Origin: Bacillota bacterium
GTDB lineage: Bacteria; Bacillota; Sulfobacillia; JAJYWN01
Length of the DNA stretch: 60,381 nt
Assembly (NCBI GenBank): GCA_021791495.1
Contig: JAJYWN010000018.1
Location: 1-60,381 of the forward strand
Direction of reading: 5' to 3'
Positions 1 through 60,381 of the stretch are shown here, piece by piece (within the stretch, counting starts at the first letter, position 1; the number at the start of each line of letters is the position of its first letter). A program made the translations under genes and the position numbers. The notes beneath the pieces were generated by a model. It saw only the letters and a program-made list of their open reading frames with translations. It was not told where the DNA came from and did no database searches.

Positions 1-27
1 CTCAACGTCCCGCTCGTGGGACGTGAG
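1..27 (+). other. Hairpin at window start
   Basis: CTCAACGTCCC (1-11) pairs with GGGACGTGAG (18-27) around a 6-nt loop, with one bulged A. It lies just before the riboswitch. It could be the terminator of an upstream gene or the start of the riboswitch transcript; the promoter, if upstream, is outside the window. Confidence 0.45.
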
Positions 28-36
28 CCGACCGAC

Positions 37-126
37 AAGGGCAAACCCTTTGAAAGAGGGGGACGCAAAGCCACGGGTCTAAAGCGGCTGAACCCAGCCG
101 CCATGACAGCCGGGTTGCCGAAGGGG
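37..126 (+). promoter_or_regulatory. Cyclic-di-GMP-I (GEMM-I) riboswitch
   Basis: The stretch follows the GEMM-I consensus closely. There is a GGGCAAACC segment at 40-48, a GAAA tetraloop at 52-55, the hallmark GGACGCAAAGCC at 61-72, CTAAAG at 79-84, a second hairpin GCGGCTgaacccAGCCGC at 84-101, and a closing GACAGCCGGGTTGCCG at 105-120. The first stem carries the tetraloop and the second would carry its receptor, as in the class-I aptamer. A terminator hairpin follows at 209-242, ahead of the Flp pilin gene, so the element probably tunes pilus expression to the second messenger cyclic di-GMP. Whether ligand turns expression on or off cannot be read with certainty. Confidence 0.93.
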
Positions 127-208
127 TAAGGGACCGGCATATCGCTCGCGGTATATAGCTCCAGGCGCGAGGTGCCGCTTCCTTAGGAAGGAAGAGGTCC
201 GAAAAGTG

Positions 209-250
209 GGCCTGCTTTCTCCGGCATCCGGGGGAGCAGGCCTTATTTCT
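209..250 (+). terminator. Riboswitch-linked intrinsic terminator
   Basis: GGCCTGCT (209-216) and AGCAGGCC (235-242) form a perfect 8-bp stem with an 18-nt loop, followed by the T-rich tail TTATTTCT. It sits between the cyclic-di-GMP riboswitch and the flp gene, which suggests control by premature termination. Confidence 0.8.
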
Positions 251-363
251 TGGCCGACCGCCCCGCCGCCACTGGGTGAAACCCCAGGAGCGGGACCCCT
301 CCCCAAGTCGAATCGGCGACGAAGCCGCCAAGCCAAAACCGGCGGAGGAAGGAGGTGCCGCAA

Positions 364-543
364 ATGCTTATCAGCCTGTTGAAGCTGTGGAAGAACCAGG
401 ACGGTCAGGGCATGGTGGAATACGGCCTGATCATCGCCTTGGTCGCTGTCGCCGTCATCGCCACTGTCACCCTTCTGGGAGGACAACTCAACACCCTTTT
501 CAACAACATCCTTACCACGCTGACCGCGCACTCGGCGCCCTGA
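364..543 (+). CDS. flp: Flp-type major pilin
   Basis: A 59-residue pilin of the Flp/Fap family, the predicted structural subunit of a Tad (type IVc) pilus. A short basic leader is followed by a GMVEYGLI motif and one hydrophobic segment. Tad prepilin peptidases cut at the G before MVEYGLI and the mature pilin keeps the conserved Glu. I chose ATG 364 because the AAGGAGG ribosome site (349-355) lies 8 nt upstream; the in-frame GTG at 355 overlaps that site. It is the first gene after the cyclic-di-GMP riboswitch and terminator, so it is probably directly controlled by them. No prepilin peptidase gene lies in the window. Confidence 0.9.
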   Translation: MLISLLKLWKNQDGQGMVEYGLIIALVAVAVIATVTLLGGQLNTLFNNILTTLTAHSAP

Positions 544-575
544 CATGATAGTCAGCAAGGGGAAAAGGTGAAAGC

Positions 576-980
576 ATGTTGACCGTCTGGGGGAGGGCGT
601 TCCGGAACCGAAAAGGACAGGCCACGGTCGAAATGGCCTTACTTCTACCTGTCGTTCTACTGGTGCTCTTCGGCATCGCCGAGTTCGGAAGGGCTTTCGC
701 GGCGTATCTGGCTCTACAGCATGCCGCCCGCGAAGGCGCCCGGCTGGGTGTGACCGGAGCCACCGACCTCGAAATCATCCAACGCGTGTACGACTCCGCG
801 CCGGTTCTGGACCCCTCCCGCCTGTCGGTTACCATCGTCCCCGCTGAAGGTAGCCGGTCCAGCGGCGACTACCTCACCATCAGTCTGTCTTACAGCTTCG
901 ACTTCGCCGTACCGCTCATTCAGCAGATCACTGGATCGCAGATCTCTCTGCAAGCGCAGCTGTCGATGCTGGTCGAGTAG
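576..980 (+). CDS. tadE: TadE-like pseudopilin
   Basis: A 134-residue TadE-family protein. The N-terminus has the class motif GQATVEMALLLPVVLLVLFGI (about residues 14-34), in which the G-to-hydrophobic transition with a following Glu is the likely prepilin-peptidase site. After it come FGRAF and HAAREGARLG, typical of TadE/TadF minor pilins. The rest is a small beta-rich domain presumed extracytoplasmic. An AAAAGGTG ribosome site precedes ATG 576. It is the second gene of the Tad operon, 32 nt after flp. Confidence 0.9.
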   Translation: MLTVWGRAFRNRKGQATVEMALLLPVVLLVLFGIAEFGRAFAAYLALQHAAREGARLGVTGATDLEIIQRVYDSAPVLDPSRLSVTIVPAEGSRSSGDYLTISLSYSFDFAVPLIQQITGSQISLQAQLSMLVE

Positions 981-1028
981 GCCTTAGGAGGCGGGGCCGG
1001 CTCTAGTTCTGGTGGGAGGAGGTGGGGG

Positions 1029-2012
1029 ATGCCTAAGGTCACAGGAGTCCGATGGTCACAGCGGCGCAGGCAGGGACGGGGGCAGAAGCCGGGTCTGATC
1101 TCTGACCAGAGGGGTTCCGTCTTGATTCTTTTCGCCATCGCCATGGTCGCCCTCACCGGATTCGCCGCCATCAGCCTGGACGCCGGCTGGATGTACGCCA
1201 CCCACGCGCGGCTATCCAACATTGCCGATGCCGCGGCGCTGGCTGGGGCAGACTACCTCCCGGACGACCCTGGAATGGCCTATGCCGTGGCTTTGGATTG
1301 TGCCGTTCAGAACGGCATCGCCGCCGCGGACGTTCAGGTAAGTATAACGGAGAACAACACTCGGATCGACGTCCACCTCCAAGGGCCCGCCGAACTCCGT
1401 TTCGCCTCCGTGGGAGGCTCCAAGAAAGTGACCCTACCCGCCGACTCCGCCGGAGCAATCTATGTGGTCACCGGCGTGGTCGGCGCCGTGCCTTTCGGGG
1501 TCGAGTCCGCACCGTTCGTATACGGCCGGGAATATGCCATCAAGCTCGGTCCCAACGGGACGTCAGACGGAGACGCCACCTCGTACTCGGGGAACTTCCA
1601 CGCCATGGCTCTGGCGACCAGTGGTGCCTCACAGTATCGCTCCTTCGTGGAGACAGGCTATCCTGGGCTCTTGACCGTCGGGCAGAGTATCGATACCGAA
1701 CCGGGCAACATGGCCGGGCCGACCTCAGCCGGCGTCCAGACACGGATGAACGAGACTGCTGGTGACACCTTTGGTTCGCATCCCGTGAACTCGGCCCGGG
1801 TGATGCTTCTGCCCATCGTGGACAGCTTCGACGTGAACGGACGGAAAAGCGTCACCATCCGCGGATTCGCGGCGTTCTTCCTCGAGGGTTTCGACTCGTC
1901 AGGAAGCGGGACGGTCTATGGCCGTTTCATGCGGTACCATACTTCCGGACAGGTCTCCGCCTACCGGCCCGACCTTGACTACGGGGTCCGCATGGCGAAA
2001 CTCGTTCGCTAG
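1029..2012 (+). CDS. TadG-like pilus-assembly protein
   Basis: A 327-residue protein with a positively charged N-terminus, DQRGSVLILFAIAMVALTGF (about residues 27-46) and then the SLDAGWMYATHARLSNIADAAALAGA pattern of TadG/TadE-like 'putative Flp pilus-assembly' proteins (DUF2134-type). The ADAAALAGA helix is the most diagnostic part. The remainder (about 80-327) looks like an exported beta-rich domain. A strong GGAGGAGG ribosome site precedes ATG 1029. It probably helps pilus assembly or acts as a minor pilin; a von Willebrand-type domain is not visible. Confidence 0.8.
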   Translation: MPKVTGVRWSQRRRQGRGQKPGLISDQRGSVLILFAIAMVALTGFAAISLDAGWMYATHARLSNIADAAALAGADYLPDDPGMAYAVALDCAVQNGIAAADVQVSITENNTRIDVHLQGPAELRFASVGGSKKVTLPADSAGAIYVVTGVVGAVPFGVESAPFVYGREYAIKLGPNGTSDGDATSYSGNFHAMALATSGASQYRSFVETGYPGLLTVGQSIDTEPGNMAGPTSAGVQTRMNETAGDTFGSHPVNSARVMLLPIVDSFDVNGRKSVTIRGFAAFFLEGFDSSGSGTVYGRFMRYHTSGQVSAYRPDLDYGVRMAKLVR

Positions 2013-2062
2013 CAGAAAACAACAGGTGGCCGCGGCCCAAGCAACTGCCGGCAGACGTAACA

Positions 2063-2083
2063 GGAAAGGAGCTTCGACTTTCC
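2063..2083 (+). promoter_or_regulatory. Hairpin covering the cpaB ribosome site
   Basis: GGAAAG (2063-2068) can pair with CTTTCC (2078-2083) across a 9-nt loop. The AAAGGAG ribosome-binding sequence lies in the 5' arm and loop and is unusually far (16 nt) from ATG 2087. Folding would shorten that distance or occlude the site. The regulatory role is an inference. Confidence 0.35.
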
Positions 2084-2086
2084 AAC

Positions 2087-3457
2087 ATGACCCGTAGCAG
2101 AGCCACACGGCTCCTCCTGATACCTGCACTGGTCGGCCTCATCGCCAGCCTGCTGGTGTACCGGCAGCTTTCGGTCCAGGCGACTCAGTCGAAAAAGAAC
2201 ATGGTGGCCGTGGTGGTCACTACGAAGGCGATTCCGGCCAAGACCCGGCTGGATCAGACCATGCTGTCCACCACTTTGATGCCCAAAGAGTTTGTCAACG
2301 CCCAGACGGTCACGAACGTGAAGGACGCTCTGGACCACCTGGCGCTTGTACCTTTGGCCCAGGGTGAGATCATCCTTCAGTCCAAGCTCTCTTCGACCGA
2401 CCCACGGGTCGGGATGTCCTACCGCATTCCGGATGGGCGGCGTGCCCAGGCCATCACCGCCAGCGACGTCATCAGTGCCGGCGGCCTTATCCAACCGGGA
2501 GACTCGGTGGACGTGGTAGCCGTCTTCGACAAGTCGCTTTTGGGGACCGATAAGGGCCGGCTCATCCTGGAGAACATTCCGGTCCTAGCGGTGGGAAGAG
2601 ACACGTCGGCACCTTCCACGGACGGTAAATCGGCGAGCACTGCGGCGGGCCAGGGACGGCCCGCCGCGGGCAGCACCGTGACTTTGGCGGTGACGCCTCA
2701 GGAGGGTGTGGTGCTGGCCCTGGCGGAGATGAAAGGCAGCTTGCGGTTGCTGTTGCGGCCGGCCCTTGACGACGGCACCAAGGGCGTGGTGGACTTCACC
2801 ACCAGCGTCTTCACCCAGGCGCAACCCATCGATCAGACTATGGAAGCCCGAAAGCAGGTCCGATTCCGCATGTCTCTGGTGGAGGCGGATACCTCGGCCT
2901 TGGCGACCCTGGGAGCCTCGGCCCCGACCAGCGGCCCTTCGGGAGGAACCGTCAACTACCTGGTAGCGTCGCGCGCGCTGTGGGACAAGACGTATGGGCT
3001 CATCTCCTCGGGTCAGGCTAGGGAACTGGCCAAGGCCGACCTTCTGACCATGAACCGGGAACAGGCCCGGTATAAGCTTTCCGGCCAGGTACCCGGCACC
3101 AGTAAAGCCAGCGGGTTAGAGCTAACCTCGTGGTACGAGTTCGGACTTACCGCGGAGATGGTCCCGGTGGTGTACAAGGGTACCACGCTCGACGTGACCG
3201 CCCGCGTCTTCCTGCGCATGCTCGACCTGGGAAGCAAAGGGCCATTCACCACCGAACGCAGCCAGGACTTCGCGGCCCGCCTGGACCTCCAGAAAGACAT
3301 GATAGCGGTGACCGGTCTTTTAGCCCCCAGCGACTTCGCGCTGCCGGCCGACGTCACTTCCCGGAACATCCTGCCCGGAGGGCTCATCAGTGACGCCGTC
3401 ACCAGCGGCAAACGGCAGGTCATTCTGCTGATCCTTCCTGAAGTGGATCAGCGCTAG
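2087..3457 (+). CDS. cpaB: CpaB/RcpC pilus-assembly protein
   Basis: A 456-residue CpaB/RcpC-family protein. It has an N-terminal membrane anchor (about residues 8-26) and then an SAF domain: VAVVVTTKAIPAKTRLDQTML followed by LALVPLAQGEIILQSKLSS, as expected for CpaB. YRIPDGRRAQAI and IQPGDSVDVVAVFD are further family signatures. The long C-terminal region (about 260-456) extends beyond the usual CpaB length of roughly 250-300 residues and is not recognised. In Gram-negatives CpaB works with the secretin; no secretin is present here, consistent with a monoderm. It ends in overlap with the GTG upstream of tadZ. Confidence 0.87.
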   Translation: MTRSRATRLLLIPALVGLIASLLVYRQLSVQATQSKKNMVAVVVTTKAIPAKTRLDQTMLSTTLMPKEFVNAQTVTNVKDALDHLALVPLAQGEIILQSKLSSTDPRVGMSYRIPDGRRAQAITASDVISAGGLIQPGDSVDVVAVFDKSLLGTDKGRLILENIPVLAVGRDTSAPSTDGKSASTAAGQGRPAAGSTVTLAVTPQEGVVLALAEMKGSLRLLLRPALDDGTKGVVDFTTSVFTQAQPIDQTMEARKQVRFRMSLVEADTSALATLGASAPTSGPSGGTVNYLVASRALWDKTYGLISSGQARELAKADLLTMNREQARYKLSGQVPGTSKASGLELTSWYEFGLTAEMVPVVYKGTTLDVTARVFLRMLDLGSKGPFTTERSQDFAARLDLQKDMIAVTGLLAPSDFALPADVTSRNILPGGLISDAVTSGKRQVILLILPEVDQR

Positions 3458-3477
3458 TGGAGGAGGCGAGACTGTCG

Positions 3478-5259
3478 ATGAGTACAGAGAAGATCAGGGC
3501 CCTATTCGTCACATCAGGGGGGCAGTCCAAACCGCCGGACCTGCCCCCGGGCTCGCCGGAGATCGAGCTGAAGATCTTGGCCTGGCCTAACGCCACGGGC
3601 AGTGATGCCCGCGGCTTGGCCGGTTTTTCACGGGGTCTGCTGCTACGCGAAGCGTTGAGTTTCAACCCGGAATGCCTTTGCGTGGAAACTTCGAAGGTCG
3701 GCGCCGGAGTGGCCCTGGGCATGCCCTTCGCCACGGCCCTGACCCTGGCGGAGGAGTTGGCGGCGGTCCTGGGAGTAGCCTTCATCGTCCTTTCCGATGA
3801 CGGTGACCCGGCCATGATGCGCGAGGCCATGCGGGCCGGGGCGGCGGACTTCATCTTCCCGCCCTATTCGCCGGCCGATTTCCGCCAGTCCCTGATCACC
3901 GCGTCCAGCCGCCGGGCGCCCGGCGAAGTGCCGCCGCTGCCGTTGGCTGAGGCACAGGCCGCCCAGGGCCCGCCGCCGAGGACGGACGCGTTTTGCGTCA
4001 CTCTCTTTGGTACCAAGGGCGGGGTGGGCAAGACCACTGTGGCGGTGAACCTGGCTACGGCCCTGGCCCTGGGAACCAAGGGCGGGAAAGCCAGCGAAGC
4101 ACTTTTCGGGGGCGCCGCGGCTTCGTCGCGAAAAGTGGCGGCCGAGCCGGCGGGACGCAACGAGCCGGTCAAGGATGCCCGGGCCGTCGCCCCGAGACCC
4201 ACCGTGAGCCCGAATGGTACCAGCAGTGTCTTGGCCAGCGTGATTGCCGGGGTCTTCGACCCGGCGGCCGCCAGCCGTGCCGCCGCGTCCGCCCACCCGG
4301 CAGCCAAAGGGCGGGACGCGGGCAGACCATCTCCGGTTGCGCCGCCCAAAGGGCAACCCCTCGTGGCTGTCCCCGGCGGAGCCCGGACAGTCGAAGCGGC
4401 GGGCAGGTCCGGAGGTCTGGGTGGCGGTTCAAGCCCAGCCAAGGGGACCGAGGGCGGGGGCCGGGTGGTGCCCATCAGCGCGCCTTTCCTGGCCGAAGGG
4501 CGGCCCATTGCCGTGGTGGACCTGGACCTGGAGTTCGGCGCGGTGGCCTCCTTCTTCGGACTGAACCCAGTGACCACCATCCACGATCTCTGCCGGATCG
4601 ACGGCCCATTGGTGCCCAGCCTAGTGCAGAAAGGCATGGTCTCGGCCATCCAAAACCGCCTGCAGGTCCTGGCGGCCCCACCCAGCCCGGAACTGGCGGC
4701 CGAGGTGGACGGCGAGGCACGCCGCGATCGTAGCCGGAACTACGTCGATGAGATTATCCGGCAGCTCCGGGCGTCCTGTTCCTTCCTCATCATGGACACG
4801 CCCTCGAACTTCCGCGAATCGACCCTGACGGCTCTGGACCTGGCGGACATGGTCGTGGTGGTGACCACACCCGACATCCCGACACTACAGAACACGGCCA
4901 AGGGGCTGGACATCCTTTTGCACCGCCTGCAGTACCCGGCGGACCGGCTGACCCTCGTACTGAACCGGGCCGATGCCGCCATCGGCCTGGCCGAGAAAGA
5001 CATCTCCAACGCCCTGGGCATGCCCATCAACCACCGCGTCCCCAGTGACGGGCGCACGGCGGTGTGGGCGGCGAACACGGGCCAACCCTTGATCCTGACT
5101 CGGAAGAAACTGCCTATCGTCGAGAGCCTTTGGGAGATCACTAGCGAGGTAGCACTGAAGGCTGGGGCGCGAGTGGTAATCACTGAACCGGAGGGAATGA
5201 CCGCCGATGAGCAGCCTGTACGAGCGGCTGAAGGCGCAGCCAGCAGGCGGAGCGGATAA
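3478..5259 (+). CDS. tadZ: TadZ/CpaE-like MinD-family ATPase
   Basis: A CpaE/TadZ pilus-localisation ATPase of 593 residues. The N-terminal part is a receiver-like domain (FIVLSDDGDPAMMREAMRAGAADFIFPPY) without an obvious phosphoacceptor. Next is a MinD/ParA deviant Walker A, GTKGGVGKTTVAVNLATALAL (codons at 4009-4071), and VVDLDLEFGAVASFFGL after 4510. Between these two elements, normally separated by a few residues, lies a stretch of about 140 residues rich in Ala, Gly, Pro and Ser (about 4078-4500). FLIMDTPSNF and LVLNRADAAIGL complete the fold. I chose ATG 3478 for the GGAGGAGG 11 nt upstream; GTG 3457 is an alternative. The role is polar positioning of the Tad machine. Confidence 0.87.
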   Translation: MSTEKIRALFVTSGGQSKPPDLPPGSPEIELKILAWPNATGSDARGLAGFSRGLLLREALSFNPECLCVETSKVGAGVALGMPFATALTLAEELAAVLGVAFIVLSDDGDPAMMREAMRAGAADFIFPPYSPADFRQSLITASSRRAPGEVPPLPLAEAQAAQGPPPRTDAFCVTLFGTKGGVGKTTVAVNLATALALGTKGGKASEALFGGAAASSRKVAAEPAGRNEPVKDARAVAPRPTVSPNGTSSVLASVIAGVFDPAAASRAAASAHPAAKGRDAGRPSPVAPPKGQPLVAVPGGARTVEAAGRSGGLGGGSSPAKGTEGGGRVVPISAPFLAEGRPIAVVDLDLEFGAVASFFGLNPVTTIHDLCRIDGPLVPSLVQKGMVSAIQNRLQVLAAPPSPELAAEVDGEARRDRSRNYVDEIIRQLRASCSFLIMDTPSNFRESTLTALDLADMVVVVTTPDIPTLQNTAKGLDILLHRLQYPADRLTLVLNRADAAIGLAEKDISNALGMPINHRVPSDGRTAVWAANTGQPLILTRKKLPIVESLWEITSEVALKAGARVVITEPEGMTADEQPVRAAEGAASRRSG

Positions 5260-6802
5260 GGCCAGCCCCCTTCATCAGGTACCTCTGACGTCACTTCCCC
5301 GGGGTGAAGGGCCACCGCCCGAGGGAGAGACGCCCGACGTGCCTTCTTCCGGTCCCGCCGGACCGGATGACTCTTCTACTACGTCACCTGTCGCCTCCGG
5401 TCAGAAGACGCCGGCATCCGGACCAAACCGCGCCGCGGATAGGGTCAGCTCCGGGCGCGGGCGGGCGGCGTCACTCCACAAGGCGCCGGCGATTCCGGTG
5501 ACAGTGGTGCCCGTGGACGTCAACGTCGAACTGCGGAACCGCATCCGCGAACGGCTCATCAACGAGCTGGACACTTCCATCACCGCCAATGGAACGGTGA
5601 TGTCCGACGAGGACAAGAAGAAGGTCAGGGAGCGGATCCAGGAACTAGTTAACCAAGACAAGAGCGTGTCACCGCTGGAAGTGGACGGTCTGGTCGAAGT
5701 CCTGGTGGCCGAAATCACCGGGTACGGTCCCATCCAGTCTCTTCTGGAAGACCCCGAGATCACCGAGATTATGGTGAACTCGAAAAGCCACATCTACGTT
5801 GAGCGGTCGGGCAGGATCCAGCGGACCGCCTTGTCCTTCGCCAGCGACCAGGAGATCCTACATATCATCGAAAAGATTGTCGCCCCTCTGGGGCGGCGCA
5901 TCGACGAGGCCAGCCCCATGGTGGACGCCCGGCTGCCCGACGGCTCGCGCGTGAACGCCATCATTCCTCCTCTGGCGCTGAAGGGACCCAGCATCACCAT
6001 CCGGAAATTCCGCCGCGACGTGCTTTCAGCGGACGACCTGGTAGACCGCGGCACCATGACGGAGGCCATGGCCGGATTCCTGGAAGCCTGCGTGCGGGCG
6101 AAACTTAACGTCCTGGTCTCCGGCGGTACCGGCAGCGGAAAGACCACGACTCTGAACATCCTTTCGTCCTTCATCCCGCCGGGCGACCGGGTGGTGACCA
6201 TCGAGGATGCCGCCGAACTGCGGCTGGTGCAGGAACACGTCGTTTCCTTGGAAGCGCGCCCGGCGAACCTGGAGGGGAAGGGCGAAATCACCATACGCCA
6301 GTTGGTGAAGAACGCTCTGCGTATGCGGCCGGACCGCATCATCGTCGGCGAGGTCCGCGGGGGCGAGGCCCTGGACATGCTCCAGGCGATGAACACCGGT
6401 CACGACGGCAGTCTGACCACCGGCCACGCGAATAGTCCCCGCGACATGCTGGCCCGCCTGGAAACCATGGTCATGATGGCCGGCATGGACTTGCCGGTGC
6501 GGGCCATCCGCGAGCAGGTGGCGTCGGCCCTGGATCTCATCGTCCACCAGGCCCGCCTGTCGGACGGCGCCCGAAAGATCGTTTCTGTTACAGAAGTGCA
6601 GGGGATGGAAGGCGATGTCATAACCCTGCAAGACATCTTCACCTTCAGGCAGACCGGTATCGACGCTAAGGGCCAGGTGCTGGGAAGTTTCCAGCCCACC
6701 GGCATACGCCCCCAGTGCTCGGAGCGCCTGGCGGCCCGGGGCGAGCCTCTGCCGGCAGAATGGTTTGAGCCCGCGACCTTCAAGGGGGTGGCGGCGCTTT
6801 GA
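5207..6802 (+). CDS. tadA: TadA/CpaF secretion ATPase
   Basis: The motor ATPase of the Tad pilus (GspE/VirB11 superfamily), 531 residues. A poorly conserved, Pro/Ser-rich N-terminus (about 1-95) precedes the CpaF core. There are VEVLVAEITGYGPIQSLLEDPEITEIMVN, Walker A SGGTGSGKTTTLNIL (about 305-319), an Asp box with TIEDAAELRL, Walker B RPDRIIVGEVRGGEALDML, and the His box GHDGSLTTGHANSP. All catalytic motifs look intact. The start overlaps tadZ by 53 nt with GGAGGG upstream. It powers pilin polymerisation together with TadB and TadC. Confidence 0.95.
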   Translation: MSSLYERLKAQPAGGADKASPLHQVPLTSLPRGEGPPPEGETPDVPSSGPAGPDDSSTTSPVASGQKTPASGPNRAADRVSSGRGRAASLHKAPAIPVTVVPVDVNVELRNRIRERLINELDTSITANGTVMSDEDKKKVRERIQELVNQDKSVSPLEVDGLVEVLVAEITGYGPIQSLLEDPEITEIMVNSKSHIYVERSGRIQRTALSFASDQEILHIIEKIVAPLGRRIDEASPMVDARLPDGSRVNAIIPPLALKGPSITIRKFRRDVLSADDLVDRGTMTEAMAGFLEACVRAKLNVLVSGGTGSGKTTTLNILSSFIPPGDRVVTIEDAAELRLVQEHVVSLEARPANLEGKGEITIRQLVKNALRMRPDRIIVGEVRGGEALDMLQAMNTGHDGSLTTGHANSPRDMLARLETMVMMAGMDLPVRAIREQVASALDLIVHQARLSDGARKIVSVTEVQGMEGDVITLQDIFTFRQTGIDAKGQVLGSFQPTGIRPQCSERLAARGEPLPAEWFEPATFKGVAAL

Positions 6803-8013
6803 ACCCCACCGGTCTGTTCTGGATCGTTCTGCTTGTTTTCGCCAGTTCCACGTTACTGACCGTCTGGATCGTGACTCTCCTCGGAGCCCGAGGGCGGCGG
6901 ATGGGCCAGCGCCTGGCGCAGGTCCGCCAAGCCCGGACCGCCCAAACGGGGCGGACGGGAACCGCGCCCAGTGGGCGTTCTACTCTCTTTGGCGCCAGCG
7001 CCGGCCTGCACCGGGCCCTTCGCCGGAGGCGACCAGTCGCCACGGATGGCGGTGAGCCCGGTGAGGCCGGCGGTGACGTATCCGACCTCTCCCCGGAATC
7101 AGGCACGTCCCAGGGAGGTCCGGCCGCCGGCGAGACCGCCGGCGCCCTTTCGTCCGCTGGAGGAGGTCCGGAAAAGGCCAAGGCCGCGGCCACCCCGCCC
7201 GACAAGAGGAAGGCGTCCTTCCGGGCCAGGGTCGCGGACGCCTTGGAGAAACCGCTGCGGGGGGTGAACCTGGCCAAGGGACTGGCCCTCGACTTGAGGA
7301 AGGCCGATGTCAAGCTGAAAGTCAGCGAGTTCCTTCTCATCGGTCTGGGCGCGGGACTGCTGGCGTTCGTCATCGGCGCGGCGGTTTCGGGCTCAGTGGT
7401 CTTTGGACTGTTATCCTTGATCGGCGGCGTCTTCGCGCCGCGGTGGTGGCTGGAGGCCCGGAAGGTGGGGCGCGCCCGCCTTTTCGAACGGCAACTTCCG
7501 GATGCCCTGAACATGATCTCCAGTTCCCTCCGGTCTGGCTATTCGCTCCTTCAGGCCATCGGAGTGGTCAGCCGTGAGATGCCGGTCCCCATCAGCGAGG
7601 AGTTTTCGCGGGTCATCCGCGAGAGCCAGTTCAACATCCCAGTCGAAGAGGCCATGGCCAATCTGGCTGAACGTGTGGAAAGCGTGGACCTGGACCTGGC
7701 CATCACGGCCATGATCATACAGCGCCAGGTGGGGGGCAATCTCAGCGAGGTGCTGGACAACATCACCACGACCATCCGTGAGCGCATCCGCATCATGGGG
7801 GAGATCCGGACTCTGACAGCCCAGGGACGGGTATCGGGCTGGATCGTGGCTTTCCTGCCGGTGGGGCTGGCGGTGACGATGTTCCTGATCAACCCGGGGT
7901 ACATCCAGCCCCTGTTCACCCACCCGTTGGGCCGTTTCATCCTGGGTCTGGCGGCGGGGATGCAACTGGTCGGTTTCATCCTCATCAGGCGAATTGTCAA
8001 CGTTCAGGTGTGA
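6799..8013 (+). CDS. tadB: TadB inner-membrane platform protein
   Basis: A GspF-type platform protein of 404 residues. It has one N-terminal membrane helix (about 2-28) and then a Gly/Ala/Pro-rich stretch of low complexity (about residues 75-135). A membrane pair follows around 178-215, then the T2SSF domain with RQLPDALNMISSSLRSGYSLLQAI and QVGGNLSEVLDNITTTIRERIRI, and C-terminal membrane segments. TTG 6799 overlaps the tadA stop in a TTGA, typical of translational coupling. It forms the membrane platform with TadC. Confidence 0.92.
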   Translation: MNPTGLFWIVLLVFASSTLLTVWIVTLLGARGRRMGQRLAQVRQARTAQTGRTGTAPSGRSTLFGASAGLHRALRRRRPVATDGGEPGEAGGDVSDLSPESGTSQGGPAAGETAGALSSAGGGPEKAKAAATPPDKRKASFRARVADALEKPLRGVNLAKGLALDLRKADVKLKVSEFLLIGLGAGLLAFVIGAAVSGSVVFGLLSLIGGVFAPRWWLEARKVGRARLFERQLPDALNMISSSLRSGYSLLQAIGVVSREMPVPISEEFSRVIRESQFNIPVEEAMANLAERVESVDLDLAITAMIIQRQVGGNLSEVLDNITTTIRERIRIMGEIRTLTAQGRVSGWIVAFLPVGLAVTMFLINPGYIQPLFTHPLGRFILGLAAGMQLVGFILIRRIVNVQV

Positions 8014-8966
8014 GGATTGCGAGGACGGAGGTCTCCCTAGGTTTGGAATTGCTCTTCTACTTCCTGATCTTTCTGTCGTTTGCGGGCCTGACTTACGCCC
8101 TCATGCCCGCCGCCGCCGACCCGGCCGTCATCCGTCGGGTACGGGAGATCCGCGTCCGGCGAAAGAACCCCTACGCGGTCGAGGAAGCGGAGATGGCCAG
8201 GCCTTTCTCCGAGCGGGTGGTACTCCCGGCCTTCCGGAATCTGGTCAAGTCTCTCCTGGCCCTCACCCCGGAATCCTTCCGCCGCCGTCTGGCGGAGCGC
8301 CTGTCCCGGGCGGGCGCCCCCGTCGCGCTGGGCACTTTTTGGGCGGCCAAGCTGATCTTGGGCCTATTGGCCTTCGTCATTTTCGGAATGCTCCTCCCGT
8401 CCGCCACGACCGTCGACCGGTCGAAGACCTTGCTGCTTCTGCTGTCGCCGGTGGCAGCCATCCTGGGGTATGGGCTGCCGGAATTCTGGTTATCCTCGCT
8501 GGTCTCCGCGCGACGGCAGGCCATCGAACGGGCCCTTCCCGATGTCATGGACCTGCTCTGCATTTCGGTGGAAGCCGGGCTGGGGTTCGACGGGGCCATG
8601 CAGAAAGTGGGGGAGAAATTCCGCGACCCCATCTCCGCGGAGTTTGGACAGTACCTGCGCGAGATTCGGCTGGGCAAACCGCGGGGCGAGGCGTTGCGCG
8701 ATTTGGCGAGGCGGACGGCGGTGCCCGATTTCCAGGCCGTGGCGGCGTCCATCATCCAGGCCGACGAACTGGGCGTCAGCCTGGGGCGCGTGCTCCGAGT
8801 GCAGTCGACGCAGATGCGCCAGCGGCGCCGCCAACGGGCGGAGGAGCAGGCCATGAAAACGCCTATCAAGATGCTGTTTCCCTTGGTCTTGTTCATCTTC
8901 CCCACCGTTTTCATGATCCTTCTGGGACCCGTGGCGGTCCACTACATCCTGATCTTCCGCCAATAG
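8010..8966 (+). CDS. tadC: TadC inner-membrane platform protein
   Basis: The second GspF-type platform protein, 318 residues from GTG 8010, overlapping the tadB stop by 4 nt. Signatures are RRQAIERALPDVMDLLCISVEAGLGFDGAM, FGQYLREIRLGKPRGEALRDLARRT and QADELGVSLGRVLRVQSTQMRQRRRQRAEEQA, which closely match TadC. Four membrane segments can be drawn. TTG 8043, which has an ACGGAGGT 11 nt upstream, is a credible alternative start that removes 11 residues. It is the last recognisable tad gene. Confidence 0.92.
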   Translation: MRIARTEVSLGLELLFYFLIFLSFAGLTYALMPAAADPAVIRRVREIRVRRKNPYAVEEAEMARPFSERVVLPAFRNLVKSLLALTPESFRRRLAERLSRAGAPVALGTFWAAKLILGLLAFVIFGMLLPSATTVDRSKTLLLLLSPVAAILGYGLPEFWLSSLVSARRQAIERALPDVMDLLCISVEAGLGFDGAMQKVGEKFRDPISAEFGQYLREIRLGKPRGEALRDLARRTAVPDFQAVAASIIQADELGVSLGRVLRVQSTQMRQRRRQRAEEQAMKTPIKMLFPLVLFIFPTVFMILLGPVAVHYILIFRQ

Positions 8967-9000
8967 GGGCGGGGTACAGATAAGGGAAGGGGCGAGCGCG

Positions 9001-9411
9001 GTGTCGGTTTCGCTGGGAGCTGGGGGCACGAGGTCCAAGGAAGCGTGGCTGCAGAACGTCACCAGGAAGGCCCCCCTGGCCAGCCGCATGCGGGTGGCCA
9101 GGACATTCGTGGGGCGGTTGGTCGGCCTCCTGGACCAACCGGAGATCCTTCCGGGGCAAGGTCTGTTGATTGAGTCGTGTCGCTCGATCCACACTCATTT
9201 CATGCGGTTCCCCATCGACGTGCTGTACCTTGACGAAAAGGGGCGGATCCTGACCGCCCTGGAGCGCATGAAACCCTTCCGGACCGGGCCTTTCGTTAAG
9301 CGGGCCGCGGCTGTCGTGGAACTCCCCGCCGGCACCATCGCCTCCACCGGGACCCAGGTGGGCGACCTGCTGGAGGTCACCCTGTTCGGGGGGGAGGGGG
9401 TCGAAGGGTAG
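9001..9411 (+). CDS. DUF192 family protein
   Basis: A 136-residue DUF192-domain protein. It shows the family pattern: RMRVARTFVGRLVGLL near the start, ILPGQGLLIESCRSIHTHFMRFPIDVLYLDEKGRIL in the middle and VELPAGTIASTGTQVGDLLEV at the end. Members are small beta-rich proteins of unknown function, often exported or archaeal/bacterial. It starts at GTG 9001 with AAGGGAAGGGG upstream and follows tadC by 34 nt. DUF192 genes are often found at the ends of tad loci, so a link to the pilus is possible but unproven. Confidence 0.85.
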   Translation: MSVSLGAGGTRSKEAWLQNVTRKAPLASRMRVARTFVGRLVGLLDQPEILPGQGLLIESCRSIHTHFMRFPIDVLYLDEKGRILTALERMKPFRTGPFVKRAAAVVELPAGTIASTGTQVGDLLEVTLFGGEGVEG

Positions 9412-9501
9412 CGGAATTTCCTGGAATGGGAAGGATTTTCCTTGGGTGCCATGAATTTGGAGGGACGACCCGCACACAACGAAGATTCCTTTTGAGCGGA
9501 G

Positions 9502-11874
9502 TTGTCGGCCAAGGTGTTGCTGCCCTCCCTTCATGCCAATCTCCTCAAACGCCTGAACCGTTTGCCGGTGGCAGGCGTGCGGAACAAGCTCCTCGGTTTG
9601 ATCGTGGCCGTTCTGCTGCCCCTGATGGCTATGGAAGGGGCCGGGTTGTTCAGAGGGTACGAGGTCGGCGTCAGTGAAGAGATCCAGCGCCGGCGGGAGT
9701 TTTCCTGGCAGGTCGCCGCGGCGCTGGCCAACTACTTCGAGGAACTGTGGGCCGTCGAAGCCACTTTGGGACACGCTGTCGCCGGAGAAAGCCTCTCGAG
9801 TATTGGCACTGAACGTGTGGCGGGCCTCCTCCGCACCGCCAGGGCGGCGGTCCCCAGCGCCCGCAACATCTTGTGGCTCGATTCCCGCGGCGTCGTCGTA
9901 GCCTCCACCGAGGCCGCGAGCCTCGGACGCGATATGTCCGGCAGTCCCTACGTGAAGCAGCTTCTCTCTGGCTCGGTGAAGGTGGTCTCCGACCTCATCT
10001 CCAGCTTCACCGACGAGCGGGCCATGTTCCACGTCGGGCTGGCCATCCGACACGAAGGCGCGCCGGGGGGCGCCGTCTTGGTCGAACCCGATCTGGTCAA
10101 GATGGCCACGGTCCTGCCCTTGCACTGGGGCGGGGTAGGGTCGTCCGGGCTGGTGGACCGGAACGGGCGCGTCGTGGTCCAGACGGGTGACTCCGGCGTA
10201 CTCTTCAGGGACCGCGCCATCCTCTATGAAGGGCCGGTCGGCCAGGCCCTCAGCGGCGTTCCGTCCGCCTCCAAGGGTTTTCGGGGGCCTCCGGACTACC
10301 AGTCTACCCGCATCGGAGCGGCCGTACCTATTGAAGGCCTTGGATGGGTGGCCTACTCCCACGTACTGGCAAGTTCCATCTGGCGGACCACCTGGGTCGA
10401 CACCTGGGCCGATCTGCACTGGTTCCTGCCCATCGCTCTTCTGGCGGTCCTGGGGACCTTCTTTGCCGGCGGCAAGCTGGCCCGGCCCCTGGTCGCCCTA
10501 CGTCTGGCCGCTGAAGAGGTCTCCCGCGGCAACCTGCTGGCCCGAGTGGGCCTGGCCGGCCATGACGAGCTGGCCGCGGCGGCCCAGGCCTTCGACCGGA
10601 TGGCCGAGCGCATCCAGGCGGCCGAGAGTGGTCTGCAACAGGCCAGGGGCGAGTTGGAGCGGAGGGTGGAAGAGCGCACGGCTGAATTGGCGGCCGCTTA
10701 CGCCGAACTGCAGGACCAAGCACAAAGACGGCTCCGCGCGGAAGACGCCCTGCGCGAGAGTGAACGACGGTTGCGCTCGGTCTTCGACCGGGCCGTCGGA
10801 TTCCTTGGACTTATGAGTCCGAATGGGCGCGTCCTGGAGGTCAACCAAACGGCCCTGGACCTTCTGGGCATGACCCGTGAACAGGCATTGGGCCGGTCCC
10901 TGTGGGAGATCCACCCGGGCATGGCAGGCGCCAGAGATGAGATACGACGGGCGGTGGCCGCCGCCGCGGGCGGCGCACTGGTGCGCCGGGAGATTGGCCT
11001 ATACTCCGGCCGGATCAAACCCGCGACCATAGACATCTCTCTGAAAGCGGTGCCAGGTGAAGGCGGGGAGACAGTCTTCATCCTCGTCGCGACGCACGAC
11101 ATCAGTGCCATCAAGGAGGCCGAAGAAGCCGTCCGCCAACGCGACATCACGGAAGAACGCGACCGGGCGCGCGAGCACCTGTTGCACATAGCGGCGCATG
11201 AACTCCGGAACCCTATGGCAGCGGTCAAGGGGATCCTCCAACTGCTCCAACGCCGGCTCGCTTCCGGGCAGAAGCCCGAGGGTCTCACCGAAATGATGTC
11301 CATCATGGAACATGAGGTGGACCGGCTGTCCTCTATTCTGAACGAGCTTCTGGACGCCTTCCGGGTGCAGGAAGGCCGGCTTCCCTTGAATTTTGAGCCG
11401 GTGGACCTGGCCCAGGTGCTGGCGGCGGCCCTTGAGCCCTTCCGGGTGGGGGCCGAGCGGCACCGTTTCACAGTGGCGGCTCCCACACGGATGGATGGGG
11501 CTCAAGGGTCGGTCCCGGTGCGCGGAGACTACCGGCGTCTGGAGGAAGTCGTCCGGAATCTTCTCAGCAATGCCGTGAAGTATTCTCCGGACGGGGGCGA
11601 CATCCGGATCACGCTTGGGGCGGAGGGTGGATGGGCTTCTCTGGCGGTGACCGACGACGGCGTCGGAATTCCCGGAGACCAGCTGGACCGGGTATTCGAG
11701 CCCTTCTTCCGGGCCAGTAACCTGGCCGGAAGGGACCCCGGCGGGTTGGGCCTGGGGTTGTATATCTGCCGCGACATCGTCCAGCGTCACGGCGGCCGCA
11801 TCTGGGCCGAAAGCCACGAGGGCGGCGGCGGTACGACTTTTCACGTCGAGTTACCCCTGCTAGCAGATGTATAG
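9502..11874 (+). CDS. Membrane sensor histidine kinase (Cache-HAMP-PAS)
   Basis: A 790-residue orphan sensor kinase. Domains in order: a membrane helix (about 28-50), an extracytoplasmic Cache-like sensor (about 55-300), a second membrane helix (WFLPIALLAVLGTFFAGG, about 308-327), HAMP, a short coiled coil, PAS (about 425-545), HisKA with the H box AAHELRNPMAAVKG, and HATPase_c with N box NLLSNAVKYSPDGG, G1 DDGVGIPGDQ and G2 GGLGLGLYICRDIV. Catalytic residues appear complete. No response regulator lies nearby. The start is uncertain: TTG 9502 and GTG 9514 are possible and neither has a strong ribosome site. It abuts the next gene directly, and the ligand is unknown. Confidence 0.92.
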   Translation: MSAKVLLPSLHANLLKRLNRLPVAGVRNKLLGLIVAVLLPLMAMEGAGLFRGYEVGVSEEIQRRREFSWQVAAALANYFEELWAVEATLGHAVAGESLSSIGTERVAGLLRTARAAVPSARNILWLDSRGVVVASTEAASLGRDMSGSPYVKQLLSGSVKVVSDLISSFTDERAMFHVGLAIRHEGAPGGAVLVEPDLVKMATVLPLHWGGVGSSGLVDRNGRVVVQTGDSGVLFRDRAILYEGPVGQALSGVPSASKGFRGPPDYQSTRIGAAVPIEGLGWVAYSHVLASSIWRTTWVDTWADLHWFLPIALLAVLGTFFAGGKLARPLVALRLAAEEVSRGNLLARVGLAGHDELAAAAQAFDRMAERIQAAESGLQQARGELERRVEERTAELAAAYAELQDQAQRRLRAEDALRESERRLRSVFDRAVGFLGLMSPNGRVLEVNQTALDLLGMTREQALGRSLWEIHPGMAGARDEIRRAVAAAAGGALVRREIGLYSGRIKPATIDISLKAVPGEGGETVFILVATHDISAIKEAEEAVRQRDITEERDRAREHLLHIAAHELRNPMAAVKGILQLLQRRLASGQKPEGLTEMMSIMEHEVDRLSSILNELLDAFRVQEGRLPLNFEPVDLAQVLAAALEPFRVGAERHRFTVAAPTRMDGAQGSVPVRGDYRRLEEVVRNLLSNAVKYSPDGGDIRITLGAEGGWASLAVTDDGVGIPGDQLDRVFEPFFRASNLAGRDPGGLGLGLYICRDIVQRHGGRIWAESHEGGGGTTFHVELPLLADV

Positions 11875-14106
11875 ATGTATAATGGGAACATGGTTTCTCA
11901 GGAACGGCCACCTTCGCGCCCAACGGCGTCGAACCGCACATACCGCTCGGCCTGCCCGCTAAACTGCTGGGATACGTGCACCTGGCTGGTGGAGGTCGAG
12001 GACGGGAAGGTTCGGCGTGTCCGTGGCGATCCCGCTCACCCGGTAACGGCCGGTGAACTATGCCCGAAAGCCGCTTACCAAGTGGCTCGGGCCAATGCCG
12101 GCGACCGCATCCTGCAACCTCTCAGGCGTAAGGACTATCAAGCCCAATACCCTGGCCAGGCCGACCACATTGTCCCCGCGGGTAGCGTCGACCGGGCCAC
12201 TTGGCCAGGCGGTCCGTTGAACCCGGGCAACGGCTCCTGGCGGGAGGGGTGGGAGCCGGTCAGTTGGGAAGAAGCTCTCGGTGAAATCGCCCGGCGCCTT
12301 CTGGACATCCGGAGCCGTTACGGCAGCCTGGCGGTCCTGCATACCTGGGATTTCGGGTACATGGGGATTCTCAAAGGCCTGGCGCAGCGGGTCTTCAACT
12401 CCTTCGGCGGCGTGACCGTTCCGACTGGCAGCCTGTGCTGGGCGGCCGGACTGGCTGCCCAGAGGTACGACTTCGGGGCGAACCGCGCCCACGATCCCTC
12501 CGACCTAGCCAACGCGCGGCTCATCATCCTCTGGGGGCGCAACCCCGCCTGGACCAGCATCCATCTGATGAGGGACCTACGCCAGGCCCGCCGTCGGGGC
12601 GCGTATATCGTTACCATCGATCCGGTTCGGACGGCCACAGCTGAGGAGGCCGATGAGCATTTCGCGCCGCGGCCGGGGAGCGACGGAGCCCTAGCCTTGG
12701 GGATAGCGCGGGTCATCTTGGAGCAAGGGCTCGCGGACCTGGGCTACGTGAGGAAAAACACCATTGGTTTCGACGCGTTTGCCGAGTATGTCCAGGACTT
12801 CACTCCCGCACGGGTGTCCCAGTTGACCGGGCTGTCCCGACTGGACGTGGAGTATTTGGCGAACCTATACGCCAGCCAGAAACCGGCGTGTCTCCTGTTG
12901 GGATACGGGCTCCAGCGCCACGTCAATGGCGGGCAGACCGTTCGAGCCATCGATGCTCTGGCGGCCCTCACCGGTAATCTGGGGGTGCCTGGCGGCGGCG
13001 CCAACTACGCCAATGTGGCGGGGGGTAGCCTTTTTGACGACTTGGAGCTGCCGCCGGGACTGGAGAGGGCGCCGGCGCGGCGGGCCTTCCCGCGGGTGCG
13101 GCTGGCTCAGGAGATCCTTAGTGCGTCCGACCCGCCGGTGAAGGCCATTTTCGCTACCAGGTCCAACCCCGTCGCTCAACTGCCGGACACGTCCCGGACG
13201 CTGAGGGCTTTCTCCGTCGTGGACTTGGTGGTCACGGTGGACCTGACCCTGACGGACACCGCCCGCGTTTCGGACTTCATTTTGCCTTGCGCCTCGACCT
13301 TTGAAGAAGAGGACATCTACTGGTGCTCCTGGCACAATTACATCACCTACGGGGAGCGGGCCGTGGCGCCTCCCGGCGAAGCCAGGAGCGAAGCCGACGT
13401 CTTCCTCGACCTGGGCCGTCGCCTGGGTTTGGACGGGATGGAGGGGACGGCGACAGAATGGCTGGCGAGGGCGGCGCGTCCGTTACGCGAACGGCACGGC
13501 GTGGAGCTGGGGGAGCTGAAAGGACGCTCCTTCAAGAACCCGGAGGCCGTCGATGTTCCCTGGGCCGGCGGCCGCTTCGCCACCCCCAGTGGGAAGTACG
13601 AGTTCTACTCGGAGAAGGCGGCCCGGGACGGGCTGCCGCCGCTCCCCGTTTACCAAGACGAGTTCGACGCCGGCCTCAAGGGCGATGAAGATCGCCGTCG
13701 CGGCGCGGAAGCGGCGGGGCAGGCGAAGCTCGTCGGCCGCCTGCGGCTGCTCACACCGCAGCACCGCCTCTCCTTGCACAGCCAGTTCCACGAGAAAGTC
13801 ACGCGTGGGCGCGGGTTGACCATCTACTTGCCGGGGGGCTATGCCCGGGCTCACGGCGTGGCCGAGGGAGAACGCGTGCGGGTTTTGTCCGATAACGGAA
13901 CGGTGGAAGCCACCGTTTCCCTTGACGTCACTCTCCAGCCGGACACGGCCGTCATCTACTCTGGCGGTTCGGTCTGGCGGGGTGAAGGGGTGAACTTCCT
14001 CACCCCGGACACCATGACCGACATGGGCCTGGGCGCCGCCTACTACAGTTGCCTGGTGCGCGTGGAGAGGCTCGGGGAGGGGACCGAGACAGGTCGCCGA
14101 CGTTGA
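11875..14106 (+). CDS. Molybdopterin-dependent oxidoreductase
   Basis: A 743-residue member of the DMSO reductase/formate dehydrogenase superfamily (COG0243). The N-terminus has a 4Fe-4S binding pattern, C-x3-C-x3-C with a fourth Cys about 27 residues later in GELCPKA. The body has WEEALGEIARRL, a GSLCWAAG segment in the metal-ligand region, ILWGRNPAWTSIHLMRDL, and a C-terminal dinucleotide-binding domain ending VNFLTPDTMTDMGLGAAYYSCLVRVE. No Tat signal is visible, so it is probably cytoplasmic. The substrate cannot be named, and no partner ferredoxin or membrane subunit is adjacent. It begins right after the kinase stop; ATG 11890 is an alternative start. Confidence 0.9.
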   Translation: MYNGNMVSQERPPSRPTASNRTYRSACPLNCWDTCTWLVEVEDGKVRRVRGDPAHPVTAGELCPKAAYQVARANAGDRILQPLRRKDYQAQYPGQADHIVPAGSVDRATWPGGPLNPGNGSWREGWEPVSWEEALGEIARRLLDIRSRYGSLAVLHTWDFGYMGILKGLAQRVFNSFGGVTVPTGSLCWAAGLAAQRYDFGANRAHDPSDLANARLIILWGRNPAWTSIHLMRDLRQARRRGAYIVTIDPVRTATAEEADEHFAPRPGSDGALALGIARVILEQGLADLGYVRKNTIGFDAFAEYVQDFTPARVSQLTGLSRLDVEYLANLYASQKPACLLLGYGLQRHVNGGQTVRAIDALAALTGNLGVPGGGANYANVAGGSLFDDLELPPGLERAPARRAFPRVRLAQEILSASDPPVKAIFATRSNPVAQLPDTSRTLRAFSVVDLVVTVDLTLTDTARVSDFILPCASTFEEEDIYWCSWHNYITYGERAVAPPGEARSEADVFLDLGRRLGLDGMEGTATEWLARAARPLRERHGVELGELKGRSFKNPEAVDVPWAGGRFATPSGKYEFYSEKAARDGLPPLPVYQDEFDAGLKGDEDRRRGAEAAGQAKLVGRLRLLTPQHRLSLHSQFHEKVTRGRGLTIYLPGGYARAHGVAEGERVRVLSDNGTVEATVSLDVTLQPDTAVIYSGGSVWRGEGVNFLTPDTMTDMGLGAAYYSCLVRVERLGEGTETGRRR

Positions 14107-14200
14107 TATTGCCAATAGTAAAAATGAGCGAGCTTGCAGGGTATTGCCTTTTCGACTCAAAAACAACATTCGATTTCCTGAAGACGAAAGGACGGTAGAA

Positions 14201-15433
14201 ATGTCGAAGAGCTTCCTGACACACTTGGAGTGCCCGAAATGCGGAAAGACGTACGATCCGTCACAAGTACAGACCGTCTGCACCTGCGGTTCGCCGCTTT
14301 TGGCCCGCTACGACCTGAAGAAACTCGGCGCTTCGGTCACCAAGAAAGACTTGGCCGGCCGGCGCACCGATATGTGGCGCTACCGTGAGTTCCTTCCTGT
14401 CGCCAGCGAAGAGAACATCGTCAGCCTTGGTGAAGGCATGACCCCCATCCTGAAGACCGAGGGTCTGGGCGCCGCGCTCGGCCTGGACAATCTATACATC
14501 AAAGATGAGGGACTGAACCCCACCGGCACCTTCAAGGCGCGCGGTGCTTCGGCCGGCGTCTCCATGGCCAAGCAGCTGGGCGTCAAGGAGGTCTCGATGC
14601 CCACCGCCGGCAACGCGGGCGGCGCCTGGTCCTCCTACGGCGCCAAGGCCGGCCTGGAAACCTACATCGTCATGCCCGAGGACGCTCCGGACCTGGCGAA
14701 GAAAGAGTGCTACCTGGCGGGGGCCCACACCTACCTGGTGAAAGGACTCATCTCCGACGCGGGCAAGATCGTCGGCCGCGCCGCCAAGAGGTACGGTTTC
14801 TTCGATGCCTCCACCTTGAAAGAACCCTATCGTATCGAGGGCAAGAAGACCATGGGCCTGGAGATCGCCGAGCAGTTCGGCTGGGAAGTGCCGGACGTGG
14901 TCCTGTACCCAACCGGCGGCGGCGTCGGTCTCATTGGCATTTGGAAGGCTCTTGAGGAACTGGAGGCCATCGGCTGGATCGGTTCCAAACGGCCGCGCAT
15001 GGTCAGCGTGCAGGCCGAGGGGTGCAGCCCCATTGTGAAGGCGTTCAACGAAGGTAAGAAGGAATCGGTGTTCTTCGACGGAGCCCAAACTTTGGCGGGC
15101 GGGGTGCGCGTTCCCAAGGCCTTGGGCGACTTCCTGGTGCTGGACGGCGTCTATAAGAGCGGGGGCACGGCGGTGGCTGTGACGGACGCGGAGATTGTGG
15201 AGTGCCTCGGTATCACGGCCCGGACCGAGGGCATGTACATCTGCCCCGAGGGAGCCGCGGCCGTGGCCGCCACGCGCAAGCTCTATCGCGACGGCTGGAT
15301 CAAGAAGAACGAGAAGGTCGTCATCCTGAACACCGGCACCGGCCTGAAGTACCCCGACATCGTAGCCCCGCGGCTGCCGGTGCTGGAAGTCGGCGGCGAC
15401 ATCATCGTTCCGGAAATGGCGGCGGGGCAGTAG
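14201..15433 (+). CDS. thrC: Threonine synthase
   Basis: A pyridoxal-phosphate enzyme of 410 residues converting O-phosphohomoserine to threonine. It has an N-terminal zinc-ribbon-like CPKCGKTY...CTCGSPL, and the PLP lysine in NPTGTFKARGASAG. There is also a glycine-rich phosphate loop (PTGGGVGLIGIWKAL), and a C-terminal GTGLKYPD. This matches the shorter thermophile/Bacillota class of ThrC. I chose ATG 14201 (MSKSFLTHLECPKCG) because the in-frame extension upstream is AT-rich and unlike coding sequence. It stands alone, with no hom or thrB neighbour. The upstream 94 nt is locally AT-rich and may hold a promoter. Confidence 0.93.
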   Translation: MSKSFLTHLECPKCGKTYDPSQVQTVCTCGSPLLARYDLKKLGASVTKKDLAGRRTDMWRYREFLPVASEENIVSLGEGMTPILKTEGLGAALGLDNLYIKDEGLNPTGTFKARGASAGVSMAKQLGVKEVSMPTAGNAGGAWSSYGAKAGLETYIVMPEDAPDLAKKECYLAGAHTYLVKGLISDAGKIVGRAAKRYGFFDASTLKEPYRIEGKKTMGLEIAEQFGWEVPDVVLYPTGGGVGLIGIWKALEELEAIGWIGSKRPRMVSVQAEGCSPIVKAFNEGKKESVFFDGAQTLAGGVRVPKALGDFLVLDGVYKSGGTAVAVTDAEIVECLGITARTEGMYICPEGAAAVAATRKLYRDGWIKKNEKVVILNTGTGLKYPDIVAPRLPVLEVGGDIIVPEMAAGQ

Positions 15434-15458
15434 AGACACTCATCCAGTTCGCATACCA

Positions 15459-15490
15459 GGCAGGGGCGGTCGAGAGCGGCCGCCCCTGCC
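15459..15490 (+). terminator. Probable terminator after thrC
   Basis: GGCAGGGGCGG (about 15459-15469) pairs with CCGCCCCTGCC (15480-15490) in an 11-bp stem, 26 nt past the thrC stop. The following tract GCCGTTTGGGG is only weakly T-rich. Confidence 0.55.
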
Positions 15491-15972
15491 GCCGTTTGGG
15501 GAGAGGTCTTCGCCTCTAGCCCTGGGCGCGAGGAAGGAGACGGCACCACTTCCACCTTGCCCAACCCTGATTGTGCCATGGAGAACTATAATGTCGTTCC
15601 GGGACACGTTTGCACAAGGATGGGTGTGTCTGGAATACCCATTTGGTTCCAAGGAGGGTGCTGAGCCGTGGTGTGAACGGCGACGGAGACCACACCAACA
15701 TACTACCGGAAGTCGCTCGTTTCTCAGACAACCGTATTATCGCTGGTAGAGTACGGGGTTGTGATCTTCCACGTCAATTGACGTGGATGCGCACTGGCCT
15801 CCGGACGTCTTCCGTAGCCCCGCACTACGCTTGGTATCCCCGAAAAGCGCTTGGCCGACACCTCCATCCGGCGGTGGTCGGGTTACATGTGTATTCGTGA
15901 CACCATCGATCCCCTGAAAAACGGTCTGGAATCGACAGTTTAGTCCCAACCGGCACAATCCTCCGCAGTGTC
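15491..15972. other. Gene-poor gap between thrC and ydcZ-like gene
   Basis: Both flanking genes point into this 482-bp stretch, so it should only need terminators, yet it is long and less G+C-rich. It holds a TATAAT at 15587-15592 without a good -35, and an AAGGAGG-like sequence at 15651-15657. It also holds a hairpin GGTGTG/CACACC (15670-15675 with 15691-15696) and a 20-bp palindrome (15768-15787). An open frame through 15610-15900 has composition unlike the real genes here. It may hide a small RNA or a decayed gene. Confidence 0.4.
15768..15787. repeat. Perfect 20-bp palindrome
   Basis: TCCACGTCAATTGACGTGGA is its own reverse complement with no spacer. This looks like an operator for a dimeric regulator rather than a terminator, since no T-tract follows and there is no loop. 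Confidence 0.5.
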
Positions 15973-16416
15973 CTATTTCTTCAGGAGCAAGTAGGCCCCT
16001 ATGGACAGAAAGCCCAGCCCCACCGGTCGGAGCCAGGTCAGCGGAAGGTCGTCGAGCCCGAAAAGGCCGAAATGGTCGATGAGAAAGGCCGTGATGACCT
16101 GCCCCACGATAATGGCCGTGGTGGCCGGACCGGCGCCCACTTTCGGGATCGACCGCGCCACAGCGTAGATGATGAGGACGCCCAGCACGCCGCCCCAGAC
16201 GTTGGCCACGGGCGCCCGCGGAAGAGCCCCAAGCTTGCCGGCTTGGCCCGCGACGAACAGGCCCACCGTAGCCAGGACCAGGCCCGAAGCGTGCACAAAG
16301 AAGGCCATGCCCCAGAGGCCGGTGGAGGCGCTCAACCCGGCGTTCATAGCCCCCTGAAAGGCCATGGTCATCCCGGCCAGCGCCGCCACGATCAAGGCGA
16401 TTATCTCCGCAGTCAT
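15973..16416 (-). CDS. YdcZ/DUF606-family transporter
   Basis: A 147-residue integral membrane protein of the DMT superfamily, YdcZ (DUF606) type. About five hydrophobic segments are visible, with family features AALAGMTMAFQGAMNAGLS near the start, WGGVLGVLIIYAVARSIPKVGAGPATTAIIVGQVITAFLIDHFG, and a terminal GFLSIGAYLLLKK. The start ATG at 16416 has CTGGAGGA just upstream; the longer in-frame extension is not supported. Members exist as single 5-TM or fused 10-TM proteins; the substrate is unknown. It is divergent from the FixC-like gene across 134 nt. Confidence 0.85.
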   Translation of the reverse strand: MTAEIIALIVAALAGMTMAFQGAMNAGLSASTGLWGMAFFVHASGLVLATVGLFVAGQAGKLGALPRAPVANVWGGVLGVLIIYAVARSIPKVGAGPATTAIIVGQVITAFLIDHFGLFGLDDLPLTWLRPVGLGFLSIGAYLLLKK

Positions 16417-16550
16417 TGTTCCTCCAGCATGCGCGCTATTACGACCTTCAGTATTGTCTCCAAAGCCGCCCTTGCTTTTCACCGCGGCCCGGTTCCCGCC
16501 GCCGGTCGAAATCATCTGCTAACCGTTGGCCTGCGGGCCAAACTACTCTC

Positions 16551-17876
16551 ATGGGAGCGAAACCTAGCAAGAACCGATATGATGCCATCGTCGTCGGCGC
16601 GGGCCCCTCCGGGATCGCGGCGGCGCTCACCATCGCCCGCGGCGGCATGGAACCATTGCTCATCGAACGGGGTGTCCGCCCCGGGGCAAAGAACCTCTTC
16701 GGGGGACAACTCTATCGCCACGTCTGCGAGGAAGCCGTCCCCGGCTTCGTCACGGAGGCCCCCTTGGAGCGGCCGGTCGTCCGCATCGCCAAGCTGTTCA
16801 TTACGGGCAACTCCTACGTGGGCATCGACTTCGCGTCCCTGCGCTACCGGAGCGAGCCCGACCGGTACGTGGCCATGCGTAACCGGTTCGACCCGTGGTT
16901 CGCCTCGAAAGCGGTGGATGCGGGGGCCGAACTGCTCACCGGCACCACCGTGCGCGACCTTCTGAAAGAGAATGACGGGAAAGGCAAAGAGAAGGAAAGG
17001 GTAGTGGGGGTCAAGACCGACGACGGGACCGAGATCCTCGCCGACGCGGTGATCCTCGCCGAAGGAGTATACCCGAAGCTCGGCATCAAGGCAGGGCTGG
17101 TGGAAGCACCGCTTTCCCCCCACAACTTCGGTCTTTACGCGAAAGAGACCCTGTCCCTCCCGGCCGAGTTCATTGAAGAGCGGTTTGGGCTGCACCCTGG
17201 AGAGGGGGCCATCATCTCCTACAGCGGAGCCACCACCTACGACCTGGTGGGCAGTGCCGCCATCTTCACGCTGCGCGAGGGCCTGTCCGTCGTCGTCGGA
17301 GCCTACCTGGACCAGATGGTGGCGGCCGGCGTCGGCGTGGACGAGATGATGACCAGGTTCAAAACCCACCCCTTGATCGAACCCTACCTGAAAGGGGCCG
17401 TCACCCAAGAGTTCTCGGCCCACCTGATCCCCATGGGCGGGTACAACGCCGTCCCGAAGCTCTATGGTGACGGTGTCATGATCTGCGGGGACGCGGCGCA
17501 ACTGGTCAACGCCAAAGAAGGGACCAACCTCGCCCTGAAATCGGGCCTCTTAGCTGGGGAGACCTACCTCAATGCCCGCAAACGCGGTGATTTCTCCGCG
17601 CAGGGGTTGGGGGACTACGGCGATAAGCTTGCCGCCACCTTCGTTCTGAAAGACCTCCGGGCGAACGCCGGGGTGGCCGGCTTCTACAGGCGACACCCAG
17701 AAGTGGACGAGTATTGGATTTCCCTCATCAATGATCTCATGTACACCGTCATCACCGTTGGACCAGAGCTGACGGTCGACAAGAGGAGGAAAGTCCGGCA
17801 GATGCTCTTAAGGGGACAGCCTATCAGCAAGAGCATGCGGCAAGGCTTCGACGCCTTCCGGGCGAACTACTTTTGA
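16551..17876 (+). CDS. fixC: FixC-like flavoprotein (ETF:quinone oxidoreductase)
   Basis: A 441-residue FAD-dependent dehydrogenase of the FixC/GeranylGR family. The N-terminal dinucleotide fold is YDAIVVGAGPSGIAAALTIARGG and the second FAD signature is VMICGDAAQLVNAKEGTNLALKSG. It carries ETF-QO-like middle segments (LPAEFIEERFGLHPGEGAIISYSG). FixC passes electrons between electron-transfer flavoprotein and the quinone pool together with FixX. ATG 16551 is the sensible start although no strong ribosome site is seen. fixA and fixB are not in the window. The stop overlaps the next start (TTGA). Confidence 0.9.
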   Translation: MGAKPSKNRYDAIVVGAGPSGIAAALTIARGGMEPLLIERGVRPGAKNLFGGQLYRHVCEEAVPGFVTEAPLERPVVRIAKLFITGNSYVGIDFASLRYRSEPDRYVAMRNRFDPWFASKAVDAGAELLTGTTVRDLLKENDGKGKEKERVVGVKTDDGTEILADAVILAEGVYPKLGIKAGLVEAPLSPHNFGLYAKETLSLPAEFIEERFGLHPGEGAIISYSGATTYDLVGSAAIFTLREGLSVVVGAYLDQMVAAGVGVDEMMTRFKTHPLIEPYLKGAVTQEFSAHLIPMGGYNAVPKLYGDGVMICGDAAQLVNAKEGTNLALKSGLLAGETYLNARKRGDFSAQGLGDYGDKLAATFVLKDLRANAGVAGFYRRHPEVDEYWISLINDLMYTVITVGPELTVDKRRKVRQMLLRGQPISKSMRQGFDAFRANYF

Positions 17877-18439
17877 CCGAAGAAGTCCCTCTCAGCAAAC
17901 GAAGAAATGGCACTCGTGTGAGGCCAAGACCGCTGGTGGCGCAACTGCTGGCACCGGGCCGGCGCCCGACGTCTCTGTCCGGGGCCGCGGCGGGCCTGGA
18001 AGATCCCGTCGTTCTGAGACAGCAGGCGGCCGAGCCAACGCACACGGAGCCGCCCACCTTGGGCCTGCCCGGCGGCGCCGCTGGCAGACCTTCTTCGCCG
18101 ACGGCCATGGCCGACCCGAAACAGGGCTACATGGGCGGAGTCCGTTCGACCACCTCCGCTCGGGACCTCACGGAGAAGCGTCTGTCTACCCTGATCCTCG
18201 ATTACACCGCCGACAGTCACATCCAGACGGCGGACCCCGGCGTCTGCCGGGACAAGTGCCAAAGGCACCCCTGTATTGAGTTTTGCCCCGCCCACGTCTT
18301 CGGTTGGGACGACCGGACGGGGCTGGCGATCCAGTACGAGAAGTGCGTGGAATGCGCCGCCTGCGCCATCGGCTGCCCGGAACAGAACATCTTGCTGGAC
18401 TACCCGGGTGACGGGCACGGGGTGACTTTCCGCTACTAG
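17873..18439 (+). CDS. fixX: FixX-like ferredoxin with long N-terminal extension
   Basis: The C-terminal ~110 residues match FixX, the ferredoxin partner of FixC. They contain CRDKCQRHPCIEFCPAHVF and the 4Fe-4S signature CVECAACAIGCPEQNI. FixX proteins are usually about 95-100 residues; this frame from TTG 17873, coupled to fixC by a 4-nt overlap, gives 188. The extra N-terminal part is rich in Ala, Gly, Pro and Arg and has no recognisable domain. An internal ATG at 18107 would give a normal-sized protein, but no clear ribosome site precedes it. Confidence 0.85.
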   Translation: MTEEVPLSKRRNGTRVRPRPLVAQLLAPGRRPTSLSGAAAGLEDPVVLRQQAAEPTHTEPPTLGLPGGAAGRPSSPTAMADPKQGYMGGVRSTTSARDLTEKRLSTLILDYTADSHIQTADPGVCRDKCQRHPCIEFCPAHVFGWDDRTGLAIQYEKCVECAACAIGCPEQNILLDYPGDGHGVTFRY

Positions 18440-18467
18440 GGAGACCACCTGAAAGGAGACAGTGACG

Positions 18468-18800
18468 ATGACCCAGAGTTACACCGGAAGCGAGAAATCC
18501 CAGTCCTTCCACATCGAAGGCTTGAACGACTCCATCGACCGCCAAAAGGTGAGGGCCGCGCTTTCGCAGTTGGTGGGGGTGCGTGATGTGGACCTTTCCC
18601 AGGACAGCAGCGACGTTAGCGTCCGCTACGACCCGGACCGGCTGGACGAGGAGCTGATCGCCCAGGCGATCGACCTCGCCGGGTATTCGGCCACGACCCC
18701 CGCCGGCGGGGGATCTTCAGCCAGGACCGCTACTCGCACGGGAATCCCATCCAGCAGCTTGGGGTACGAGGACCCCGGGCCCTCACGCTCTGGAAAGTAA
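18468..18800 (+). CDS. HMA-like domain protein lacking CxxC
   Basis: A 110-residue protein whose first ~75 residues follow the heavy-metal-associated ferredoxin-like fold: FHIEGLNDSIDRQKVRAALSQLVGVRDVDLSQDSSDVSVRYDPDRLDEELIAQAIDLAGY. The position of the usual GMxCxxC metal loop reads GLNDSID, so copper or zinc chelation by cysteines is not possible. The C-terminal ~35 residues are Ser/Gly-rich. ATG 18468 has AAAGGAG 10 nt upstream. It lies 28 nt after fixX and is probably co-transcribed. A role in metal transfer is doubtful; protein interaction is a guess. Confidence 0.75.
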   Translation: MTQSYTGSEKSQSFHIEGLNDSIDRQKVRAALSQLVGVRDVDLSQDSSDVSVRYDPDRLDEELIAQAIDLAGYSATTPAGGGSSARTATRTGIPSSSLGYEDPGPSRSGK

Positions 18801-18810
18801 GAAAGCGACG

Positions 18811-20181
18811 CTAACCCATCAACACATCCCAGGCCACCTTCAAGCCGAATTCTATGGCTCTAATGGAGATCCGCTCGTTCACGCCGTGGACACCGTGGGT
18901 CTCCGCGTCCGACGGGATGGGCCAGAAACCGTAAACCACCATGCCCTTCGGGCGCAGGTAGCGGGCGTCGGTGGCGCCGGTGGCCATGTAGGGCACCACC
19001 TTGGCGCCGGGCGCGTGCCGGGCCAGCGACCTTCGTATGTCATCCGTCAGCGCCGTCTCCGGGGCCGACTCGGTCGGCAGGGAGGAGCGGGGGAATTCGA
19101 TCTCCAGGCGCCCCATCCCCTGGGGGCCGAGGGCCGCCGTCAGGACCGTCTCGATCTCGTCACGCAGCGTTTCCGGGGTCTGGCCGGGCAGGATGCGGCA
19201 GTCTACCTCGGCGTTGGCGGTCGAAGGGATGACGTTCGTCTTCTCTCCCGCCCGGAGCACCGTCGGGGAAGCCGTGTTCCGGAGCATGGCCGACAGACCG
19301 TAGCGGTACTGGGGGTCAACCGGTAGTGACCACAAGACCTCGTCCGTCCGTTTCTCGTCCAGTAGGGTCAAAAGCCCGCGCCGTACTTCGTCGGGCTGTC
19401 CATCGGCTAGTCCCTTGACGTACTGGGCCGCCGTCTGGGTGAGGTGCACCGGGAGCCGCGTCCGGCCCAGGGCCCGGATGGCCTCCGCCAGCAGTACCAC
19501 GGCGTTGTCGTCGATGGGGACCGAGGCGTGCCCCGCCGGCCCCTTGGCCTTCAAGCGTAGCCAGCAAACGCTCTTCTCGCTGTTTTGGTAGCTGTAGTAC
19601 TCCTTGCCATTAACACGGACGCCCTTGCCGCCGCCTTCATTCAGGCAGTAGGGGACGTCGATGAGGTCGAAGCGGTTGTCCACCAGCCACCGCACGCCGT
19701 GGATGCCGCCCGCTTCCTCGTCCGCGGTGGCTGCCATGACCAGGTCACGCGGGAAAAAGACACCTGTCCGCTTGGCGTGAAGGATGAGAGCCAGCCAGAG
19801 AGCGGACAAACCTTTGCAGTCCAAAGTACCCCGTCCCCACAACGAATCGCCCACGATCTCCCCGCCGAAGGGGTCGTGCTCCCAGTCGGCGGCCACGGCC
19901 GGCACCACGTCCAGGTGGGACAGGAGCAGGACCGGCGGCTTGGCGCCTTTTCCGGCGATGCGGGCAACCACGCTGCCGCGTCCGGGGGTGGGTTCGACGA
20001 TTTCGGAGGCGATGCCCTCACGGGCCAAAACGCCGGCGATGTAACGGGCGGCTCCGATTTCGTTGCCTGGAGGGTTGGTGGTGTTGATGCGGACCAGTTC
20101 GGAAAGATGGTGGGCCGTTTCCTGGGCCAGGGCAGCCCAATCGGCGGAATGAGCGGCGGCGGGCGTGACGGAAGTGGTCAA
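18811..20181 (-). CDS. M20-family metallopeptidase
   Basis: A 456-residue dizinc peptidase/deacylase of the M20 (ArgE/DapE/CPG2) family. Metal-site motifs are LLLSHLDVVPA, GRGTLDCKG and the catalytic ATADEEAGG, with a late ATGATDARYLR and a final His-containing EHTHGVNE-like segment (AETHGVHGVNERI). The lid/dimerisation domain lies roughly at residues 195-330. TTG 20181 has AAGGAGG 9 nt upstream. M20 proteins hydrolyse peptides or N-acyl amino acids; which one applies cannot be told. It is convergent with the HMA-like gene, 10 nt apart. Confidence 0.92.
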   Translation of the reverse strand: MTTSVTPAAAHSADWAALAQETAHHLSELVRINTTNPPGNEIGAARYIAGVLAREGIASEIVEPTPGRGSVVARIAGKGAKPPVLLLSHLDVVPAVAADWEHDPFGGEIVGDSLWGRGTLDCKGLSALWLALILHAKRTGVFFPRDLVMAATADEEAGGIHGVRWLVDNRFDLIDVPYCLNEGGGKGVRVNGKEYYSYQNSEKSVCWLRLKAKGPAGHASVPIDDNAVVLLAEAIRALGRTRLPVHLTQTAAQYVKGLADGQPDEVRRGLLTLLDEKRTDEVLWSLPVDPQYRYGLSAMLRNTASPTVLRAGEKTNVIPSTANAEVDCRILPGQTPETLRDEIETVLTAALGPQGMGRLEIEFPRSSLPTESAPETALTDDIRRSLARHAPGAKVVPYMATGATDARYLRPKGMVVYGFWPIPSDAETHGVHGVNERISIRAIEFGLKVAWDVLMG

Positions 20182-20289
20182 GTGGCGGTCCTCCTTGAGG
20201 TCAGGTGTTAGTGACTTCGCGGCGTCCCGGAACAGTACCTTTCGGGCCGCGAAGGATGTCGACGACCAACCGTCGATCGGCGACCGAAA

Positions 20290-20350
20290 GAAAAGGGAGG
20301 GCCAGCCCGCTTTCCGCGTGCCCTAGTGTCGCGGAAGTGGTGCTGGCCCT
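20290..20350 (-). terminator. Terminator for the small ORF at 20364
   Basis: AGGGCCAGC (20298-20306) and GCTGGCCCT (20342-20350) form a perfect 9-bp outer stem, continued inside by CGCGGAA/TTTCCGCG. Reading the minus strand, the stem is followed by CCCTTTTCTTTC, a T-rich tail. Confidence 0.65.
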
Positions 20351-20363
20351 CGGGGTCTGTTAC

Positions 20364-20552
20364 CTAAGTGAGTTTGCGGTTCATCTTGATCTTCCGGTCC
20401 TTGCGGCCCCCCAGCGGATGTCCGTGTTCATACTGCGTCACTTGGGACGTTGCCTCCCGCGGATGCGGGATGCCTTTGGGGCCGTAGGTTTCCACCTTGG
20501 AGTCGCTCGCTGAGATGTCCTCGCGTCCGTAGATCCGGCGTTTGTCGCTCAC
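20364..20552 (-). CDS. Small basic protein of unknown function
   Basis: A 62-residue reading frame starting at GTG 20552 with GGGGGGTG 6 nt upstream and followed by its own terminator. The product is hydrophilic and Lys/Arg/His-rich (starts MSDKRRIYGRED, ends RKDRKIKMNRKLT), with no membrane segment or Cys. I do not recognise it. The ribosome site, dedicated terminator and sensible composition support a real gene. Confidence 0.55.
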   Translation of the reverse strand: MSDKRRIYGREDISASDSKVETYGPKGIPHPREATSQVTQYEHGHPLGGRKDRKIKMNRKLT

Positions 20553-20619
20553 GTTGGCACCCCCCGATGCTTAATGTGCCCGGCACGGCGGGTGAAAACC
20601 GGCTGGCGCGCGGAAGAGC

Positions 20620-21684
20620 CTAGAAGACGCCGTCGAGAATGTAGGCCTTCCGCACTTGGATCCCGAAGTCCGCGATCTGCTGAGGCGTGGCATCGAAGAA
20701 CAGGTCCACGCGGGCCCCCTTGATGGCGCTGCCTTGGTCGCAGGCGATGGCGTAGCCGTAACCTTCGATGTAGAGATGGGTCCCCATGGGGATAACATTG
20801 GGATCCACCGCTACGGTGCCTTCACGGACCGGGAGGCCGAAATAGGTGGGCCCGCCCAGCCACTGGCCGACATCCTCGAAGTATTCTCCGTAAGCCGTTG
20901 CCGTGAGGTCGATCTCGCGACGGTAATGGACGGTCCGCCCGTCCGCCTTGACGGTGGTGGCCGGTACAGGTACCGAGGTCCCCAGACGTTCGAGGAGAGC
21001 GAGAGCCTGAGCCCGGGTCAGGTCGGTCCCGGGTCGGAAGGTCCGGTCCGGGAAACCTTTGACAATGCCCAGTTTCACCGCGAAGGCCACCGCCTCATTG
21101 GCCCAGTCGGAGATGGTGGCGCCATCGGTCAGGCCCAGTCCGGCCAGTATGCTCTGGACGGACTTCAGGGCACGGGCCTCTCCCTCGCGTCCCGAGGCGC
21201 GTACCACCATAGTGGTAGCCTCTTCACGGGTGAGGGCGTTGGCCGGGCCAAAGCGGCCGTTACCGATGCCCTCGACGTAACCGAGGCGGTACGCGGCTTC
21301 GACGGCGGCAAAGTAGGGCGAAGTAGCCGGCACGTCGCTGAACGAAGGCCTGGCCGGCGGGGCGGAGTCGACCCGGCGTGACGCCACCAGCATGGCGGCG
21401 AACTCGCCGCGGGTGGCCGGGCGATCGGGATAAAACTTGCCGTCGGAGTCCGGCCGGGCTACGCCGGCGGAGATGGCGCGGCCGATGATGGCTTCCGCCC
21501 AATGGCCGGTCACATCGGGCGGTAGGCCCGTGGCAAGAATGGTTGGCGCGGTGTCTTCGCCGGCTGCCAGAGCGCCGGCCGCCATGGTCGAGGAGAGGAC
21601 GATGAGAAAAACCAGGAACGTAGTGGCCAATCGAGTCGAGAGGTTCGGCCGCCGAGGTGTGGTTTTTCCGAGAATACCTATCAT
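20620..21684 (-). CDS. Secreted SLH-repeat protein with 3D domain
   Basis: A 354-residue exported protein. A signal peptide (about residues 16-42) is followed by three S-layer homology repeats: GHWAEAIIGRAISAGVA, FSDVPATSPYFAAVEAAYRLGYVEG and ISDWANEAVAFAVKLGIVKGF. The C-terminal 3D domain (about 265-354) has ATAYGEY, PVREGTVAVDPNVIPMGTHLYI and ACDQGSAIKGARVDLFF; its three Asp are the family hallmark, related to the MltA/Sps cell-wall lytic fold. SLH repeats should anchor it to secondary wall polymer, placing a putative peptidoglycan-cleaving domain at the surface. ATG 21684 with GGGGGTG upstream is preferred over longer in-frame starts. Confidence 0.92.
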   Translation of the reverse strand: MIGILGKTTPRRPNLSTRLATTFLVFLIVLSSTMAAGALAAGEDTAPTILATGLPPDVTGHWAEAIIGRAISAGVARPDSDGKFYPDRPATRGEFAAMLVASRRVDSAPPARPSFSDVPATSPYFAAVEAAYRLGYVEGIGNGRFGPANALTREEATTMVVRASGREGEARALKSVQSILAGLGLTDGATISDWANEAVAFAVKLGIVKGFPDRTFRPGTDLTRAQALALLERLGTSVPVPATTVKADGRTVHYRREIDLTATAYGEYFEDVGQWLGGPTYFGLPVREGTVAVDPNVIPMGTHLYIEGYGYAIACDQGSAIKGARVDLFFDATPQQIADFGIQVRKAYILDGVF

Positions 21685-21701
21685 TCGCACCCCCATGTAG
21701 C

Positions 21702-21729
21702 AGTATAATTTACATAACCACACCAACAA
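21702..21729 (-). promoter_or_regulatory. Candidate promoter for the SLH-3D gene
   Basis: On the minus strand, TTGTTG (-35, 21724-21729) and TATACT (-10, 21702-21707) are separated by 16 nt. The region is clearly AT-rich compared with its surroundings. The implied leader is very short, about 10 nt, before ATG 21684. Confidence 0.5.
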
Positions 21730-21873
21730 TTCGACATAATAACAGCAGCGTCCTGCCTTTTGCAGGAATTGGCAAACCGGCGCTGGGTCAATCCTAGACA
21801 GGCAAGAGCAGGCAGGCAAGAGCATCAAGGGCATTCAAACGCCGTGAGCTACGGCACAAGGGGAGGCACGGGC

Positions 21874-22038
21874 GTGGGCTATGTGGCAGCCTTACTGGTG
21901 TTGGCGGTGGCCGGCTACACCATGGTCTACGCCTGGGACGCCTGGCAGGCCGAGAACCGCCTGGGGGCGGTCGGTTTGACCGCGCTGACTTTGACCACCG
22001 TCATCCTGTCCATGTATCTTCTGTTTGTCAGGAAATAG
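21874..22038 (+). CDS. Tiny two-helix membrane protein
   Basis: A 54-residue protein from GTG 21874, which has GGGGAGG 7 nt upstream. Two hydrophobic segments (VGYVAALLVLAVAGYTMVYA and AVGLTALTLTTVILSMYLLFV) flank a short polar loop, WDAWQAENRLG. A longer in-frame extension to 21760 lacks a ribosome site. Function unknown; it is convergent with gerAC. Confidence 0.65.
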   Translation: MGYVAALLVLAVAGYTMVYAWDAWQAENRLGAVGLTALTLTTVILSMYLLFVRK

Positions 22039-22059
22039 GGCTTGGAAGAGGCGACAGGG

Positions 22060-23298
22060 CTAGGGAGCCGCCTCCGGTCTATTGGTCGGTTTCCAGCTGA
22101 GCCCCACCCGCCGGATGTGGAACTGAACATCCAGAGAGATGTCGACATCACGGTAGACGTTGTTCCAAGAGTATTTCAGCCACTCTTGTTCGGTCAGGAA
22201 GTACTTCTTGAACGACCGTCCGAAACCGATGATGTCGGCGTTCCACTCACTTTGGGTTTGGGAGATGATGGCCTTCATCTGCTCCTGTAGGTGCCGGCTG
22301 GCCGCCTCCTCCAGAGTGCGCATGCCTTCTCGAGTCATGTAGTCCCTGTCGGAAGTCACTTCCACGATGTTCCCTTCCGGCTTGATGAGGAGATTCACGA
22401 AGGGCGAGCCATCACTGAACCCTGTGTTCAGCCGGCGTGTTTCCTGCGTCAACTCGAAGGAGATGTCCTCTCCGGGTACCTCGGGGTCCGGCATGGTGAT
22501 GATGCCCAGTCCATGGCGGCCTTGGAGGATGGCCACAAGGGAGTTCTGCTCACGGGTGAGGCTTCCGACCATCTTGTCTCCCTTGAACACCGCGGCTCCG
22601 TCGTACCGAAGGTGTGTATGGGAGCTGGAGGACCCTTGGTCTGGCGATCCCGTCGCCCCTCCGCCGCCATCCTGGCCGACCTGATGGGAGACAATCCTAA
22701 GTATCGGGAGCACCACTTCGACCGAAGGCACTCCGATTTCGTACAGCACCTGGCGCAGAGTGGTCGTCACCCCCAACCCCTTGGATTCGGCGCCGCGGAC
22801 CACTCCCTCAATGAGATCGGCCGGATTGGACTCGAAGATGGACTGGACGCTGGCGATCTCGGCCGCCGTGCGTTCCGCCACGGCCATCAGGGTGGTTAAC
22901 CGCAGTTCCCGGTAGCGCGACAGAAAATCGATCTCCGTAGCGATGCCCCGCCAGGCCATCTCCTGGCCGATAATGACGATGCCGAGGTGGATGAACCGGA
23001 CACGCCTCTTGGTCAAGGTCGAATACCGTTGGAAGGCCTGGGCGATGTCGCGTGCCACCACAGTCTCCACGTGGACTGGGTTGCCCCCGCCACCTTCTCC
23101 ACCGCCGCCTCCACCTCCACCTCCCAGGAGGCGGGCGATGGGCGCCACGAAGGTTACGGCGATCTGCCCTTCGGGAGCCGCGTCCAAGCCCATGGCCATC
23201 ACCAGGATCTCGTCGTTCAGCTCCGTACGGTCCCAGCATCCCGTGGCCGAGACCACGATGACCGCGACCGCGAGAAGGAGCGCCACCGCGTTTCTCAC
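22060..23298 (-). CDS. gerAC: Spore germination lipoprotein GerAC
   Basis: A 412-residue Ger(x)C-family lipoprotein, the C subunit of a germinant receptor in the inner spore membrane. The signal peptide ends in a lipobox, VSATGC, followed by WDRTELNDEILVMAMGLD, the family opening. The C-terminal domain shows QMKAIISQTQSEWNADIIGFG. An unusual poly-Gly/Glu run (about residues 55-70, codons near 23090-23130) interrupts the N-terminal domain after PIARLL. The GTG start overlaps the gerAB stop by 4 nt. Confidence 0.93.
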   Translation of the reverse strand: MRNAVALLLAVAVIVVSATGCWDRTELNDEILVMAMGLDAAPEGQIAVTFVAPIARLLGGGGGGGGGEGGGGNPVHVETVVARDIAQAFQRYSTLTKRRVRFIHLGIVIIGQEMAWRGIATEIDFLSRYRELRLTTLMAVAERTAAEIASVQSIFESNPADLIEGVVRGAESKGLGVTTTLRQVLYEIGVPSVEVVLPILRIVSHQVGQDGGGGATGSPDQGSSSSHTHLRYDGAAVFKGDKMVGSLTREQNSLVAILQGRHGLGIITMPDPEVPGEDISFELTQETRRLNTGFSDGSPFVNLLIKPEGNIVEVTSDRDYMTREGMRTLEEAASRHLQEQMKAIISQTQSEWNADIIGFGRSFKKYFLTEQEWLKYSWNNVYRDVDISLDVQFHIRRVGLSWKPTNRPEAAP

Positions 23299-24407
23299 TT
23301 CCGTATCACACCTGACTCGACAGCGGGCTTCGGCCTCCGGAACGGGTAAAGGGCCCAGAGCAGCACTAGAGCGAAAGCCATGAAGCCAAAGCTGAACGGC
23401 AACAGGGTTTTGACCCGGAGAGTGATGGCCTCGATAACATTCCCGGGCAGAAAGGCCAGGGCATAGAAGAGGACGACCATGATGGGCACCACCGGACGGA
23501 ATCCGGGTAGGTCAAAAGCCCGGCAGAAGCAGTAGTTCGCGATGTACAGACCCCACGAGAGCTGAATGGCGGAAGCGAAGAACCAGAAGAATACGAACAC
23601 TACCTCGATATGCGTGAAGAACGTGCCGAGCTGTACCAGGAGCGCCAGTTCGAACAGAGGGAAAAGGCGTCGCTGGGCCTCTCCGGGGGGAAAGACCATG
23701 ACGAACTCCACCGTCACCAGGACCCCCACGATCACCGACATGATGAGACCGAGGAAACCATCCTTCATCGCCGTAGCCTGTTTCCTCAGGAGTGGGTAGA
23801 GGATCGGCAGCGCCAAGATGGCGACGAACCGGCCCGCCATCTCCACCGAACTGGTGGCGATCCCCTTCAACCCGTATCCGAACAGGGGAAAGAGACTTCC
23901 ACTCACAATGTGGTTGAAGTTGAAGACCAGAAGAATGGCCAGAGAAATGAGGAAGAAGGGAAAGAGCAGCCAGGACAGGCGACCGATGGGTTCGATACCG
24001 GCGTAGGCCGCCAGCGCCCCGGCGGCGGCGAAGACGGCTAGGTGGACGGAAAGGGGAGTCCGGGGCATGATGACCGAGGCGATGCCTTCGGTGAAGACGC
24101 GGCCCGAGGACGCCGCCTGGTCGAGGAAGATGAAGGCGAAGACGAGGACCATCAGCCGTCCGAAGAAGGGACCAGCCAGTTCCAAGGTCACTTCCACCAG
24201 ACCCTTGCCCGGAAATCGCCGGACCAAGTTCATGAAGAGCAAGGTCAGCGGCCAAACGACCAGTGACCCGATGAGTACGCCCATCCATGCGGCCGAGTAG
24301 GACTCCCGAACGAAGAACGATATCAGCGGGAGGAAGATCCACGAAGCAAGGAGGGTGGCGATGCAGGCCACCAGTTCGACCCGGTCGATCTTCCCATCTC
24401 TAAGCAA
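23295..24407 (-). CDS. gerAB: Spore germination permease GerAB
   Basis: A 370-residue integral membrane protein of the GerAB/endospore amino acid permease family (APC superfamily), with about ten hydrophobic segments. It contains SYSAAWMGVLIGSLVVWPLTLLF near the start and TFFTHIEVVFVFFWFFASAIQLSWGLYIA in the C-terminal half, typical of GerKB/GerAB. This subunit is thought to form part of the germinant-binding site. TTG 24407 has GGGAGGTG 7 nt upstream. It is the middle gene of gerAA-gerAB-gerAC. Confidence 0.92.
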   Translation of the reverse strand: MLRDGKIDRVELVACIATLLASWIFLPLISFFVRESYSAAWMGVLIGSLVVWPLTLLFMNLVRRFPGKGLVEVTLELAGPFFGRLMVLVFAFIFLDQAASSGRVFTEGIASVIMPRTPLSVHLAVFAAAGALAAYAGIEPIGRLSWLLFPFFLISLAILLVFNFNHIVSGSLFPLFGYGLKGIATSSVEMAGRFVAILALPILYPLLRKQATAMKDGFLGLIMSVIVGVLVTVEFVMVFPPGEAQRRLFPLFELALLVQLGTFFTHIEVVFVFFWFFASAIQLSWGLYIANYCFCRAFDLPGFRPVVPIMVVLFYALAFLPGNVIEAITLRVKTLLPFSFGFMAFALVLLWALYPFRRPKPAVESGVIRK

Positions 24408-24429
24408 GAGCCGACACCTCCCTTCTTAC

Positions 24430-26151
24430 CTAACTGGGCTCGTCTTGATCGGTCGCGGCCCCGGCGCTGGGCCGCGCCCAGGCGCGCACGTATTTGGCGG
24501 CACGGCGGCTATCCAAGGGCTGGACGAACTTCGGGCGCCAGCGCATGGACCACAGTGGGCCGCGTAGCAGCACGTCCCGGCTGGGCGGTCGGAAGGGGGC
24601 AATGGGGGACATGAACGGGACACCAAAACTCTGCAGCGAGACCAGGTGAATACCCAGGAAGAAGAGCCCCAGTCCCAGCCCGATGAACCCCAAGACAGAG
24701 GCCAGGCCAATGGCCCCAAAACGGAGGAGACGCAGGCTGAGGCCGGCGTTGGGGTTCGGTATGGCCGACGAGGACAGCGCGGTGATGGCCACCACGATCA
24801 CCAAGATGGGGCTGACGATGTTTGCCTGCACCGCCGCCTGGCCGAGGATGAGGGCGCCGACGATGCCGATGGTCGGCCCGATGACGGTGGGGATGCGGGT
24901 GCCGGCTTCACGGATCAGCTCAAAGGAAACCTCCATGATGACCACCTCGACGGGGACCGGGAAGGGTACCTTCTCGCGGGAGGCGGCGATGGAGAGGGCC
25001 AGCGCCGTAGGAATCATCTCCTGATGGTAGTTAGCCAGGGCAATGTAGGTGGCCGGGAGCAGAAGTGTGGCGAAAAGAGCCAGGAAGCGCAGGATCCGGA
25101 GGAAGGAGCCGAACGGCCAACGGATGCTGTAGTCTTCCGGGCTGTGGATGAAGGCGGAGAAGGTGATGGGGACTACCAGAGCCGTTGGGGAATCGTCGAC
25201 GATAATGCCGACGTGGCCCTCCGCAAGGAACGCGGCGACCCGGTCGGGGCGCTCGGTGGCCAGGGTCTGGGGGATAATCCCGAACGGGGCGTCCTCGATG
25301 TACTCCTCAATGTCCCCGGAGCCGTGGATGACGGCCACGTCCAGCGTCTCCAACCGTCGTTTGACCTCGGCGACCAGCCTCGGATTGGCCAAGCCGTCGA
25401 GGTAGAGAATGGCGATCTGCGTTCCCGACACCCTCCCGATCCGCATTCCCTCGACCATCAGATTGGGGGTCTTGAGCCGCCGCCGGACGAGGGCGGTGTT
25501 TACCCGGATGGTCTCGGTGAAGGCGTCGCGGGCGCCTCGGATCGTGACTTCCGTTTCCGGCTTCTCCACGAAGCGGTGCTCGAAACCTTTGGTCTCGATG
25601 GTCAGCGCCTTCGCCTCGCCGTCCACGAAGAGGGCGGTGTTACCGTCCAGCACTTCCAGGAGGACCTTGGCCATCTGGTCCTGGCAGACGACCTTCTCGT
25701 TAGGGACCAGCCCCTTTTGGATAACGTCGAGCACGGGGGCCTTGCCGTGCCCGGCCGCGGTCTCGCTGAGGAACATCAGGGGCTGGAGGATATCAAGGTC
25801 AATCGTCTCACGTTTGGTCATCCCGTCGATGTACAGGAGGAAAGCCTGACGGTTCAGAGCGGCGATATGTACGGGGCGGATGAGAACGTCCGTGTTCTCC
25901 GGCATCCGAAAGATATCTTTCAGCAGTCTTTGGTTTTCCTCCAGTTTCCTGGACACCGCCCTGTCGACCTTGGCGTCGGCGTCGAAGAAGTGCGGTTCCT
26001 CGCTTCCCCCGCCGCGTCTCTCCGCAGGTTTGGGGCCGGAGGGCGGAGCCGGACGGTTACCCAGGCTGAAACCTTGCGGGTGCTGGTTCTCTTTCCGGAC
26101 CAGGTCCCGAAGGCGGCGTGGAAGACGCGTCAGCCCCTTGAACGGCCCCAT
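24430..26151 (-). CDS. gerAA: Spore germination protein GerAA
   Basis: A 573-residue GerA-family protein, the A subunit of a nutrient germinant receptor. A Pro/Gly-rich N-terminus leads to the soluble NTD (ENQRLLKDIFRMPENTDVLIRPV, then DGMTKRETIDLDILQPLMF). It is followed by GIRIGRVSGTQ-like, IPQTLATERPDRVAAFLAEGHVGIIVDDSPTALVVPITF and five or so C-terminal membrane segments (GPTIGIVGALILGQAAVQANIVSPILVIVVAITALSSSAIPN). The start ATG 26151 has GGAGGGG upstream. First gene of the operon; presumably forespore-expressed, though no clear sigma-G promoter was identified. Confidence 0.94.
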   Translation of the reverse strand: MGPFKGLTRLPRRLRDLVRKENQHPQGFSLGNRPAPPSGPKPAERRGGGSEEPHFFDADAKVDRAVSRKLEENQRLLKDIFRMPENTDVLIRPVHIAALNRQAFLLYIDGMTKRETIDLDILQPLMFLSETAAGHGKAPVLDVIQKGLVPNEKVVCQDQMAKVLLEVLDGNTALFVDGEAKALTIETKGFEHRFVEKPETEVTIRGARDAFTETIRVNTALVRRRLKTPNLMVEGMRIGRVSGTQIAILYLDGLANPRLVAEVKRRLETLDVAVIHGSGDIEEYIEDAPFGIIPQTLATERPDRVAAFLAEGHVGIIVDDSPTALVVPITFSAFIHSPEDYSIRWPFGSFLRILRFLALFATLLLPATYIALANYHQEMIPTALALSIAASREKVPFPVPVEVVIMEVSFELIREAGTRIPTVIGPTIGIVGALILGQAAVQANIVSPILVIVVAITALSSSAIPNPNAGLSLRLLRFGAIGLASVLGFIGLGLGLFFLGIHLVSLQSFGVPFMSPIAPFRPPSRDVLLRGPLWSMRWRPKFVQPLDSRRAAKYVRAWARPSAGAATDQDEPS

Positions 26152-26369
26152 GCCCTGTCCCCTCCTCCGAGTAGTGGCCGCCGTCCGGCGGCCCGGTCGC
26201 GGCCATTAGCTTGCCTCTTTTGGCACTTGTTCTTGCGCCAGGTCCTTGCGCCCGGTCGCGGAGGCTCCCGCGATGAAGAGCGGGAGTAAACCGACACCAT
26301 GGGAGGATTGGCGCCCGTACCGGCGAAAAGAAGTTCAGAGTTCGGGGAAAGTAAAGGTGGGAGGTAACC

Positions 26370-26912
26370 ATGATACCTTTCCTGGTGATCCTGGCCTTGG
26401 TCGTCATCGTGGCGGTGACCATCTACAACCGGATGGTCACTCTGCGGAACCGTGTAGATAACGCTTGGGCGCAGATCGACGTGCAGTTGAAGAAGAGGAA
26501 CGACCTGGTGCCGAACCTGGTCGAGACGGTGAAGGGCTACGTCAAGCACGAGCGGGAGACCTTCGAGTCCATCACGAAGGCCCGGGCCCAGATGGCGTCG
26601 GCCGGGTCGGTGGGGGAGCAGGCCCAGGCGTCGAACATGCTGAGCGGCGCCTTGAAATCCCTTTTCGCCGTGGCCGAGGCCTATCCGGAGCTGAAAGCTA
26701 ACCAGAACTTCCTGATGCTGCAGGAAGAGCTGTCCGGCATCGAGAGCAAGATCGCCTACGCGCGCCAGTTCTATAACGACAGCGTCCTGGCGTGGAACGC
26801 CGCCATTCAGCAGTTCCCCGGTGTGATCTTTGCCGGGATGATGGGGGCCGCCCCGAAGGAGTACTTCCACACCCCGGAGGCCGAGAAGGCCGTACCGACG
26901 GTCAAGTTCTAG
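26370..26912 (+). CDS. lemA: LemA family protein
   Basis: A 180-residue LemA-family protein. One N-terminal membrane helix (about 2-20) is followed by the highly conserved YNRMVTLRNRVDNAWAQIDVQLKKRNDLVPNLVETVKGYVKHE and AYPELKANQNFLMLQEELSGIESKIAYARQFYNDSV. The protein is mostly helical with its bulk predicted outside the membrane. AGGTGGGAGG precedes ATG 26370. It is paired with htpX, a common arrangement, and divergent from gerAA across 218 nt. The biochemical role of LemA is not known. Confidence 0.95.
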   Translation: MIPFLVILALVVIVAVTIYNRMVTLRNRVDNAWAQIDVQLKKRNDLVPNLVETVKGYVKHERETFESITKARAQMASAGSVGEQAQASNMLSGALKSLFAVAEAYPELKANQNFLMLQEELSGIESKIAYARQFYNDSVLAWNAAIQQFPGVIFAGMMGAAPKEYFHTPEAEKAVPTVKF

Positions 26913-26924
26913 GGAGCGCAGCGG

Positions 26925-27827
26925 ATGTACGCCAGTATCGAGTCTAACGTCCGGCGTTCCTACTTCCTGATCGCCTTCTTCCTCATCCTGGTGATGGCGG
27001 TGGCCTGGATCTTCACCCAGGTGATGAACCTGGGCCAGGGCGGGGTGGCTATCGCCGTCATCATCGCGGTGGGCTCCGCCTGGGGTAGCTACTACTACAG
27101 CGACCGGATCGTCCTCAGTATGAGCCGGGCGCGGCCTGTGGAAAAGCAGGAGTATCCTTACCTCTATAACACGGTGGAGGGGCTGGCTCTGGCGGCCGGT
27201 CTCCCGACACCACGCCTCTATGTCATCGACGACACCGCGCCGAATGCCTTCGCCACGGGAAGAAACCCGAAGAACGCGGTCATTTGCGTCACCACCGGGC
27301 TCCTGCAGAAGCTGGACCGCTTGGAACTGGAGGGAGTCATCGCCCACGAGATGTCGCATATCAAGAACTACGACATCCTGGTGATGACCTTGGCGGTGAC
27401 CATGGTGGGGGTCGTGGCCCTCCTCTCCGACTGGATGCTCCGGTCCATGTGGTGGGGCGGTGGCCGGCGGCGGCGGCGTGACGATCGCGAGGGCGGCAAT
27501 CAGTTGGCCCTCATCCTGATGGTGGTCGGAGTGGTTCTGGCCATCCTGTCGCCCATCATCGCCCAGATGGTGCAACTGGCCATTTCGCGGCGGCGCGAGT
27601 TTCTGGCCGACGCATCGGGGGCCATGCTGACCCGCTACCCCAAAGGCCTGGCCGACGCGTTACGGAAAATCTCCTCGGATCCCGAGCCGCTGGAGGCGGC
27701 CAACAAGGCCACGGCGCACCTGTACATCACCAATCCTCTGAAGGGACAGGAGGGCTGGTTCGACCACATGTTCGACACCCACCCGCCGGTACAGGAGCGG
27801 ATCAAGGCATTGGAGGCTATGATGTAG
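26925..27827 (+). CDS. htpX: HtpX membrane zinc protease
   Basis: A 300-residue M48B peptidase. Two N-terminal membrane segments (about 14-55) and later ones around 155-210 surround the zinc site VIAHEMSHIKNYD, with the third ligand Glu in RREFLADASGAML. PTPRLYVIDDTAPNAFATGRNPKNAVICVTTGLL is family-typical. It degrades misfolded membrane proteins in the cytoplasmic membrane. The start ATG lies 12 nt after the lemA stop with GGGAG upstream, so the two genes form an operon. A terminator follows at 28012. Confidence 0.95.
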   Translation: MYASIESNVRRSYFLIAFFLILVMAVAWIFTQVMNLGQGGVAIAVIIAVGSAWGSYYYSDRIVLSMSRARPVEKQEYPYLYNTVEGLALAAGLPTPRLYVIDDTAPNAFATGRNPKNAVICVTTGLLQKLDRLELEGVIAHEMSHIKNYDILVMTLAVTMVGVVALLSDWMLRSMWWGGGRRRRRDDREGGNQLALILMVVGVVLAILSPIIAQMVQLAISRRREFLADASGAMLTRYPKGLADALRKISSDPEPLEAANKATAHLYITNPLKGQEGWFDHMFDTHPPVQERIKALEAMM

Positions 27828-28011
27828 CAGTCTTGTGGTGCGGTGTTGACGCGGCGGCCAAGCGGCCGGCCGCGGGTGAGGTTCCGGCAACGGAGAAGGT
27901 CGCGCTAGGTTGGCAGGCAGCGACAAGTAGGAGACCGTCTCGGGTCGGGGCATCAAGGATAAGAGCGCAAGTCCATAGCGCGCCCATGGCGCGGGTAGAT
28001 GGGTAGTACGG

Positions 28012-28040
28012 CCGGCCTTCGTGCCGGCTTTGTTGTTGGC
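28012..28040 (+). terminator. Terminator downstream of htpX
   Basis: GCCGGC (28012-28017) and GCCGGC (28024-28029) pair across a 6-nt loop and are followed by TTTGTTGTTGG. It lies between the convergent htpX and yqhV-like genes. A second hairpin, CGCGCC/GGCGCG at 27980-27994, precedes it. Confidence 0.55.
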
Positions 28041-28044
28041 CAGG

Positions 28045-28314
28045 TCAGGTGCGGGTCGCGGCGATGATCAGGGCCACGCCGGCGATGATCAGCGCCAGGC
28101 GGGCGGGGGCGATCTTTCCGGCCAGACCGGCCACGCCGGTCAGAGTGACCAAGAGCAAGATGGTGGGCCCGAAGAGGCCCAAGAGGGCGTTGATGCGGAC
28201 GGCGGTAACCACTTTGCCGAACCGTAACATGAGTATGGCGGCGCTAACCTCGACCAATGAGGACAGCATACGCATGAGAGCCATTGCCAGGACGGTCTTG
28301 TCCTCGCCAGACAA
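28045..28314 (-). CDS. yqhV: YqhV-like DUF2619 protein
   Basis: An 89-residue membrane protein resembling Bacillus YqhV (DUF2619). It has ALMRMLSSLVEVSAAILMLRFGKVVTAVRINALLGLFGPTILLLVTLTGVAGLA and a third hydrophobic C-terminal segment. TTG 28314 is chosen for the GGAGGTGG 5-6 nt upstream; the longer in-frame extension overlaps the divergent iorA. yqhV lies near the spoIIIA locus in spore formers, but no spoIIIA genes are visible here. Function unknown. Confidence 0.8.
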   Translation of the reverse strand: MSGEDKTVLAMALMRMLSSLVEVSAAILMLRFGKVVTAVRINALLGLFGPTILLLVTLTGVAGLAGKIAPARLALIIAGVALIIAATRT

Positions 28315-28358
28315 GGGACCACCTCCGGCAAATGGTCTATTCTTAGGGGGCAGGGAAC

Positions 28359-30377
28359 ATGACCGAAGCCGCTGCTGCATTGGCTCCGCGGGTGACGGTT
28401 CTTCTATCGGGAAACGAAGCCGTGGCCAGGGGGGCCTGGGAAGCGGGAGTCCTGGTGGCCTCGGCCTATCCAGGCACACCGAGCACGGAGATTCTGGAGA
28501 ACCTGGCTGCTATGGAGGGGGTCTCCGCCGAGTGGGCTCCCAATGAGAAAGTGGCCTACGAGACCGCTTTCGGCGGTTGCCTGGCGGGCGTCCGGTCGCT
28601 GGCGGCCATGAAGCATGTGGGAGTGAACGTGGCGGCCGACCCCTTGTTCACCTCTGTCTACACGGGAGTCAACGGCGGCCTGGTGCTCATTTCGGCCGAT
28701 GATCCCGGAATGCACAGTTCCCAGAACGAGCAGGACAACCGCCGGTACGCGCCGTTCGCGCGGCTGCCCATGCTGGAACCGGCCGATAGCGCGGAGGCGC
28801 GGGACATGGCGACCCTGGCCTTCCAACTCAGTGAGGACCTGGGTCTTCCCGTCATGCTGCGGCTCACGACACGTGTCTCTCACTCCAAGAGCCTGGTGGA
28901 ACTTGGCGAGCGCCGGGTACCGGCACCGAAGGCCTATCGGAAAGACCCAGCCAAGTACGTGATGGTGCCGGCCAACGCCCGGGTCCGGCGGGTGGACTTG
29001 GAGCGGCGTCTGGAGCGGGCGCGGGCGGCGGCGGAGGCCAGCCCCCTGAACCGGGTCGAATGGGCTTCCGGGTCAGAGCACCGGGCCGCGGGCGCCACCA
29101 GTTCCGCAGGCGCCGCGGGCGCACGACACCTCGGGGTCATCACCGCGGGCATCGCCTACCAGTACGCCAGAGAAGCTTTGGGTGATGGTGCGTCCTACTT
29201 CAAGGTCGGGATGACCTACCCCCTCCCGATCGAACGTATCAGGGAGTTCGCCGCGCAGGTCGACGATGTCCTCATCGTGGAGGAACTGGACCCCTATATG
29301 GAGGAAGCCATCGCCGCGGCTGGTGTGCGGCCTCGCTCGGGGCGGCCCGCGGTAGGGAAGGCGGTGCTACCGGCTATCGGCGAGCTTTCGCCGGCCAGGG
29401 TACGCCGGGGAGCGCAGCTCGCCGGGTTCCTGCCGGGGTTGCCGGACCCGGTCGCGGCCCGGGCAGACGCCGGGGAAACGGCTGTGGTTCCGGAAGCAGA
29501 CCCGGCGCCGGCCCTGCCGGACCGGCCTCCCGTGCTGTGCCCGGGTTGCCCACACCGGGCCGCCTTCTGGGTGCTCCGCCGCCTGGGGGCGGTCATAACG
29601 GGCGATATCGGCTGCTATACCTTGGGCGCCGCGCCGCCGCTGAGCGCCATGGACTCGTGCATCTGCATGGGCGCCAGCATCACTGTGGGCCACGGTTTCG
29701 CCAAGGCGCAGGAGCGCCTCCGGGCGCTGCACGCGGTGGGCGAGGCGAACGAGGCGAACGAGGCGAACGAGGCGGACAAGGCGGACAAGGCGGACGAGGC
29801 GAACGAGGCGGACGCCACCGGCGGCGATACCCCGTCCAAACCGGTCATCGCCGTCATCGGTGACTCGACCTTCTTCCACTCCGGCATCACCGGTCTGATG
29901 AACGTGGTGTATAACCAGTCGGACGTGGTGACGGTGGTCCTTGATAACCGCACCACCGGCATGACGGGGCATCAGCCGAACCCCGGTACCGGCGTGACTC
30001 TTCAAGGTGTGGGCGCCCCCGTCCTTCAGCCGGAGGACATCGCCCGGGCGCTGCGGGTCCCCTTCGTCGAGGTGGTGGACCCAAACGACGCCGCCGCCTT
30101 CGAGGATACGCTGCGGCGCGCCCTGGGGTCGGGAGGACCGGCGGTGGTGGTGGCGCGGGCCCCTTGCGTCCTCCTGCGCAGTGTTAAGCCGAAGAAGCCC
30201 TACCGGGTGGACGCCGCGGCTTGCAACGCCTGCCGGGCGTGCACCCGCATCGGCTGCCCGGCCATCATGTTCACCGGGACACGGGTGGAGATCGACCGGT
30301 CCTTGTGCCGCGGCTGCGCGGCGTGCGTCGCGCTCTGCCGGCAGAACGCCATCAGGGAAGAGGGTGTGGACCTGTGA
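28359..30377 (+). CDS. iorA: Indolepyruvate ferredoxin oxidoreductase, alpha subunit
   Basis: A 672-residue IorA, which with IorB oxidatively decarboxylates aryl pyruvates to aryl-acetyl-CoA using ferredoxin. The N-terminal pyrimidine domain has LSGNEAVARGAWEAGVLVASAYPGTPSTEILE and AAMKHVGVNVAADPLFT. The TPP domain has CPGCPHRAAFWVLRRLGAVITGDIGCYTLG and VIGDSTFFHSGITGLMN. Two C-terminal 4Fe-4S motifs are CNACRACTRIGCP and CRGCAACVALC. Between the two TPP-domain motifs sits a 24-residue EAN/EAD/KAD repeat (residues 462-485), not part of the normal family. It overlaps iorB by 4 nt. Confidence 0.95.
   Translation: MTEAAAALAPRVTVLLSGNEAVARGAWEAGVLVASAYPGTPSTEILENLAAMEGVSAEWAPNEKVAYETAFGGCLAGVRSLAAMKHVGVNVAADPLFTSVYTGVNGGLVLISADDPGMHSSQNEQDNRRYAPFARLPMLEPADSAEARDMATLAFQLSEDLGLPVMLRLTTRVSHSKSLVELGERRVPAPKAYRKDPAKYVMVPANARVRRVDLERRLERARAAAEASPLNRVEWASGSEHRAAGATSSAGAAGARHLGVITAGIAYQYAREALGDGASYFKVGMTYPLPIERIREFAAQVDDVLIVEELDPYMEEAIAAAGVRPRSGRPAVGKAVLPAIGELSPARVRRGAQLAGFLPGLPDPVAARADAGETAVVPEADPAPALPDRPPVLCPGCPHRAAFWVLRRLGAVITGDIGCYTLGAAPPLSAMDSCICMGASITVGHGFAKAQERLRALHAVGEANEANEANEADKADKADEANEADATGGDTPSKPVIAVIGDSTFFHSGITGLMNVVYNQSDVVTVVLDNRTTGMTGHQPNPGTGVTLQGVGAPVLQPEDIARALRVPFVEVVDPNDAAAFEDTLRRALGSGGPAVVVARAPCVLLRSVKPKKPYRVDAAACNACRACTRIGCPAIMFTGTRVEIDRSLCRGCAACVALCRQNAIREEGVDL
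29742..29813 (+). repeat. Eight tandem 9-nt units inside iorA
   Basis: The unit GAGGCGAAC recurs eight times without interruption, with variants GAGGCGGAC and AAGGCGGAC, encoding EAN, EAN, EAN, EAD, KAD, KAD, EAN, EAD. The array keeps frame, so copy-number change would lengthen or shorten a charged loop without a frameshift. Confidence 0.95.
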
Positions 30378-31003
30378 CAGCGGTGACCAACGTGCTGCTG
30401 GCCGGGGTGGGAGGGCAGGGGACCATCCTGGCCGGGAAGATCCTGGCCGAGGTCCTGCGGCGGAAGGGCCACGATGTCAAACTCTCGGAGATCCACGGTA
30501 TGTCACAGCGGGGCGGATCGGTGGTCACCTACGTCCGCTTCGGGGAGAAGGTGTTCGCCCCCGTCGTGGAGCAGGGCGAGGCCGATTTCCTCTTGGCCTT
30601 CGAGAAGTTGGAGGCCCTGCGGTGGGCCCCCTTTCTCCGGTCCCAGGGGGGTGTGGTGATCGTGAACGATGAGATCATCCAGCCGCTGGCGGTGAACCTG
30701 GGCCAGGCAGCCTATCCGCATGACGTGGTCGGCCGGCTACAGGGCCCCGGGCGCCTGGTCATCGTGGCCGATGGCGCGGCGATGGCGGCCCAGGCCGGTG
30801 ATACCCGCACCCAGAACGTAGCTCTGTGCGGTGTGTTGGCGCGCCAGATGGTGGCGGCCCTCCGCGGGGATTGGCAAGCAGTTATCGCCACCATGGTACC
30901 CCCGAAAACAGTCGAGGCGAACCTGGCCGCCTTTGGGCTCGGGTGGGAGGCCGGCGGCAGGGTCGGCCAGGACCAAGCGCTACTCGTGGGACGGTCCCTG
31001 TAG
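30374..31003 (+). CDS. iorB: Indolepyruvate ferredoxin oxidoreductase, beta subunit
   Basis: A 209-residue gamma-type 2-oxoacid oxidoreductase subunit. It begins NVLLAGVGGQGTILAGKILAEVLRRKGHDVKLSEIHGMSQRGGSVVTYVRFG, the standard IorB signature, and ends with a helical C-terminus. GTG 30374 overlaps the iorA stop in GTGA, implying translational coupling. Its last 24 nt overlap the 3' end of the convergent M28-like gene. Confidence 0.95.
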   Translation: MTAVTNVLLAGVGGQGTILAGKILAEVLRRKGHDVKLSEIHGMSQRGGSVVTYVRFGEKVFAPVVEQGEADFLLAFEKLEALRWAPFLRSQGGVVIVNDEIIQPLAVNLGQAAYPHDVVGRLQGPGRLVIVADGAAMAAQAGDTRTQNVALCGVLARQMVAALRGDWQAVIATMVPPKTVEANLAAFGLGWEAGGRVGQDQALLVGRSL

Positions 31004-32917
31004 GCCAAGGTCAATCGGAGCCGGACCTCCGGGACGTGTGGTGAGTTCCGGGGCACCCCGGCGCCCGAAGGCCCGCGGGAACGGCTCCCCCTCCTCGGCC
31101 GCGCGCGAAGCCACCAGGTGCGTCGCCTCTTTCACGAGTTCCGTTGCGTCGGTCAAGGCATCCACCAGGCGGTTCTTCTGGCGTTTCAGAGCCGTCCGGG
31201 CAAAGAGGATTTCGGGGCTCCCTTCGGGCAGGTCGGCCAGGTCGGCGATGCCACTCAAGCCCGGCAGGAGCGGCGCCGGCAGGGCCGCGTCCTGGACGTA
31301 GGCGCCTCCGGCCGTATACAGGACGGGGTTGACGGCCCTGGTCGCGGCCAGGACCAGGCCGTCCAGGCCGCGGAGGTACTTAGCACCATCGTTCTCGGGG
31401 GATAGCGAGAGGGCGTCCTTGAGATCGGCGGTGGCCAGCCTGAAGTCTCCGGCGGCGCGCAGGCTTTCTCCGAGGTTGAACAGGCCGCCTTGCCCCATCT
31501 CCTGGTACTGTCCGAGGACCGCCAGCACTTCCGCGGCCAGGTTCTCCAGATCGAGAGCCTGGGGCCCCAGCCGGCACAGGTCGGAGAGCGCCGCGGCGTA
31601 TAGCTGCGTGTCACGTTGAAGGAGGTCGGTGTCGGCCTTGTCAAGGGTATCGGTTGGGTTGTGCCACCACCAGGGGTCGCCGCCTTCGTCACCGGTGGTC
31701 CGACCGGAGTTGGGCCGCGCCCCGCCCTTGGTCGTGCCGGCTCCTTCCCCGTCAGGTGCCTGGGCAGCCACGACCGTCACCGAGGCGGTACCCACGCCGC
31801 CGGTGACGCCCCTCAGAACAGTCTTTTTCGATGGCGACACAGAGTAGATGGCCAGGGAGGGGAGGCCCAGCCCACGGAAAGATTGGTCCGCGTTGCGGCC
31901 GGCGCGGAGAACCGCCTCACTCTTCCCTTCAAACAGGTGGACGGCCTCCAGAGCCACACCTTCCAATTCGGCTGAGGCCACCGGCCGGTAGGAGGTGGCT
32001 CCTTTGGCGCCCGGGGAGTCGATATTGACGTAGGCGATAGCCCCAGCCCTCAGCTCCGCCCAGACGTTGTCGACGTACCAGGTCGAACCGGCATACTTGC
32101 CGTTCACGTGCCCCGGCCACCAGGCTAGGCGCAGGCCGTATTCGAGAAGGTCACGATGGTCCGCGAACAGGCGCGCCAATTCCAGGGCCATGGCATCGCC
32201 GGTGGCGTTATCGGTTACGCCGCCGTTCCAGGCGTCCAGGTGGGTGCCCACTAATACAAAGAAATCCCGCCTGCCGGGGATTTCGGCCACCGGGAGCCTC
32301 AGCTGGTGGATGGACCGGACGGGCTCCGCCCAAATGCGGATGGAGGCGCCCGTGCCCCTTTCTACCAAGGCCTCGCCCAACGTCCGGCCCACGGAGACCA
32401 CGGGGATGGGAGGAATGTCGGCGGCCGTCTCGGGGGTCGGGGTACCCCAGACTGGGCTAACATTGACCTCGTGCAGGACGTCGTCGCCGCTAATGAAGAC
32501 TGCTCCCACGGCACCCGCGGCGGAGGCGGCGTGGACAAGGAGAGAGTCGGCGGCACCGTCGAAAATGGCGATGTGCCCGCGGACGGACCCGGTCGCCGGG
32601 GCAGCCAGATTCGCGCCCAGGTAGACGGCGCGGGCCGCCAGGCCATCGGACCCGGTGGCGGCCGAAAAAGGGTGAGTGATGGCCCCGGCGCGTCCGGCGC
32701 CGGCGTCCACGCCGGCCGGTCCGGGATAGGAGAGATAGGCGGGGAAGCGGTACTCCTTGACGGAGATCCCGTCAGCGGCCAACTCCTTGACGATGTAGTC
32801 TACCGCCAAGCTTTCTCCCTCACTCCCGGAAGCGCGGTCGTCCAGGGCGGAGAGGGTTTCAACGTGGTGCCAGAGCTTGGCCCGGTTCACTTCCCGCATG
32901 ATGGTACCCTTTGACAC
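30980..32917 (-). CDS. M28-like aminopeptidase with PA domain
   Basis: A 645-residue protein of the M28 zinc peptidase type. The N-terminal region has LSALDDRASGSEGESLAVDYIVKELAADG; an inserted protease-associated-like domain (about 110-210) has HIAIFDGAADSLLVHAASAAGAVGAVFI. The metal region has VLVGTHLDAWNGGVTDNATGDAMALELARLF, giving His and Asp ligands, and DPWWWHNPTDTLDKAD with a late His. The C-terminal ~190 residues are helical and unassigned. There is no signal peptide, so it is probably cytoplasmic. GTG 32917 has GAGGAGG 7 nt upstream. Substrate unknown. Confidence 0.87.
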   Translation of the reverse strand: MSKGTIMREVNRAKLWHHVETLSALDDRASGSEGESLAVDYIVKELAADGISVKEYRFPAYLSYPGPAGVDAGAGRAGAITHPFSAATGSDGLAARAVYLGANLAAPATGSVRGHIAIFDGAADSLLVHAASAAGAVGAVFISGDDVLHEVNVSPVWGTPTPETAADIPPIPVVSVGRTLGEALVERGTGASIRIWAEPVRSIHQLRLPVAEIPGRRDFFVLVGTHLDAWNGGVTDNATGDAMALELARLFADHRDLLEYGLRLAWWPGHVNGKYAGSTWYVDNVWAELRAGAIAYVNIDSPGAKGATSYRPVASAELEGVALEAVHLFEGKSEAVLRAGRNADQSFRGLGLPSLAIYSVSPSKKTVLRGVTGGVGTASVTVVAAQAPDGEGAGTTKGGARPNSGRTTGDEGGDPWWWHNPTDTLDKADTDLLQRDTQLYAAALSDLCRLGPQALDLENLAAEVLAVLGQYQEMGQGGLFNLGESLRAAGDFRLATADLKDALSLSPENDGAKYLRGLDGLVLAATRAVNPVLYTAGGAYVQDAALPAPLLPGLSGIADLADLPEGSPEILFARTALKRQKNRLVDALTDATELVKEATHLVASRAAEEGEPFPRAFGRRGAPELTTRPGGPAPIDLGLQGPSHE

Positions 32918-33092
32918 GTGCGGCCCTCCTCGGTGGTCTATCCTCGTTCGGCCATAGTTTGGCAAAGCTGGCAGGCTATCATCCTGATGCCGGGAAGGAT
33001 AGGCCGGAAGGGGCGAGAAATCTGGTGAGAGGTGTGTTGATCCCGGCACGAATGCGAATGTCTACGGCGTGCCTGGCGGGAGGGACTGCCTG

Positions 33093-33785
33093 TTGCCCTT
33101 GATCGCAATCTGGGAATCCTCGCCGGGCTTGGGCGAGCTTCTGGCGGGTTTGATCATCAGGCGGTTCGACTTGTCGGAGCAGGTGGTGGGCGGGCAGGCG
33201 GCCGGGGAGGGCGGCGTCTTTCTATGGGGCGGCGGGCCGGGGGCGCCGGCCAGGCCGGAGCGGGCGGTGACGCTGTCCGTCGGTGTGGTCTCGGGTGAAG
33301 TGGGAACTGACCAGTGTCCGGACGGCCTGGATCTAGTGGTCAATCTCGACCGTTTTGACGTCCATGAAGCCTTCGACGTGGTCGCCGGCGCCCTGGCCGT
33401 TCGCGGGGTGCGGCGGAGAAAAGGCCGGCCACGGAGCGGAAGGTTGGAGAGGCGGGGAATGGTTTTCGCCCATCCGAGCGAAGAGGAGCTGGCCCGGCTG
33501 CTGGATTTCTACCAAATACGCTGGGAGTATGAACCGCGTACTTTCCCCGTCCGTCTGGACACCGACGGGCGCGTGATCGAGGCGTTCACACCCGATTTCT
33601 TCCTGCCGGACTTCGATCTCTACCTGGAGCTGACAACGCTAAAGCAGACTCTGGTCGCGCGGAAGAACCGGAAGGTCAGGGAGTTTCGGGAGAGGTACCC
33701 GGACATCAATCTCAAGGTCATTTACGGCCGCGACTATCGCAATCTGTTACGGCGGTTCGGCATCACCGAGAAAAAGACAAAATAG
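33093..33785 (+). CDS. Protein with C-terminal PD-(D/E)XK-like nuclease domain
   Basis: A 230-residue protein from TTG 33093, which has GGGAGGG 8 nt upstream. The C-terminal ~110 residues look like a PD-(D/E)XK fold: LLDFYQIRWEYEPRTFPV, then TPDFFLPDFDLYLELTTLK with the Asp, Glu and Lys spaced as in this superfamily, and LKVIYGRDYRNLLRRFGI. The N-terminal ~120 residues (WESSPGLGELLAGLIIRRFD, DGLDLVVNLDRFDVHEAFDVVAGALAVRGVRRRKGRP) are not recognised. An internal ATG at 33460 with GGAGAGG upstream could make the nuclease-like domain alone. A DNA target or pathway is unknown. Confidence 0.72.
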   Translation: MPLIAIWESSPGLGELLAGLIIRRFDLSEQVVGGQAAGEGGVFLWGGGPGAPARPERAVTLSVGVVSGEVGTDQCPDGLDLVVNLDRFDVHEAFDVVAGALAVRGVRRRKGRPRSGRLERRGMVFAHPSEEELARLLDFYQIRWEYEPRTFPVRLDTDGRVIEAFTPDFFLPDFDLYLELTTLKQTLVARKNRKVREFRERYPDINLKVIYGRDYRNLLRRFGITEKKTK

Positions 33786-34519
33786 TACCCCGAGCAACCC
33801 TCGCCCGGTCGCTTCCAGCAGCCTTCCGGAGCTCCGTACCTTCCGCCGGTTTGCGGCCCGCCGTCGGCATGCACGACGTCGACCTGCCCACCAACCTCAA
33901 GTACCCTTGGAAAGGCTTGCCCTGAAGCTTCCCGGCCCGGTCCGACTGCCCGCTATTGTGCACCTGCCGCGCGCGCTCCCGGCATCCGTCGATACCGGAA
34001 ACCTCGCCCGACCGGCCCACTGGGCCGTCGCCCGTTACCGGTTCCACCCGTGACCTTGTGGAGAGGGCCTTCGGCGTTCCGCCGGCTTTCTTCCCTAATT
34101 AACCTTTCGGCCAATCGGGGAGGTCAACCGACCTCGCACCTGGGGCACCTTCCGCCGGGCATCGGGCCGACCGCGTCCCCGGAGCCTCTGGAGGAACCTC
34201 GTCCGGCCGATCATCTCCGGCTTTTCCCGCCAGAGCCTTGCGGCTCAGCGGAGTCCGCCATCGAAACCAACCGTCGTCTTGCTCCCCAGCGGAACCGAGT
34301 GAGGCGTTGACTGCTCGGGGTAGTTCTTATTATGCGGGCGGAAGGCGGAAGGGTCAATGGATTTGCAGCAGAAAGTTTTATAAATGTTTCGACAAAAGGT
34401 TATGCGGTAACAAGGTTGTCCTTCTGTGGTGTAAGGCCTGTCCACTATGATAACATTTGGTTTGGGAAAGCGGTGGACCACCACTCGGACTGAATAATGC
34501 CTGCTACGGGGGGAGTTCC
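33786..34519. other. 734-bp gap before hpt
   Basis: No convincing gene is visible on either strand. The first ~500 bp are G+C-rich with short open frames of poor composition. A small inverted repeat GAGGTC/GACCTC lies at 34120-34135. From about 34310 the DNA becomes AT-rich and holds a promoter candidate. The segment 33790-34300 may be a decayed gene. Confidence 0.45.
34307..34333 (+). promoter_or_regulatory. Candidate promoter upstream of hpt
   Basis: TTGACT (34307-34312) and TATTAT (34328-34333) are separated by 15 nt, slightly short for a sigma-A promoter. The location, in the only AT-rich part of the gap and about 190 bp before hpt, supports it. Confidence 0.4.
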
Positions 34520-35047
34520 GTGACGGGAGAGATCGAAAGGGTCCTTTTTCCGGCCGAGGAAATCGAGCGCACCGTGGTGAACATGGGACGGGCCATCACT
34601 GCGGACTACGCCGGGCAGGATCTGGTCCTTGTGTCAGTCTTGCGGGGGTCCCTGTTTTTCCTGGCCGATTTGGCGCGAGCCATCGACCTGCCGGTCACCA
34701 TCGGCGTCATGGCCATCACTTCCTACGGGTCACGGGACCAGAGCGGCGGCGTGGTCCGCATCATCAAGGACTTGGACGAGGATGTAGGAGGGCGTCACGT
34801 CCTGGTGGTCGAAGACATCGTTAACTCCGGACTGACTCTGGCGTATCTGTTGAAGACGTTGCGGGCGCGGAACCCCGCCAGCCTGGCCGTATGCACTCTC
34901 CTGGACCGGCCCGAGCAACACCTGGTGGAATTGCCCATCAGGTACAAGGGCTTCACCGTGAAAGACGAATACGTGGTGGGCTATGGGCTGGACTACAAAC
35001 AGAAGCTCAGAAACCTTCCGTTCATCGGCGTACTGAAAAGCATTTAG
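34520..35047 (+). CDS. hpt: Hypoxanthine phosphoribosyltransferase
   Basis: A 175-residue type I phosphoribosyltransferase. The PRPP loop is VLVVEDIVNSGLTLAYLLKTL, preceded by the PPi loop region VLRGSLFFLADLARAI and the flexible loop ITSYGS. The C-terminus has DEYVVGYGLDYKQKLRNLPFIGVLK, typical of HPRT. It salvages hypoxanthine and guanine to IMP and GMP. GTG 34520 is preferred, with GGGGGGAG 5-6 nt upstream. plsY follows 89 nt later and may be co-transcribed. Confidence 0.95.
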   Translation: MTGEIERVLFPAEEIERTVVNMGRAITADYAGQDLVLVSVLRGSLFFLADLARAIDLPVTIGVMAITSYGSRDQSGGVVRIIKDLDEDVGGRHVLVVEDIVNSGLTLAYLLKTLRARNPASLAVCTLLDRPEQHLVELPIRYKGFTVKDEYVVGYGLDYKQKLRNLPFIGVLKSI

Positions 35048-35136
35048 ACCGGAGCGCAAGGCAACCAGAACACAAGGCAGGCAGAACTCGCCACAGGCGA
35101 CCGCGTGGCATCCCGTTTCTCGAGGGAGGGCGGCCC

Positions 35137-35775
35137 ATGTTTCAAGTGGCCATTTCGAGCTACCTTCTGGGTTCCATCCCCACGGCCTATCTTCTCGGGC
35201 GTTGGCGGAAGAAGCTGGACATTCGTAAGTGCGGCTTCCGCAACATGGGCGCCCTCAACGCTTTCAAGATCCTGGGCCCTTTCTGGGGGGCCCTGACTTT
35301 CCTCATCGATGCAGGTAAAGGCGCCGCCGCCGTGGCTCTGGCACGGGCTGACGGCCTTGGGGAAGCGGCCGTGTTTTATTGTGGCCTTCTGGCGGTGGCG
35401 GGTCATAACTGGCCGATATTCCTGGGTTTCCACGGTGGGAAAGGTGCCGCCACGAGCCTTGGCGTGATGTTGTTTTCCCAGTGGAACGAAACTATGGTGG
35501 TGTTGGGCTTTTTGGGTAGCGGACTCCTTTTGGCGCGTAACGTCAGTTTCGCCTTGGGTCTGACCTTCGCCGGGATACCGGCGCTCAACGCGATGCTTGG
35601 GAGGGGGCGGGAACTGGCCTTTTCCGCGTCGCTACTGGGCATGATGCTGCTAAAGATGAAGCCTTCGTGGCGGAGACTGGTAGCCGCGGCCGAAGGGCGT
35701 TTTAAGGTAATGGTCAAGTATGCGGTGTTCGGCATTCCCAAGGATCTCTCGGATGAGATATCGCGGATAGAGTGA
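35137..35775 (+). CDS. plsY: PlsY-like glycerol-3-phosphate acyltransferase
   Basis: A 212-residue membrane protein of the PlsY family, which uses acyl-phosphate to acylate glycerol-3-phosphate in phospholipid synthesis. The conserved loops are visible: YLLGSIPTAYLLGR, GFRNMGALNAFKILGPFWGALTFLIDAGKGA and GHNWPIFLGFHGGKGAATSLG. The usual GSGNIGATN appears here as CGFRNMGALN, so the first loop is divergent. ATG 35137 has GAGGGAGGG upstream. It ends just before a strong terminator. Confidence 0.85.
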   Translation: MFQVAISSYLLGSIPTAYLLGRWRKKLDIRKCGFRNMGALNAFKILGPFWGALTFLIDAGKGAAAVALARADGLGEAAVFYCGLLAVAGHNWPIFLGFHGGKGAATSLGVMLFSQWNETMVVLGFLGSGLLLARNVSFALGLTFAGIPALNAMLGRGRELAFSASLLGMMLLKMKPSWRRLVAAAEGRFKVMVKYAVFGIPKDLSDEISRIE

Positions 35776-35788
35776 ATCCCACCTACCA

Positions 35789-35820
35789 AGGGGGCGGCGA
35801 CGCAAGGCCCGCCCTTTTTT
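35789..35820 (+). terminator. Intrinsic terminator after plsY
   Basis: AAGGGGGCGG pairs with CCGCCCTT around a 10-12 nt loop and is followed by TTTTTT at 35815-35820. The next promoter begins one base later, cleanly insulating the SOS operon. Confidence 0.85.
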
Positions 35821-35821
35821 G

Positions 35822-35850
35822 TTGACCCCAGTGACAAGGAGGGTTATAAT
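35822..35850 (+). promoter_or_regulatory. Consensus sigma-A promoter of the SOS operon
   Basis: TTGACC (35822-35827) and a perfect TATAAT (35845-35850) are spaced exactly 17 nt. The predicted transcription start (about 35857) falls at the edge of the LexA box, the usual arrangement for LexA repression. Confidence 0.9.
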
Positions 35851-35857
35851 CCAATTA

Positions 35858-35873
35858 GCGAACAAATGTTCGC
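35858..35873 (+). promoter_or_regulatory. LexA (DinR) box 1
   Basis: CGAACAAATGTTCG (35859-35872) matches the Bacillota LexA consensus CGAAC-N4-GTTCG exactly, and the symmetry extends outward to TAGCGAAC/GTTCGCTA. It overlaps the transcription start. Confidence 0.93.
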
Positions 35874-35882
35874 TATAGAGAC

Positions 35883-35896
35883 CGAACGTCAGTTCT
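35883..35896 (+). promoter_or_regulatory. LexA (DinR) box 2
   Basis: CGAACGTCAGTTCT matches the CGAAC-N4-GTTCG consensus except at the last base. It lies 24 bp (centre to centre) after box 1, within the untranslated leader, and suggests cooperative repression. Confidence 0.75.
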
Positions 35897-35944
35897 CCAG
35901 AGGTCCCCTTCCGGGGGTTTATTTGTCACTGGCGACATTTCGAG

Positions 35945-37243
35945 GTGGTGAGCGATTTGCCGGTGGTCTTCCTTCACTTGATGGGCTTTCAAGTTCAGGC
36001 CGCCGCGGAGGAAGGACGGGAGCCATGGCCCGGTCAGCCTGTCGTGGTGGTGAAGCACCATCGGGTGGAAGACGTTTCCGAAGCCGCGGCCAGTCTGGGC
36101 GTTTGGATGGGGCAGACAGTGCGAGCGGCGCGTCACGCGACCCCGGCAGCCAGGTACACCGAAGTGGACCAGGCTCTCCTTGGGAGATTGGAACGGGACC
36201 TGGGAGACCGTTGTCTTTCTATGACACCATGGGTGGAACCGGCAGGCCCCGGCGAGGTTTATCTGGATTTGCGCTGGGCCGGGGATTGGCGGAAAGCCAT
36301 TGACGACTTGCTGACCTCTTTTGTGCCCGACCTGGGTTGGCGGGTTTATGCGGGGGTTGCGGAAAACAAGGGGCTGGCCTGGTCGGCGGTGAGGTTGGCC
36401 ATGGATAAACCGCCACGGACCGGTGAACTGAGTGGCGTCTATAAGACAGAGATCCCTCCCGGTTCGGAAAGGGCTTTCCTACGGAACCTGCCCCTAAGAC
36501 ATCTGGCCCTTATCCCAGAGGGTTTTGAAGATGACCTGGCGCGCTTGGGTGTGAGGACCGCCGGTGAACTCTTAGAGATCCCAGAGACTACGCTTTTAAC
36601 ACGGTTTGGTGGACGGGGGGCGCTGGCGCGGGCTGCCGCCCTTGGGTCAGACGGGCGCGTGGTTTCGGCGGCTTATCCGCCGGGGCAGATCACCGAGGAG
36701 ACGAGCCTGGCGGAAGAACTGGAAGGAGAAGCAGCTCTGGCGGCCCTTCCGGCGCTGGGAGAGAGAATAGCGGCGGGTTTGGCTGCTAAACTGCGGGCCG
36801 AAGGAAAAGGTTGCCTATATCTCGAGGTTTACCTTCTTCCGGGAGGGCGACGCCTGTTCCGGCGATTTTCCGCTAAACCCTGGCACCACGAAGGTGAAGT
36901 GGCCAGGGTCATCCAGGGTTTACTCACCGAAGTGTTGTCGAAGGAGAGGAAGCCGGTCCTGGAGAGTATTCTGGCCACGGCCAGGGAACTGGTGGTCCCC
37001 CAGGCCCATCAGCTGGAACTCTTTGCGGCGGGGGCCGGCCCGGCCCGCACCACGGAGGCCGGCCGTATCAGGAGCGGGCTAGATAACGCCATCGCATCCA
37101 TAAACCTTAAATTCCCAGGTCAGGCGGTCAAACTGGGAAGGGAGTTCACCGAACCGCGCCGGGAGAAGATGCTGGCTATTTACGATCCCTACCGTTCTAA
37201 AGTGGTTCTGGAAAAAGGTCCGCCGACCGCTCCTGGAGATTGA
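35945..37243 (+). CDS. imuB: ImuB-like Y-family polymerase homologue
   Basis: A ~432-residue DinB/UmuC-type protein. The palm and thumb layout is recognisable (DLGDRCLSMTPWVEPAGPGEVYLDLRWAG, YAGVAENKGLAWSAVRLA, LRHLALIPEGFEDDLARLGVRTAGELLEIP). However, the catalytic acidic residues of active Y polymerases are missing: motif I reads VFLHLMGFQ and the SIDE-like motif reads PAGPGE. A beta-clamp motif QLELF is at 37010-37024. These are features of ImuB, a non-catalytic mutasome adaptor that brings DnaE2 to the clamp. The start is unclear: GTG 35945, GTG 35948 or TTG 35957, the last with AGGTGG 8 nt upstream. It is first in the LexA-controlled operon. Confidence 0.85.
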   Translation: MVSDLPVVFLHLMGFQVQAAAEEGREPWPGQPVVVVKHHRVEDVSEAAASLGVWMGQTVRAARHATPAARYTEVDQALLGRLERDLGDRCLSMTPWVEPAGPGEVYLDLRWAGDWRKAIDDLLTSFVPDLGWRVYAGVAENKGLAWSAVRLAMDKPPRTGELSGVYKTEIPPGSERAFLRNLPLRHLALIPEGFEDDLARLGVRTAGELLEIPETTLLTRFGGRGALARAAALGSDGRVVSAAYPPGQITEETSLAEELEGEAALAALPALGERIAAGLAAKLRAEGKGCLYLEVYLLPGGRRLFRRFSAKPWHHEGEVARVIQGLLTEVLSKERKPVLESILATARELVVPQAHQLELFAAGAGPARTTEAGRIRSGLDNAIASINLKFPGQAVKLGREFTEPRREKMLAIYDPYRSKVVLEKGPPTAPGD

Positions 37244-37246
37244 ACC

Positions 37247-37531
37247 ATGGGTCCCATCTGGCGCGACGGATCACCTGTGGAATGCCTGGCCGCTTTTGAA
37301 GGACGGGGACCGGGAGGCCGTGCTGCTTTGGCGGCGGGCGTGCCCAGGGTTTTCGGCTGGCGCGGCCGGAATTTCAGGGTGGAGAAGATATTAGACGTCT
37401 GGAAAGACACCGGAGAATGGTGGGACGGTGAAGAGGAAAAGACCTTCGTGCGCTTGTTGACGACCGGCGGCGGAACGGTCGAACTTTTCCACAGCGATCG
37501 CGGGTGGCATGTCTATAAGACCTACGATTGA
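37247..37531 (+). CDS. DUF6504-like protein
   Basis: A 94-residue protein with the pattern FGWRGRNFRVEKILDVWKDTGEWWDGEEEKTFVRLLTTGGGTVELFHSDRGWHVYKTYD. This matches the small DUF6504 family often found beside ImuB and DnaE2 in Actinobacteria and other lineages. GGAG precedes ATG 37247, and only 3 nt separate it from imuB. The role is unknown; its fixed place in mutasome cassettes suggests an accessory part in translesion synthesis. Confidence 0.8.
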   Translation: MGPIWRDGSPVECLAAFEGRGPGGRAALAAGVPRVFGWRGRNFRVEKILDVWKDTGEWWDGEEEKTFVRLLTTGGGTVELFHSDRGWHVYKTYD

Positions 37532-37559
37532 GCCGGACCACGGGCCATCCTAGGAAGTG

Positions 37560-39014
37560 ATGAACACTTGGTCTTCCATTCTACCGCCGGCCCTGACTCT
37601 GGTGGCGGTCCTGGTTACCCGAAGGGTCATCATATCGCTCGCCGCGGGAGTCCTGGCAGGGTCCTGGCTCCTGGCCGGCGGACTGGTGGCTGGTCTGGAG
37701 AAGGCCGGAGAGTTCATCCTTTCATCACTGACGGAGGCCAATAACGCCGTCATCATTCTTTTCCTTTTCCTTTTTGGATCTCTGACCGAGATGATGTCCC
37801 TTTCCGGAGGGATCAAGGGGTTCACCGGACTGATGGACCGCTACGTGCGGGGTAACAGGGCGGCACAACTCAGTGTATGGTACTTGACGCCGCTGACCTT
37901 CATTGACTGCTGCTTCCATGCCATTGCCACAGGCACCGTCGCCAAGCCCATTCTGGAGAGAGAAGGAGGGTCGAAAACCAGGCTTGCCATGACTGTAACT
38001 ATCACCTCTTCCCAATTGGTGGCTTTGGTCCCCGTAGCCACCACATATGTGGGCTACGTGGTAGCCCTGGTGGCCGGCGCTCTGCAGCAAATTGGGAGCA
38101 GTGCCTCCTCGTTCGGTCTTTACTTGCACAGCCTGCCGTTCAACTTCTTCTCTATCTTGATGGTCCTGACAGCCTTGGGGCTCCTATGGCCCGGTTTCGG
38201 ACCTAAGAAGGAAAAGGCCACCGGCGAGAAGATCGGTGGCAAACACCCGCATGTCGTGCCCGAAAAAGGTGTCCATGAGAAAGAGGAAGCCGAACACCAA
38301 CGCAGCGAGCCGGTGCTCCGGCCCAACCCGCTGAACCTCATCGTCCCGCTGGGATTTCTTTTGGCGGCCACCGCCCTCTTCCTGGCCCGTACGGGGTCAG
38401 GTAAAGGTCCCGGACTCATGTCAATTCTCCTGAACGCCGACTTCGAAAGGTCCATCTTCCTGGCGGCCCTGTTAACCGTGGCGGTGGCGGGCCTGTTTTA
38501 CCTAGCGCAGGGGATCGGGCCGGGAAATCTGGAGAAAGCCCTTCTCCACGGAGGGATGGAGCTGCTGCCGCCGATTGTCATCCTTGTCTTGGCTTGGAGC
38601 CTCTCCAGAGTCACGGAAGGCCTGGGGTTCTCCAAACTGGTGGCCGCGGGGACGGCCGGTGGCCTTCCGGCAGCCCTTCTCCCTGTTTTGGTCTTCCTTC
38701 TGGGGGCGGGTGTTTCTTACGTGATCGGTTCGTCCTGGGCCACCTGGGGCCTGCTGATGCCGGCCGCCCTCAGCCTGGGAAAGGCGGTGGCGATTGGCGG
38801 AGGTCTGGGAGAGGCTTTATTGGTGGGAGCGGTCCTGGCAGGTGGGTCGGTGGGAGATTGCGCCTCACCTCTCGGCGAAACGCCGATGCTATCGGCCTCG
38901 CTGATGGAGCTAAACCTGGCCGGCCACATCCGGTCCATCTTGCCTTACGCCATTGGGGCCGTCTCGCTGGCGGCCACCCTTTACCTCGTATTCGGCTGTG
39001 TTTGGTTGAGGTAG
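37560..39014 (+). CDS. NhaC-like Na+/H+ antiporter
   Basis: A 484-residue membrane protein of the NhaC/ion transporter superfamily with about eleven hydrophobic segments. Supporting features are GSLTEMMSLSGGIKGFTGLMDRYVRG, FIDCCFHAIATGTVAKPILE, GSSWATWGLLMPAALSLGKA and AGGSVGDCASPLGETPMLSASLM. The last matches the substrate-binding region of this family. A hydrophilic loop of about 55 residues (around 215-265, charged and His-rich) lies in the middle. It starts 25-28 nt after DUF6504 and ends 6 nt before dnaE2, so it lies inside the SOS operon. ATG 37560 is used; GTG 37557 is equivalent. Confidence 0.88.
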   Translation: MNTWSSILPPALTLVAVLVTRRVIISLAAGVLAGSWLLAGGLVAGLEKAGEFILSSLTEANNAVIILFLFLFGSLTEMMSLSGGIKGFTGLMDRYVRGNRAAQLSVWYLTPLTFIDCCFHAIATGTVAKPILEREGGSKTRLAMTVTITSSQLVALVPVATTYVGYVVALVAGALQQIGSSASSFGLYLHSLPFNFFSILMVLTALGLLWPGFGPKKEKATGEKIGGKHPHVVPEKGVHEKEEAEHQRSEPVLRPNPLNLIVPLGFLLAATALFLARTGSGKGPGLMSILLNADFERSIFLAALLTVAVAGLFYLAQGIGPGNLEKALLHGGMELLPPIVILVLAWSLSRVTEGLGFSKLVAAGTAGGLPAALLPVLVFLLGAGVSYVIGSSWATWGLLMPAALSLGKAVAIGGGLGEALLVGAVLAGGSVGDCASPLGETPMLSASLMELNLAGHIRSILPYAIGAVSLAATLYLVFGCVWLR

Positions 39015-39020
39015 GTATCC

Positions 39021-42000
39021 ATGGGAAAGGCGATGGGCAGACGACGCCGTTTCGTTCACCTGCATGCCCACAGCCCTTTTTCTTTCCTGGACGGGGCGAC
39101 GGACATTGAAGGCCTGGTAAATGGGGCAGCGGAAATGGGACAGCCAGCGCTGGCCTGTACCGACCACGATAACGTCAGCGCGACGGTACGGTTTCAGAAA
39201 GCGGCGAAGAAGGCGGGCATCGCTCCCATCCAAGGGGCCGAAGTGACATTGGACGATGGATCGCACCTGGTCCTGTTAGCGGACGGACCGGAAGGCTATG
39301 CCGCTCTCTGTCGGTGCCTGACCGCCGCACATCTGGGGAGCGCCCGGCAGGAACCGCGGCTCTCCTTGGAAGTGCTGGCAAAGGAAGCGCCGGGTCGGCT
39401 CATCGGCTTGTCGGGTTGCCGCCGGGGACGCATCCCCCAGGCAATCCTCAGAGGAGATTGGTCCGGGGCTTTGAAAAGCGCGGAAGATCTGAGCCGCTGT
39501 TTTGCCCCCCGGGATTTCCTCCTGGAACTGGAGGGGACGCTTCTGCCGGGAAGTCGCGGGTTGAATGCCGCCCTGGCGGAGCTGGGCGAGCGTTTGTCGT
39601 TGCCTCTGGTGGCTACAAATAATGTGCATTTCCGGGCTAAAGAAGACTTCCCCGTCCACGATCTCCTGACGTGCGTGCGCACCCTGACCAGGGTGGACGA
39701 TGTCCATCCGGAGAGGAGGTTGAACGCTGAGAACTACCTGAAAAGCGCGGAGGAAATGGCGGAAGTTTTCGCCGACTATCCCGGAGCATTGGATCACGCG
39801 GTGGAGGTGGCGGAACGCTGCCGTCCGGCCCTGGTCTTGGAGAAAAGCTTGTTTCCGTCCTTCCAGTCCCCGGATGGTCAGGACTCCGCCGGCTATCTGC
39901 GGCGATTGGTCTACGATGGTGCGGTGCGGCGCTACGCGAAACTAACGGAGAGTGTGCGCCGGCGCTTGGACCATGAACTTGACATAATCACGCGCCTGGG
40001 GTTCGAGGACTACTTCCTTCTGGTATGGGACGTGGCTGCCTTCGCGCGAAGGCAGGGAATCAGATATGCGGGCAGAGGATCGGCCGCCGACTCGGCGGTA
40101 GCCTATTGCCTCTTCATCACCGACGTGGACTCCATCCGCCGCGGATTGCTCTTCGAACGCTTTCTCAGTATGGAGAGGGCGGAGAAGCCGGATATCGATA
40201 TCGACTTCGATTCCCGCCGGCGGGATGAAGCGACACGTTATGTCTACGAAAAATATGGGGCTTCCCGGGTCGCCACCGTGGCTACTTATAGCACCTTCCA
40301 CGCCCGTTCGGCCATCCGGGATTTCGGAAAAGCCATGGGGCTGCCGGAAGAAGACGTGGACGCTCTGGCGAAAAGGGTGCCCTATTACTACGCCGACGAT
40401 CTGGCGAAAGCCTTTGAGGCGGTGCCCGAGATCCGCGATGCGGGGCTACCCTTGCATAAGTTCCAGGCCATCTCGAAAGCGTGCGCCGCCGTGTCCGGTT
40501 TCCCCAGGTTCCTTGGCACTCATTTGGGCGGGGTGGTCATTTGTCGCGAAGAGCTAACGAACGTTACTCCGCTACAAATGTCGGCCAAAGGAGTGGTGGT
40601 CACCCAGTTTGACAAAGACGACATCGAGGATCTGGGCCTTGTTAAGTTGGACCTTTTATGTCTAAGGACCCTGGGGGCGGTGGACGACGCCATACGGTCT
40701 ATCGAAAAGGGGCAAGAGAGGTCCGGGGGTAAGGGTGCGGCCCGGAGTCAGCGGTTCGACTACGACCGGATTCCACAAGGAGACCGGGACACCTACCGGA
40801 TGATCAACCGGGGAGAGACCATCGGCGTCTTTCAACTAGAAAGCCCGGCCCAGCGGGCCTTACAGTCCCGATTGCACGCGGATAACTTCGAGGATATCGT
40901 GGCCAGCGTGGCCATCATCCGGCCCGGCCCCATCAAGGGGAACATGGTGGAGCCGTTCATCGCCCGGCGTCAGGGGAAGGAACCGGTGACTTACCTCCAT
41001 CCGAAGCTAGAACCCATTTTAGGGAAGACCTTCGGCGTGGTCCTCTTTCAGGAGCAGGTCATCGAGATAGCTAACTCCATCGCCGGGTTTTCCCCCGGAG
41101 ATGCCGACCGCCTGCGCCGGGTGATGAGCCACGGCCGCTCTTTCAAGGACATGCAGGCCATCGGCGAGGAATTCGTGGAGCGGGCCGTGGCCCTGGGCGT
41201 GGAAAAGGCGGTGGCCGACCAGATCTTCGCTTCCATGGTGGGATATGCCAGCTACGGCTTTTGCGAGGCCCATGCCGCCGCCTTCGCTAACACGGCCTAC
41301 AAGACGGCCTATTTGGTTCGGCATTACCCAGCGGAGTTCTTCGCCGCGATCCTAAGCAATCAGCCTATGGGGTATTACCCGCCGCAGACGCTGGCAGTGG
41401 AAGCCCGGCGGCGGGGGGTCGGGTTCCTGCCGCTAGACATCAACCGGAGCGGTGAAAGTTTCGGGGTCGAGGAGAAGGCCATCCGCCTTTCCTTGAAGCA
41501 GTTGAAGGGGATGACCGCCGCCTCTCTGGAGGCCATCCTGCAGGCGCGCGACGAGCCCGGGGCCGGCCCTTTTCGGTCTCTGGAGGAGTTCTGCCCGCGA
41601 GTGGGGCGGTTCGGTGGGCTGGAGCGGGATGTGGTGGAGAACCTCATCCGTGCGGGAGCCTTTGACTCCCTGGAGGGCAACCGCAAGGCCCTCCTCTGGC
41701 GTCTGGATACCGCCGTGGCCGCCGCCCGCGCCGTTCTGGCCGCCGACGGTCAGGGGTTCTTTCTGGCGCCGTTGCCAGATACGGACGGAGGGGTGGAGCG
41801 GGTGGAACGGGCCGCGCCGGCCGACTTTTCCTTGAAAGAGAAGTTCGTTATGGAATACGACCTGCTCGGCATCAATTCGGGAGGTCATTTCATGCAGTTC
41901 TTCCGGGAGGGGCTGGCGGGCCGGGGCTACCGCAGCACCAAGGAAGTCCGTTCCGCCCGTCCCGGCACCCGTGTGAAGATAGCCGGGTTTCCGGTGAGGC

Positions 42001-42236
42001 CTCACCGTCCACCGACCAAGAGTGGGAAGACCATTGTCTTCCTGAGTCTGGAAGATGAGTTCGGCTTGGCGGATGTAACGGTTTTCGAGCACATCTATCA
42101 GCGTTTTGGGAAGTTCATTTTCTCCGACCCCGCGCCACCTTTGGTGATTTGGGGGAAAGTCGAACGGCGGGGATTGGGCGCCGCCGTCATTGCCGAGAAG
42201 ATCGCGGAATTCACGGGTTCCATGGCGGCCCGCTAA
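39021..42236 (+). CDS. dnaE2: Error-prone DNA polymerase III alpha (DnaE2/ImuC)
   Basis: A 1071-residue C-family polymerase of DnaE2 size, lacking the C-terminal extension of replicative DnaE. The PHP domain opens with VHLHAHSPFSFLDGATDIEGLV and TDHDNVSATVRF. The palm has RYAGRGSAADSAVAYCL and the catalytic EKPDIDIDFDSRRRDEA. Then come YASYGFCEAHAAAFANTAYKTAYLVRHYPAEFFAAILSNQPMGYY, helix-hairpin-helix and an OB-fold near the end (VKIAGFPVRPHRPPTKSGKTIVFLSLEDEFGLADVTVF). It performs mutagenic translesion synthesis with ImuB. It is the last gene of the LexA-controlled operon; its stop overlaps the convergent neighbour by 4 nt. Confidence 0.95.
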   Translation: MGKAMGRRRRFVHLHAHSPFSFLDGATDIEGLVNGAAEMGQPALACTDHDNVSATVRFQKAAKKAGIAPIQGAEVTLDDGSHLVLLADGPEGYAALCRCLTAAHLGSARQEPRLSLEVLAKEAPGRLIGLSGCRRGRIPQAILRGDWSGALKSAEDLSRCFAPRDFLLELEGTLLPGSRGLNAALAELGERLSLPLVATNNVHFRAKEDFPVHDLLTCVRTLTRVDDVHPERRLNAENYLKSAEEMAEVFADYPGALDHAVEVAERCRPALVLEKSLFPSFQSPDGQDSAGYLRRLVYDGAVRRYAKLTESVRRRLDHELDIITRLGFEDYFLLVWDVAAFARRQGIRYAGRGSAADSAVAYCLFITDVDSIRRGLLFERFLSMERAEKPDIDIDFDSRRRDEATRYVYEKYGASRVATVATYSTFHARSAIRDFGKAMGLPEEDVDALAKRVPYYYADDLAKAFEAVPEIRDAGLPLHKFQAISKACAAVSGFPRFLGTHLGGVVICREELTNVTPLQMSAKGVVVTQFDKDDIEDLGLVKLDLLCLRTLGAVDDAIRSIEKGQERSGGKGAARSQRFDYDRIPQGDRDTYRMINRGETIGVFQLESPAQRALQSRLHADNFEDIVASVAIIRPGPIKGNMVEPFIARRQGKEPVTYLHPKLEPILGKTFGVVLFQEQVIEIANSIAGFSPGDADRLRRVMSHGRSFKDMQAIGEEFVERAVALGVEKAVADQIFASMVGYASYGFCEAHAAAFANTAYKTAYLVRHYPAEFFAAILSNQPMGYYPPQTLAVEARRRGVGFLPLDINRSGESFGVEEKAIRLSLKQLKGMTAASLEAILQARDEPGAGPFRSLEEFCPRVGRFGGLERDVVENLIRAGAFDSLEGNRKALLWRLDTAVAAARAVLAADGQGFFLAPLPDTDGGVERVERAAPADFSLKEKFVMEYDLLGINSGGHFMQFFREGLAGRGYRSTKEVRSARPGTRVKIAGFPVRPHRPPTKSGKTIVFLSLEDEFGLADVTVFEHIYQRFGKFIFSDPAPPLVIWGKVERRGLGAAVIAEKIAEFTGSMAAR

Positions 42237-43522
42237 GGTTTGCGGGGACGCAGGCCGGAGATCTGCAGCCGGGAGCCGGCCACTATCGACTTCGTCCCCC
42301 ATGATTGGCTCTGACGGCCCAGACTATCCAGGAAGACCCGGGCTTGGTCGCCTGCCAGTTCAGAAGGCACTCCTCCTGCTAGATCCAGGGGGACCAGAGC
42401 AAGGGCTTCCACACCAGAGGCACCGGTAGTGACAAGGGCCAGGACGGAGTAACGGCCGCCCGCGATGTTCCAGGGCGCCGCCGTAGCCAAGGGGCCGAGC
42501 CCGTAGATGATGGCCCTCTCCCGGTACACCTCCACACCCATCGGTGCGGCCGCCACGTCCATGACTACCAGGTCGGCTCCGGCGTCCAGGAGCGACTTGG
42601 CCAGGCTGCGCTGGGCCGGCGCGGGTGCGCCTGTTGCCCGTGGGTCTGGCCCCGAATCGACCACGACTGCGAGAATGTCGGCTAGGTGTCTGGCCTGCCT
42701 CACCGCGTCTGGTGTGGCCCCGGAAGTATCCAGAGCCAGGAACCCTACGGCGAACCCGCCCAGGTCCACGATGGCCGGGCCCGCCATGGGTTCTGGGGCG
42801 GTTGCCGCCAAATCACGCTGTTGGAAGACCTCCAGGGTCTGAAGGTCGGCGGCTGCCCCCAGGCTGAAGCCGACGGCCGAGAAACCGGCGTCCCGCAGGG
42901 CCGTTGCCGCCATCTCCAGATATGCGGCGTCCGGTCGATCCGGGCGCAGCATACACCACGCCGCGTGGGCGCCGCTGACCAAGTCGCTTACGCCGGTGAA
43001 AGGGCGGGCATCGCCCTGGGGGGCGGGGGTGGCATAGCCACCGAGGGTCAGGAGGGCACGGTCCAACGGCGGCATGGTGAAGGCCCAGCGCCGCACACCC
43101 ATCAGTGGGCGTCCGTGACGGTCCTTGGCTCCTCTCCTTAGCTTGAGGAAGTAGGTGGTTTGAGGCCGTAGGCGTTCTTCGGCCTGAAGGACCAGATCAG
43201 ACCCGGACCACGCGCTACTCCAACGAAAAGGAGGGTCCGTTCGCAGAGCTTCCATTACCGAGTCGGGGGACACTGCTCCAGAGAAGGAAAGGGTCAGGGT
43301 GGGGCGGAGGGGGAGACCACCCTCAGCGACCGTGAGCTGAGTAGCCGCCGCCATCGGTCCCAGCGCCAGCCACGCCCCATATCCGAAGATGACCAGGGCC
43401 CCGACGGTCAGAAGGGCCAAGGCCACTTTCGGTCCGGGAGCCCTGCCGGCCCTGGGCGGTCGTCTAAGCCACGCGTCTGACCACGCGGACCGGGTCCGGG
43501 TGCGCCGGTTCGTCCTCGACAT
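42233..43522 (-). CDS. Membrane-anchored Big_5 protein with degenerate CapA domain
   Basis: A 429-residue protein. An Arg-rich start precedes one membrane helix (about 32-54). Next is an Ig-like Big_5/SbsA-type domain (about 60-150: LRPTLTLSFSGAVSPDSVMEAL, LRPQTTYFLKLRRGAKDRHGRPL). The rest follows the layout of CapA/PgsA-like metallophosphatases (ALRDAGFSAVGFSLG, AIVDLGGFAVGFLALDTSG, RSLAKSLLDAGADLVVMDVAAAPMGVEVYRERAIIYGLGPLA). The family's metal-binding signature G(H)HPH is replaced by MDVAAAP and the LANNH-like site is absent, so it is probably not a phosphatase. It is likely an extracytoplasmic binding protein. Confidence 0.65.
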   Translation of the reverse strand: MSRTNRRTRTRSAWSDAWLRRPPRAGRAPGPKVALALLTVGALVIFGYGAWLALGPMAAATQLTVAEGGLPLRPTLTLSFSGAVSPDSVMEALRTDPPFRWSSAWSGSDLVLQAEERLRPQTTYFLKLRRGAKDRHGRPLMGVRRWAFTMPPLDRALLTLGGYATPAPQGDARPFTGVSDLVSGAHAAWCMLRPDRPDAAYLEMAATALRDAGFSAVGFSLGAAADLQTLEVFQQRDLAATAPEPMAGPAIVDLGGFAVGFLALDTSGATPDAVRQARHLADILAVVVDSGPDPRATGAPAPAQRSLAKSLLDAGADLVVMDVAAAPMGVEVYRERAIIYGLGPLATAAPWNIAGGRYSVLALVTTGASGVEALALVPLDLAGGVPSELAGDQARVFLDSLGRQSQSWGTKSIVAGSRLQISGLRPRKP

Positions 43523-43593
43523 CAGCCGCCCACCTCCACCAGGAAAGCTTATGGGGGGAGGGGAAAGGTATTGCCAAACCGAAGAAGATCAAT

Positions 43594-44625
43594 ATGAAAC
43601 CGCAGAGCACAAATCGCCGTCGTCTGACCGCCGCCCTCCTGATCACCGGCATCGTTCTGGCGCTGGCCGCAAACGTGGCGCCGCGGGCGCTGATGCCGCC
43701 TGTGGCCCACACCATCATCCTTACCTTCGATGGGACACGGGCGGACACTTTCGCCAAGCTCCTTCCTCGGATGCCCGCCGTGTCCGAACTGGCCCGTTCC
43801 GGCGCCGTGGGAGAAGGGACGCGCACACTATACGCCCGCACCCCCGAAGGGCACTCGGTGATCTTCTCCGGTGCTGCTCCAGAGGCGTTTGGTTTCTCCG
43901 TGCCGGCCACCGGCCTCTCTGTGGAGACCCTTTTCGATGTCGTCGCCAAGAGCGGGGGGAAGTCGGTATTCGTCGACAGCAAGGCCGGCCGCCTGAAGGG
44001 CCTGGAGCGGTCAGCCACGGTGGTCCTGAACACCACCAACTACGCCACCTTGCCACAGCCCGAGGGCAGCCTGCCGCCGGTGCGGGCTTTCTGGGCCGAG
44101 TTCGATCGGACCCGGCCCACACTGAGTTTCTGCCTCCTTCCCTTGCCCGACAGCAATGGTCACGCCTATGGGAACGACACTCAGCAGTACGAGGATGCCA
44201 TCGTCGGAGCCGGCGAGGCCGTCGACTGGTTGCGGGACCACCTGCAGGCCGCCGGCCTGCAGAACCGTACGCTCTTGGTCATCACGGCGGACCACGGGAT
44301 GACGGGGACGGGTCACAGCGGGACCGAGACCACCAACTTCCTGGTGCCGCTGGTCCTCTCCGGGCCCGGCATACGCCCCGGCGCGATCATCCGCGGGGCT
44401 ACCACGGCCGACATCGCACCTACGGTAGCCGCTCTCGCCGGTCTTCCCCGGCCACGCGGAGCCACTGGCAAGGTGCTGTCGGAAGCGTTGATCCCCCGCG
44501 CCCGGGTGGCGCTGGCGACCAGGAAAGCCTCGCCTGTGCTGGACGGTCTGGCGGTCGTCTTTCTGGTGGCGGGGGTGGCGCTGACGTTCTCCGCCCGGAT
44601 CGGTCGGAAGGAGAGCAGGAACTAA
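43594..44625 (+). CDS. Membrane-bound alkaline-phosphatase-fold hydrolase
   Basis: A 343-residue protein of the alkaline phosphatase/nucleotide pyrophosphatase superfamily. An N-terminal helix (about 11-30) and a C-terminal one (VLDGLAVVFLVAGVALTFSA, about 309-328) bracket the catalytic domain. Motifs are ILTFDGTRADTF, where the metal Asp lies, RTPEGHSVIFSG, LLPLPDSNGHAYGND, and VITADHGMTGTGHSG with the metal-binding DHG and GH. It probably cleaves phosphodiester, phosphonate or sulfate esters outside the cell. It is transcribed away from the CapA-like gene. Confidence 0.82.
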   Translation: MKPQSTNRRRLTAALLITGIVLALAANVAPRALMPPVAHTIILTFDGTRADTFAKLLPRMPAVSELARSGAVGEGTRTLYARTPEGHSVIFSGAAPEAFGFSVPATGLSVETLFDVVAKSGGKSVFVDSKAGRLKGLERSATVVLNTTNYATLPQPEGSLPPVRAFWAEFDRTRPTLSFCLLPLPDSNGHAYGNDTQQYEDAIVGAGEAVDWLRDHLQAAGLQNRTLLVITADHGMTGTGHSGTETTNFLVPLVLSGPGIRPGAIIRGATTADIAPTVAALAGLPRPRGATGKVLSEALIPRARVALATRKASPVLDGLAVVFLVAGVALTFSARIGRKESRN

Positions 44626-44636
44626 AAGAGCAGAGC

Positions 44637-45095
44637 CTAAGCCTCGCCGCGCTCTTCCTTCGTTGGGGGGCGCAGATGCGGTTTGAGGTTGTATTTCACC
44701 AGCGAAAGCAGCTCCCAGCGGGGATCGCCTTTTACCGAGACAACGAAAGTGAAGTTCCCCAGCGTGGCCAGGGCGCCGGCGAAAGCCAGGGCCAGCATCC
44801 GCGGGGCAGTGCTCCGGGCGTAGAAAGTGTCGGTCCAGCGCGACCCGGGTGAGAGCCAGGCCTCAGCCACGGCCAGTTCGGGGTCTTCGGGGTGATCGAA
44901 GAGCGCGGCCTTGACCGCGAAATCCCCCATGAAGATGTCGGGTCCCTTGACCTTCAGAGTCTGTTCCCCGGTTTGCTCCGTCCGGATCAAGGTGGCGTAG
45001 GCCGACGCCTCGACTTCGTCAGCGAAGTCCAGCATCATGACGGGGGCGTATTCCCCTGGGGCATTCCCTGGCAAGAGTCCGATCACGCAGCGCAT
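44637..45095 (-). CDS. Hypothetical protein
   Basis: A 152-residue protein starting ATG 45095. It is not recognised. It has mixed alpha/beta character and a mildly hydrophobic segment, APRMLALAFAGALATLGNFTFVVSV, near residue 110, and an acidic N-terminal half (DFADEVEASAYATLIRTEQTGEQTLKVKGPDIFMGDFAVKAALFD). Codon composition matches the neighbours. It converges on the phosphatase-like gene with an 11-nt gap. Confidence 0.65.
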   Translation of the reverse strand: MRCVIGLLPGNAPGEYAPVMMLDFADEVEASAYATLIRTEQTGEQTLKVKGPDIFMGDFAVKAALFDHPEDPELAVAEAWLSPGSRWTDTFYARSTAPRMLALAFAGALATLGNFTFVVSVKGDPRWELLSLVKYNLKPHLRPPTKEERGEA

Positions 45096-45205
45096 CCCAT
45101 CACCCCGACGGTGGAAGTAGGCCAGATATCAGGCCCATCTTAGCACCGCGCCGCCGGGCCTGTCCACCGACGACGGAACCGCCAAGACGGTGACGAACCG
45201 ACCTA

Positions 45206-45230
45206 GGCCGAGCCCGGCCCGGGCCCGGCC
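45206..45230 (-). terminator. Weak terminator after the PIG-L gene
   Basis: GGCCGAGCCCGG and CCGGGCCCGGCC can pair into a very G+C-rich hairpin directly past the stop of the minus-strand gene at 45230. The tail on that strand (TAGGTCGGTTCG) is only weakly T-rich. Confidence 0.35.
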
Positions 45231-46720
45231 TATTCTAGAACGTAGAACCTCCAGGCCATGCTGTCCATCCTGAAGCCGAAGGAGTAGGAAGTGGCCCCGA
45301 TGAAGTAGCGGTCCGTCCCTGCCAGGTACTTGGCGGGGATGGCTATCTCGACCGTGTGCCCGAAGGTTCCGACGGTCACGCCGGTGATGCTCTCCTCCGA
45401 AAGGCCGGCTCCCTGGGCGCGAGTCACCGACCCGGTGGCCTGGCCGTCGTGGCTGTTCACCACGATGCGCCCGGTCTCCACTGTGCCGTGATAGGTGATC
45501 ATGTCCAAGACGTACCTGGTGTCGGCCCGCACGTGCTCCCGCGCATCGAGAAAGAAGTGAAAGGCGCCCGCTTTGTCCCTATAGCCGTACAGGCCCACCA
45601 GGTCTCCGGAGCCCTCGATGGTGGAGAACAGGACATCGGAGATGGGGTCCTGCTCCAAGAGGTATTTGTGGTAGTCGGGGTTGGATGGTCCGCGGGCGAG
45701 GCCGGCGGAAGATCTAGCAGTGGCCACACCCGTTCCGGTAGTGGCAGCCGGCGCCGATGGCTGATCAATGGTCGGAATGGCGCCATCCTTGAACACCGCG
45801 AAAAGCTCGTTCTTCCGGTCGAAGGCTGTCAGGCGCGGGCCCATGACCCGGATCTGCGACGTGTACTTGTGGATGGCCTGAGCCTTCTCCTTGATCTCCT
45901 GACTGGTCAATGTGAAAGCGTACCAGTCGGTGTTGTTAATCACCAGAGTGCGCGGAGGCACCAGGAACATACTCTGGTGGCGGGCGAACAGGACAGGCCA
46001 GTCCCCCCGGTGCACGAGGTACTCGAACTGCTGCGCCTGAACACCCAGTTTGTTTAGGACGTACCTGGTGAAACAGTAGGCAGCCAGGTGGTCCGGGTGA
46101 CGGTCGTTGGGGTGCGGGTAGATCACGTACTGGGGTTTGAAATCCTGGAAGATACGGGTCAGGTCGTCGACCACGCTGGTGCCGGTATATGGGGCGCCGG
46201 GGGAAGGGGCGTTGGTGTAGGGGTTATGGTCCTGGCCGGTCCTCAGGCTGGTATACGGCTTGGTCCAGTTGTCGGCGCTCCAGAGGTGTAGGAGGCCGCC
46301 GTCAGGGTAACCGAGGAAGATGACGTCGTTCTTCGGTATCCCGAGAAGGCTCATGGCGGCCAGAGTCTCCTTCTGGCGCATGTAGCCAAAGCTGAGGTAG
46401 TCCTGACGCCTCGGCTTCAGCTCGTGGTAGCTGATGGCCAGCGCGTCGGTGAAGCCATCGCCGTTGGTCATGACCACCACCCGCACCTGGACACCCTTTT
46501 TCGCCAGCCGCGACAGCAGGATTCCCGGACCGAGAGTCTCGTCGTCGGGGTGCGGGGCGATGACCAGGACGCGGGAGCCGGCAGGCGGCTCGGCGAAAGA
46601 CGACATCTGCAGACGGAAGGCGTAGTTGCGGATGTACTCCCGTCCGAAGAAGAAGACCAGGAAAAGAGCAGCCGCCGTGACTACGGTCACCACTATGCCT
46701 TTCAGGAGTCTTCTGGTCAA
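45230..46720 (-). CDS. PIG-L family deacetylase, membrane-anchored
   Basis: A 496-residue protein. A membrane anchor (about 6-28) leads to a LmbE/PIG-L zinc deacetylase domain: VLVIAPHPDDETLGPGILLSRLA with the AHPDD zinc site, VVVMTNGDGFTDAL, and YPHPNDRHPDHLAAYCFTRYVL with the third ligand His. The C-terminal half (about 330-496) is unassigned and looks beta-rich, possibly a carbohydrate-binding or MBG-type domain. TTG 46720 is chosen for GGGGAGG 10 nt upstream. It likely deacetylates an N-acetylglucosamine-containing surface or lipid substrate outside the membrane. Confidence 0.88.
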   Translation of the reverse strand: MTRRLLKGIVVTVVTAAALFLVFFFGREYIRNYAFRLQMSSFAEPPAGSRVLVIAPHPDDETLGPGILLSRLAKKGVQVRVVVMTNGDGFTDALAISYHELKPRRQDYLSFGYMRQKETLAAMSLLGIPKNDVIFLGYPDGGLLHLWSADNWTKPYTSLRTGQDHNPYTNAPSPGAPYTGTSVVDDLTRIFQDFKPQYVIYPHPNDRHPDHLAAYCFTRYVLNKLGVQAQQFEYLVHRGDWPVLFARHQSMFLVPPRTLVINNTDWYAFTLTSQEIKEKAQAIHKYTSQIRVMGPRLTAFDRKNELFAVFKDGAIPTIDQPSAPAATTGTGVATARSSAGLARGPSNPDYHKYLLEQDPISDVLFSTIEGSGDLVGLYGYRDKAGAFHFFLDAREHVRADTRYVLDMITYHGTVETGRIVVNSHDGQATGSVTRAQGAGLSEESITGVTVGTFGHTVEIAIPAKYLAGTDRYFIGATSYSFGFRMDSMAWRFYVLE

Positions 46721-46873
46721 GCTTGCCGTTCCTCCCCGACTCGGAATCAAGGTTGCCGCGTCTCCACCGCACCTATCCTACCGGAAGGAAAACGCCATCG
46801 ACAAGGGGAAAGCAAAGCCGACGGACGCACCCGTGGCGCCCGACCGCTGATCAAAGCAAAGGAGGCCCGCATC

Positions 46874-47314
46874 ATGTCGCCGAGCCAGGAGCCGAACTTG
46901 GCGGAACGCCGCGCCCAGATCCTGGCCCAGGTGGGCGCCGGCCGCATCAGCAGTGAGAAGGCCGCCCGCCTCCTGAAACGGTTGGCCGCCGACCAGGAAA
47001 AAGCGAACCTGGTCGCCCGCCGCCGTGCCTCCCAAACCCATTTCGCCTGGCTCATGCTGATCCGGATTGTCGATTCCGGACGCGGCCGTCGCCTGACGAT
47101 CCCCTTGCCACTGCCGCTCCTCTGGCCGGCTATCCCCCTCGCCCAGTGGGGCCTGCGCATCGCGGCGCGCCACGCCGGAGATACCGGTGGCATCGACCTG
47201 GCTAAAATCCCCGTGGGCCCTGTGCTGGCCTCTTTCCTTCGCACGGGCGGCTCCGGGAAGATCGTGGAAGTGGCCGGAGACGACCAGAAGAAGGTGGAGA
47301 TCTGGGTCTGGTAG
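46874..47314 (+). CDS. SHOCT-like (YvlB-type) protein
   Basis: A 146-residue protein. The N-terminus carries a SHOCT-like helical motif (ILAQVGAGRISSEKAARLLKRLA). It then follows the YvlB-type layout: MLIRIVDSGRGRRLTIPLPLPLLWPAIPLAQWGLRIA, an IDLAKIPVGPVLASFL segment, and the closing GSGKIVEVAGDDQKKVEIWVW. ATG 46874 has AAAGGAGG 9 nt upstream. In Bacillus such genes belong to the cell-envelope stress response with PspC/LiaF-like partners, none of which are adjacent here. Confidence 0.75.
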   Translation: MSPSQEPNLAERRAQILAQVGAGRISSEKAARLLKRLAADQEKANLVARRRASQTHFAWLMLIRIVDSGRGRRLTIPLPLPLLWPAIPLAQWGLRIAARHAGDTGGIDLAKIPVGPVLASFLRTGGSGKIVEVAGDDQKKVEIWVW

Positions 47315-47444
47315 GCCATTGTCGCACGATTTTGTGGCAGGACAGCGGCTGATTTTTGTCGAAACAGTGACCCCCGAGCCGTGTGTGAAACCCGGACCCC
47401 GATCCGGGGCAAACGTTTTCACGTTGACCTGGAGTTGAGACGCT

Positions 47445-48347
47445 TTGCGCGTACCTCGCCGCCGCGCAGCTCTATTTGTGGCTTTCCTGGCGCTGGTCCT
47501 GATCGCCGGGTCCCTCGCCATCACTTCCTGCCAGGCTCTTGGAGCTTCATCCCGCGGCAAGCTCGCTGTATACCTGATCGATGTGGGCCAGGGCGACGGC
47601 ATGCTCATCCAAACCCCTGGCGGGAAGAACATCGTGGTCGATGCCGGTGTGGAGGCCACCACCGTCACCAAGTTCCTGCAGAGCAAGAAAGTCAAGCAGG
47701 TGGACTACTTCATTGTCACTCATCCGCATGCCGACCACGTGGGCGGAGCCACGTACCTCTTGGAGCACTTCCCGGTGAAGAACGTCTACGACAGTGGGAA
47801 AGAGCATACGACCTCGCTCTATGAGTCCTTCCTGGCGAAGACTTTGGAACTGGTGAAAGAGGGTAAGACCACTTACACCAAACCGCGGGCCGGTCAGCAA
47901 CTGAAGGTGGAGGACAATCTGGTCCTGAATTTCCTTTTCCCGACCGACGAGCCGGCCCCGCCGCCCGACGACATTAACAACTCCTCCATCGTCTTCAAAT
48001 TGGTCTATAAGGACTTCAGCATGCTGTTCACCGGGGACGCCGAAGCCTGGGCGGAGCAGCAGATGCTGGACCATCACGCCGACCTCAAGGCCCAGGTGCT
48101 GAAAGTTGGCCACCACGGCAGCTATTCGTCGAGCACCGAGCCTTTTCTGGACGCCGTGAAGCCCGAGGTGGCCGTGCTGCAGGCTGGGGTGGGGAACAAA
48201 TACGGGCACCCCCACGGCGTGACGTTGGAGAAACTGGCCAAGCGCAACGTCAAAGTCTACGCCACCAACATGGTGGGCGGTGCCATTAAGATCATCAGCG
48301 ACGGCAAGACCTATCAGGTCCTGACCGGTAAAGACGCGACCAAGTAG
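47445..48347 (+). CDS. ComEC/Rec2-like metallo-beta-lactamase lipoprotein
   Basis: A 300-residue exported protein with a signal peptide ending in a lipobox-like AITSC (about residue 28). The rest is the MBL domain found at the C-terminus of ComEC: YLIDVGQGDGMLIQTPGGKNIVVDAG, THPHADHVGGATYLLEHF (HxHxDH), FTGDAEAWAEQQML and LKVGHHGSYSSSTEPFLDAVKPEVAVL. The ComEC channel domain is missing. Such stand-alone proteins are presumed surface nucleases or phosphodiesterases. TTG 47445 has a GGAG about 10 nt upstream. It is coupled to a DUF3006 gene. Confidence 0.9.
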   Translation: MRVPRRRAALFVAFLALVLIAGSLAITSCQALGASSRGKLAVYLIDVGQGDGMLIQTPGGKNIVVDAGVEATTVTKFLQSKKVKQVDYFIVTHPHADHVGGATYLLEHFPVKNVYDSGKEHTTSLYESFLAKTLELVKEGKTTYTKPRAGQQLKVEDNLVLNFLFPTDEPAPPPDDINNSSIVFKLVYKDFSMLFTGDAEAWAEQQMLDHHADLKAQVLKVGHHGSYSSSTEPFLDAVKPEVAVLQAGVGNKYGHPHGVTLEKLAKRNVKVYATNMVGGAIKIISDGKTYQVLTGKDATK

Positions 48348-48358
48348 GAGTGAAAGGG

Positions 48359-48613
48359 ATGCTTTTGACGGTTACGGTGGACCGGTTCGAGGACGGCATA
48401 GCTGTGCTGGTGCCGGCGGATGCCCGGGATGGCCGGGACCAGATCCTGATACCGACCCGCTTCCTCCCGTCCGCGGCGCGTGAAGGGAAAGTCCTGGATT
48501 TCGAGATCACCGTGAATGAGGCGAAAACGGACCAGGCCCGCCGCCGAGTTCGGGGCCTGCTGGACGAGTTGGAGCGCCTGTCCAAGCCTCCAAGAGAACC
48601 GGACAAGGAGTAA
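48359..48613 (+). CDS. DUF3006 family protein
   Basis: An 84-residue protein, LTVTVDRFEDGIAVLVPADARDGRDQILIPTRFLPSAAREGKVLDFEITVN followed by a charged C-terminal helix (QARRRVRGLLDELERL). This is the DUF3006 pattern, and genes of this family often follow ComEC-like MBL genes, as here (11 nt gap). ATG 48359 has AGGAG 8 nt upstream. Function unknown; probably a partner of the MBL protein. Confidence 0.85.
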   Translation: MLLTVTVDRFEDGIAVLVPADARDGRDQILIPTRFLPSAAREGKVLDFEITVNEAKTDQARRRVRGLLDELERLSKPPREPDKE

Positions 48614-48617
48614 GACC

Positions 48618-49610
48618 GTGGCTTTCATCGACCCCACACTGACACGGGACCTCGGGCGGAGGAAGAAAGGCAATCATGCCGCCGGCCGCCCGCCCGTCAG
48701 CCCGGAGCGGCGGAAGGCTCTCCGCCGCAAGTTCTGGCGGGAGACGGGAGTGGCTTACCTCTACCTTTCCCCGGCCCTTCTGGTTTTGGGGGTCTTCTCC
48801 TTTTGGCCCGTCATAAAGTCCCTGGAGCTTTCGCTTTTCAAGTGGGACATGATCAGCCCGGTCAAGACTTTCGTGGGCCTGAAGAACTACTCCGACCTCC
48901 TGTTCAAGGACGAGGAGTTCTGGCTGGGTATCAAGAACACGCTGTACTACGTGCTCGGCACCGTGCCCCTGGGCATCGTCATCGCCCTCGGTCTGGCCTT
49001 GCTCCTGAACGCCAAGATCCGCCTGCGATCTTTCTTCCGGGTCTCGTACTTCCTGCCGCACGTCACCTCGGTGGTGGCCATTTCTATGGTCTGGCGGTGG
49101 ATCTTCCACTCCGACTACGGCCTCATGAACTACATCTTGGGCTGGTTCCACATCCGGTCCCTGCCGTGGCTGTCGGAGCCGGCTCTGGCCATGCCCGCCG
49201 TCATCATTATGAGCATCTGGCGACACCTGGGTTACGATGTCATCATTTTCCTGGCGGGCTTGCAGTCCATCGATAAGGAGTACTATGAGGCGGCCAAGGT
49301 GGACGGGGCGTCCGGCTGGCAGATGTTCCGTTACATCACGTGGCCGTTGCTTTCACCGACGACCTTCTTCATCACCATTATCTCGACTATCGGCGCCTTC
49401 AAGGTGTTCCAGGAGATCTACGTCCTGTTCAACACCGGATCGGGACCTCTGCGCAGCGCGTACACCATCGTCTTCTTCATCTACGACAAAGCTTTCCGGG
49501 ACTGGGAGATGGGGTACGCCTCGGCCGGCGCCTGGCTCCTGTTCCTTCTGATTTTCGCCCTGACTCTGATCCAGTTCCGTGTCTCACGGAACCGGATCCA
49601 TTATTCTTAG
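48618..49610 (+). CDS. Sugar ABC transporter permease (MalF/UgpA type)
   Basis: A 330-residue binding-protein-dependent permease with six membrane segments. An N-terminal basic tail precedes YLYLSPALLVLGVFSFWPVIKSLELSLFKWDMI and NTLYYVLGTVPLGIVIALGLALLLN. The EAA loop that contacts the ATPase is EYYEAAKVDGASGWQMFRYITWPLLSP. GTG 48618 has AAGGAG 8 nt upstream and lies 4 nt past the DUF3006 stop. It forms a heterodimer with the next gene product; the ATPase is probably a shared MsmX-type subunit encoded elsewhere. Confidence 0.93.
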   Translation: MAFIDPTLTRDLGRRKKGNHAAGRPPVSPERRKALRRKFWRETGVAYLYLSPALLVLGVFSFWPVIKSLELSLFKWDMISPVKTFVGLKNYSDLLFKDEEFWLGIKNTLYYVLGTVPLGIVIALGLALLLNAKIRLRSFFRVSYFLPHVTSVVAISMVWRWIFHSDYGLMNYILGWFHIRSLPWLSEPALAMPAVIIMSIWRHLGYDVIIFLAGLQSIDKEYYEAAKVDGASGWQMFRYITWPLLSPTTFFITIISTIGAFKVFQEIYVLFNTGSGPLRSAYTIVFFIYDKAFRDWEMGYASAGAWLLFLLIFALTLIQFRVSRNRIHYS

Positions 49611-49631
49611 GAGCCGGGGGAGGTGGAGGAC

Positions 49632-50552
49632 ATGGCGCCAGATGCTCAGTCGGCAGCCGGAGCAACGACCCAAGCGGTCGCCCTCCCGGCGCAGCCCCGG
49701 AGAAAGGGAAGGAAACGGAGCGAAGCCGGCGGTAGGCTGTCCCCGCTGGCGCTCGGGGCCATCTACCTCGCATTGGGCATCGGGGCTTTCATCATGCTCA
49801 TCCCCTTTATCTGGATGATCGTGACCTCCCTCAAACCCATGAACGAAGTGACGGTCTTCCCGCCCAAATGGATCTGGTGGCCCATCCATTGGCACAACTA
49901 CGTCGATGCCTGGCGTACCGCGCCCTTTGGCCGGTATTTCTTCAACAGTATCGTGGTGGCGGTGGTCTCCACGGTGCTCGAGGTCATCACCTGCGCCATG
50001 GCCGCCTACGCTTTCGCCCGCATGAACTTCTTCGGGAAGAACACCCTGTTCATGCTGCTTCTGGGGTCCATCATGGTGCCCGGCGAAGTCCTTCTGGTGC
50101 CCAACTTCATCACTCTGGTCAGGCTCTCGTGGATCGATACTTACTGGGCGCTGATTATCCCTTGGATCGTCAGCGTCTTCGGCATCTTCTTCATGCGGCA
50201 GGCCTTCCTCCAGTTACCGAACGAGCTTTTCGATGCCGGAAAGATCGACGGGTGTGGCACCTTCCGCTTCCTGTGGCGGGTGGTGTTGCCCTTGTCCAAA
50301 CCGGTGGTCACCACGGTGGCCCTCTTCAAGTTCATCGGCAGTTGGAACTCGTTCCTGTGGGTACTCATCGTCACCAACACGCCGAACATGCGGACCATTC
50401 CGGTGGGGCTTACCTACTTCAGTACCGAGGTGGGCACCACCTACAACCTCTTGATGGCGGCATCCGCTTTTTCGATGCTCCCCATCCTGGTGCTGTTCTT
50501 CCTGGCTCAGAAGCAGTTCATCCAGGGCATCGCCAGGACGGGGCTTAAGTAG
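49632..50552 (+). CDS. Sugar ABC transporter permease (MalG/UgpE type)
   Basis: A 306-residue permease. A charged N-terminus (about 1-35) leads into the first membrane segment LGAIYLALGIGAFIMLIPFIWMIVTSLKP, then FNSIVVAVVSTVLEVITCAMAAYAFARMNF and the EAA-like loop ELFDAGKIDGCGTFRFLWRVVLPLSKP. The C-terminus FLAQKQFIQGIARTGLK is typical of MalG/UgpE. ATG 49632 is preferred over GTG 49623, which overlaps the GGGAGG site. Confidence 0.93.
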   Translation: MAPDAQSAAGATTQAVALPAQPRRKGRKRSEAGGRLSPLALGAIYLALGIGAFIMLIPFIWMIVTSLKPMNEVTVFPPKWIWWPIHWHNYVDAWRTAPFGRYFFNSIVVAVVSTVLEVITCAMAAYAFARMNFFGKNTLFMLLLGSIMVPGEVLLVPNFITLVRLSWIDTYWALIIPWIVSVFGIFFMRQAFLQLPNELFDAGKIDGCGTFRFLWRVVLPLSKPVVTTVALFKFIGSWNSFLWVLIVTNTPNMRTIPVGLTYFSTEVGTTYNLLMAASAFSMLPILVLFFLAQKQFIQGIARTGLK

Positions 50553-50649
50553 GTTTCTCCTGTTCGAAGGGGGGTAGGGCGCTGGTTCGAACAACCGACG
50601 GCATCGTGCTTCATGGTTTGAGATCATTGACCTTATGAGGGGAAGGGGA

Positions 50650-51942
50650 ATGAGAATGAAGAGGTTTTGGACCGCGGCCATTGTCCTCGCTCTAGTCGTG
50701 GCCATGGTCGCCACTACGGCCGGCTGCAGCGGCGGGATGTCCAAGGGTTCGGCCATCAAGGGCAAGACGGTAGTGACGTTCTGGCACGCCATGAGCGGGC
50801 CGCACGAAGCGGCTCTGAAGAAGATCGTGGCCGACTTCAACAAGGCCAATGAGAAGTACATCGAAGTCCAGTTGGTCTACCAGGGCAGCTACGGCGACCT
50901 GAGCACGAAGTTGACGGCGGCTCTGGCGTCGGGCACTCCGCCGACCATGGCCCAGCAGTACGAGAACTGGACCGCCGCGTACATTGACGCCAAGGCCCTG
51001 GTGCCGATACAGACCTTCATCGACAACCCGAACTACGGGATGAAGAAAGAAGAACTGGAAGACATCTACAAGGTCTTCCGCGATCAGAACACCTGGGATG
51101 GCAAGATCTGGACCATGCCCATGAACAAGAGCACCAACGTGCTCTTCGTCAACACCGACCTGGTCAAGAAAATCCCGACCACCTGGGACGAGTTCCGGAC
51201 GACGGCCAAGTCCCTCTCGAAGATTGACCCCGATCCCAAGAAGAGCGTCTACGGCTTCGGGTATCGCGCCAACGTCGACCAGTTCGGTTTCCTCCTGAAG
51301 CAGAACGGCGGCGACTGGCTGGATAAGGACGGCAAGGCCGCCTTCAACAGCCAGGCCGGCATCGACGCCCTCCAGTTCCTCCTCGACATGACGGAAGAGA
51401 AGAGCGCCTACCGCATCGCCACCGGATACGAGAGCGACCTCTTCGGTCCCGGCCAGATCGCGATGTATGAAGGTTCTATCGCCGGCATCTCCTTCGTCGA
51501 CAACCTGTCCAAGGGCAAGCACGGTTGGACCGTGGCCAAGATGCCCAAGGGCAAGGCTGAAGCCAGCACCGTCATGGGCACCAACGTCGGCATCTTCGCC
51601 AAGGCCAAGCCGGCCGAGCAGGAAGCCGCCTGGCGCTTCATCAAGTATCTGGTCTCGGCGGAACCTCAGGCCTACTGGGCCCAGCAGACCGGGTACACCC
51701 CGGTCGCGCAGTCCGCGACGAAGACTAAGACCTGGCAGGACATGGTGGCCCAGAAGCCTTACTGGAACGCCATCGCCGACCAGCTTAAGGTCTCCACCAT
51801 CGACCCGCGCCTCTCCACCTGGGATAAGGCCCGCAGCGAGATCAGCGGGGCCGTGGAGAAGGCCGTCCTAAAGAAAGCCACGGCCAAGGAAGCTCTGGAC
51901 GCGGCGGCGGCCAAAGTCAACGAGATCCTGGGCAAGAAGTAA
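50650..51942 (+). CDS. Sugar ABC transporter substrate-binding lipoprotein
   Basis: A 430-residue family-1 extracellular solute-binding protein (UgpB/MalE type). The signal peptide ends at lipobox TTAGC (about residue 25). The mature part shows VVTFWHAMSGPHEAALKKIVADFNKAN, LAAALASGTPPTM-like TKLTAALASGTPPTMAQQYE and GPGQIAMYEGSIAGISFV, followed by AAWRFIKYLVSAEPQAYWAQQTGYTPV. Its resemblance to UgpB suggests a glycerol-phosphate or oligosaccharide ligand but this is not certain. It follows the two permeases by about 100 nt, an order in which the binding protein comes last. Confidence 0.93.
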   Translation: MRMKRFWTAAIVLALVVAMVATTAGCSGGMSKGSAIKGKTVVTFWHAMSGPHEAALKKIVADFNKANEKYIEVQLVYQGSYGDLSTKLTAALASGTPPTMAQQYENWTAAYIDAKALVPIQTFIDNPNYGMKKEELEDIYKVFRDQNTWDGKIWTMPMNKSTNVLFVNTDLVKKIPTTWDEFRTTAKSLSKIDPDPKKSVYGFGYRANVDQFGFLLKQNGGDWLDKDGKAAFNSQAGIDALQFLLDMTEEKSAYRIATGYESDLFGPGQIAMYEGSIAGISFVDNLSKGKHGWTVAKMPKGKAEASTVMGTNVGIFAKAKPAEQEAAWRFIKYLVSAEPQAYWAQQTGYTPVAQSATKTKTWQDMVAQKPYWNAIADQLKVSTIDPRLSTWDKARSEISGAVEKAVLKKATAKEALDAAAAKVNEILGKK

Positions 51943-52018
51943 CCTCAATCATCGTCGACATCTAGGACGGGTTTCGAAGTCCTGGAGCGGTATCTTGTAG
52001 ACAAAGAGGCAGCGTTCG

Positions 52019-52048
52019 CGGGCCCGGCCGGTGTGCTGGCCGGGCCCG
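52019..52048 (+). terminator. Hairpin after the ABC binding-protein gene
   Basis: CGGGCCCGGCC (52019-52029) and GGCCGGGCCCG (52038-52048) form a perfect 11-bp stem with an 8-nt loop. There is no T-tract, so termination would be inefficient or Rho-type. Confidence 0.45.
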
Positions 52049-52093
52049 TCGCTGGCCGAAAAACGCAGGTAGTTAGGTGGGTAGACTACGAGC

Positions 52094-52918
52094 ATGATCG
52101 TTCTTCTGACCAACGATGACGGTATCCACGCCGAGGGCCTGGCGGCTTTGCGGCGGGAGTTTGAGGCGGCGGGTGCGGACACGTATGTGATCGCACCCGA
52201 TCAGGAACGCAGCGCCTGCGGGCATGCCATCACCACGCTGCAACCCTTGTCGGTGCAGCCCATGACTTTTCCCAACGGGAGTGGGGGCGAAACGGCGGCG
52301 GGGAGCGGCCTGAGCGGTGGCCCGGCGGTCCGGTACTGGGCCTGCTCCGGCACGCCGGCGGACTGCACGAAGATCGGCATCCGCGTCCTCGTACCCAGCC
52401 GGCCGGACATCGTCGTTTCCGGCATCAACCGCGGTCCCAACCTTGGCACCGATGTCCTTTATTCGGGTACCGTTTCCGCGGCGGCGGAAGCCGTCATCTT
52501 GGGTGTGCCGGGGCTGGCCATCTCCCTGGCCGCTTTTGAAAACCTGGATTACTCCTACGCTGCGAAAGTCGCCGTCCAAGTGGCCACGGAGATAGTGGAG
52601 CGCCCGTTACCGGAGAACACCTTGCTGAATGTGAATGTCCCGGCCATCAACCCCCGGGACATCGCCGGACTGACCGTGACCAAGCTGGGAATCCGGAAGT
52701 GGGAGGACATCTTCGACAAACGCGTCGATCCCAGGGGAAAAGAGTATTACTGGTTGGGCGGCGGGCCGCTGGAGGAGGACCACGAGGAGCCCGACACAGA
52801 CGTGGCGGCGCTGAAGCAAAACCTCATTTCCGTGACCCCCGTTCACCTGGACCTCACCAACCACCACATCCTGGCCGACGTCCGCAGCCGTGGCCTGGTC
52901 CCGCCGACCCTGGACTGA
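52094..52918 (+). CDS. surE: 5'/3'-nucleotidase SurE
   Basis: A 274-residue SurE, a metal-dependent nucleoside monophosphatase of the cytoplasm. Metal-site motifs are IVLLTNDDGIHAEGLAAL, APDQERSACGHAIT with the Ser ligand, and SGINRGPNLGTDVLYSGTVSAAAEA with the Asn. A Gly/Ser-rich loop of about 20 residues (around codons 52272-52330) is inserted before the conserved GTPADC. It starts at ATG 52094 and is followed closely by tdk, suggesting a nucleotide-salvage pair. Confidence 0.95.
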   Translation: MIVLLTNDDGIHAEGLAALRREFEAAGADTYVIAPDQERSACGHAITTLQPLSVQPMTFPNGSGGETAAGSGLSGGPAVRYWACSGTPADCTKIGIRVLVPSRPDIVVSGINRGPNLGTDVLYSGTVSAAAEAVILGVPGLAISLAAFENLDYSYAAKVAVQVATEIVERPLPENTLLNVNVPAINPRDIAGLTVTKLGIRKWEDIFDKRVDPRGKEYYWLGGGPLEEDHEEPDTDVAALKQNLISVTPVHLDLTNHHILADVRSRGLVPPTLD

Positions 52919-52999
52919 CACTAGGGGTGGACGTTGTCCGGCCTTGGCGCAGCCCGCGTTTCCGCGTCCGTTTCCCATTAACCGTAAGGAGTGGCGACC

Positions 53000-53569
53000 T
53001 TGGGTTACCTTGAAGTCATCTGCGGCAGCATGTTCTCGGGCAAGTCGGAAGAACTGATCCGCCGCGTCAAACGCGTCATCATCGCCAGGAAAAGCGTGGC
53101 GGTGTTCAAACCCGCCATCGATAACCGCTACGACAAGAACTCGGTGTTCTCCCACGATGGGCGGAGCGTGGAAGCTCATGTGGTGGACCACCTGAACCCC
53201 CTGGCCATCGAGGACATCCTCCGCCAGGAGGACCCGGACGTGGTGGCCTTCGACGAAGCTCAGTTCTTCGGCCCGGACATCGTGGGAGTGATCGACCGCC
53301 TGGTGGCGGCGGGAAAGCGGGTCATCGTGGCCGGCCTGGACATGGATTTCGCCCGCCGCCCCTTTGGTTCCATGCCGGTCCTGATGGCCATGGCCGACGA
53401 AGTGACGAAGCTCAAAGCCATTTGCGCCGTTTGTGGCGAGCCGGCGACTTTCAACCAGCGGCTCATCAACGGCCGGCCGGCCTCCAAGAAAGACCCGGTG
53501 ATCGTCATCGGCGGCAAGGATTCCTATGAGGCCCGTTGCCGCCACTGCCACGAACTGGAGGAGAATTAG
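53000..53569 (+). CDS. tdk: Thymidine kinase
   Basis: A 189-residue class II thymidine kinase. P-loop [20 protein letters not shown], Mg/active-site [11 protein letters not shown], lasso-region [10 protein letters not shown] and the zinc-binding [13 protein letters not shown] with a late CRHC are all present. TTG 53000 is chosen: TAAGGAG lies 8 nt upstream, whereas the earlier GTG 52991 abuts it. It phosphorylates thymidine to TMP. A terminator hairpin follows. Confidence 0.96.
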
Positions 53570-53600
53570 ACCGCAGCTAACCGTCAAGAACGGTTGGCGA

Positions 53601-53640
53601 ACGCTCACACTAACCGCAAGGTGAGGTGAGCGTCTTTGTT
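53601..53640 (+). terminator. Intrinsic terminator after tdk
   Basis: ACGCTCAC (53601-53608) and GTGAGCGT (53626-53633) pair across a 17-nt loop and are followed by CTTTGTTT. The tail overlaps the proposed TTG start of the next gene, so that gene may have its own promoter or a later start. A second hairpin AACCGT/ACGGTT lies just before, at 53579-53595. Confidence 0.6.
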
Positions 53641-54136
53641 TATCCGGTCGCCCTCCCGGCGCGTGCCGTGGACCGTGGTGGTGGTAGCATTGGTCGGACT
53701 CTGGTTGTTGGCGCTAATAGTCAGTGGATTCGTGGTGTGGCGAGTACACGGGCCCACCGGTCGCGCTCCGGACGATACGGAAAGCGTGGAGAACAGTTGG
53801 TCCATGGGCGGGGGGACGGCGGCGGGTCCGGCCAGCCTGGGGGTAGGCTGGTATAGCTATGGAGCGGGGTTGGGGGCCGACGGCTTGACGCTTCCTGAAT
53901 CGGCGACCGAGGCCGCGGCGGTGGTAGCGTGTGCGGAGATCCGCCGCGACGCCCAGTTGGCGGTAGAGCAGTATTATGTAGACACCTCGTCATTTCCTGA
54001 AGACCTGGACGACCTGTATCCAGGCTATCTGAGCACTATTCCTATCTGCCCGGATGGTGTGCCTTATTATGTCGCCAGCAACCTGGTAGTCTGCCCGATC
54101 CACGGGGTTCTCACGTCGTCCGCGGGCGGACGATAG
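53636..54136 (+). CDS. Pseudopilin-like membrane protein
   Basis: A ~166-residue protein with one N-terminal membrane helix (VPWTVVVVALVGLWLLALIVSGFVV). A Ser/Gly-rich linker is followed by a C-terminal domain resembling type IV pilin/type II pseudopilin globular ends: CAEIRRDAQLAVEQYYVDTSSFPEDLDDLYPGYLSTIPICPDGVPYYVASNLVVCPIHG with paired Cys. The canonical prepilin cleavage motif (G-FTLIE) is missing at the N-terminus. The start is uncertain because TTG 53636 lies in the terminator tail. Function unknown; likely a surface anchor. Confidence 0.65.
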   Translation: MFIRSPSRRVPWTVVVVALVGLWLLALIVSGFVVWRVHGPTGRAPDDTESVENSWSMGGGTAAGPASLGVGWYSYGAGLGADGLTLPESATEAAAVVACAEIRRDAQLAVEQYYVDTSSFPEDLDDLYPGYLSTIPICPDGVPYYVASNLVVCPIHGVLTSSAGGR

Positions 54137-54149
54137 GAGGAAGGGGCGC

Positions 54150-54350
54150 TTAGCGCGCCCCTCCACCGCCGGTGGTCTCCGCGAGTTCCTTCTCAGCCCG
54201 TTCGATGGCGAGCTTTACCAGCATCCCGCATTTGCGGGCAGGCACGGCTCCCCAACCCTGCGAACTGACCGTATCCGCGACTCCGAGTTCTCTGGCTAAC
54301 TCTTCCTTCAGCCTTTCGGACATGACGCCCTTCTGGTTTCGGTCGGCCAT
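54150..54350 (-). CDS. Alpha/beta-type small acid-soluble spore protein
   Basis: A 66-residue SASP-like protein. MSERLKEELARELGVADTV matches the first helical region, including the E-x-A-x-E-x-G core that germination protease recognises. The second part is GWGAVPARKCGMLVKLAIERAEKELA, in place of the classical GxxTSRxNGxVGGxxxxxLV; it is the variant form seen in several deep-branching spore formers. It would coat and protect DNA in the dormant spore. ATG 54350 has AAAAGGAG upstream. Confidence 0.85.
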   Translation of the reverse strand: MADRNQKGVMSERLKEELARELGVADTVSSQGWGAVPARKCGMLVKLAIERAEKELAETTGGGGAR

Positions 54351-54462
54351 TAGCCATCAGCTCCTTTTCGCCCGGCGGCCTCACTAGTATTCCCGCGTTG
54401 ACGGAGGGGCCGGGACGCATCCGTGACTTCCGTGCGGTCTCCTGCAAGTCCGCGGGTGGCGA

Positions 54463-55239
54463 TCACCGGTAGCCTTCCACAGTGTCGACAAAATCGAGAA
54501 ACAAGATGGCCTGGTTCGGCGGGCGAAGGCGCGGCAGACGGTAAGGGTCCCGGCCAGGGGTGACGTAGGCTCTTTCGGTGGTGAAGGCCATGGTTTGGCC
54601 GGCCTCCCGCAAGGCCTGGTCCAACTCGGGCCGATACTGACCATATGGGTAGGCCAGCGCCGTCGGGTCCACCGCCGTCAGGGTCCGCAGCGCGGTACGG
54701 GCCTGCAAGAGGTCGTCGCGCACGGTATCCACCGGGAACGTGACCAGGGCGGACACGCCGTCATTCATCCGGTAGTGGAGGGCATTGGTGTGGTTCTGAA
54801 ATTCCACCAGCCCCGACGCTTGCATCTCCTCGACCTGCGCCGCAGTGAGATAACCCGGCATTCCGACCAGCGAGGCGATGGTGAAGATGGTGGCGCGGGC
54901 ACCATAACGACGCAAGATGGGATAGGCAACGTAGTAGTTGTCGGCGTAGCCGTCATCGAACGTGATTAGCACGGTCCGGCGGGGCAGGCGGAGGCTGCCC
55001 TGTAGGTAGGCCTGGATCTCCGCGGTAGTGGCGAAGTGGAAACCGCGCCAGCTCAGATAAACGATTTGGGCTCGGAAGAGACTCTCACCTATCTGCATGG
55101 GAAACCGGGGGGCTCCGCGGACCACCTGGTGATAAAGGAGCGCCGGCACCCCCGGCTTTTCGAGCGACAGGCGGGCCTGCACCAGAGCGTATCCCGCTAC
55201 CAGGGCGACCACCAGGAAAAGGGCGATGGCTAGTCTCAC
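54463..55239 (-). CDS. Polysaccharide deacetylase
   Basis: A 258-residue NodB-domain protein. An N-terminal membrane anchor or signal (RLAIALFLVVALVAGYALVQ) precedes ALLYHQVV. The catalytic motifs are TFDDGYADNYYVAYPIL (catalytic Asp and metal Asp), FQNHTNALHY (metal His pair), and ALAYPYGQYRPELDQALREAG. GTG 55239 has GGTGGGAAGG 9 nt upstream, and the longer in-frame extension would run into the divergent gene. It probably removes N-acetyl groups from peptidoglycan or another surface glycan. Confidence 0.92.
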   Translation of the reverse strand: MRLAIALFLVVALVAGYALVQARLSLEKPGVPALLYHQVVRGAPRFPMQIGESLFRAQIVYLSWRGFHFATTAEIQAYLQGSLRLPRRTVLITFDDGYADNYYVAYPILRRYGARATIFTIASLVGMPGYLTAAQVEEMQASGLVEFQNHTNALHYRMNDGVSALVTFPVDTVRDDLLQARTALRTLTAVDPTALAYPYGQYRPELDQALREAGQTMAFTTERAYVTPGRDPYRLPRLRPPNQAILFLDFVDTVEGYR

Positions 55240-55381
55240 GCCCGTTAGCCTTCCCACCAGGCCCCGGCGGATGTAAACTGGGAGTGGGAAAACCTGCCTG
55301 ACGGTGCACGCATAAGGCTTCACCAGGGAGGAAACCTTTGCGAGCAGGCACCCGTAGTAGAGGCGGAGGCGGCGAGGGCTC

Positions 55382-56188
55382 ATGCCTATTCTGGTGATAG
55401 TCCTGATAGTCCCGACACTACTGGGGTTCAACCATCTGGCCTCCAGGTATAAGTACACGGCCCGGAGCAAGAGGTTGTTGGTGGCCCTGGGGCTGCTGTC
55501 GTTGATCATTCCATTCGTCTTCGTCCGCTGGCAGTTCCCGCTCCTTGAGATCTCGTTAGTAATCGCCGCCTCACTGGCCTTTGGTCTGCCTACCTTCGCC
55601 CTCTTGGCCGTGGTCGCCGTGGAGGTCTGGCGCAAGCGGAAGCAGGCCACCTTTGACCACGCCATCGGCGAACTGGCACGCCGCCGCTCGGCCCTGCAGG
55701 ACCGTCTGTACACCCTCGATCAGCGCCAAGAGATGATCCTTTACCGGCAGGCAGAGGCGGAATCGCGCGACCCCGAGACGCTGGCCCGCCAGCGGTCGCT
55801 CCGGGAGAAGCTCGAGGCTTGGCAGCAGGCGGGGGGCATGGCGCGCATCCGCACCATCAAGGTGTCTGAGTGGGCGGCCGAGACGGCGAAGCAGACCGTT
55901 GAAGAGCTCTCGGCGCGCGAGGTCGCCCTGAAGGAGGAAATGGAGCGCGAGACCGACCCGGATCGCATCTCGCATCTCGACGCCCAGCTGGCCGTGGTAG
56001 GGCTGGAACTGGCGGGGCGGGGGCAGCGGACTCCCGAATCCGAACTGCACGACCTGGCGAAGACCGGTGACGAACTACGCGCGGAAAAGAAGGCCGCCGA
56101 ACTGGAAGTCATTCGGATCAAGGAAGAGATAGCCGAATGGGAGCGGCGCCGGACCCATTTCCTTTCCCAACAGATCCTATTGGACTAG
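55382..56188 (+). CDS. Membrane protein with long coiled coil
   Basis: A 268-residue protein, not recognised. Three hydrophobic segments (about residues 2-16, 31-48, 57-82) are followed by a highly charged, helix-forming C-terminal region (about 85-268). That region is rich in Glu, Arg, Ala and Leu with heptad-like spacing (RRRSALQDRLYTLDQRQEMI, TPESELHDLAKTGDELRAEKKAAELEVIRIKEEIAEWERR). This predicts a membrane-tethered coiled coil in the cytoplasm. ATG 55382 has GGCGGAGG upstream. It precedes the Ycf35-DUF2997-Ycf46 operon in the same direction, separated by 252 nt containing the duplicated element. Confidence 0.75.
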   Translation: MPILVIVLIVPTLLGFNHLASRYKYTARSKRLLVALGLLSLIIPFVFVRWQFPLLEISLVIAASLAFGLPTFALLAVVAVEVWRKRKQATFDHAIGELARRRSALQDRLYTLDQRQEMILYRQAEAESRDPETLARQRSLREKLEAWQQAGGMARIRTIKVSEWAAETAKQTVEELSAREVALKEEMERETDPDRISHLDAQLAVVGLELAGRGQRTPESELHDLAKTGDELRAEKKAAELEVIRIKEEIAEWERRRTHFLSQQILLD

Positions 56189-56207
56189 CGGCACAAGTCT
56201 CGCAAGT

Positions 56208-56231
56208 TTTGACAAGTCGTTTGACAAGTCG
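56208..56231 (+). repeat. Tandem 12-bp direct repeat
   Basis: TTTGACAAGTCG occurs twice back to back (56208-56219 and 56220-56231), with a related ACAAGTC just before at 56192. Each copy contains TTGACA but no -10 follows at a useful distance. It could be a protein-binding site or a replication/recombination scar. Confidence 0.8.
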
Positions 56232-56236
56232 AAGGG

Positions 56237-56328
56237 GGTGTGGGGGCCGGGGTCCTGTAGCCGCCAGCGGAGCCGGGCTTGGCCCGGCGGAGCGTTCGGG
56301 CGGCGGAGGGAGCGGCACCCACCAAGTT
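56237..56328 (+). repeat. 92-bp duplicated element, copy 1
   Basis: An identical 92-bp copy follows after 2 nt. The unit can fold into three nested helices. P1 is GGTGTGGGGGCCG (56237-56249) with CGGCACCCACC (56313-56323). P2 is GCCGCC (56260-56265) with GGCGGC (56299-56304). P3 is GCCGGGC (56272-56278) with GCCCGGC (56282-56288). It holds no credible ORF and lies upstream of the DUF1257 gene. It could be a tandem leader RNA or a dispersed intergenic repeat. Confidence 0.75.
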
Positions 56329-56330
56329 CA

Positions 56331-56422
56331 GGTGTGGGGGCCGGGGTCCTGTAGCCGCCAGCGGAGCCGGGCTTGGCCCGGCGGAGCGTTCGGGCGGCGG
56401 AGGGAGCGGCACCCACCAAGTT
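56331..56422 (+). repeat. 92-bp duplicated element, copy 2
   Basis: This copy is identical over all 92 bases to copy 1 at an offset of 94. Its end (56422) is 19 nt before the GTG start of the DUF1257 gene, so the ribosome site AGGGAGG lies just beyond the last helix. The absence of any difference between copies indicates a recent duplication or ongoing gene conversion. Confidence 0.75.
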
Positions 56423-56440
56423 AGGGAGGATGGCCCGGGC

Positions 56441-56884
56441 GTGAGCCACATCGCGTCTTACAAGACCCGCATCAAACTGAACCCGAACTGCACGTCGGAG
56501 CATGCGCGGCAGAACGACCCGACCTGGCGCCTGATGCGCGAGGCCATAGAGGCGGCCGCCGCGGATCTCGGTGGCCAAGTGGTGACCGAGATCACCGACT
56601 ACTACTCCCGCCATGTCCCTTGCGATTTCGGAATCGTCACGCCGCAGTGGCCCCGCGGGGTCGGGATCCGGGTGTCGCCCGTCACGGGCGAAGTTACCTT
56701 CCTCTACGACCCCTACGAAGACCGGCGGGGCGCGGCCAAGAAAATCGCCGAAACGGTGACCCAGAGTTATACCGCTCTGGCGGTGGCCCAGGCCCTGCGC
56801 GCCTTGAACTATGAAGTCGAGATGGACCAGGTAACCGAAGCCGCCGACGGTTCGCGGGCCGTCCTCGTGCGGGGGGTGCTCTAG
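56441..56884 (+). CDS. Ycf35-like DUF1257 protein
   Basis: A 147-residue DUF1257 protein, homologous to plastid/cyanobacterial Ycf35. It starts MSHIASYKTRIKLNPN, typical of the family, and contains DFGIVTPQWPRGVGIRVSPVTGEVTFLYDPYEDRRGAAKKIAETVTQSYTALAVAQALRALNYEVEM. GTG 56441 follows AGGGAGG, and the longer in-frame extension is the duplicated non-coding element. It overlaps the DUF2997 start by 1 nt. No function is established for the family. Confidence 0.88.
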   Translation: MSHIASYKTRIKLNPNCTSEHARQNDPTWRLMREAIEAAAADLGGQVVTEITDYYSRHVPCDFGIVTPQWPRGVGIRVSPVTGEVTFLYDPYEDRRGAAKKIAETVTQSYTALAVAQALRALNYEVEMDQVTEAADGSRAVLVRGVL

Positions 56885-57141
56885 TGGTGAACCGCCGGGT
56901 GGAATTCCGGGTGAACAACCGCGGCGAGGTCCGCACCGATTTCATCGGTTTCGCGGGGCCCGAGTGCTACGAAGAGGCCGACCGGCTGCGCCGGCTCTTG
57001 GCGACGTTGGGCGTCACGGTGGAGGACCGGGAGGTCGTGCCGAAGACCGAGGCCCAGATGGCCTTGGAGACCGGTGCAGACCTGGACGAGGAAGCCGAAA
57101 GGACTAAGAAGGCGAAATCGAAGGCGGGTCCCGAACGATAA
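56884..57141 (+). CDS. DUF2997 family protein
   Basis: An 85-residue protein. The first half, VEFRVNNRGEVRTDFIGFAGPECYEEADRLRRLLATLG, matches DUF2997, which in most bacteria is a 60-70 residue protein ('G-x-G-C' followed by a helix). The C-terminal tail is charged and probably disordered. It starts 1 nt inside the DUF1257 gene and precedes the AAA ATPase, the same gene order seen in cyanobacteria and some Bacillota. Function unknown. Confidence 0.85.
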   Translation: MVNRRVEFRVNNRGEVRTDFIGFAGPECYEEADRLRRLLATLGVTVEDREVVPKTEAQMALETGADLDEEAERTKKAKSKAGPER

Positions 57142-57226
57142 CAAGGGTAACGGGGCGGCGCCCCGCGGGTACGCGGGGGTGCCACCGGATTCGGACCTGG
57201 AGTGCCGGGCACGGAGGCTACAAGCG

Positions 57227-58909
57227 TTGACCAGCGCGGTGGAGTGGGATAACCAGTGGATCGAGGAAGGGCTCCTGAAAGTGCGGAGCAACTACTCACC
57301 CATCGTGATTTTCGAAACCACGGACCCGAAGCGGCTCTACCAGCTGAAAGAGTACGTGCGCTCTAACTCCGAGTTACGCGGCAGCGAGTACGTCTTCGTC
57401 TACGATCAGTGGGAAGGTCTGGCGAAACTGAACCCCACCGCCCCCGGAAAAGAGCCCGAGCCCTATCGGAAGGCCGTGGGTAACAGCTCTCTGGCGAAAA
57501 AGGTGGAGGAGGAAGGCGCCCACCTAGTGGCCTTCAAGGCCGTCCTCAAAGAGGTCGACGGCTTCCTGAAGAAGTACCGGACGATCTTCATGGTCCAAAA
57601 CGTCTCCGAGAACCGCGAGGCTGAAACCGGCCTCCAGAGCGCGTTAAGAGCTTGGGCCATCGACCCCAATATCGTGGCGAAAGGCTCGATGGTCTTCTTG
57701 GTGACCGCCGACGCCGACCGCATCTGCGATGAGTTCACCCGGGAACTGGTGGTCATCTTGAGGGTCGACCCATCCAGTTCCCGCGAACGGCAGGCCATGG
57801 TGACGGCCACCGCGCGCGAGCTGGACCTCCGGCTTGACTCGGACCGGACCGGGGAAGTGGTGATGGCCACGGCCGGCATGAACCTCCACCAACTGGAGAG
57901 CATCCTCCTGGAGTCCTACCATCTGACCAAGGCCTTCGACCTTCCGGCCATCAAGAACCTGAAGTCCGCCCTGGTGAAGCGTTCCGGCGTGCTGGAGGTG
58001 CGGGACCCGCAGAACGGCTTCGACGAGATCGGCGGGTATCAGGTGGTCAAGGAGTTCGTCACCAGATACATCATCAACGTCCTGCGGTACTCCGACCGGG
58101 CACGGCGCTACGCTTTACCCTTGCCGAAAGGCATCCTTTTCTTCGGCCCTCCGGGCACAGGAAAGAGCCTCTTCGCCAACGCGCTGGCCAAGGAGATCAA
58201 CCTCCCGTTCATAAACCTCGTCACCGAAAACATATATTCCAAGTGGCTGGGGGAGAGTGGGCAGAACCTGCGTAACGCCATCCAGCTGGCGGAGAAGATG
58301 TCGCCGGCGGTCGTCTTCATCGACGAGATCGACCGGTTCGGGAAGCGCGGAGGGGGCGGGGGCGATTCGGCAGGGGAGGAGACCAAGAGGGTTTTCTCCC
58401 AATTCCTCGAGTGGTTGGGGCGCCCCGATCGCCAAGCCATCATCGTCGGGACGACCAACGTCCCGGAGCACCTGGACGAGGCCTTCACCCGCACGGGACG
58501 CTTTGACTACAAGATTCCGTTCCTTTATCCGGGGCCGGCGGCCAGACAGGAGATCCTGCTGGTGCATCTGGGGCTGAAGCAAGGATTAAGAAAGGGCAAG
58601 CCGCCTCTGACGGTGTCCGAGGGGGAGTTGGTGGGGTTCCTGAAGCAGCGGGTAGTCCCTCTGACCGAGAACTTCTCTGGGGCGGAGTTAGAGGAATTGG
58701 TGACTCGAGCAAAAAGATTAGCCTTTGACCGGGGTGCGGAGGGTTTGGAGCAGGAGGATTTTCTCAAGGCAGCTAGAACTTTCCGCATAGACCGGGAACG
58801 TAGGCAGGAAATCGTAGAGGAGTGCCTCGAACAAGCTAGACGGTTCACCGACGACCAGGCCTTTCTGGACGCCATCGAAAAGGAGATGGACATCGAAGTA
58901 GGCAACTAA
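57227..58909 (+). CDS. Ycf46-like AAA+ ATPase
   Basis: A 560-residue AAA-family ATPase resembling Ycf46. The N-terminal non-ATPase domain (about 1-260) opens EEGLLKVRSNYSPIVIFETTDPKRLYQLKEYV and has FMVQNVSENREAETGLQSALRAWA and GSMVFLVTADADRI. The AAA module has Walker A FFGPPGTGKSLFANALAKE, Walker B AVVFIDEIDRFGKRGGGGGD, sensor 1 IIVGTTNVPEHLDEAF and an Arg-finger-like TRTGRFDYKIPF. A C-terminal lid follows (FSGAELEELVTRAKRLAF). TTG 57227 with GGAGG 9 nt upstream is preferred over earlier starts. It is the motor of the Ycf35-DUF2997 operon. Confidence 0.88.
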   Translation: MTSAVEWDNQWIEEGLLKVRSNYSPIVIFETTDPKRLYQLKEYVRSNSELRGSEYVFVYDQWEGLAKLNPTAPGKEPEPYRKAVGNSSLAKKVEEEGAHLVAFKAVLKEVDGFLKKYRTIFMVQNVSENREAETGLQSALRAWAIDPNIVAKGSMVFLVTADADRICDEFTRELVVILRVDPSSSRERQAMVTATARELDLRLDSDRTGEVVMATAGMNLHQLESILLESYHLTKAFDLPAIKNLKSALVKRSGVLEVRDPQNGFDEIGGYQVVKEFVTRYIINVLRYSDRARRYALPLPKGILFFGPPGTGKSLFANALAKEINLPFINLVTENIYSKWLGESGQNLRNAIQLAEKMSPAVVFIDEIDRFGKRGGGGGDSAGEETKRVFSQFLEWLGRPDRQAIIVGTTNVPEHLDEAFTRTGRFDYKIPFLYPGPAARQEILLVHLGLKQGLRKGKPPLTVSEGELVGFLKQRVVPLTENFSGAELEELVTRAKRLAFDRGAEGLEQEDFLKAARTFRIDRERRQEIVEECLEQARRFTDDQAFLDAIEKEMDIEVGN

Positions 58910-59004
58910 CACAGGCCCCAAAGGGGGCAATCCCGTGGAGAAGGGTACCAGGTACCTCATGCCGGTAACTCTGAGGCCGCGGGCGTTCTAATCCTCCTTT
59001 TTTA

Positions 59005-59032
59005 GTGAGCCCACCGGATTCGGTGGGCTCAC
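59005..59032 (+). other. Perfect 12-bp stem hairpin after the AAA gene
   Basis: GTGAGCCCACCG (59005-59016) and CGGTGGGCTCAC (59021-59032) pair around the tetraloop GATT. A T6 run lies before the stem on the plus strand, not after it, so it is not a classical intrinsic terminator for the upstream gene. It may be a transcript-stabilising or Rho-independent variant structure. Confidence 0.7.
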
Positions 59033-59173
59033 CGATTTCAGGCGCCTCGCCACTCCGGCTCCCCGTCGAGCTCCGTTTCCTTCGGCTGCCTTGGACCTCG
59101 CCTCGCCGCCTGGGCAAAGGGATGTGTCCGGGTGGCGCGAAATGGGTGAGTAGAAGGAGAGGGGGCATGTCGC

Positions 59174-60381
59174 TTGCGGCGGCTGGACCTTACTGAGGAG
59201 CAGCTTCTCGGCCCCGGCGGACTTATCGTGGACAAGGATGGGGACGGGTTTCCCGAGACCTGGAACGGATGGATCGCTCTGCCAAGGAAAGGCCCGGCGC
59301 AGTTATACGCGGCTGCGGCGGAGATCGCGGTCCGCGCCGGTCAAGATCTGGTAGCCCTGGACGGTCCGGCCACGTGCTTCCAGGATGAGTTGGGCGGGCA
59401 ACTCCAGCCAGAGATTCGAAGCCGGCGATCCGGAAGCCCGCGAGCGGGGTTTTCGGGCGCGGGACGGCCGGTTGACGGGGCACGTTCCGGTTACCTGCCG
59501 CTCTTCGAAGCTGATCCGGTCAAGATAGTGGGATTGGCGCGTTCCGCCTGCCGCGGGGCGGCGGCCCTCCGGCAAGCGCCCCACGACGCATCTGTTGATA
59601 ACCCGGCCGCCGGCACGGGTAGTCTCCAGGATGCCCCTGGCCTCAACGATTTTTGGTCCTCTGGTTTCCTCCGCGGGGCGGCGACCGTGGGGCGGGCGGA
59701 TGCCTTTTTCCCGGTCGGCCATAGACTCGCTATTTGGGTTCCGGACGGAGAGATGAGCGGCGAGACCGGGCAGGCGCTGGTCGAGTTTGCGGCGAGGTAT
59801 GGACTTGAGTCTGCCGGCCTGGAGTATCCGGTTGTTTTCGTGGGGCAGGAAACCATTCCTACGGGGCGGCCGGTGGTGCGCGTTACCGGCGATGGGTCAG
59901 GTTCCGGAGTGACAGAAGAGCCCGGCGACGCCGCGGGGGCCAGCCATAGAGCCCGGGTGGTGGAGCAAGGAGTGGTTGAGACCGACGCCGCGGGGTTACG
60001 CTGGCTGGCGGAACTGCCCACCCCCTCCGACCCGGTGACCTGGGCTCCCGAAACCCCAGCCCTCCGCCAGGACGGGCCGCTGGTGGCTGAGGGGCACTCC
60101 GATTGGGAGTGGGAAGTCGACGAAATCCGGGCCCTCTTCGAACGTGAAGTCCTGCCCCGGGTGGCGATGGCTGCGGGAAAAGGAAATGGTAGGGTCGAGG
60201 CTGAGGCCGAGGTCAAGGTTCAGGTTGAGGTTGAGGTTGAGGTTGAGGCAAGGGTCTCCGAGTCACCGGCCATCCGGCGTGACCTCGAAGAACGTTGGCG
60301 CAAAGCCCTGCTAGACGCCGGTGCCCCGGAGGGTGGGGTCCGGGTCAAGGTGCGGTCCGCCTACAAACAGGGCCTGTCAGA
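59174..60381 (+). CDS. Unrecognised protein, cut by window end
   Basis: An open frame of 402 codons from TTG 59174 (AGGAGAGGGGG upstream) that runs off the window without a stop, so the protein is longer. It opens LRRLDLTEEQLLGPGGLIVDKDGDGFPETWNGWIALP, in which DKDGDGFPE looks like an EF-hand/type 3-like calcium loop. Later parts include FFPVGHRLAIWVPDGEMSGETGQALVEFAARYGLESAGLEYP and WEWEVDEIRALFEREVLP, then a Val/Glu alternation (codons about 60199-60250) and ERWRKALLDAGAPEGGVRVKVRSAYKQG. I do not recognise the family and see no signal peptide. Confidence 0.75.
   Translation, partial: MRRLDLTEEQLLGPGGLIVDKDGDGFPETWNGWIALPRKGPAQLYAAAAEIAVRAGQDLVALDGPATCFQDELGGQLQPEIRSRRSGSPRAGFSGAGRPVDGARSGYLPLFEADPVKIVGLARSACRGAAALRQAPHDASVDNPAAGTGSLQDAPGLNDFWSSGFLRGAATVGRADAFFPVGHRLAIWVPDGEMSGETGQALVEFAARYGLESAGLEYPVVFVGQETIPTGRPVVRVTGDGSGSGVTEEPGDAAGASHRARVVEQGVVETDAAGLRWLAELPTPSDPVTWAPETPALRQDGPLVAEGHSDWEWEVDEIRALFEREVLPRVAMAAGKGNGRVEAEAEVKVQVEVEVEVEARVSESPAIRRDLEERWRKALLDAGAPEGGVRVKVRSAYKQGLS

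Follow-up and report, generated by a model that had tools for sequence, protein, structure and literature searches.

Ycf35, DUF2997 and Ycf46 have long been known as plastid and cyanobacterial genes of unclear function. In Synechocystis, the genes for DUF2997 and Ycf35 share an operon with fed7, whose product is a redox-relay (thiol/redox) ferredoxin required under iron and oxidative stress (PMC4284462), whereas ycf46 (slr0374) belongs to a separate operon, slr0373-slr0374-slr0376, which responds to iron deficiency, sulfur deficiency and oxidative stress (PMC7496141). The first-pass annotation of the DNA described here had stated that the three genes are kept together in cyanobacteria; this does not hold for Synechocystis, where they are split between these two operons, although they are joined on a plasmid of Geminocystis (within 3.4 kb). 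Nor is the system wholly undescribed in functional terms, as had been supposed, given that inactivation of ycf46 in Synechocystis alters CO2 utilisation (Jiang 2015 as cited in PMC7496141) and carbonic anhydrase activity (PMC7496141). Across red-algal plastids, ycf34, ycf35, ycf46 and pbsA show similar patterns of presence and absence (PMC5940233).

Locus layout and conservation in relatives

The window, by which we mean the whole stretch of DNA analysed (60,381 nucleotides), carries a DUF1257-like gene, a DUF2997 gene and the gene of an AAA+ ATPase, preceded by the gene of a membrane protein. Their features are as follows.

55382..56188, + strand: gene of a membrane-tethered coiled-coil protein (268 aa), the module's first gene
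56237..56424, no strand: a tandem pair of 94-nt copies with 98% identity, lying between the membrane gene and the DUF1257-like gene
56441..56884, + strand: DUF1257-like (Ycf35-like) gene, GTG start, 147 aa, N-terminus (V/M)SHI
56884..57141, + strand: DUF2997 gene, GTG start, 85 aa, with an invariant Cys (GPEC)
57142..57226, + strand: gap of 85 nt between the DUF2997 and AAA genes, the site of the Cys-Gly-tail gene in relatives
57227..58909, + strand: AAA+ ATPase gene, 560 aa, N-terminal degenerate AAA-like domain followed by an active AAA domain
57311..57334, + strand: FETTDPKR, end of the first strand in the N-terminal domain of the AAA protein, with a P-loop expected next
58145..58168, + strand: Walker A of the AAA protein, GPPGTGKS
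58241..58258, + strand: pore loop 1 of the AAA protein, KWLGES, Vps4/Cdc48-like, substrate threading
58310..58333, + strand: Walker B of the AAA protein, VVFIDEID
58448-58459, + strand: sensor 1 of the AAA protein, GTTN
58490-58510, + strand: arginine-finger region of the AAA protein, RTGRFDY

The tight spacing described earlier, with a 1-nt overlap between the DUF1257-like and DUF2997 genes and then the gap of 85 nt, is exact in its coordinates. The AAA gene starts with TTG, with GGAGG upstream. The pair of 94-nt copies is found nowhere else in the window. Just upstream, the membrane coiled-coil protein that had also been pointed out has three N-terminal hydrophobic segments followed by a coiled-coil-like part, as judged by hydropathy; it contains a WxxxGGxARIRxxKVxEW region and matched no Pfam family. 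The operon resembles that of Synechocystis (PMC4284462) in that the same two small families, DUF1257 (Ycf35) and DUF2997, are adjacent, but there they accompany a [4Fe-4S] ferredoxin, Fed7, and no AAA protein, whereas in this class the operon has the AAA protein, the membrane coiled-coil protein and usually a small protein with a Cys-Gly tail.

We compared 61 genomes, the window genome and 60 relatives. An AAA orthologue is present in 30 of them, the full-length ones being 59–72% identical, and the family profile of the DUF1257-like protein recovered one copy in each of these same genomes, while the remaining 31 have neither gene. The membrane gene was found in all 30 AAA-bearing genomes; it also occurs without the rest of the module in three genomes, all from one genus. 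One genome has a second copy of it. Wherever the gene order was read (26 of 26 relatives), it was membrane protein, DUF1257-like protein, DUF2997 and AAA protein on a single strand, with the membrane-gene homologue directly upstream in every case. This conserved order and co-occurrence are far above chance. The four genes, joined by a fifth in nearly all relatives, are passed on together as a unit. The module-bearing genomes span many families, and therefore this is not the outcome of one recent event. The trio singled out by the first-pass annotation is thus conserved, but the unit is larger, comprising the membrane coiled-coil protein, the DUF1257-like protein, DUF2997, the Cys-Gly-tail protein and the tandem AAA+ ATPase.

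The genes next to the class operon are ordinary and variable, and in the relatives neither an integrase nor a substrate complex was found conserved beside it. A NifU-type gene follows the AAA gene in only five relatives. The named matches are Bacillota MAGs, e.g. Candidatus Fermentithermobacillaceae. Comparison with the phyletic pattern of sporulation, which had been proposed as a check, gave no explanation, and we reject a role in sporulation since Spo0A is near universal (58 of 61 genomes), unlike the module, which only half of the sample has (30 of 61).

The ATPase and its small partners

The AAA protein matches Pfam AAA (7.7e-34) and phrog_8638 (3.2e-54), and a Pfam search found no protease or peptidase domain in it. 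Walker A, Walker B and sensor 1 are intact (GPPGTGKS, VVFIDEID and GTTN), as had been reported. In a structure model of modest confidence (pLDDT 73), the N-terminal half superposes on the D1 ring of p97/Rix7 but is without a P-loop, the motif GxxxxGK[ST] being absent from this domain after FETTDPKR. The protein has two AAA domains in tandem, the first degenerate, the second intact and carrying a threading pore loop. The likeness to Cdc48/p97, Rix7 and Vps4 lies in the tandem arrangement, which overlays p97/Rix7 D1-D2, and in the KWxGES pore loop; the window protein differs in having no Walker motifs in its first domain, in having no ubiquitin-adaptor N-domain and in falling outside FtsH/Cdc48 in the tree. 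NCBIfam models for FtsH, Cdc48 and PAN score it at 128–140 bits against cut-offs of 500–803.

In a tree of AAA domains, the window lineage forms its own clade (95/94), which also includes archaeal, planctomycete, verrucomicrobial and Acetothermia members and stands apart both from FtsH/Cdc48 and from the Ycf46-type clade (100/99); a sister relation between the window clade and the Ycf46-type clade is not rejected (p-AU 0.25). The Ycf46-type reference in this tree consists only of a Geminocystis plasmid protein and phage proteins, and the Ycf46 label of the clade is based on these and on general background. Comparison of the N-terminal domains by hhalign gave 98% (E 2e-13, 209 columns) against the Ycf46-type domain and at most 20% for classical AAA controls. 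A generic FtsH/Cdc48 identity is rejected by both the tree and the N-domain comparison, in agreement with the earlier proposal. The description as Ycf46-like stands as far as the homologous degenerate N-domain is concerned, the same combination of a degenerate N-terminal AAA-like domain and one active AAA domain being common to Ycf46 (slr0374 operon, PMC7496141), phrog_8638 and the window protein, but it has to be narrowed in that the latter belongs to a separate, well-supported clade. IetA models match the protein over its AAA domain only, PADLOC matches are likewise to the generic AAA domain only, and for IetAS there is no second defence gene in the operon, none conserved beside it and no IetS-like partner adjoining.

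The DUF1257-like protein of the window had no Pfam DUF1257 match at E<=1 (PF06868, gathering cut-off 22.2 bits), and Pfam DUF1257 matched one of the 27 class family members (E 0.017). Profile-profile comparison (hhalign) of the family with DUF1257 proteins of phages, plasmids and cyanobacteria gave 97.6% (E 3e-12, 113 columns), and an archaeal protein (L102) bridges the two, scoring 25.9 bits against PF06868 and E 7.5e-13 in hhalign against the class DUF1257-like profile. The N-terminus is of the MSH type by which DUF1257 membership was tested. A structure model had a single significant match in BFVD (E 3.8e-5), an unnamed protein of 147 aa that is perhaps the DUF1257 protein of Rhizobium phage RHph_I4, equal in length (147 aa); it had no PDB match at E<=0.001, and its VIA-align Z values, below 7, were uninformative. 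The window protein is a distant DUF1257 relative, below Pfam grade and assigned by profile-profile comparison only. Pfam DUF1257 was found in one of 299 genomes in a scan of the phylum, a count that is low because Pfam is insensitive here, the apparent absence not being real.

For DUF2997, the window protein scores 20.3 bits against PF11211, below the cut-off of 24.1 bits, but PF11211 matches 25 of the 27 class members (best 2.6e-7), and the class family matches distant DUF2997 proteins at 98.7% (hhalign, E 1.6e-16), so that the assignment is solid at the level of the family. Residue C28, within a GxxC motif, is invariant in all 27 class members, where the gene keeps its position after DUF1257. 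The cysteine is also present in 13 of the 14 distant members read, the exception being from Hydrogenedens (L098). The two small proteins occur fused in a Bacillota element (L051), with both Pfam matches above cut-off, and in one open frame in Acetothermia (L094). PRTRC-like genes lie near the fused protein. Scans of viral contigs with the AAA protein and with the fused protein found no relatives.

The same partners recur well outside this class. DUF1257, DUF2997 and a Ycf46-type AAA gene lie close together on a Rhizobium phage-plasmid, a Thermovibrio plasmid and the Geminocystis plasmid, and the canonical trio is also present in Hydrogenedens and in a class relative without the window-type operon (G024). 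Both AAA lineages therefore use the same small partners, DUF1257 and DUF2997; the membrane coiled-coil and Cys-Gly-tail partners were seen only with the window's clade, and a homologue of the membrane protein was not detected in the archaeal or phage versions. Among phage records with DUF1257 (17, from phages of Rhizobium, Aeromonas and Pseudomonas), every one has a Ycf46-type AAA gene 0.9–1.6 kb upstream on the same strand, and therefore the pairing of AAA with DUF1257 is a general one that depends on neither photosynthesis nor sporulation. The order of this cassette, taken from four annotated records, is AAA, a protein of ~220 aa, DUF1257 and DUF2997. In two annotated phages and one phage-plasmid, the trio is near DnaB/PolA genes. 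The hosts found (half of the sampled class relatives and other non-photosynthetic bacteria, archaea, plasmids and phages) reject a purely photosynthetic role and bear out the earlier argument for a shared, conserved unit.

The Cys-Gly-tail gene

In nearly all relatives, the gap between the DUF2997 and AAA genes is ~160–420 nt long, and all 26 relatives inspected have within it a frame ending in Cys-Gly, which in about half of them overlaps the DUF2997 gene by 4 nt. By comparison, 5 of 964 frames in the whole window end in this way. The C-terminal tetrapeptide is (S/T/A)-x-Cys-Gly, in most cases SPCG, with the Cys and the Gly invariant (26 of 26). In close pairs, dN/dS is ~0.17–0.30, and the frame therefore encodes a selected protein. 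A profile of the family recovered it in 29 of the 30 module genomes (E <1e-9), always inside the operon; the matches ranking next reach only E ~0.01. The gene, which the first-pass annotation had overlooked, is unannotated, and its product had no family match in Pfam, NCBIfam or PDB; a weak match of one member to SpxO (E 0.003) was taken as chance. It might be a DUF2997 paralogue, matching class DUF2997 at 92% in profile comparison, but it has no match with distant DUF2997.

Only the window genome, one draft assembly of 81 contigs that is 97% complete, is missing the gene (1 of 30). A remnant in its 85-nt gap was looked for and rejected, the alignment being no better than shuffles. The gene is also absent from the phage versions, and together these absences mean that it is not essential everywhere. 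Frames ending in Cys-Gly occur at the same position in archaea, in Thermoprotei (L102, ...TSICG), Archaeoglobales (L101, ...IGRCG) and Archaeoglobaceae (L096, ...EGVCG), and a further archaeal locus (L117) has one ending in ...RSPCG after DUF2997. Their identity is judged from position, tail and size because divergence of the bodies makes profile matching unreliable, with only L096 matching (E 0.019). On the Thermovibrio plasmid, DUF2997 is likewise followed by a frame ending in Cys-Gly, but its body is dissimilar and we did not count it as a member.

Possible function of the operon

Our tentative reading, held at rather less than even confidence, is that the products of the operon form a protein remodeller that is driven by ATP, anchored in the membrane and coupled to redox or sulfur/iron state through its small cysteine-bearing partners. 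DUF1257 and DUF2997 may form an adaptor that sits on the degenerate AAA ring, as suggested by their fusion in two lineages, while tethering of the ring would fall to the coiled-coil membrane protein. A thiol, persulfide or metal state might be sensed or carried by the cysteines in DUF2997 and in the Cys-Gly tail, and the ring would thread or disassemble a membrane-located target under redox, sulfur or iron stress. A remodeller is favoured by the intact KWLGES pore loop without a peptidase domain, the fusions, the co-inheritance, the recurrence of the partners in phages, G024 and Hydrogenedens, the invariant cysteines, the stress links of Fed7 and ycf46 and the similar red-algal plastid patterns of ycf34, ycf35 and ycf46; against it count the one DUF2997 protein without Cys (L098), the lack of the Cys-Gly-tail gene in the window genome and the phages, the membrane protein undetected in archaea and phages, the modest confidence of the AAA model and the restriction of the NifU-type gene to five relatives. 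We infer the redox/sulfur part of the model from the conserved cysteines and from the neighbours in other lineages; the cyanobacterial stress settings agree with it and prove nothing. That non-photosynthetic bacteria, archaea and phages have these genes as one unit, with defined additional subunits and with invariant cysteines, makes a testable machine of what was a list of unknown genes, and the unannotated Cys-Gly-tail gene offers a concrete residue for mutation.

The alternative that survives best, though we find it unlikely, is a chaperone comparable to CbbX, NorQ or MoxR that assembles or disassembles a complex of the membrane or of energy metabolism, with the small proteins as plain adaptors and no thiol/redox switch. 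The membrane tether in all 30 genomes and the tandem AAA of p97/Rix7 type with its degenerate first ring suit this explanation, as do the changes in CO2 use and carbonic anhydrase activity upon ycf46 inactivation in Synechocystis (PMC7496141). However, no conserved substrate complex adjoins the operon, and such a chaperone leaves the invariant cysteines and the presence in phages unexplained.

Unlikely as well is a carrier system, in which the Cys-Gly-tail protein, possibly together with DUF2997, would serve as a small carrier or modifier. Its C-terminal Cys would be charged (with a persulfide, a thioester or a metal), and the AAA protein and DUF1257 would load or strip it, by analogy with ThiS/MoaD, DsrC or ubiquitin-like proteins. 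ThiS, MoaD and DsrC are small carriers with a C-terminal reactive residue, and the Cys-Gly-tail protein resembles them in its short body and its invariant, presumably free, C-terminal tail. The rarity of this ending among the window's frames and the purifying selection on the gene also argue for a carrier, and AAA relatives at two loci (L097 and L099) have JAB-ThiF genes nearby, joined at L097 by Ubl-like and E2-like genes. Yet neither DUF1257 nor DUF2997 was found in the Ubl-type loci examined, and a dedicated E1, rhodanese or desulfurase gene is not among the conserved parts of the class operon. Compared with ThiS/MoaD/DsrC, the protein has another tail and no adjoining activating enzyme; no database match ties it to a carrier family, and neither the window genome nor the phages have it. 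Should this doubtful reading hold, the protein would represent a novel class of carriers or modifiers that work through a C-terminal cysteine, common to bacteria and archaea and loaded or stripped by a dedicated AAA+ machine with DUF1257 and DUF2997, and plastid ycf35 and ycf46 would be remnants of this system.

An origin in mobile genetic elements, serving replication, defence or counter-defence and domesticated here, seems to us improbable. It could draw on the trio on plasmids and in phages, with DnaB/PolA close by in the two annotated phages and the phage-plasmid, on the PRTRC-like neighbours of the fused protein and on the IetA matches; but the class operon is tight, with AAA proteins 59–72% identical, ordinary and variable neighbours and no conserved integrase, no IetS-like partner adjoins it, and the PADLOC matches extend to the generic AAA domain only. 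That the genes are neighbours kept by chance, with no joint function, is barely credible and we reject it, since nothing beyond the divergence of the small proteins speaks for it, whereas co-occurrence over 61 genomes is perfect, fusion proteins exist, and the partners recur in archaea, on plasmids and in phages that are unrelated.

Ubiquitin-like and HerA neighbourhoods of the AAA homologues

Two homologues of the tandem AAA+ ATPase (38–41% identity) lie in a bacterial ubiquitin-like conjugation neighbourhood; JAB-ThiF genes are common to both loci (L097 and L099), to which L097 adds Ubl-like and E2-like genes. A HerA-like ATPase/HExxH pair adjoins the AAA homologue in both Planctomycetota (L097) and Hydrogenedens (L098).

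L097:8602-10876, AAA homologue locus, Planctomycetota MAG
L099:46-1602, AAA homologue locus, Formivibrio MAG
L097:530-4020, HerA-like ATPase and HExxH protein
L098:283-3503, HerA-like ATPase and HExxH protein

Variants of DUF1257 and DUF2997

One Bacillota genome has the two small proteins naturally fused, within a region that resembles a phage or plasmid; PRTRC-like genes (Ubl-like, protein B-like and ThiF) lie downstream of the fusion. In L098, where an activase-like gene separates the two small genes, DUF2997 has lost its cysteine. In all phage versions read (phage or phage-plasmid loci L122 and L124-L127), a protein of ~220 aa and unknown family separates the Ycf46-type AAA from DUF1257.

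L118:6591-13161, DUF1257-DUF2997 fusion with PRTRC-like genes
L098:4026-4643, radical SAM 4Fe-4S activase-like gene separating DUF2997 from the DUF1257-like gene

Spacers, insertions and solitary genes

The spacer between the membrane coiled-coil and DUF1257-like genes is mostly short in relatives, whereas the window carries a tandem repeat there. Five relatives (L028, L031, L034, L035, L043) have a small NifU C-terminal-like gene downstream of the AAA. Membrane coiled-coil homologues lacking the remaining operon genes belong to one genus (L140, L141).

Window 56237-56424, 94-nt unit present as two tandem copies
L033:7060-8721, IS605/TnpB-type insertion separating the AAA from the Cys-Gly-tail gene
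L140:6946-7755, solitary membrane coiled-coil homologue
L141:6439-7275, solitary membrane coiled-coil homologue
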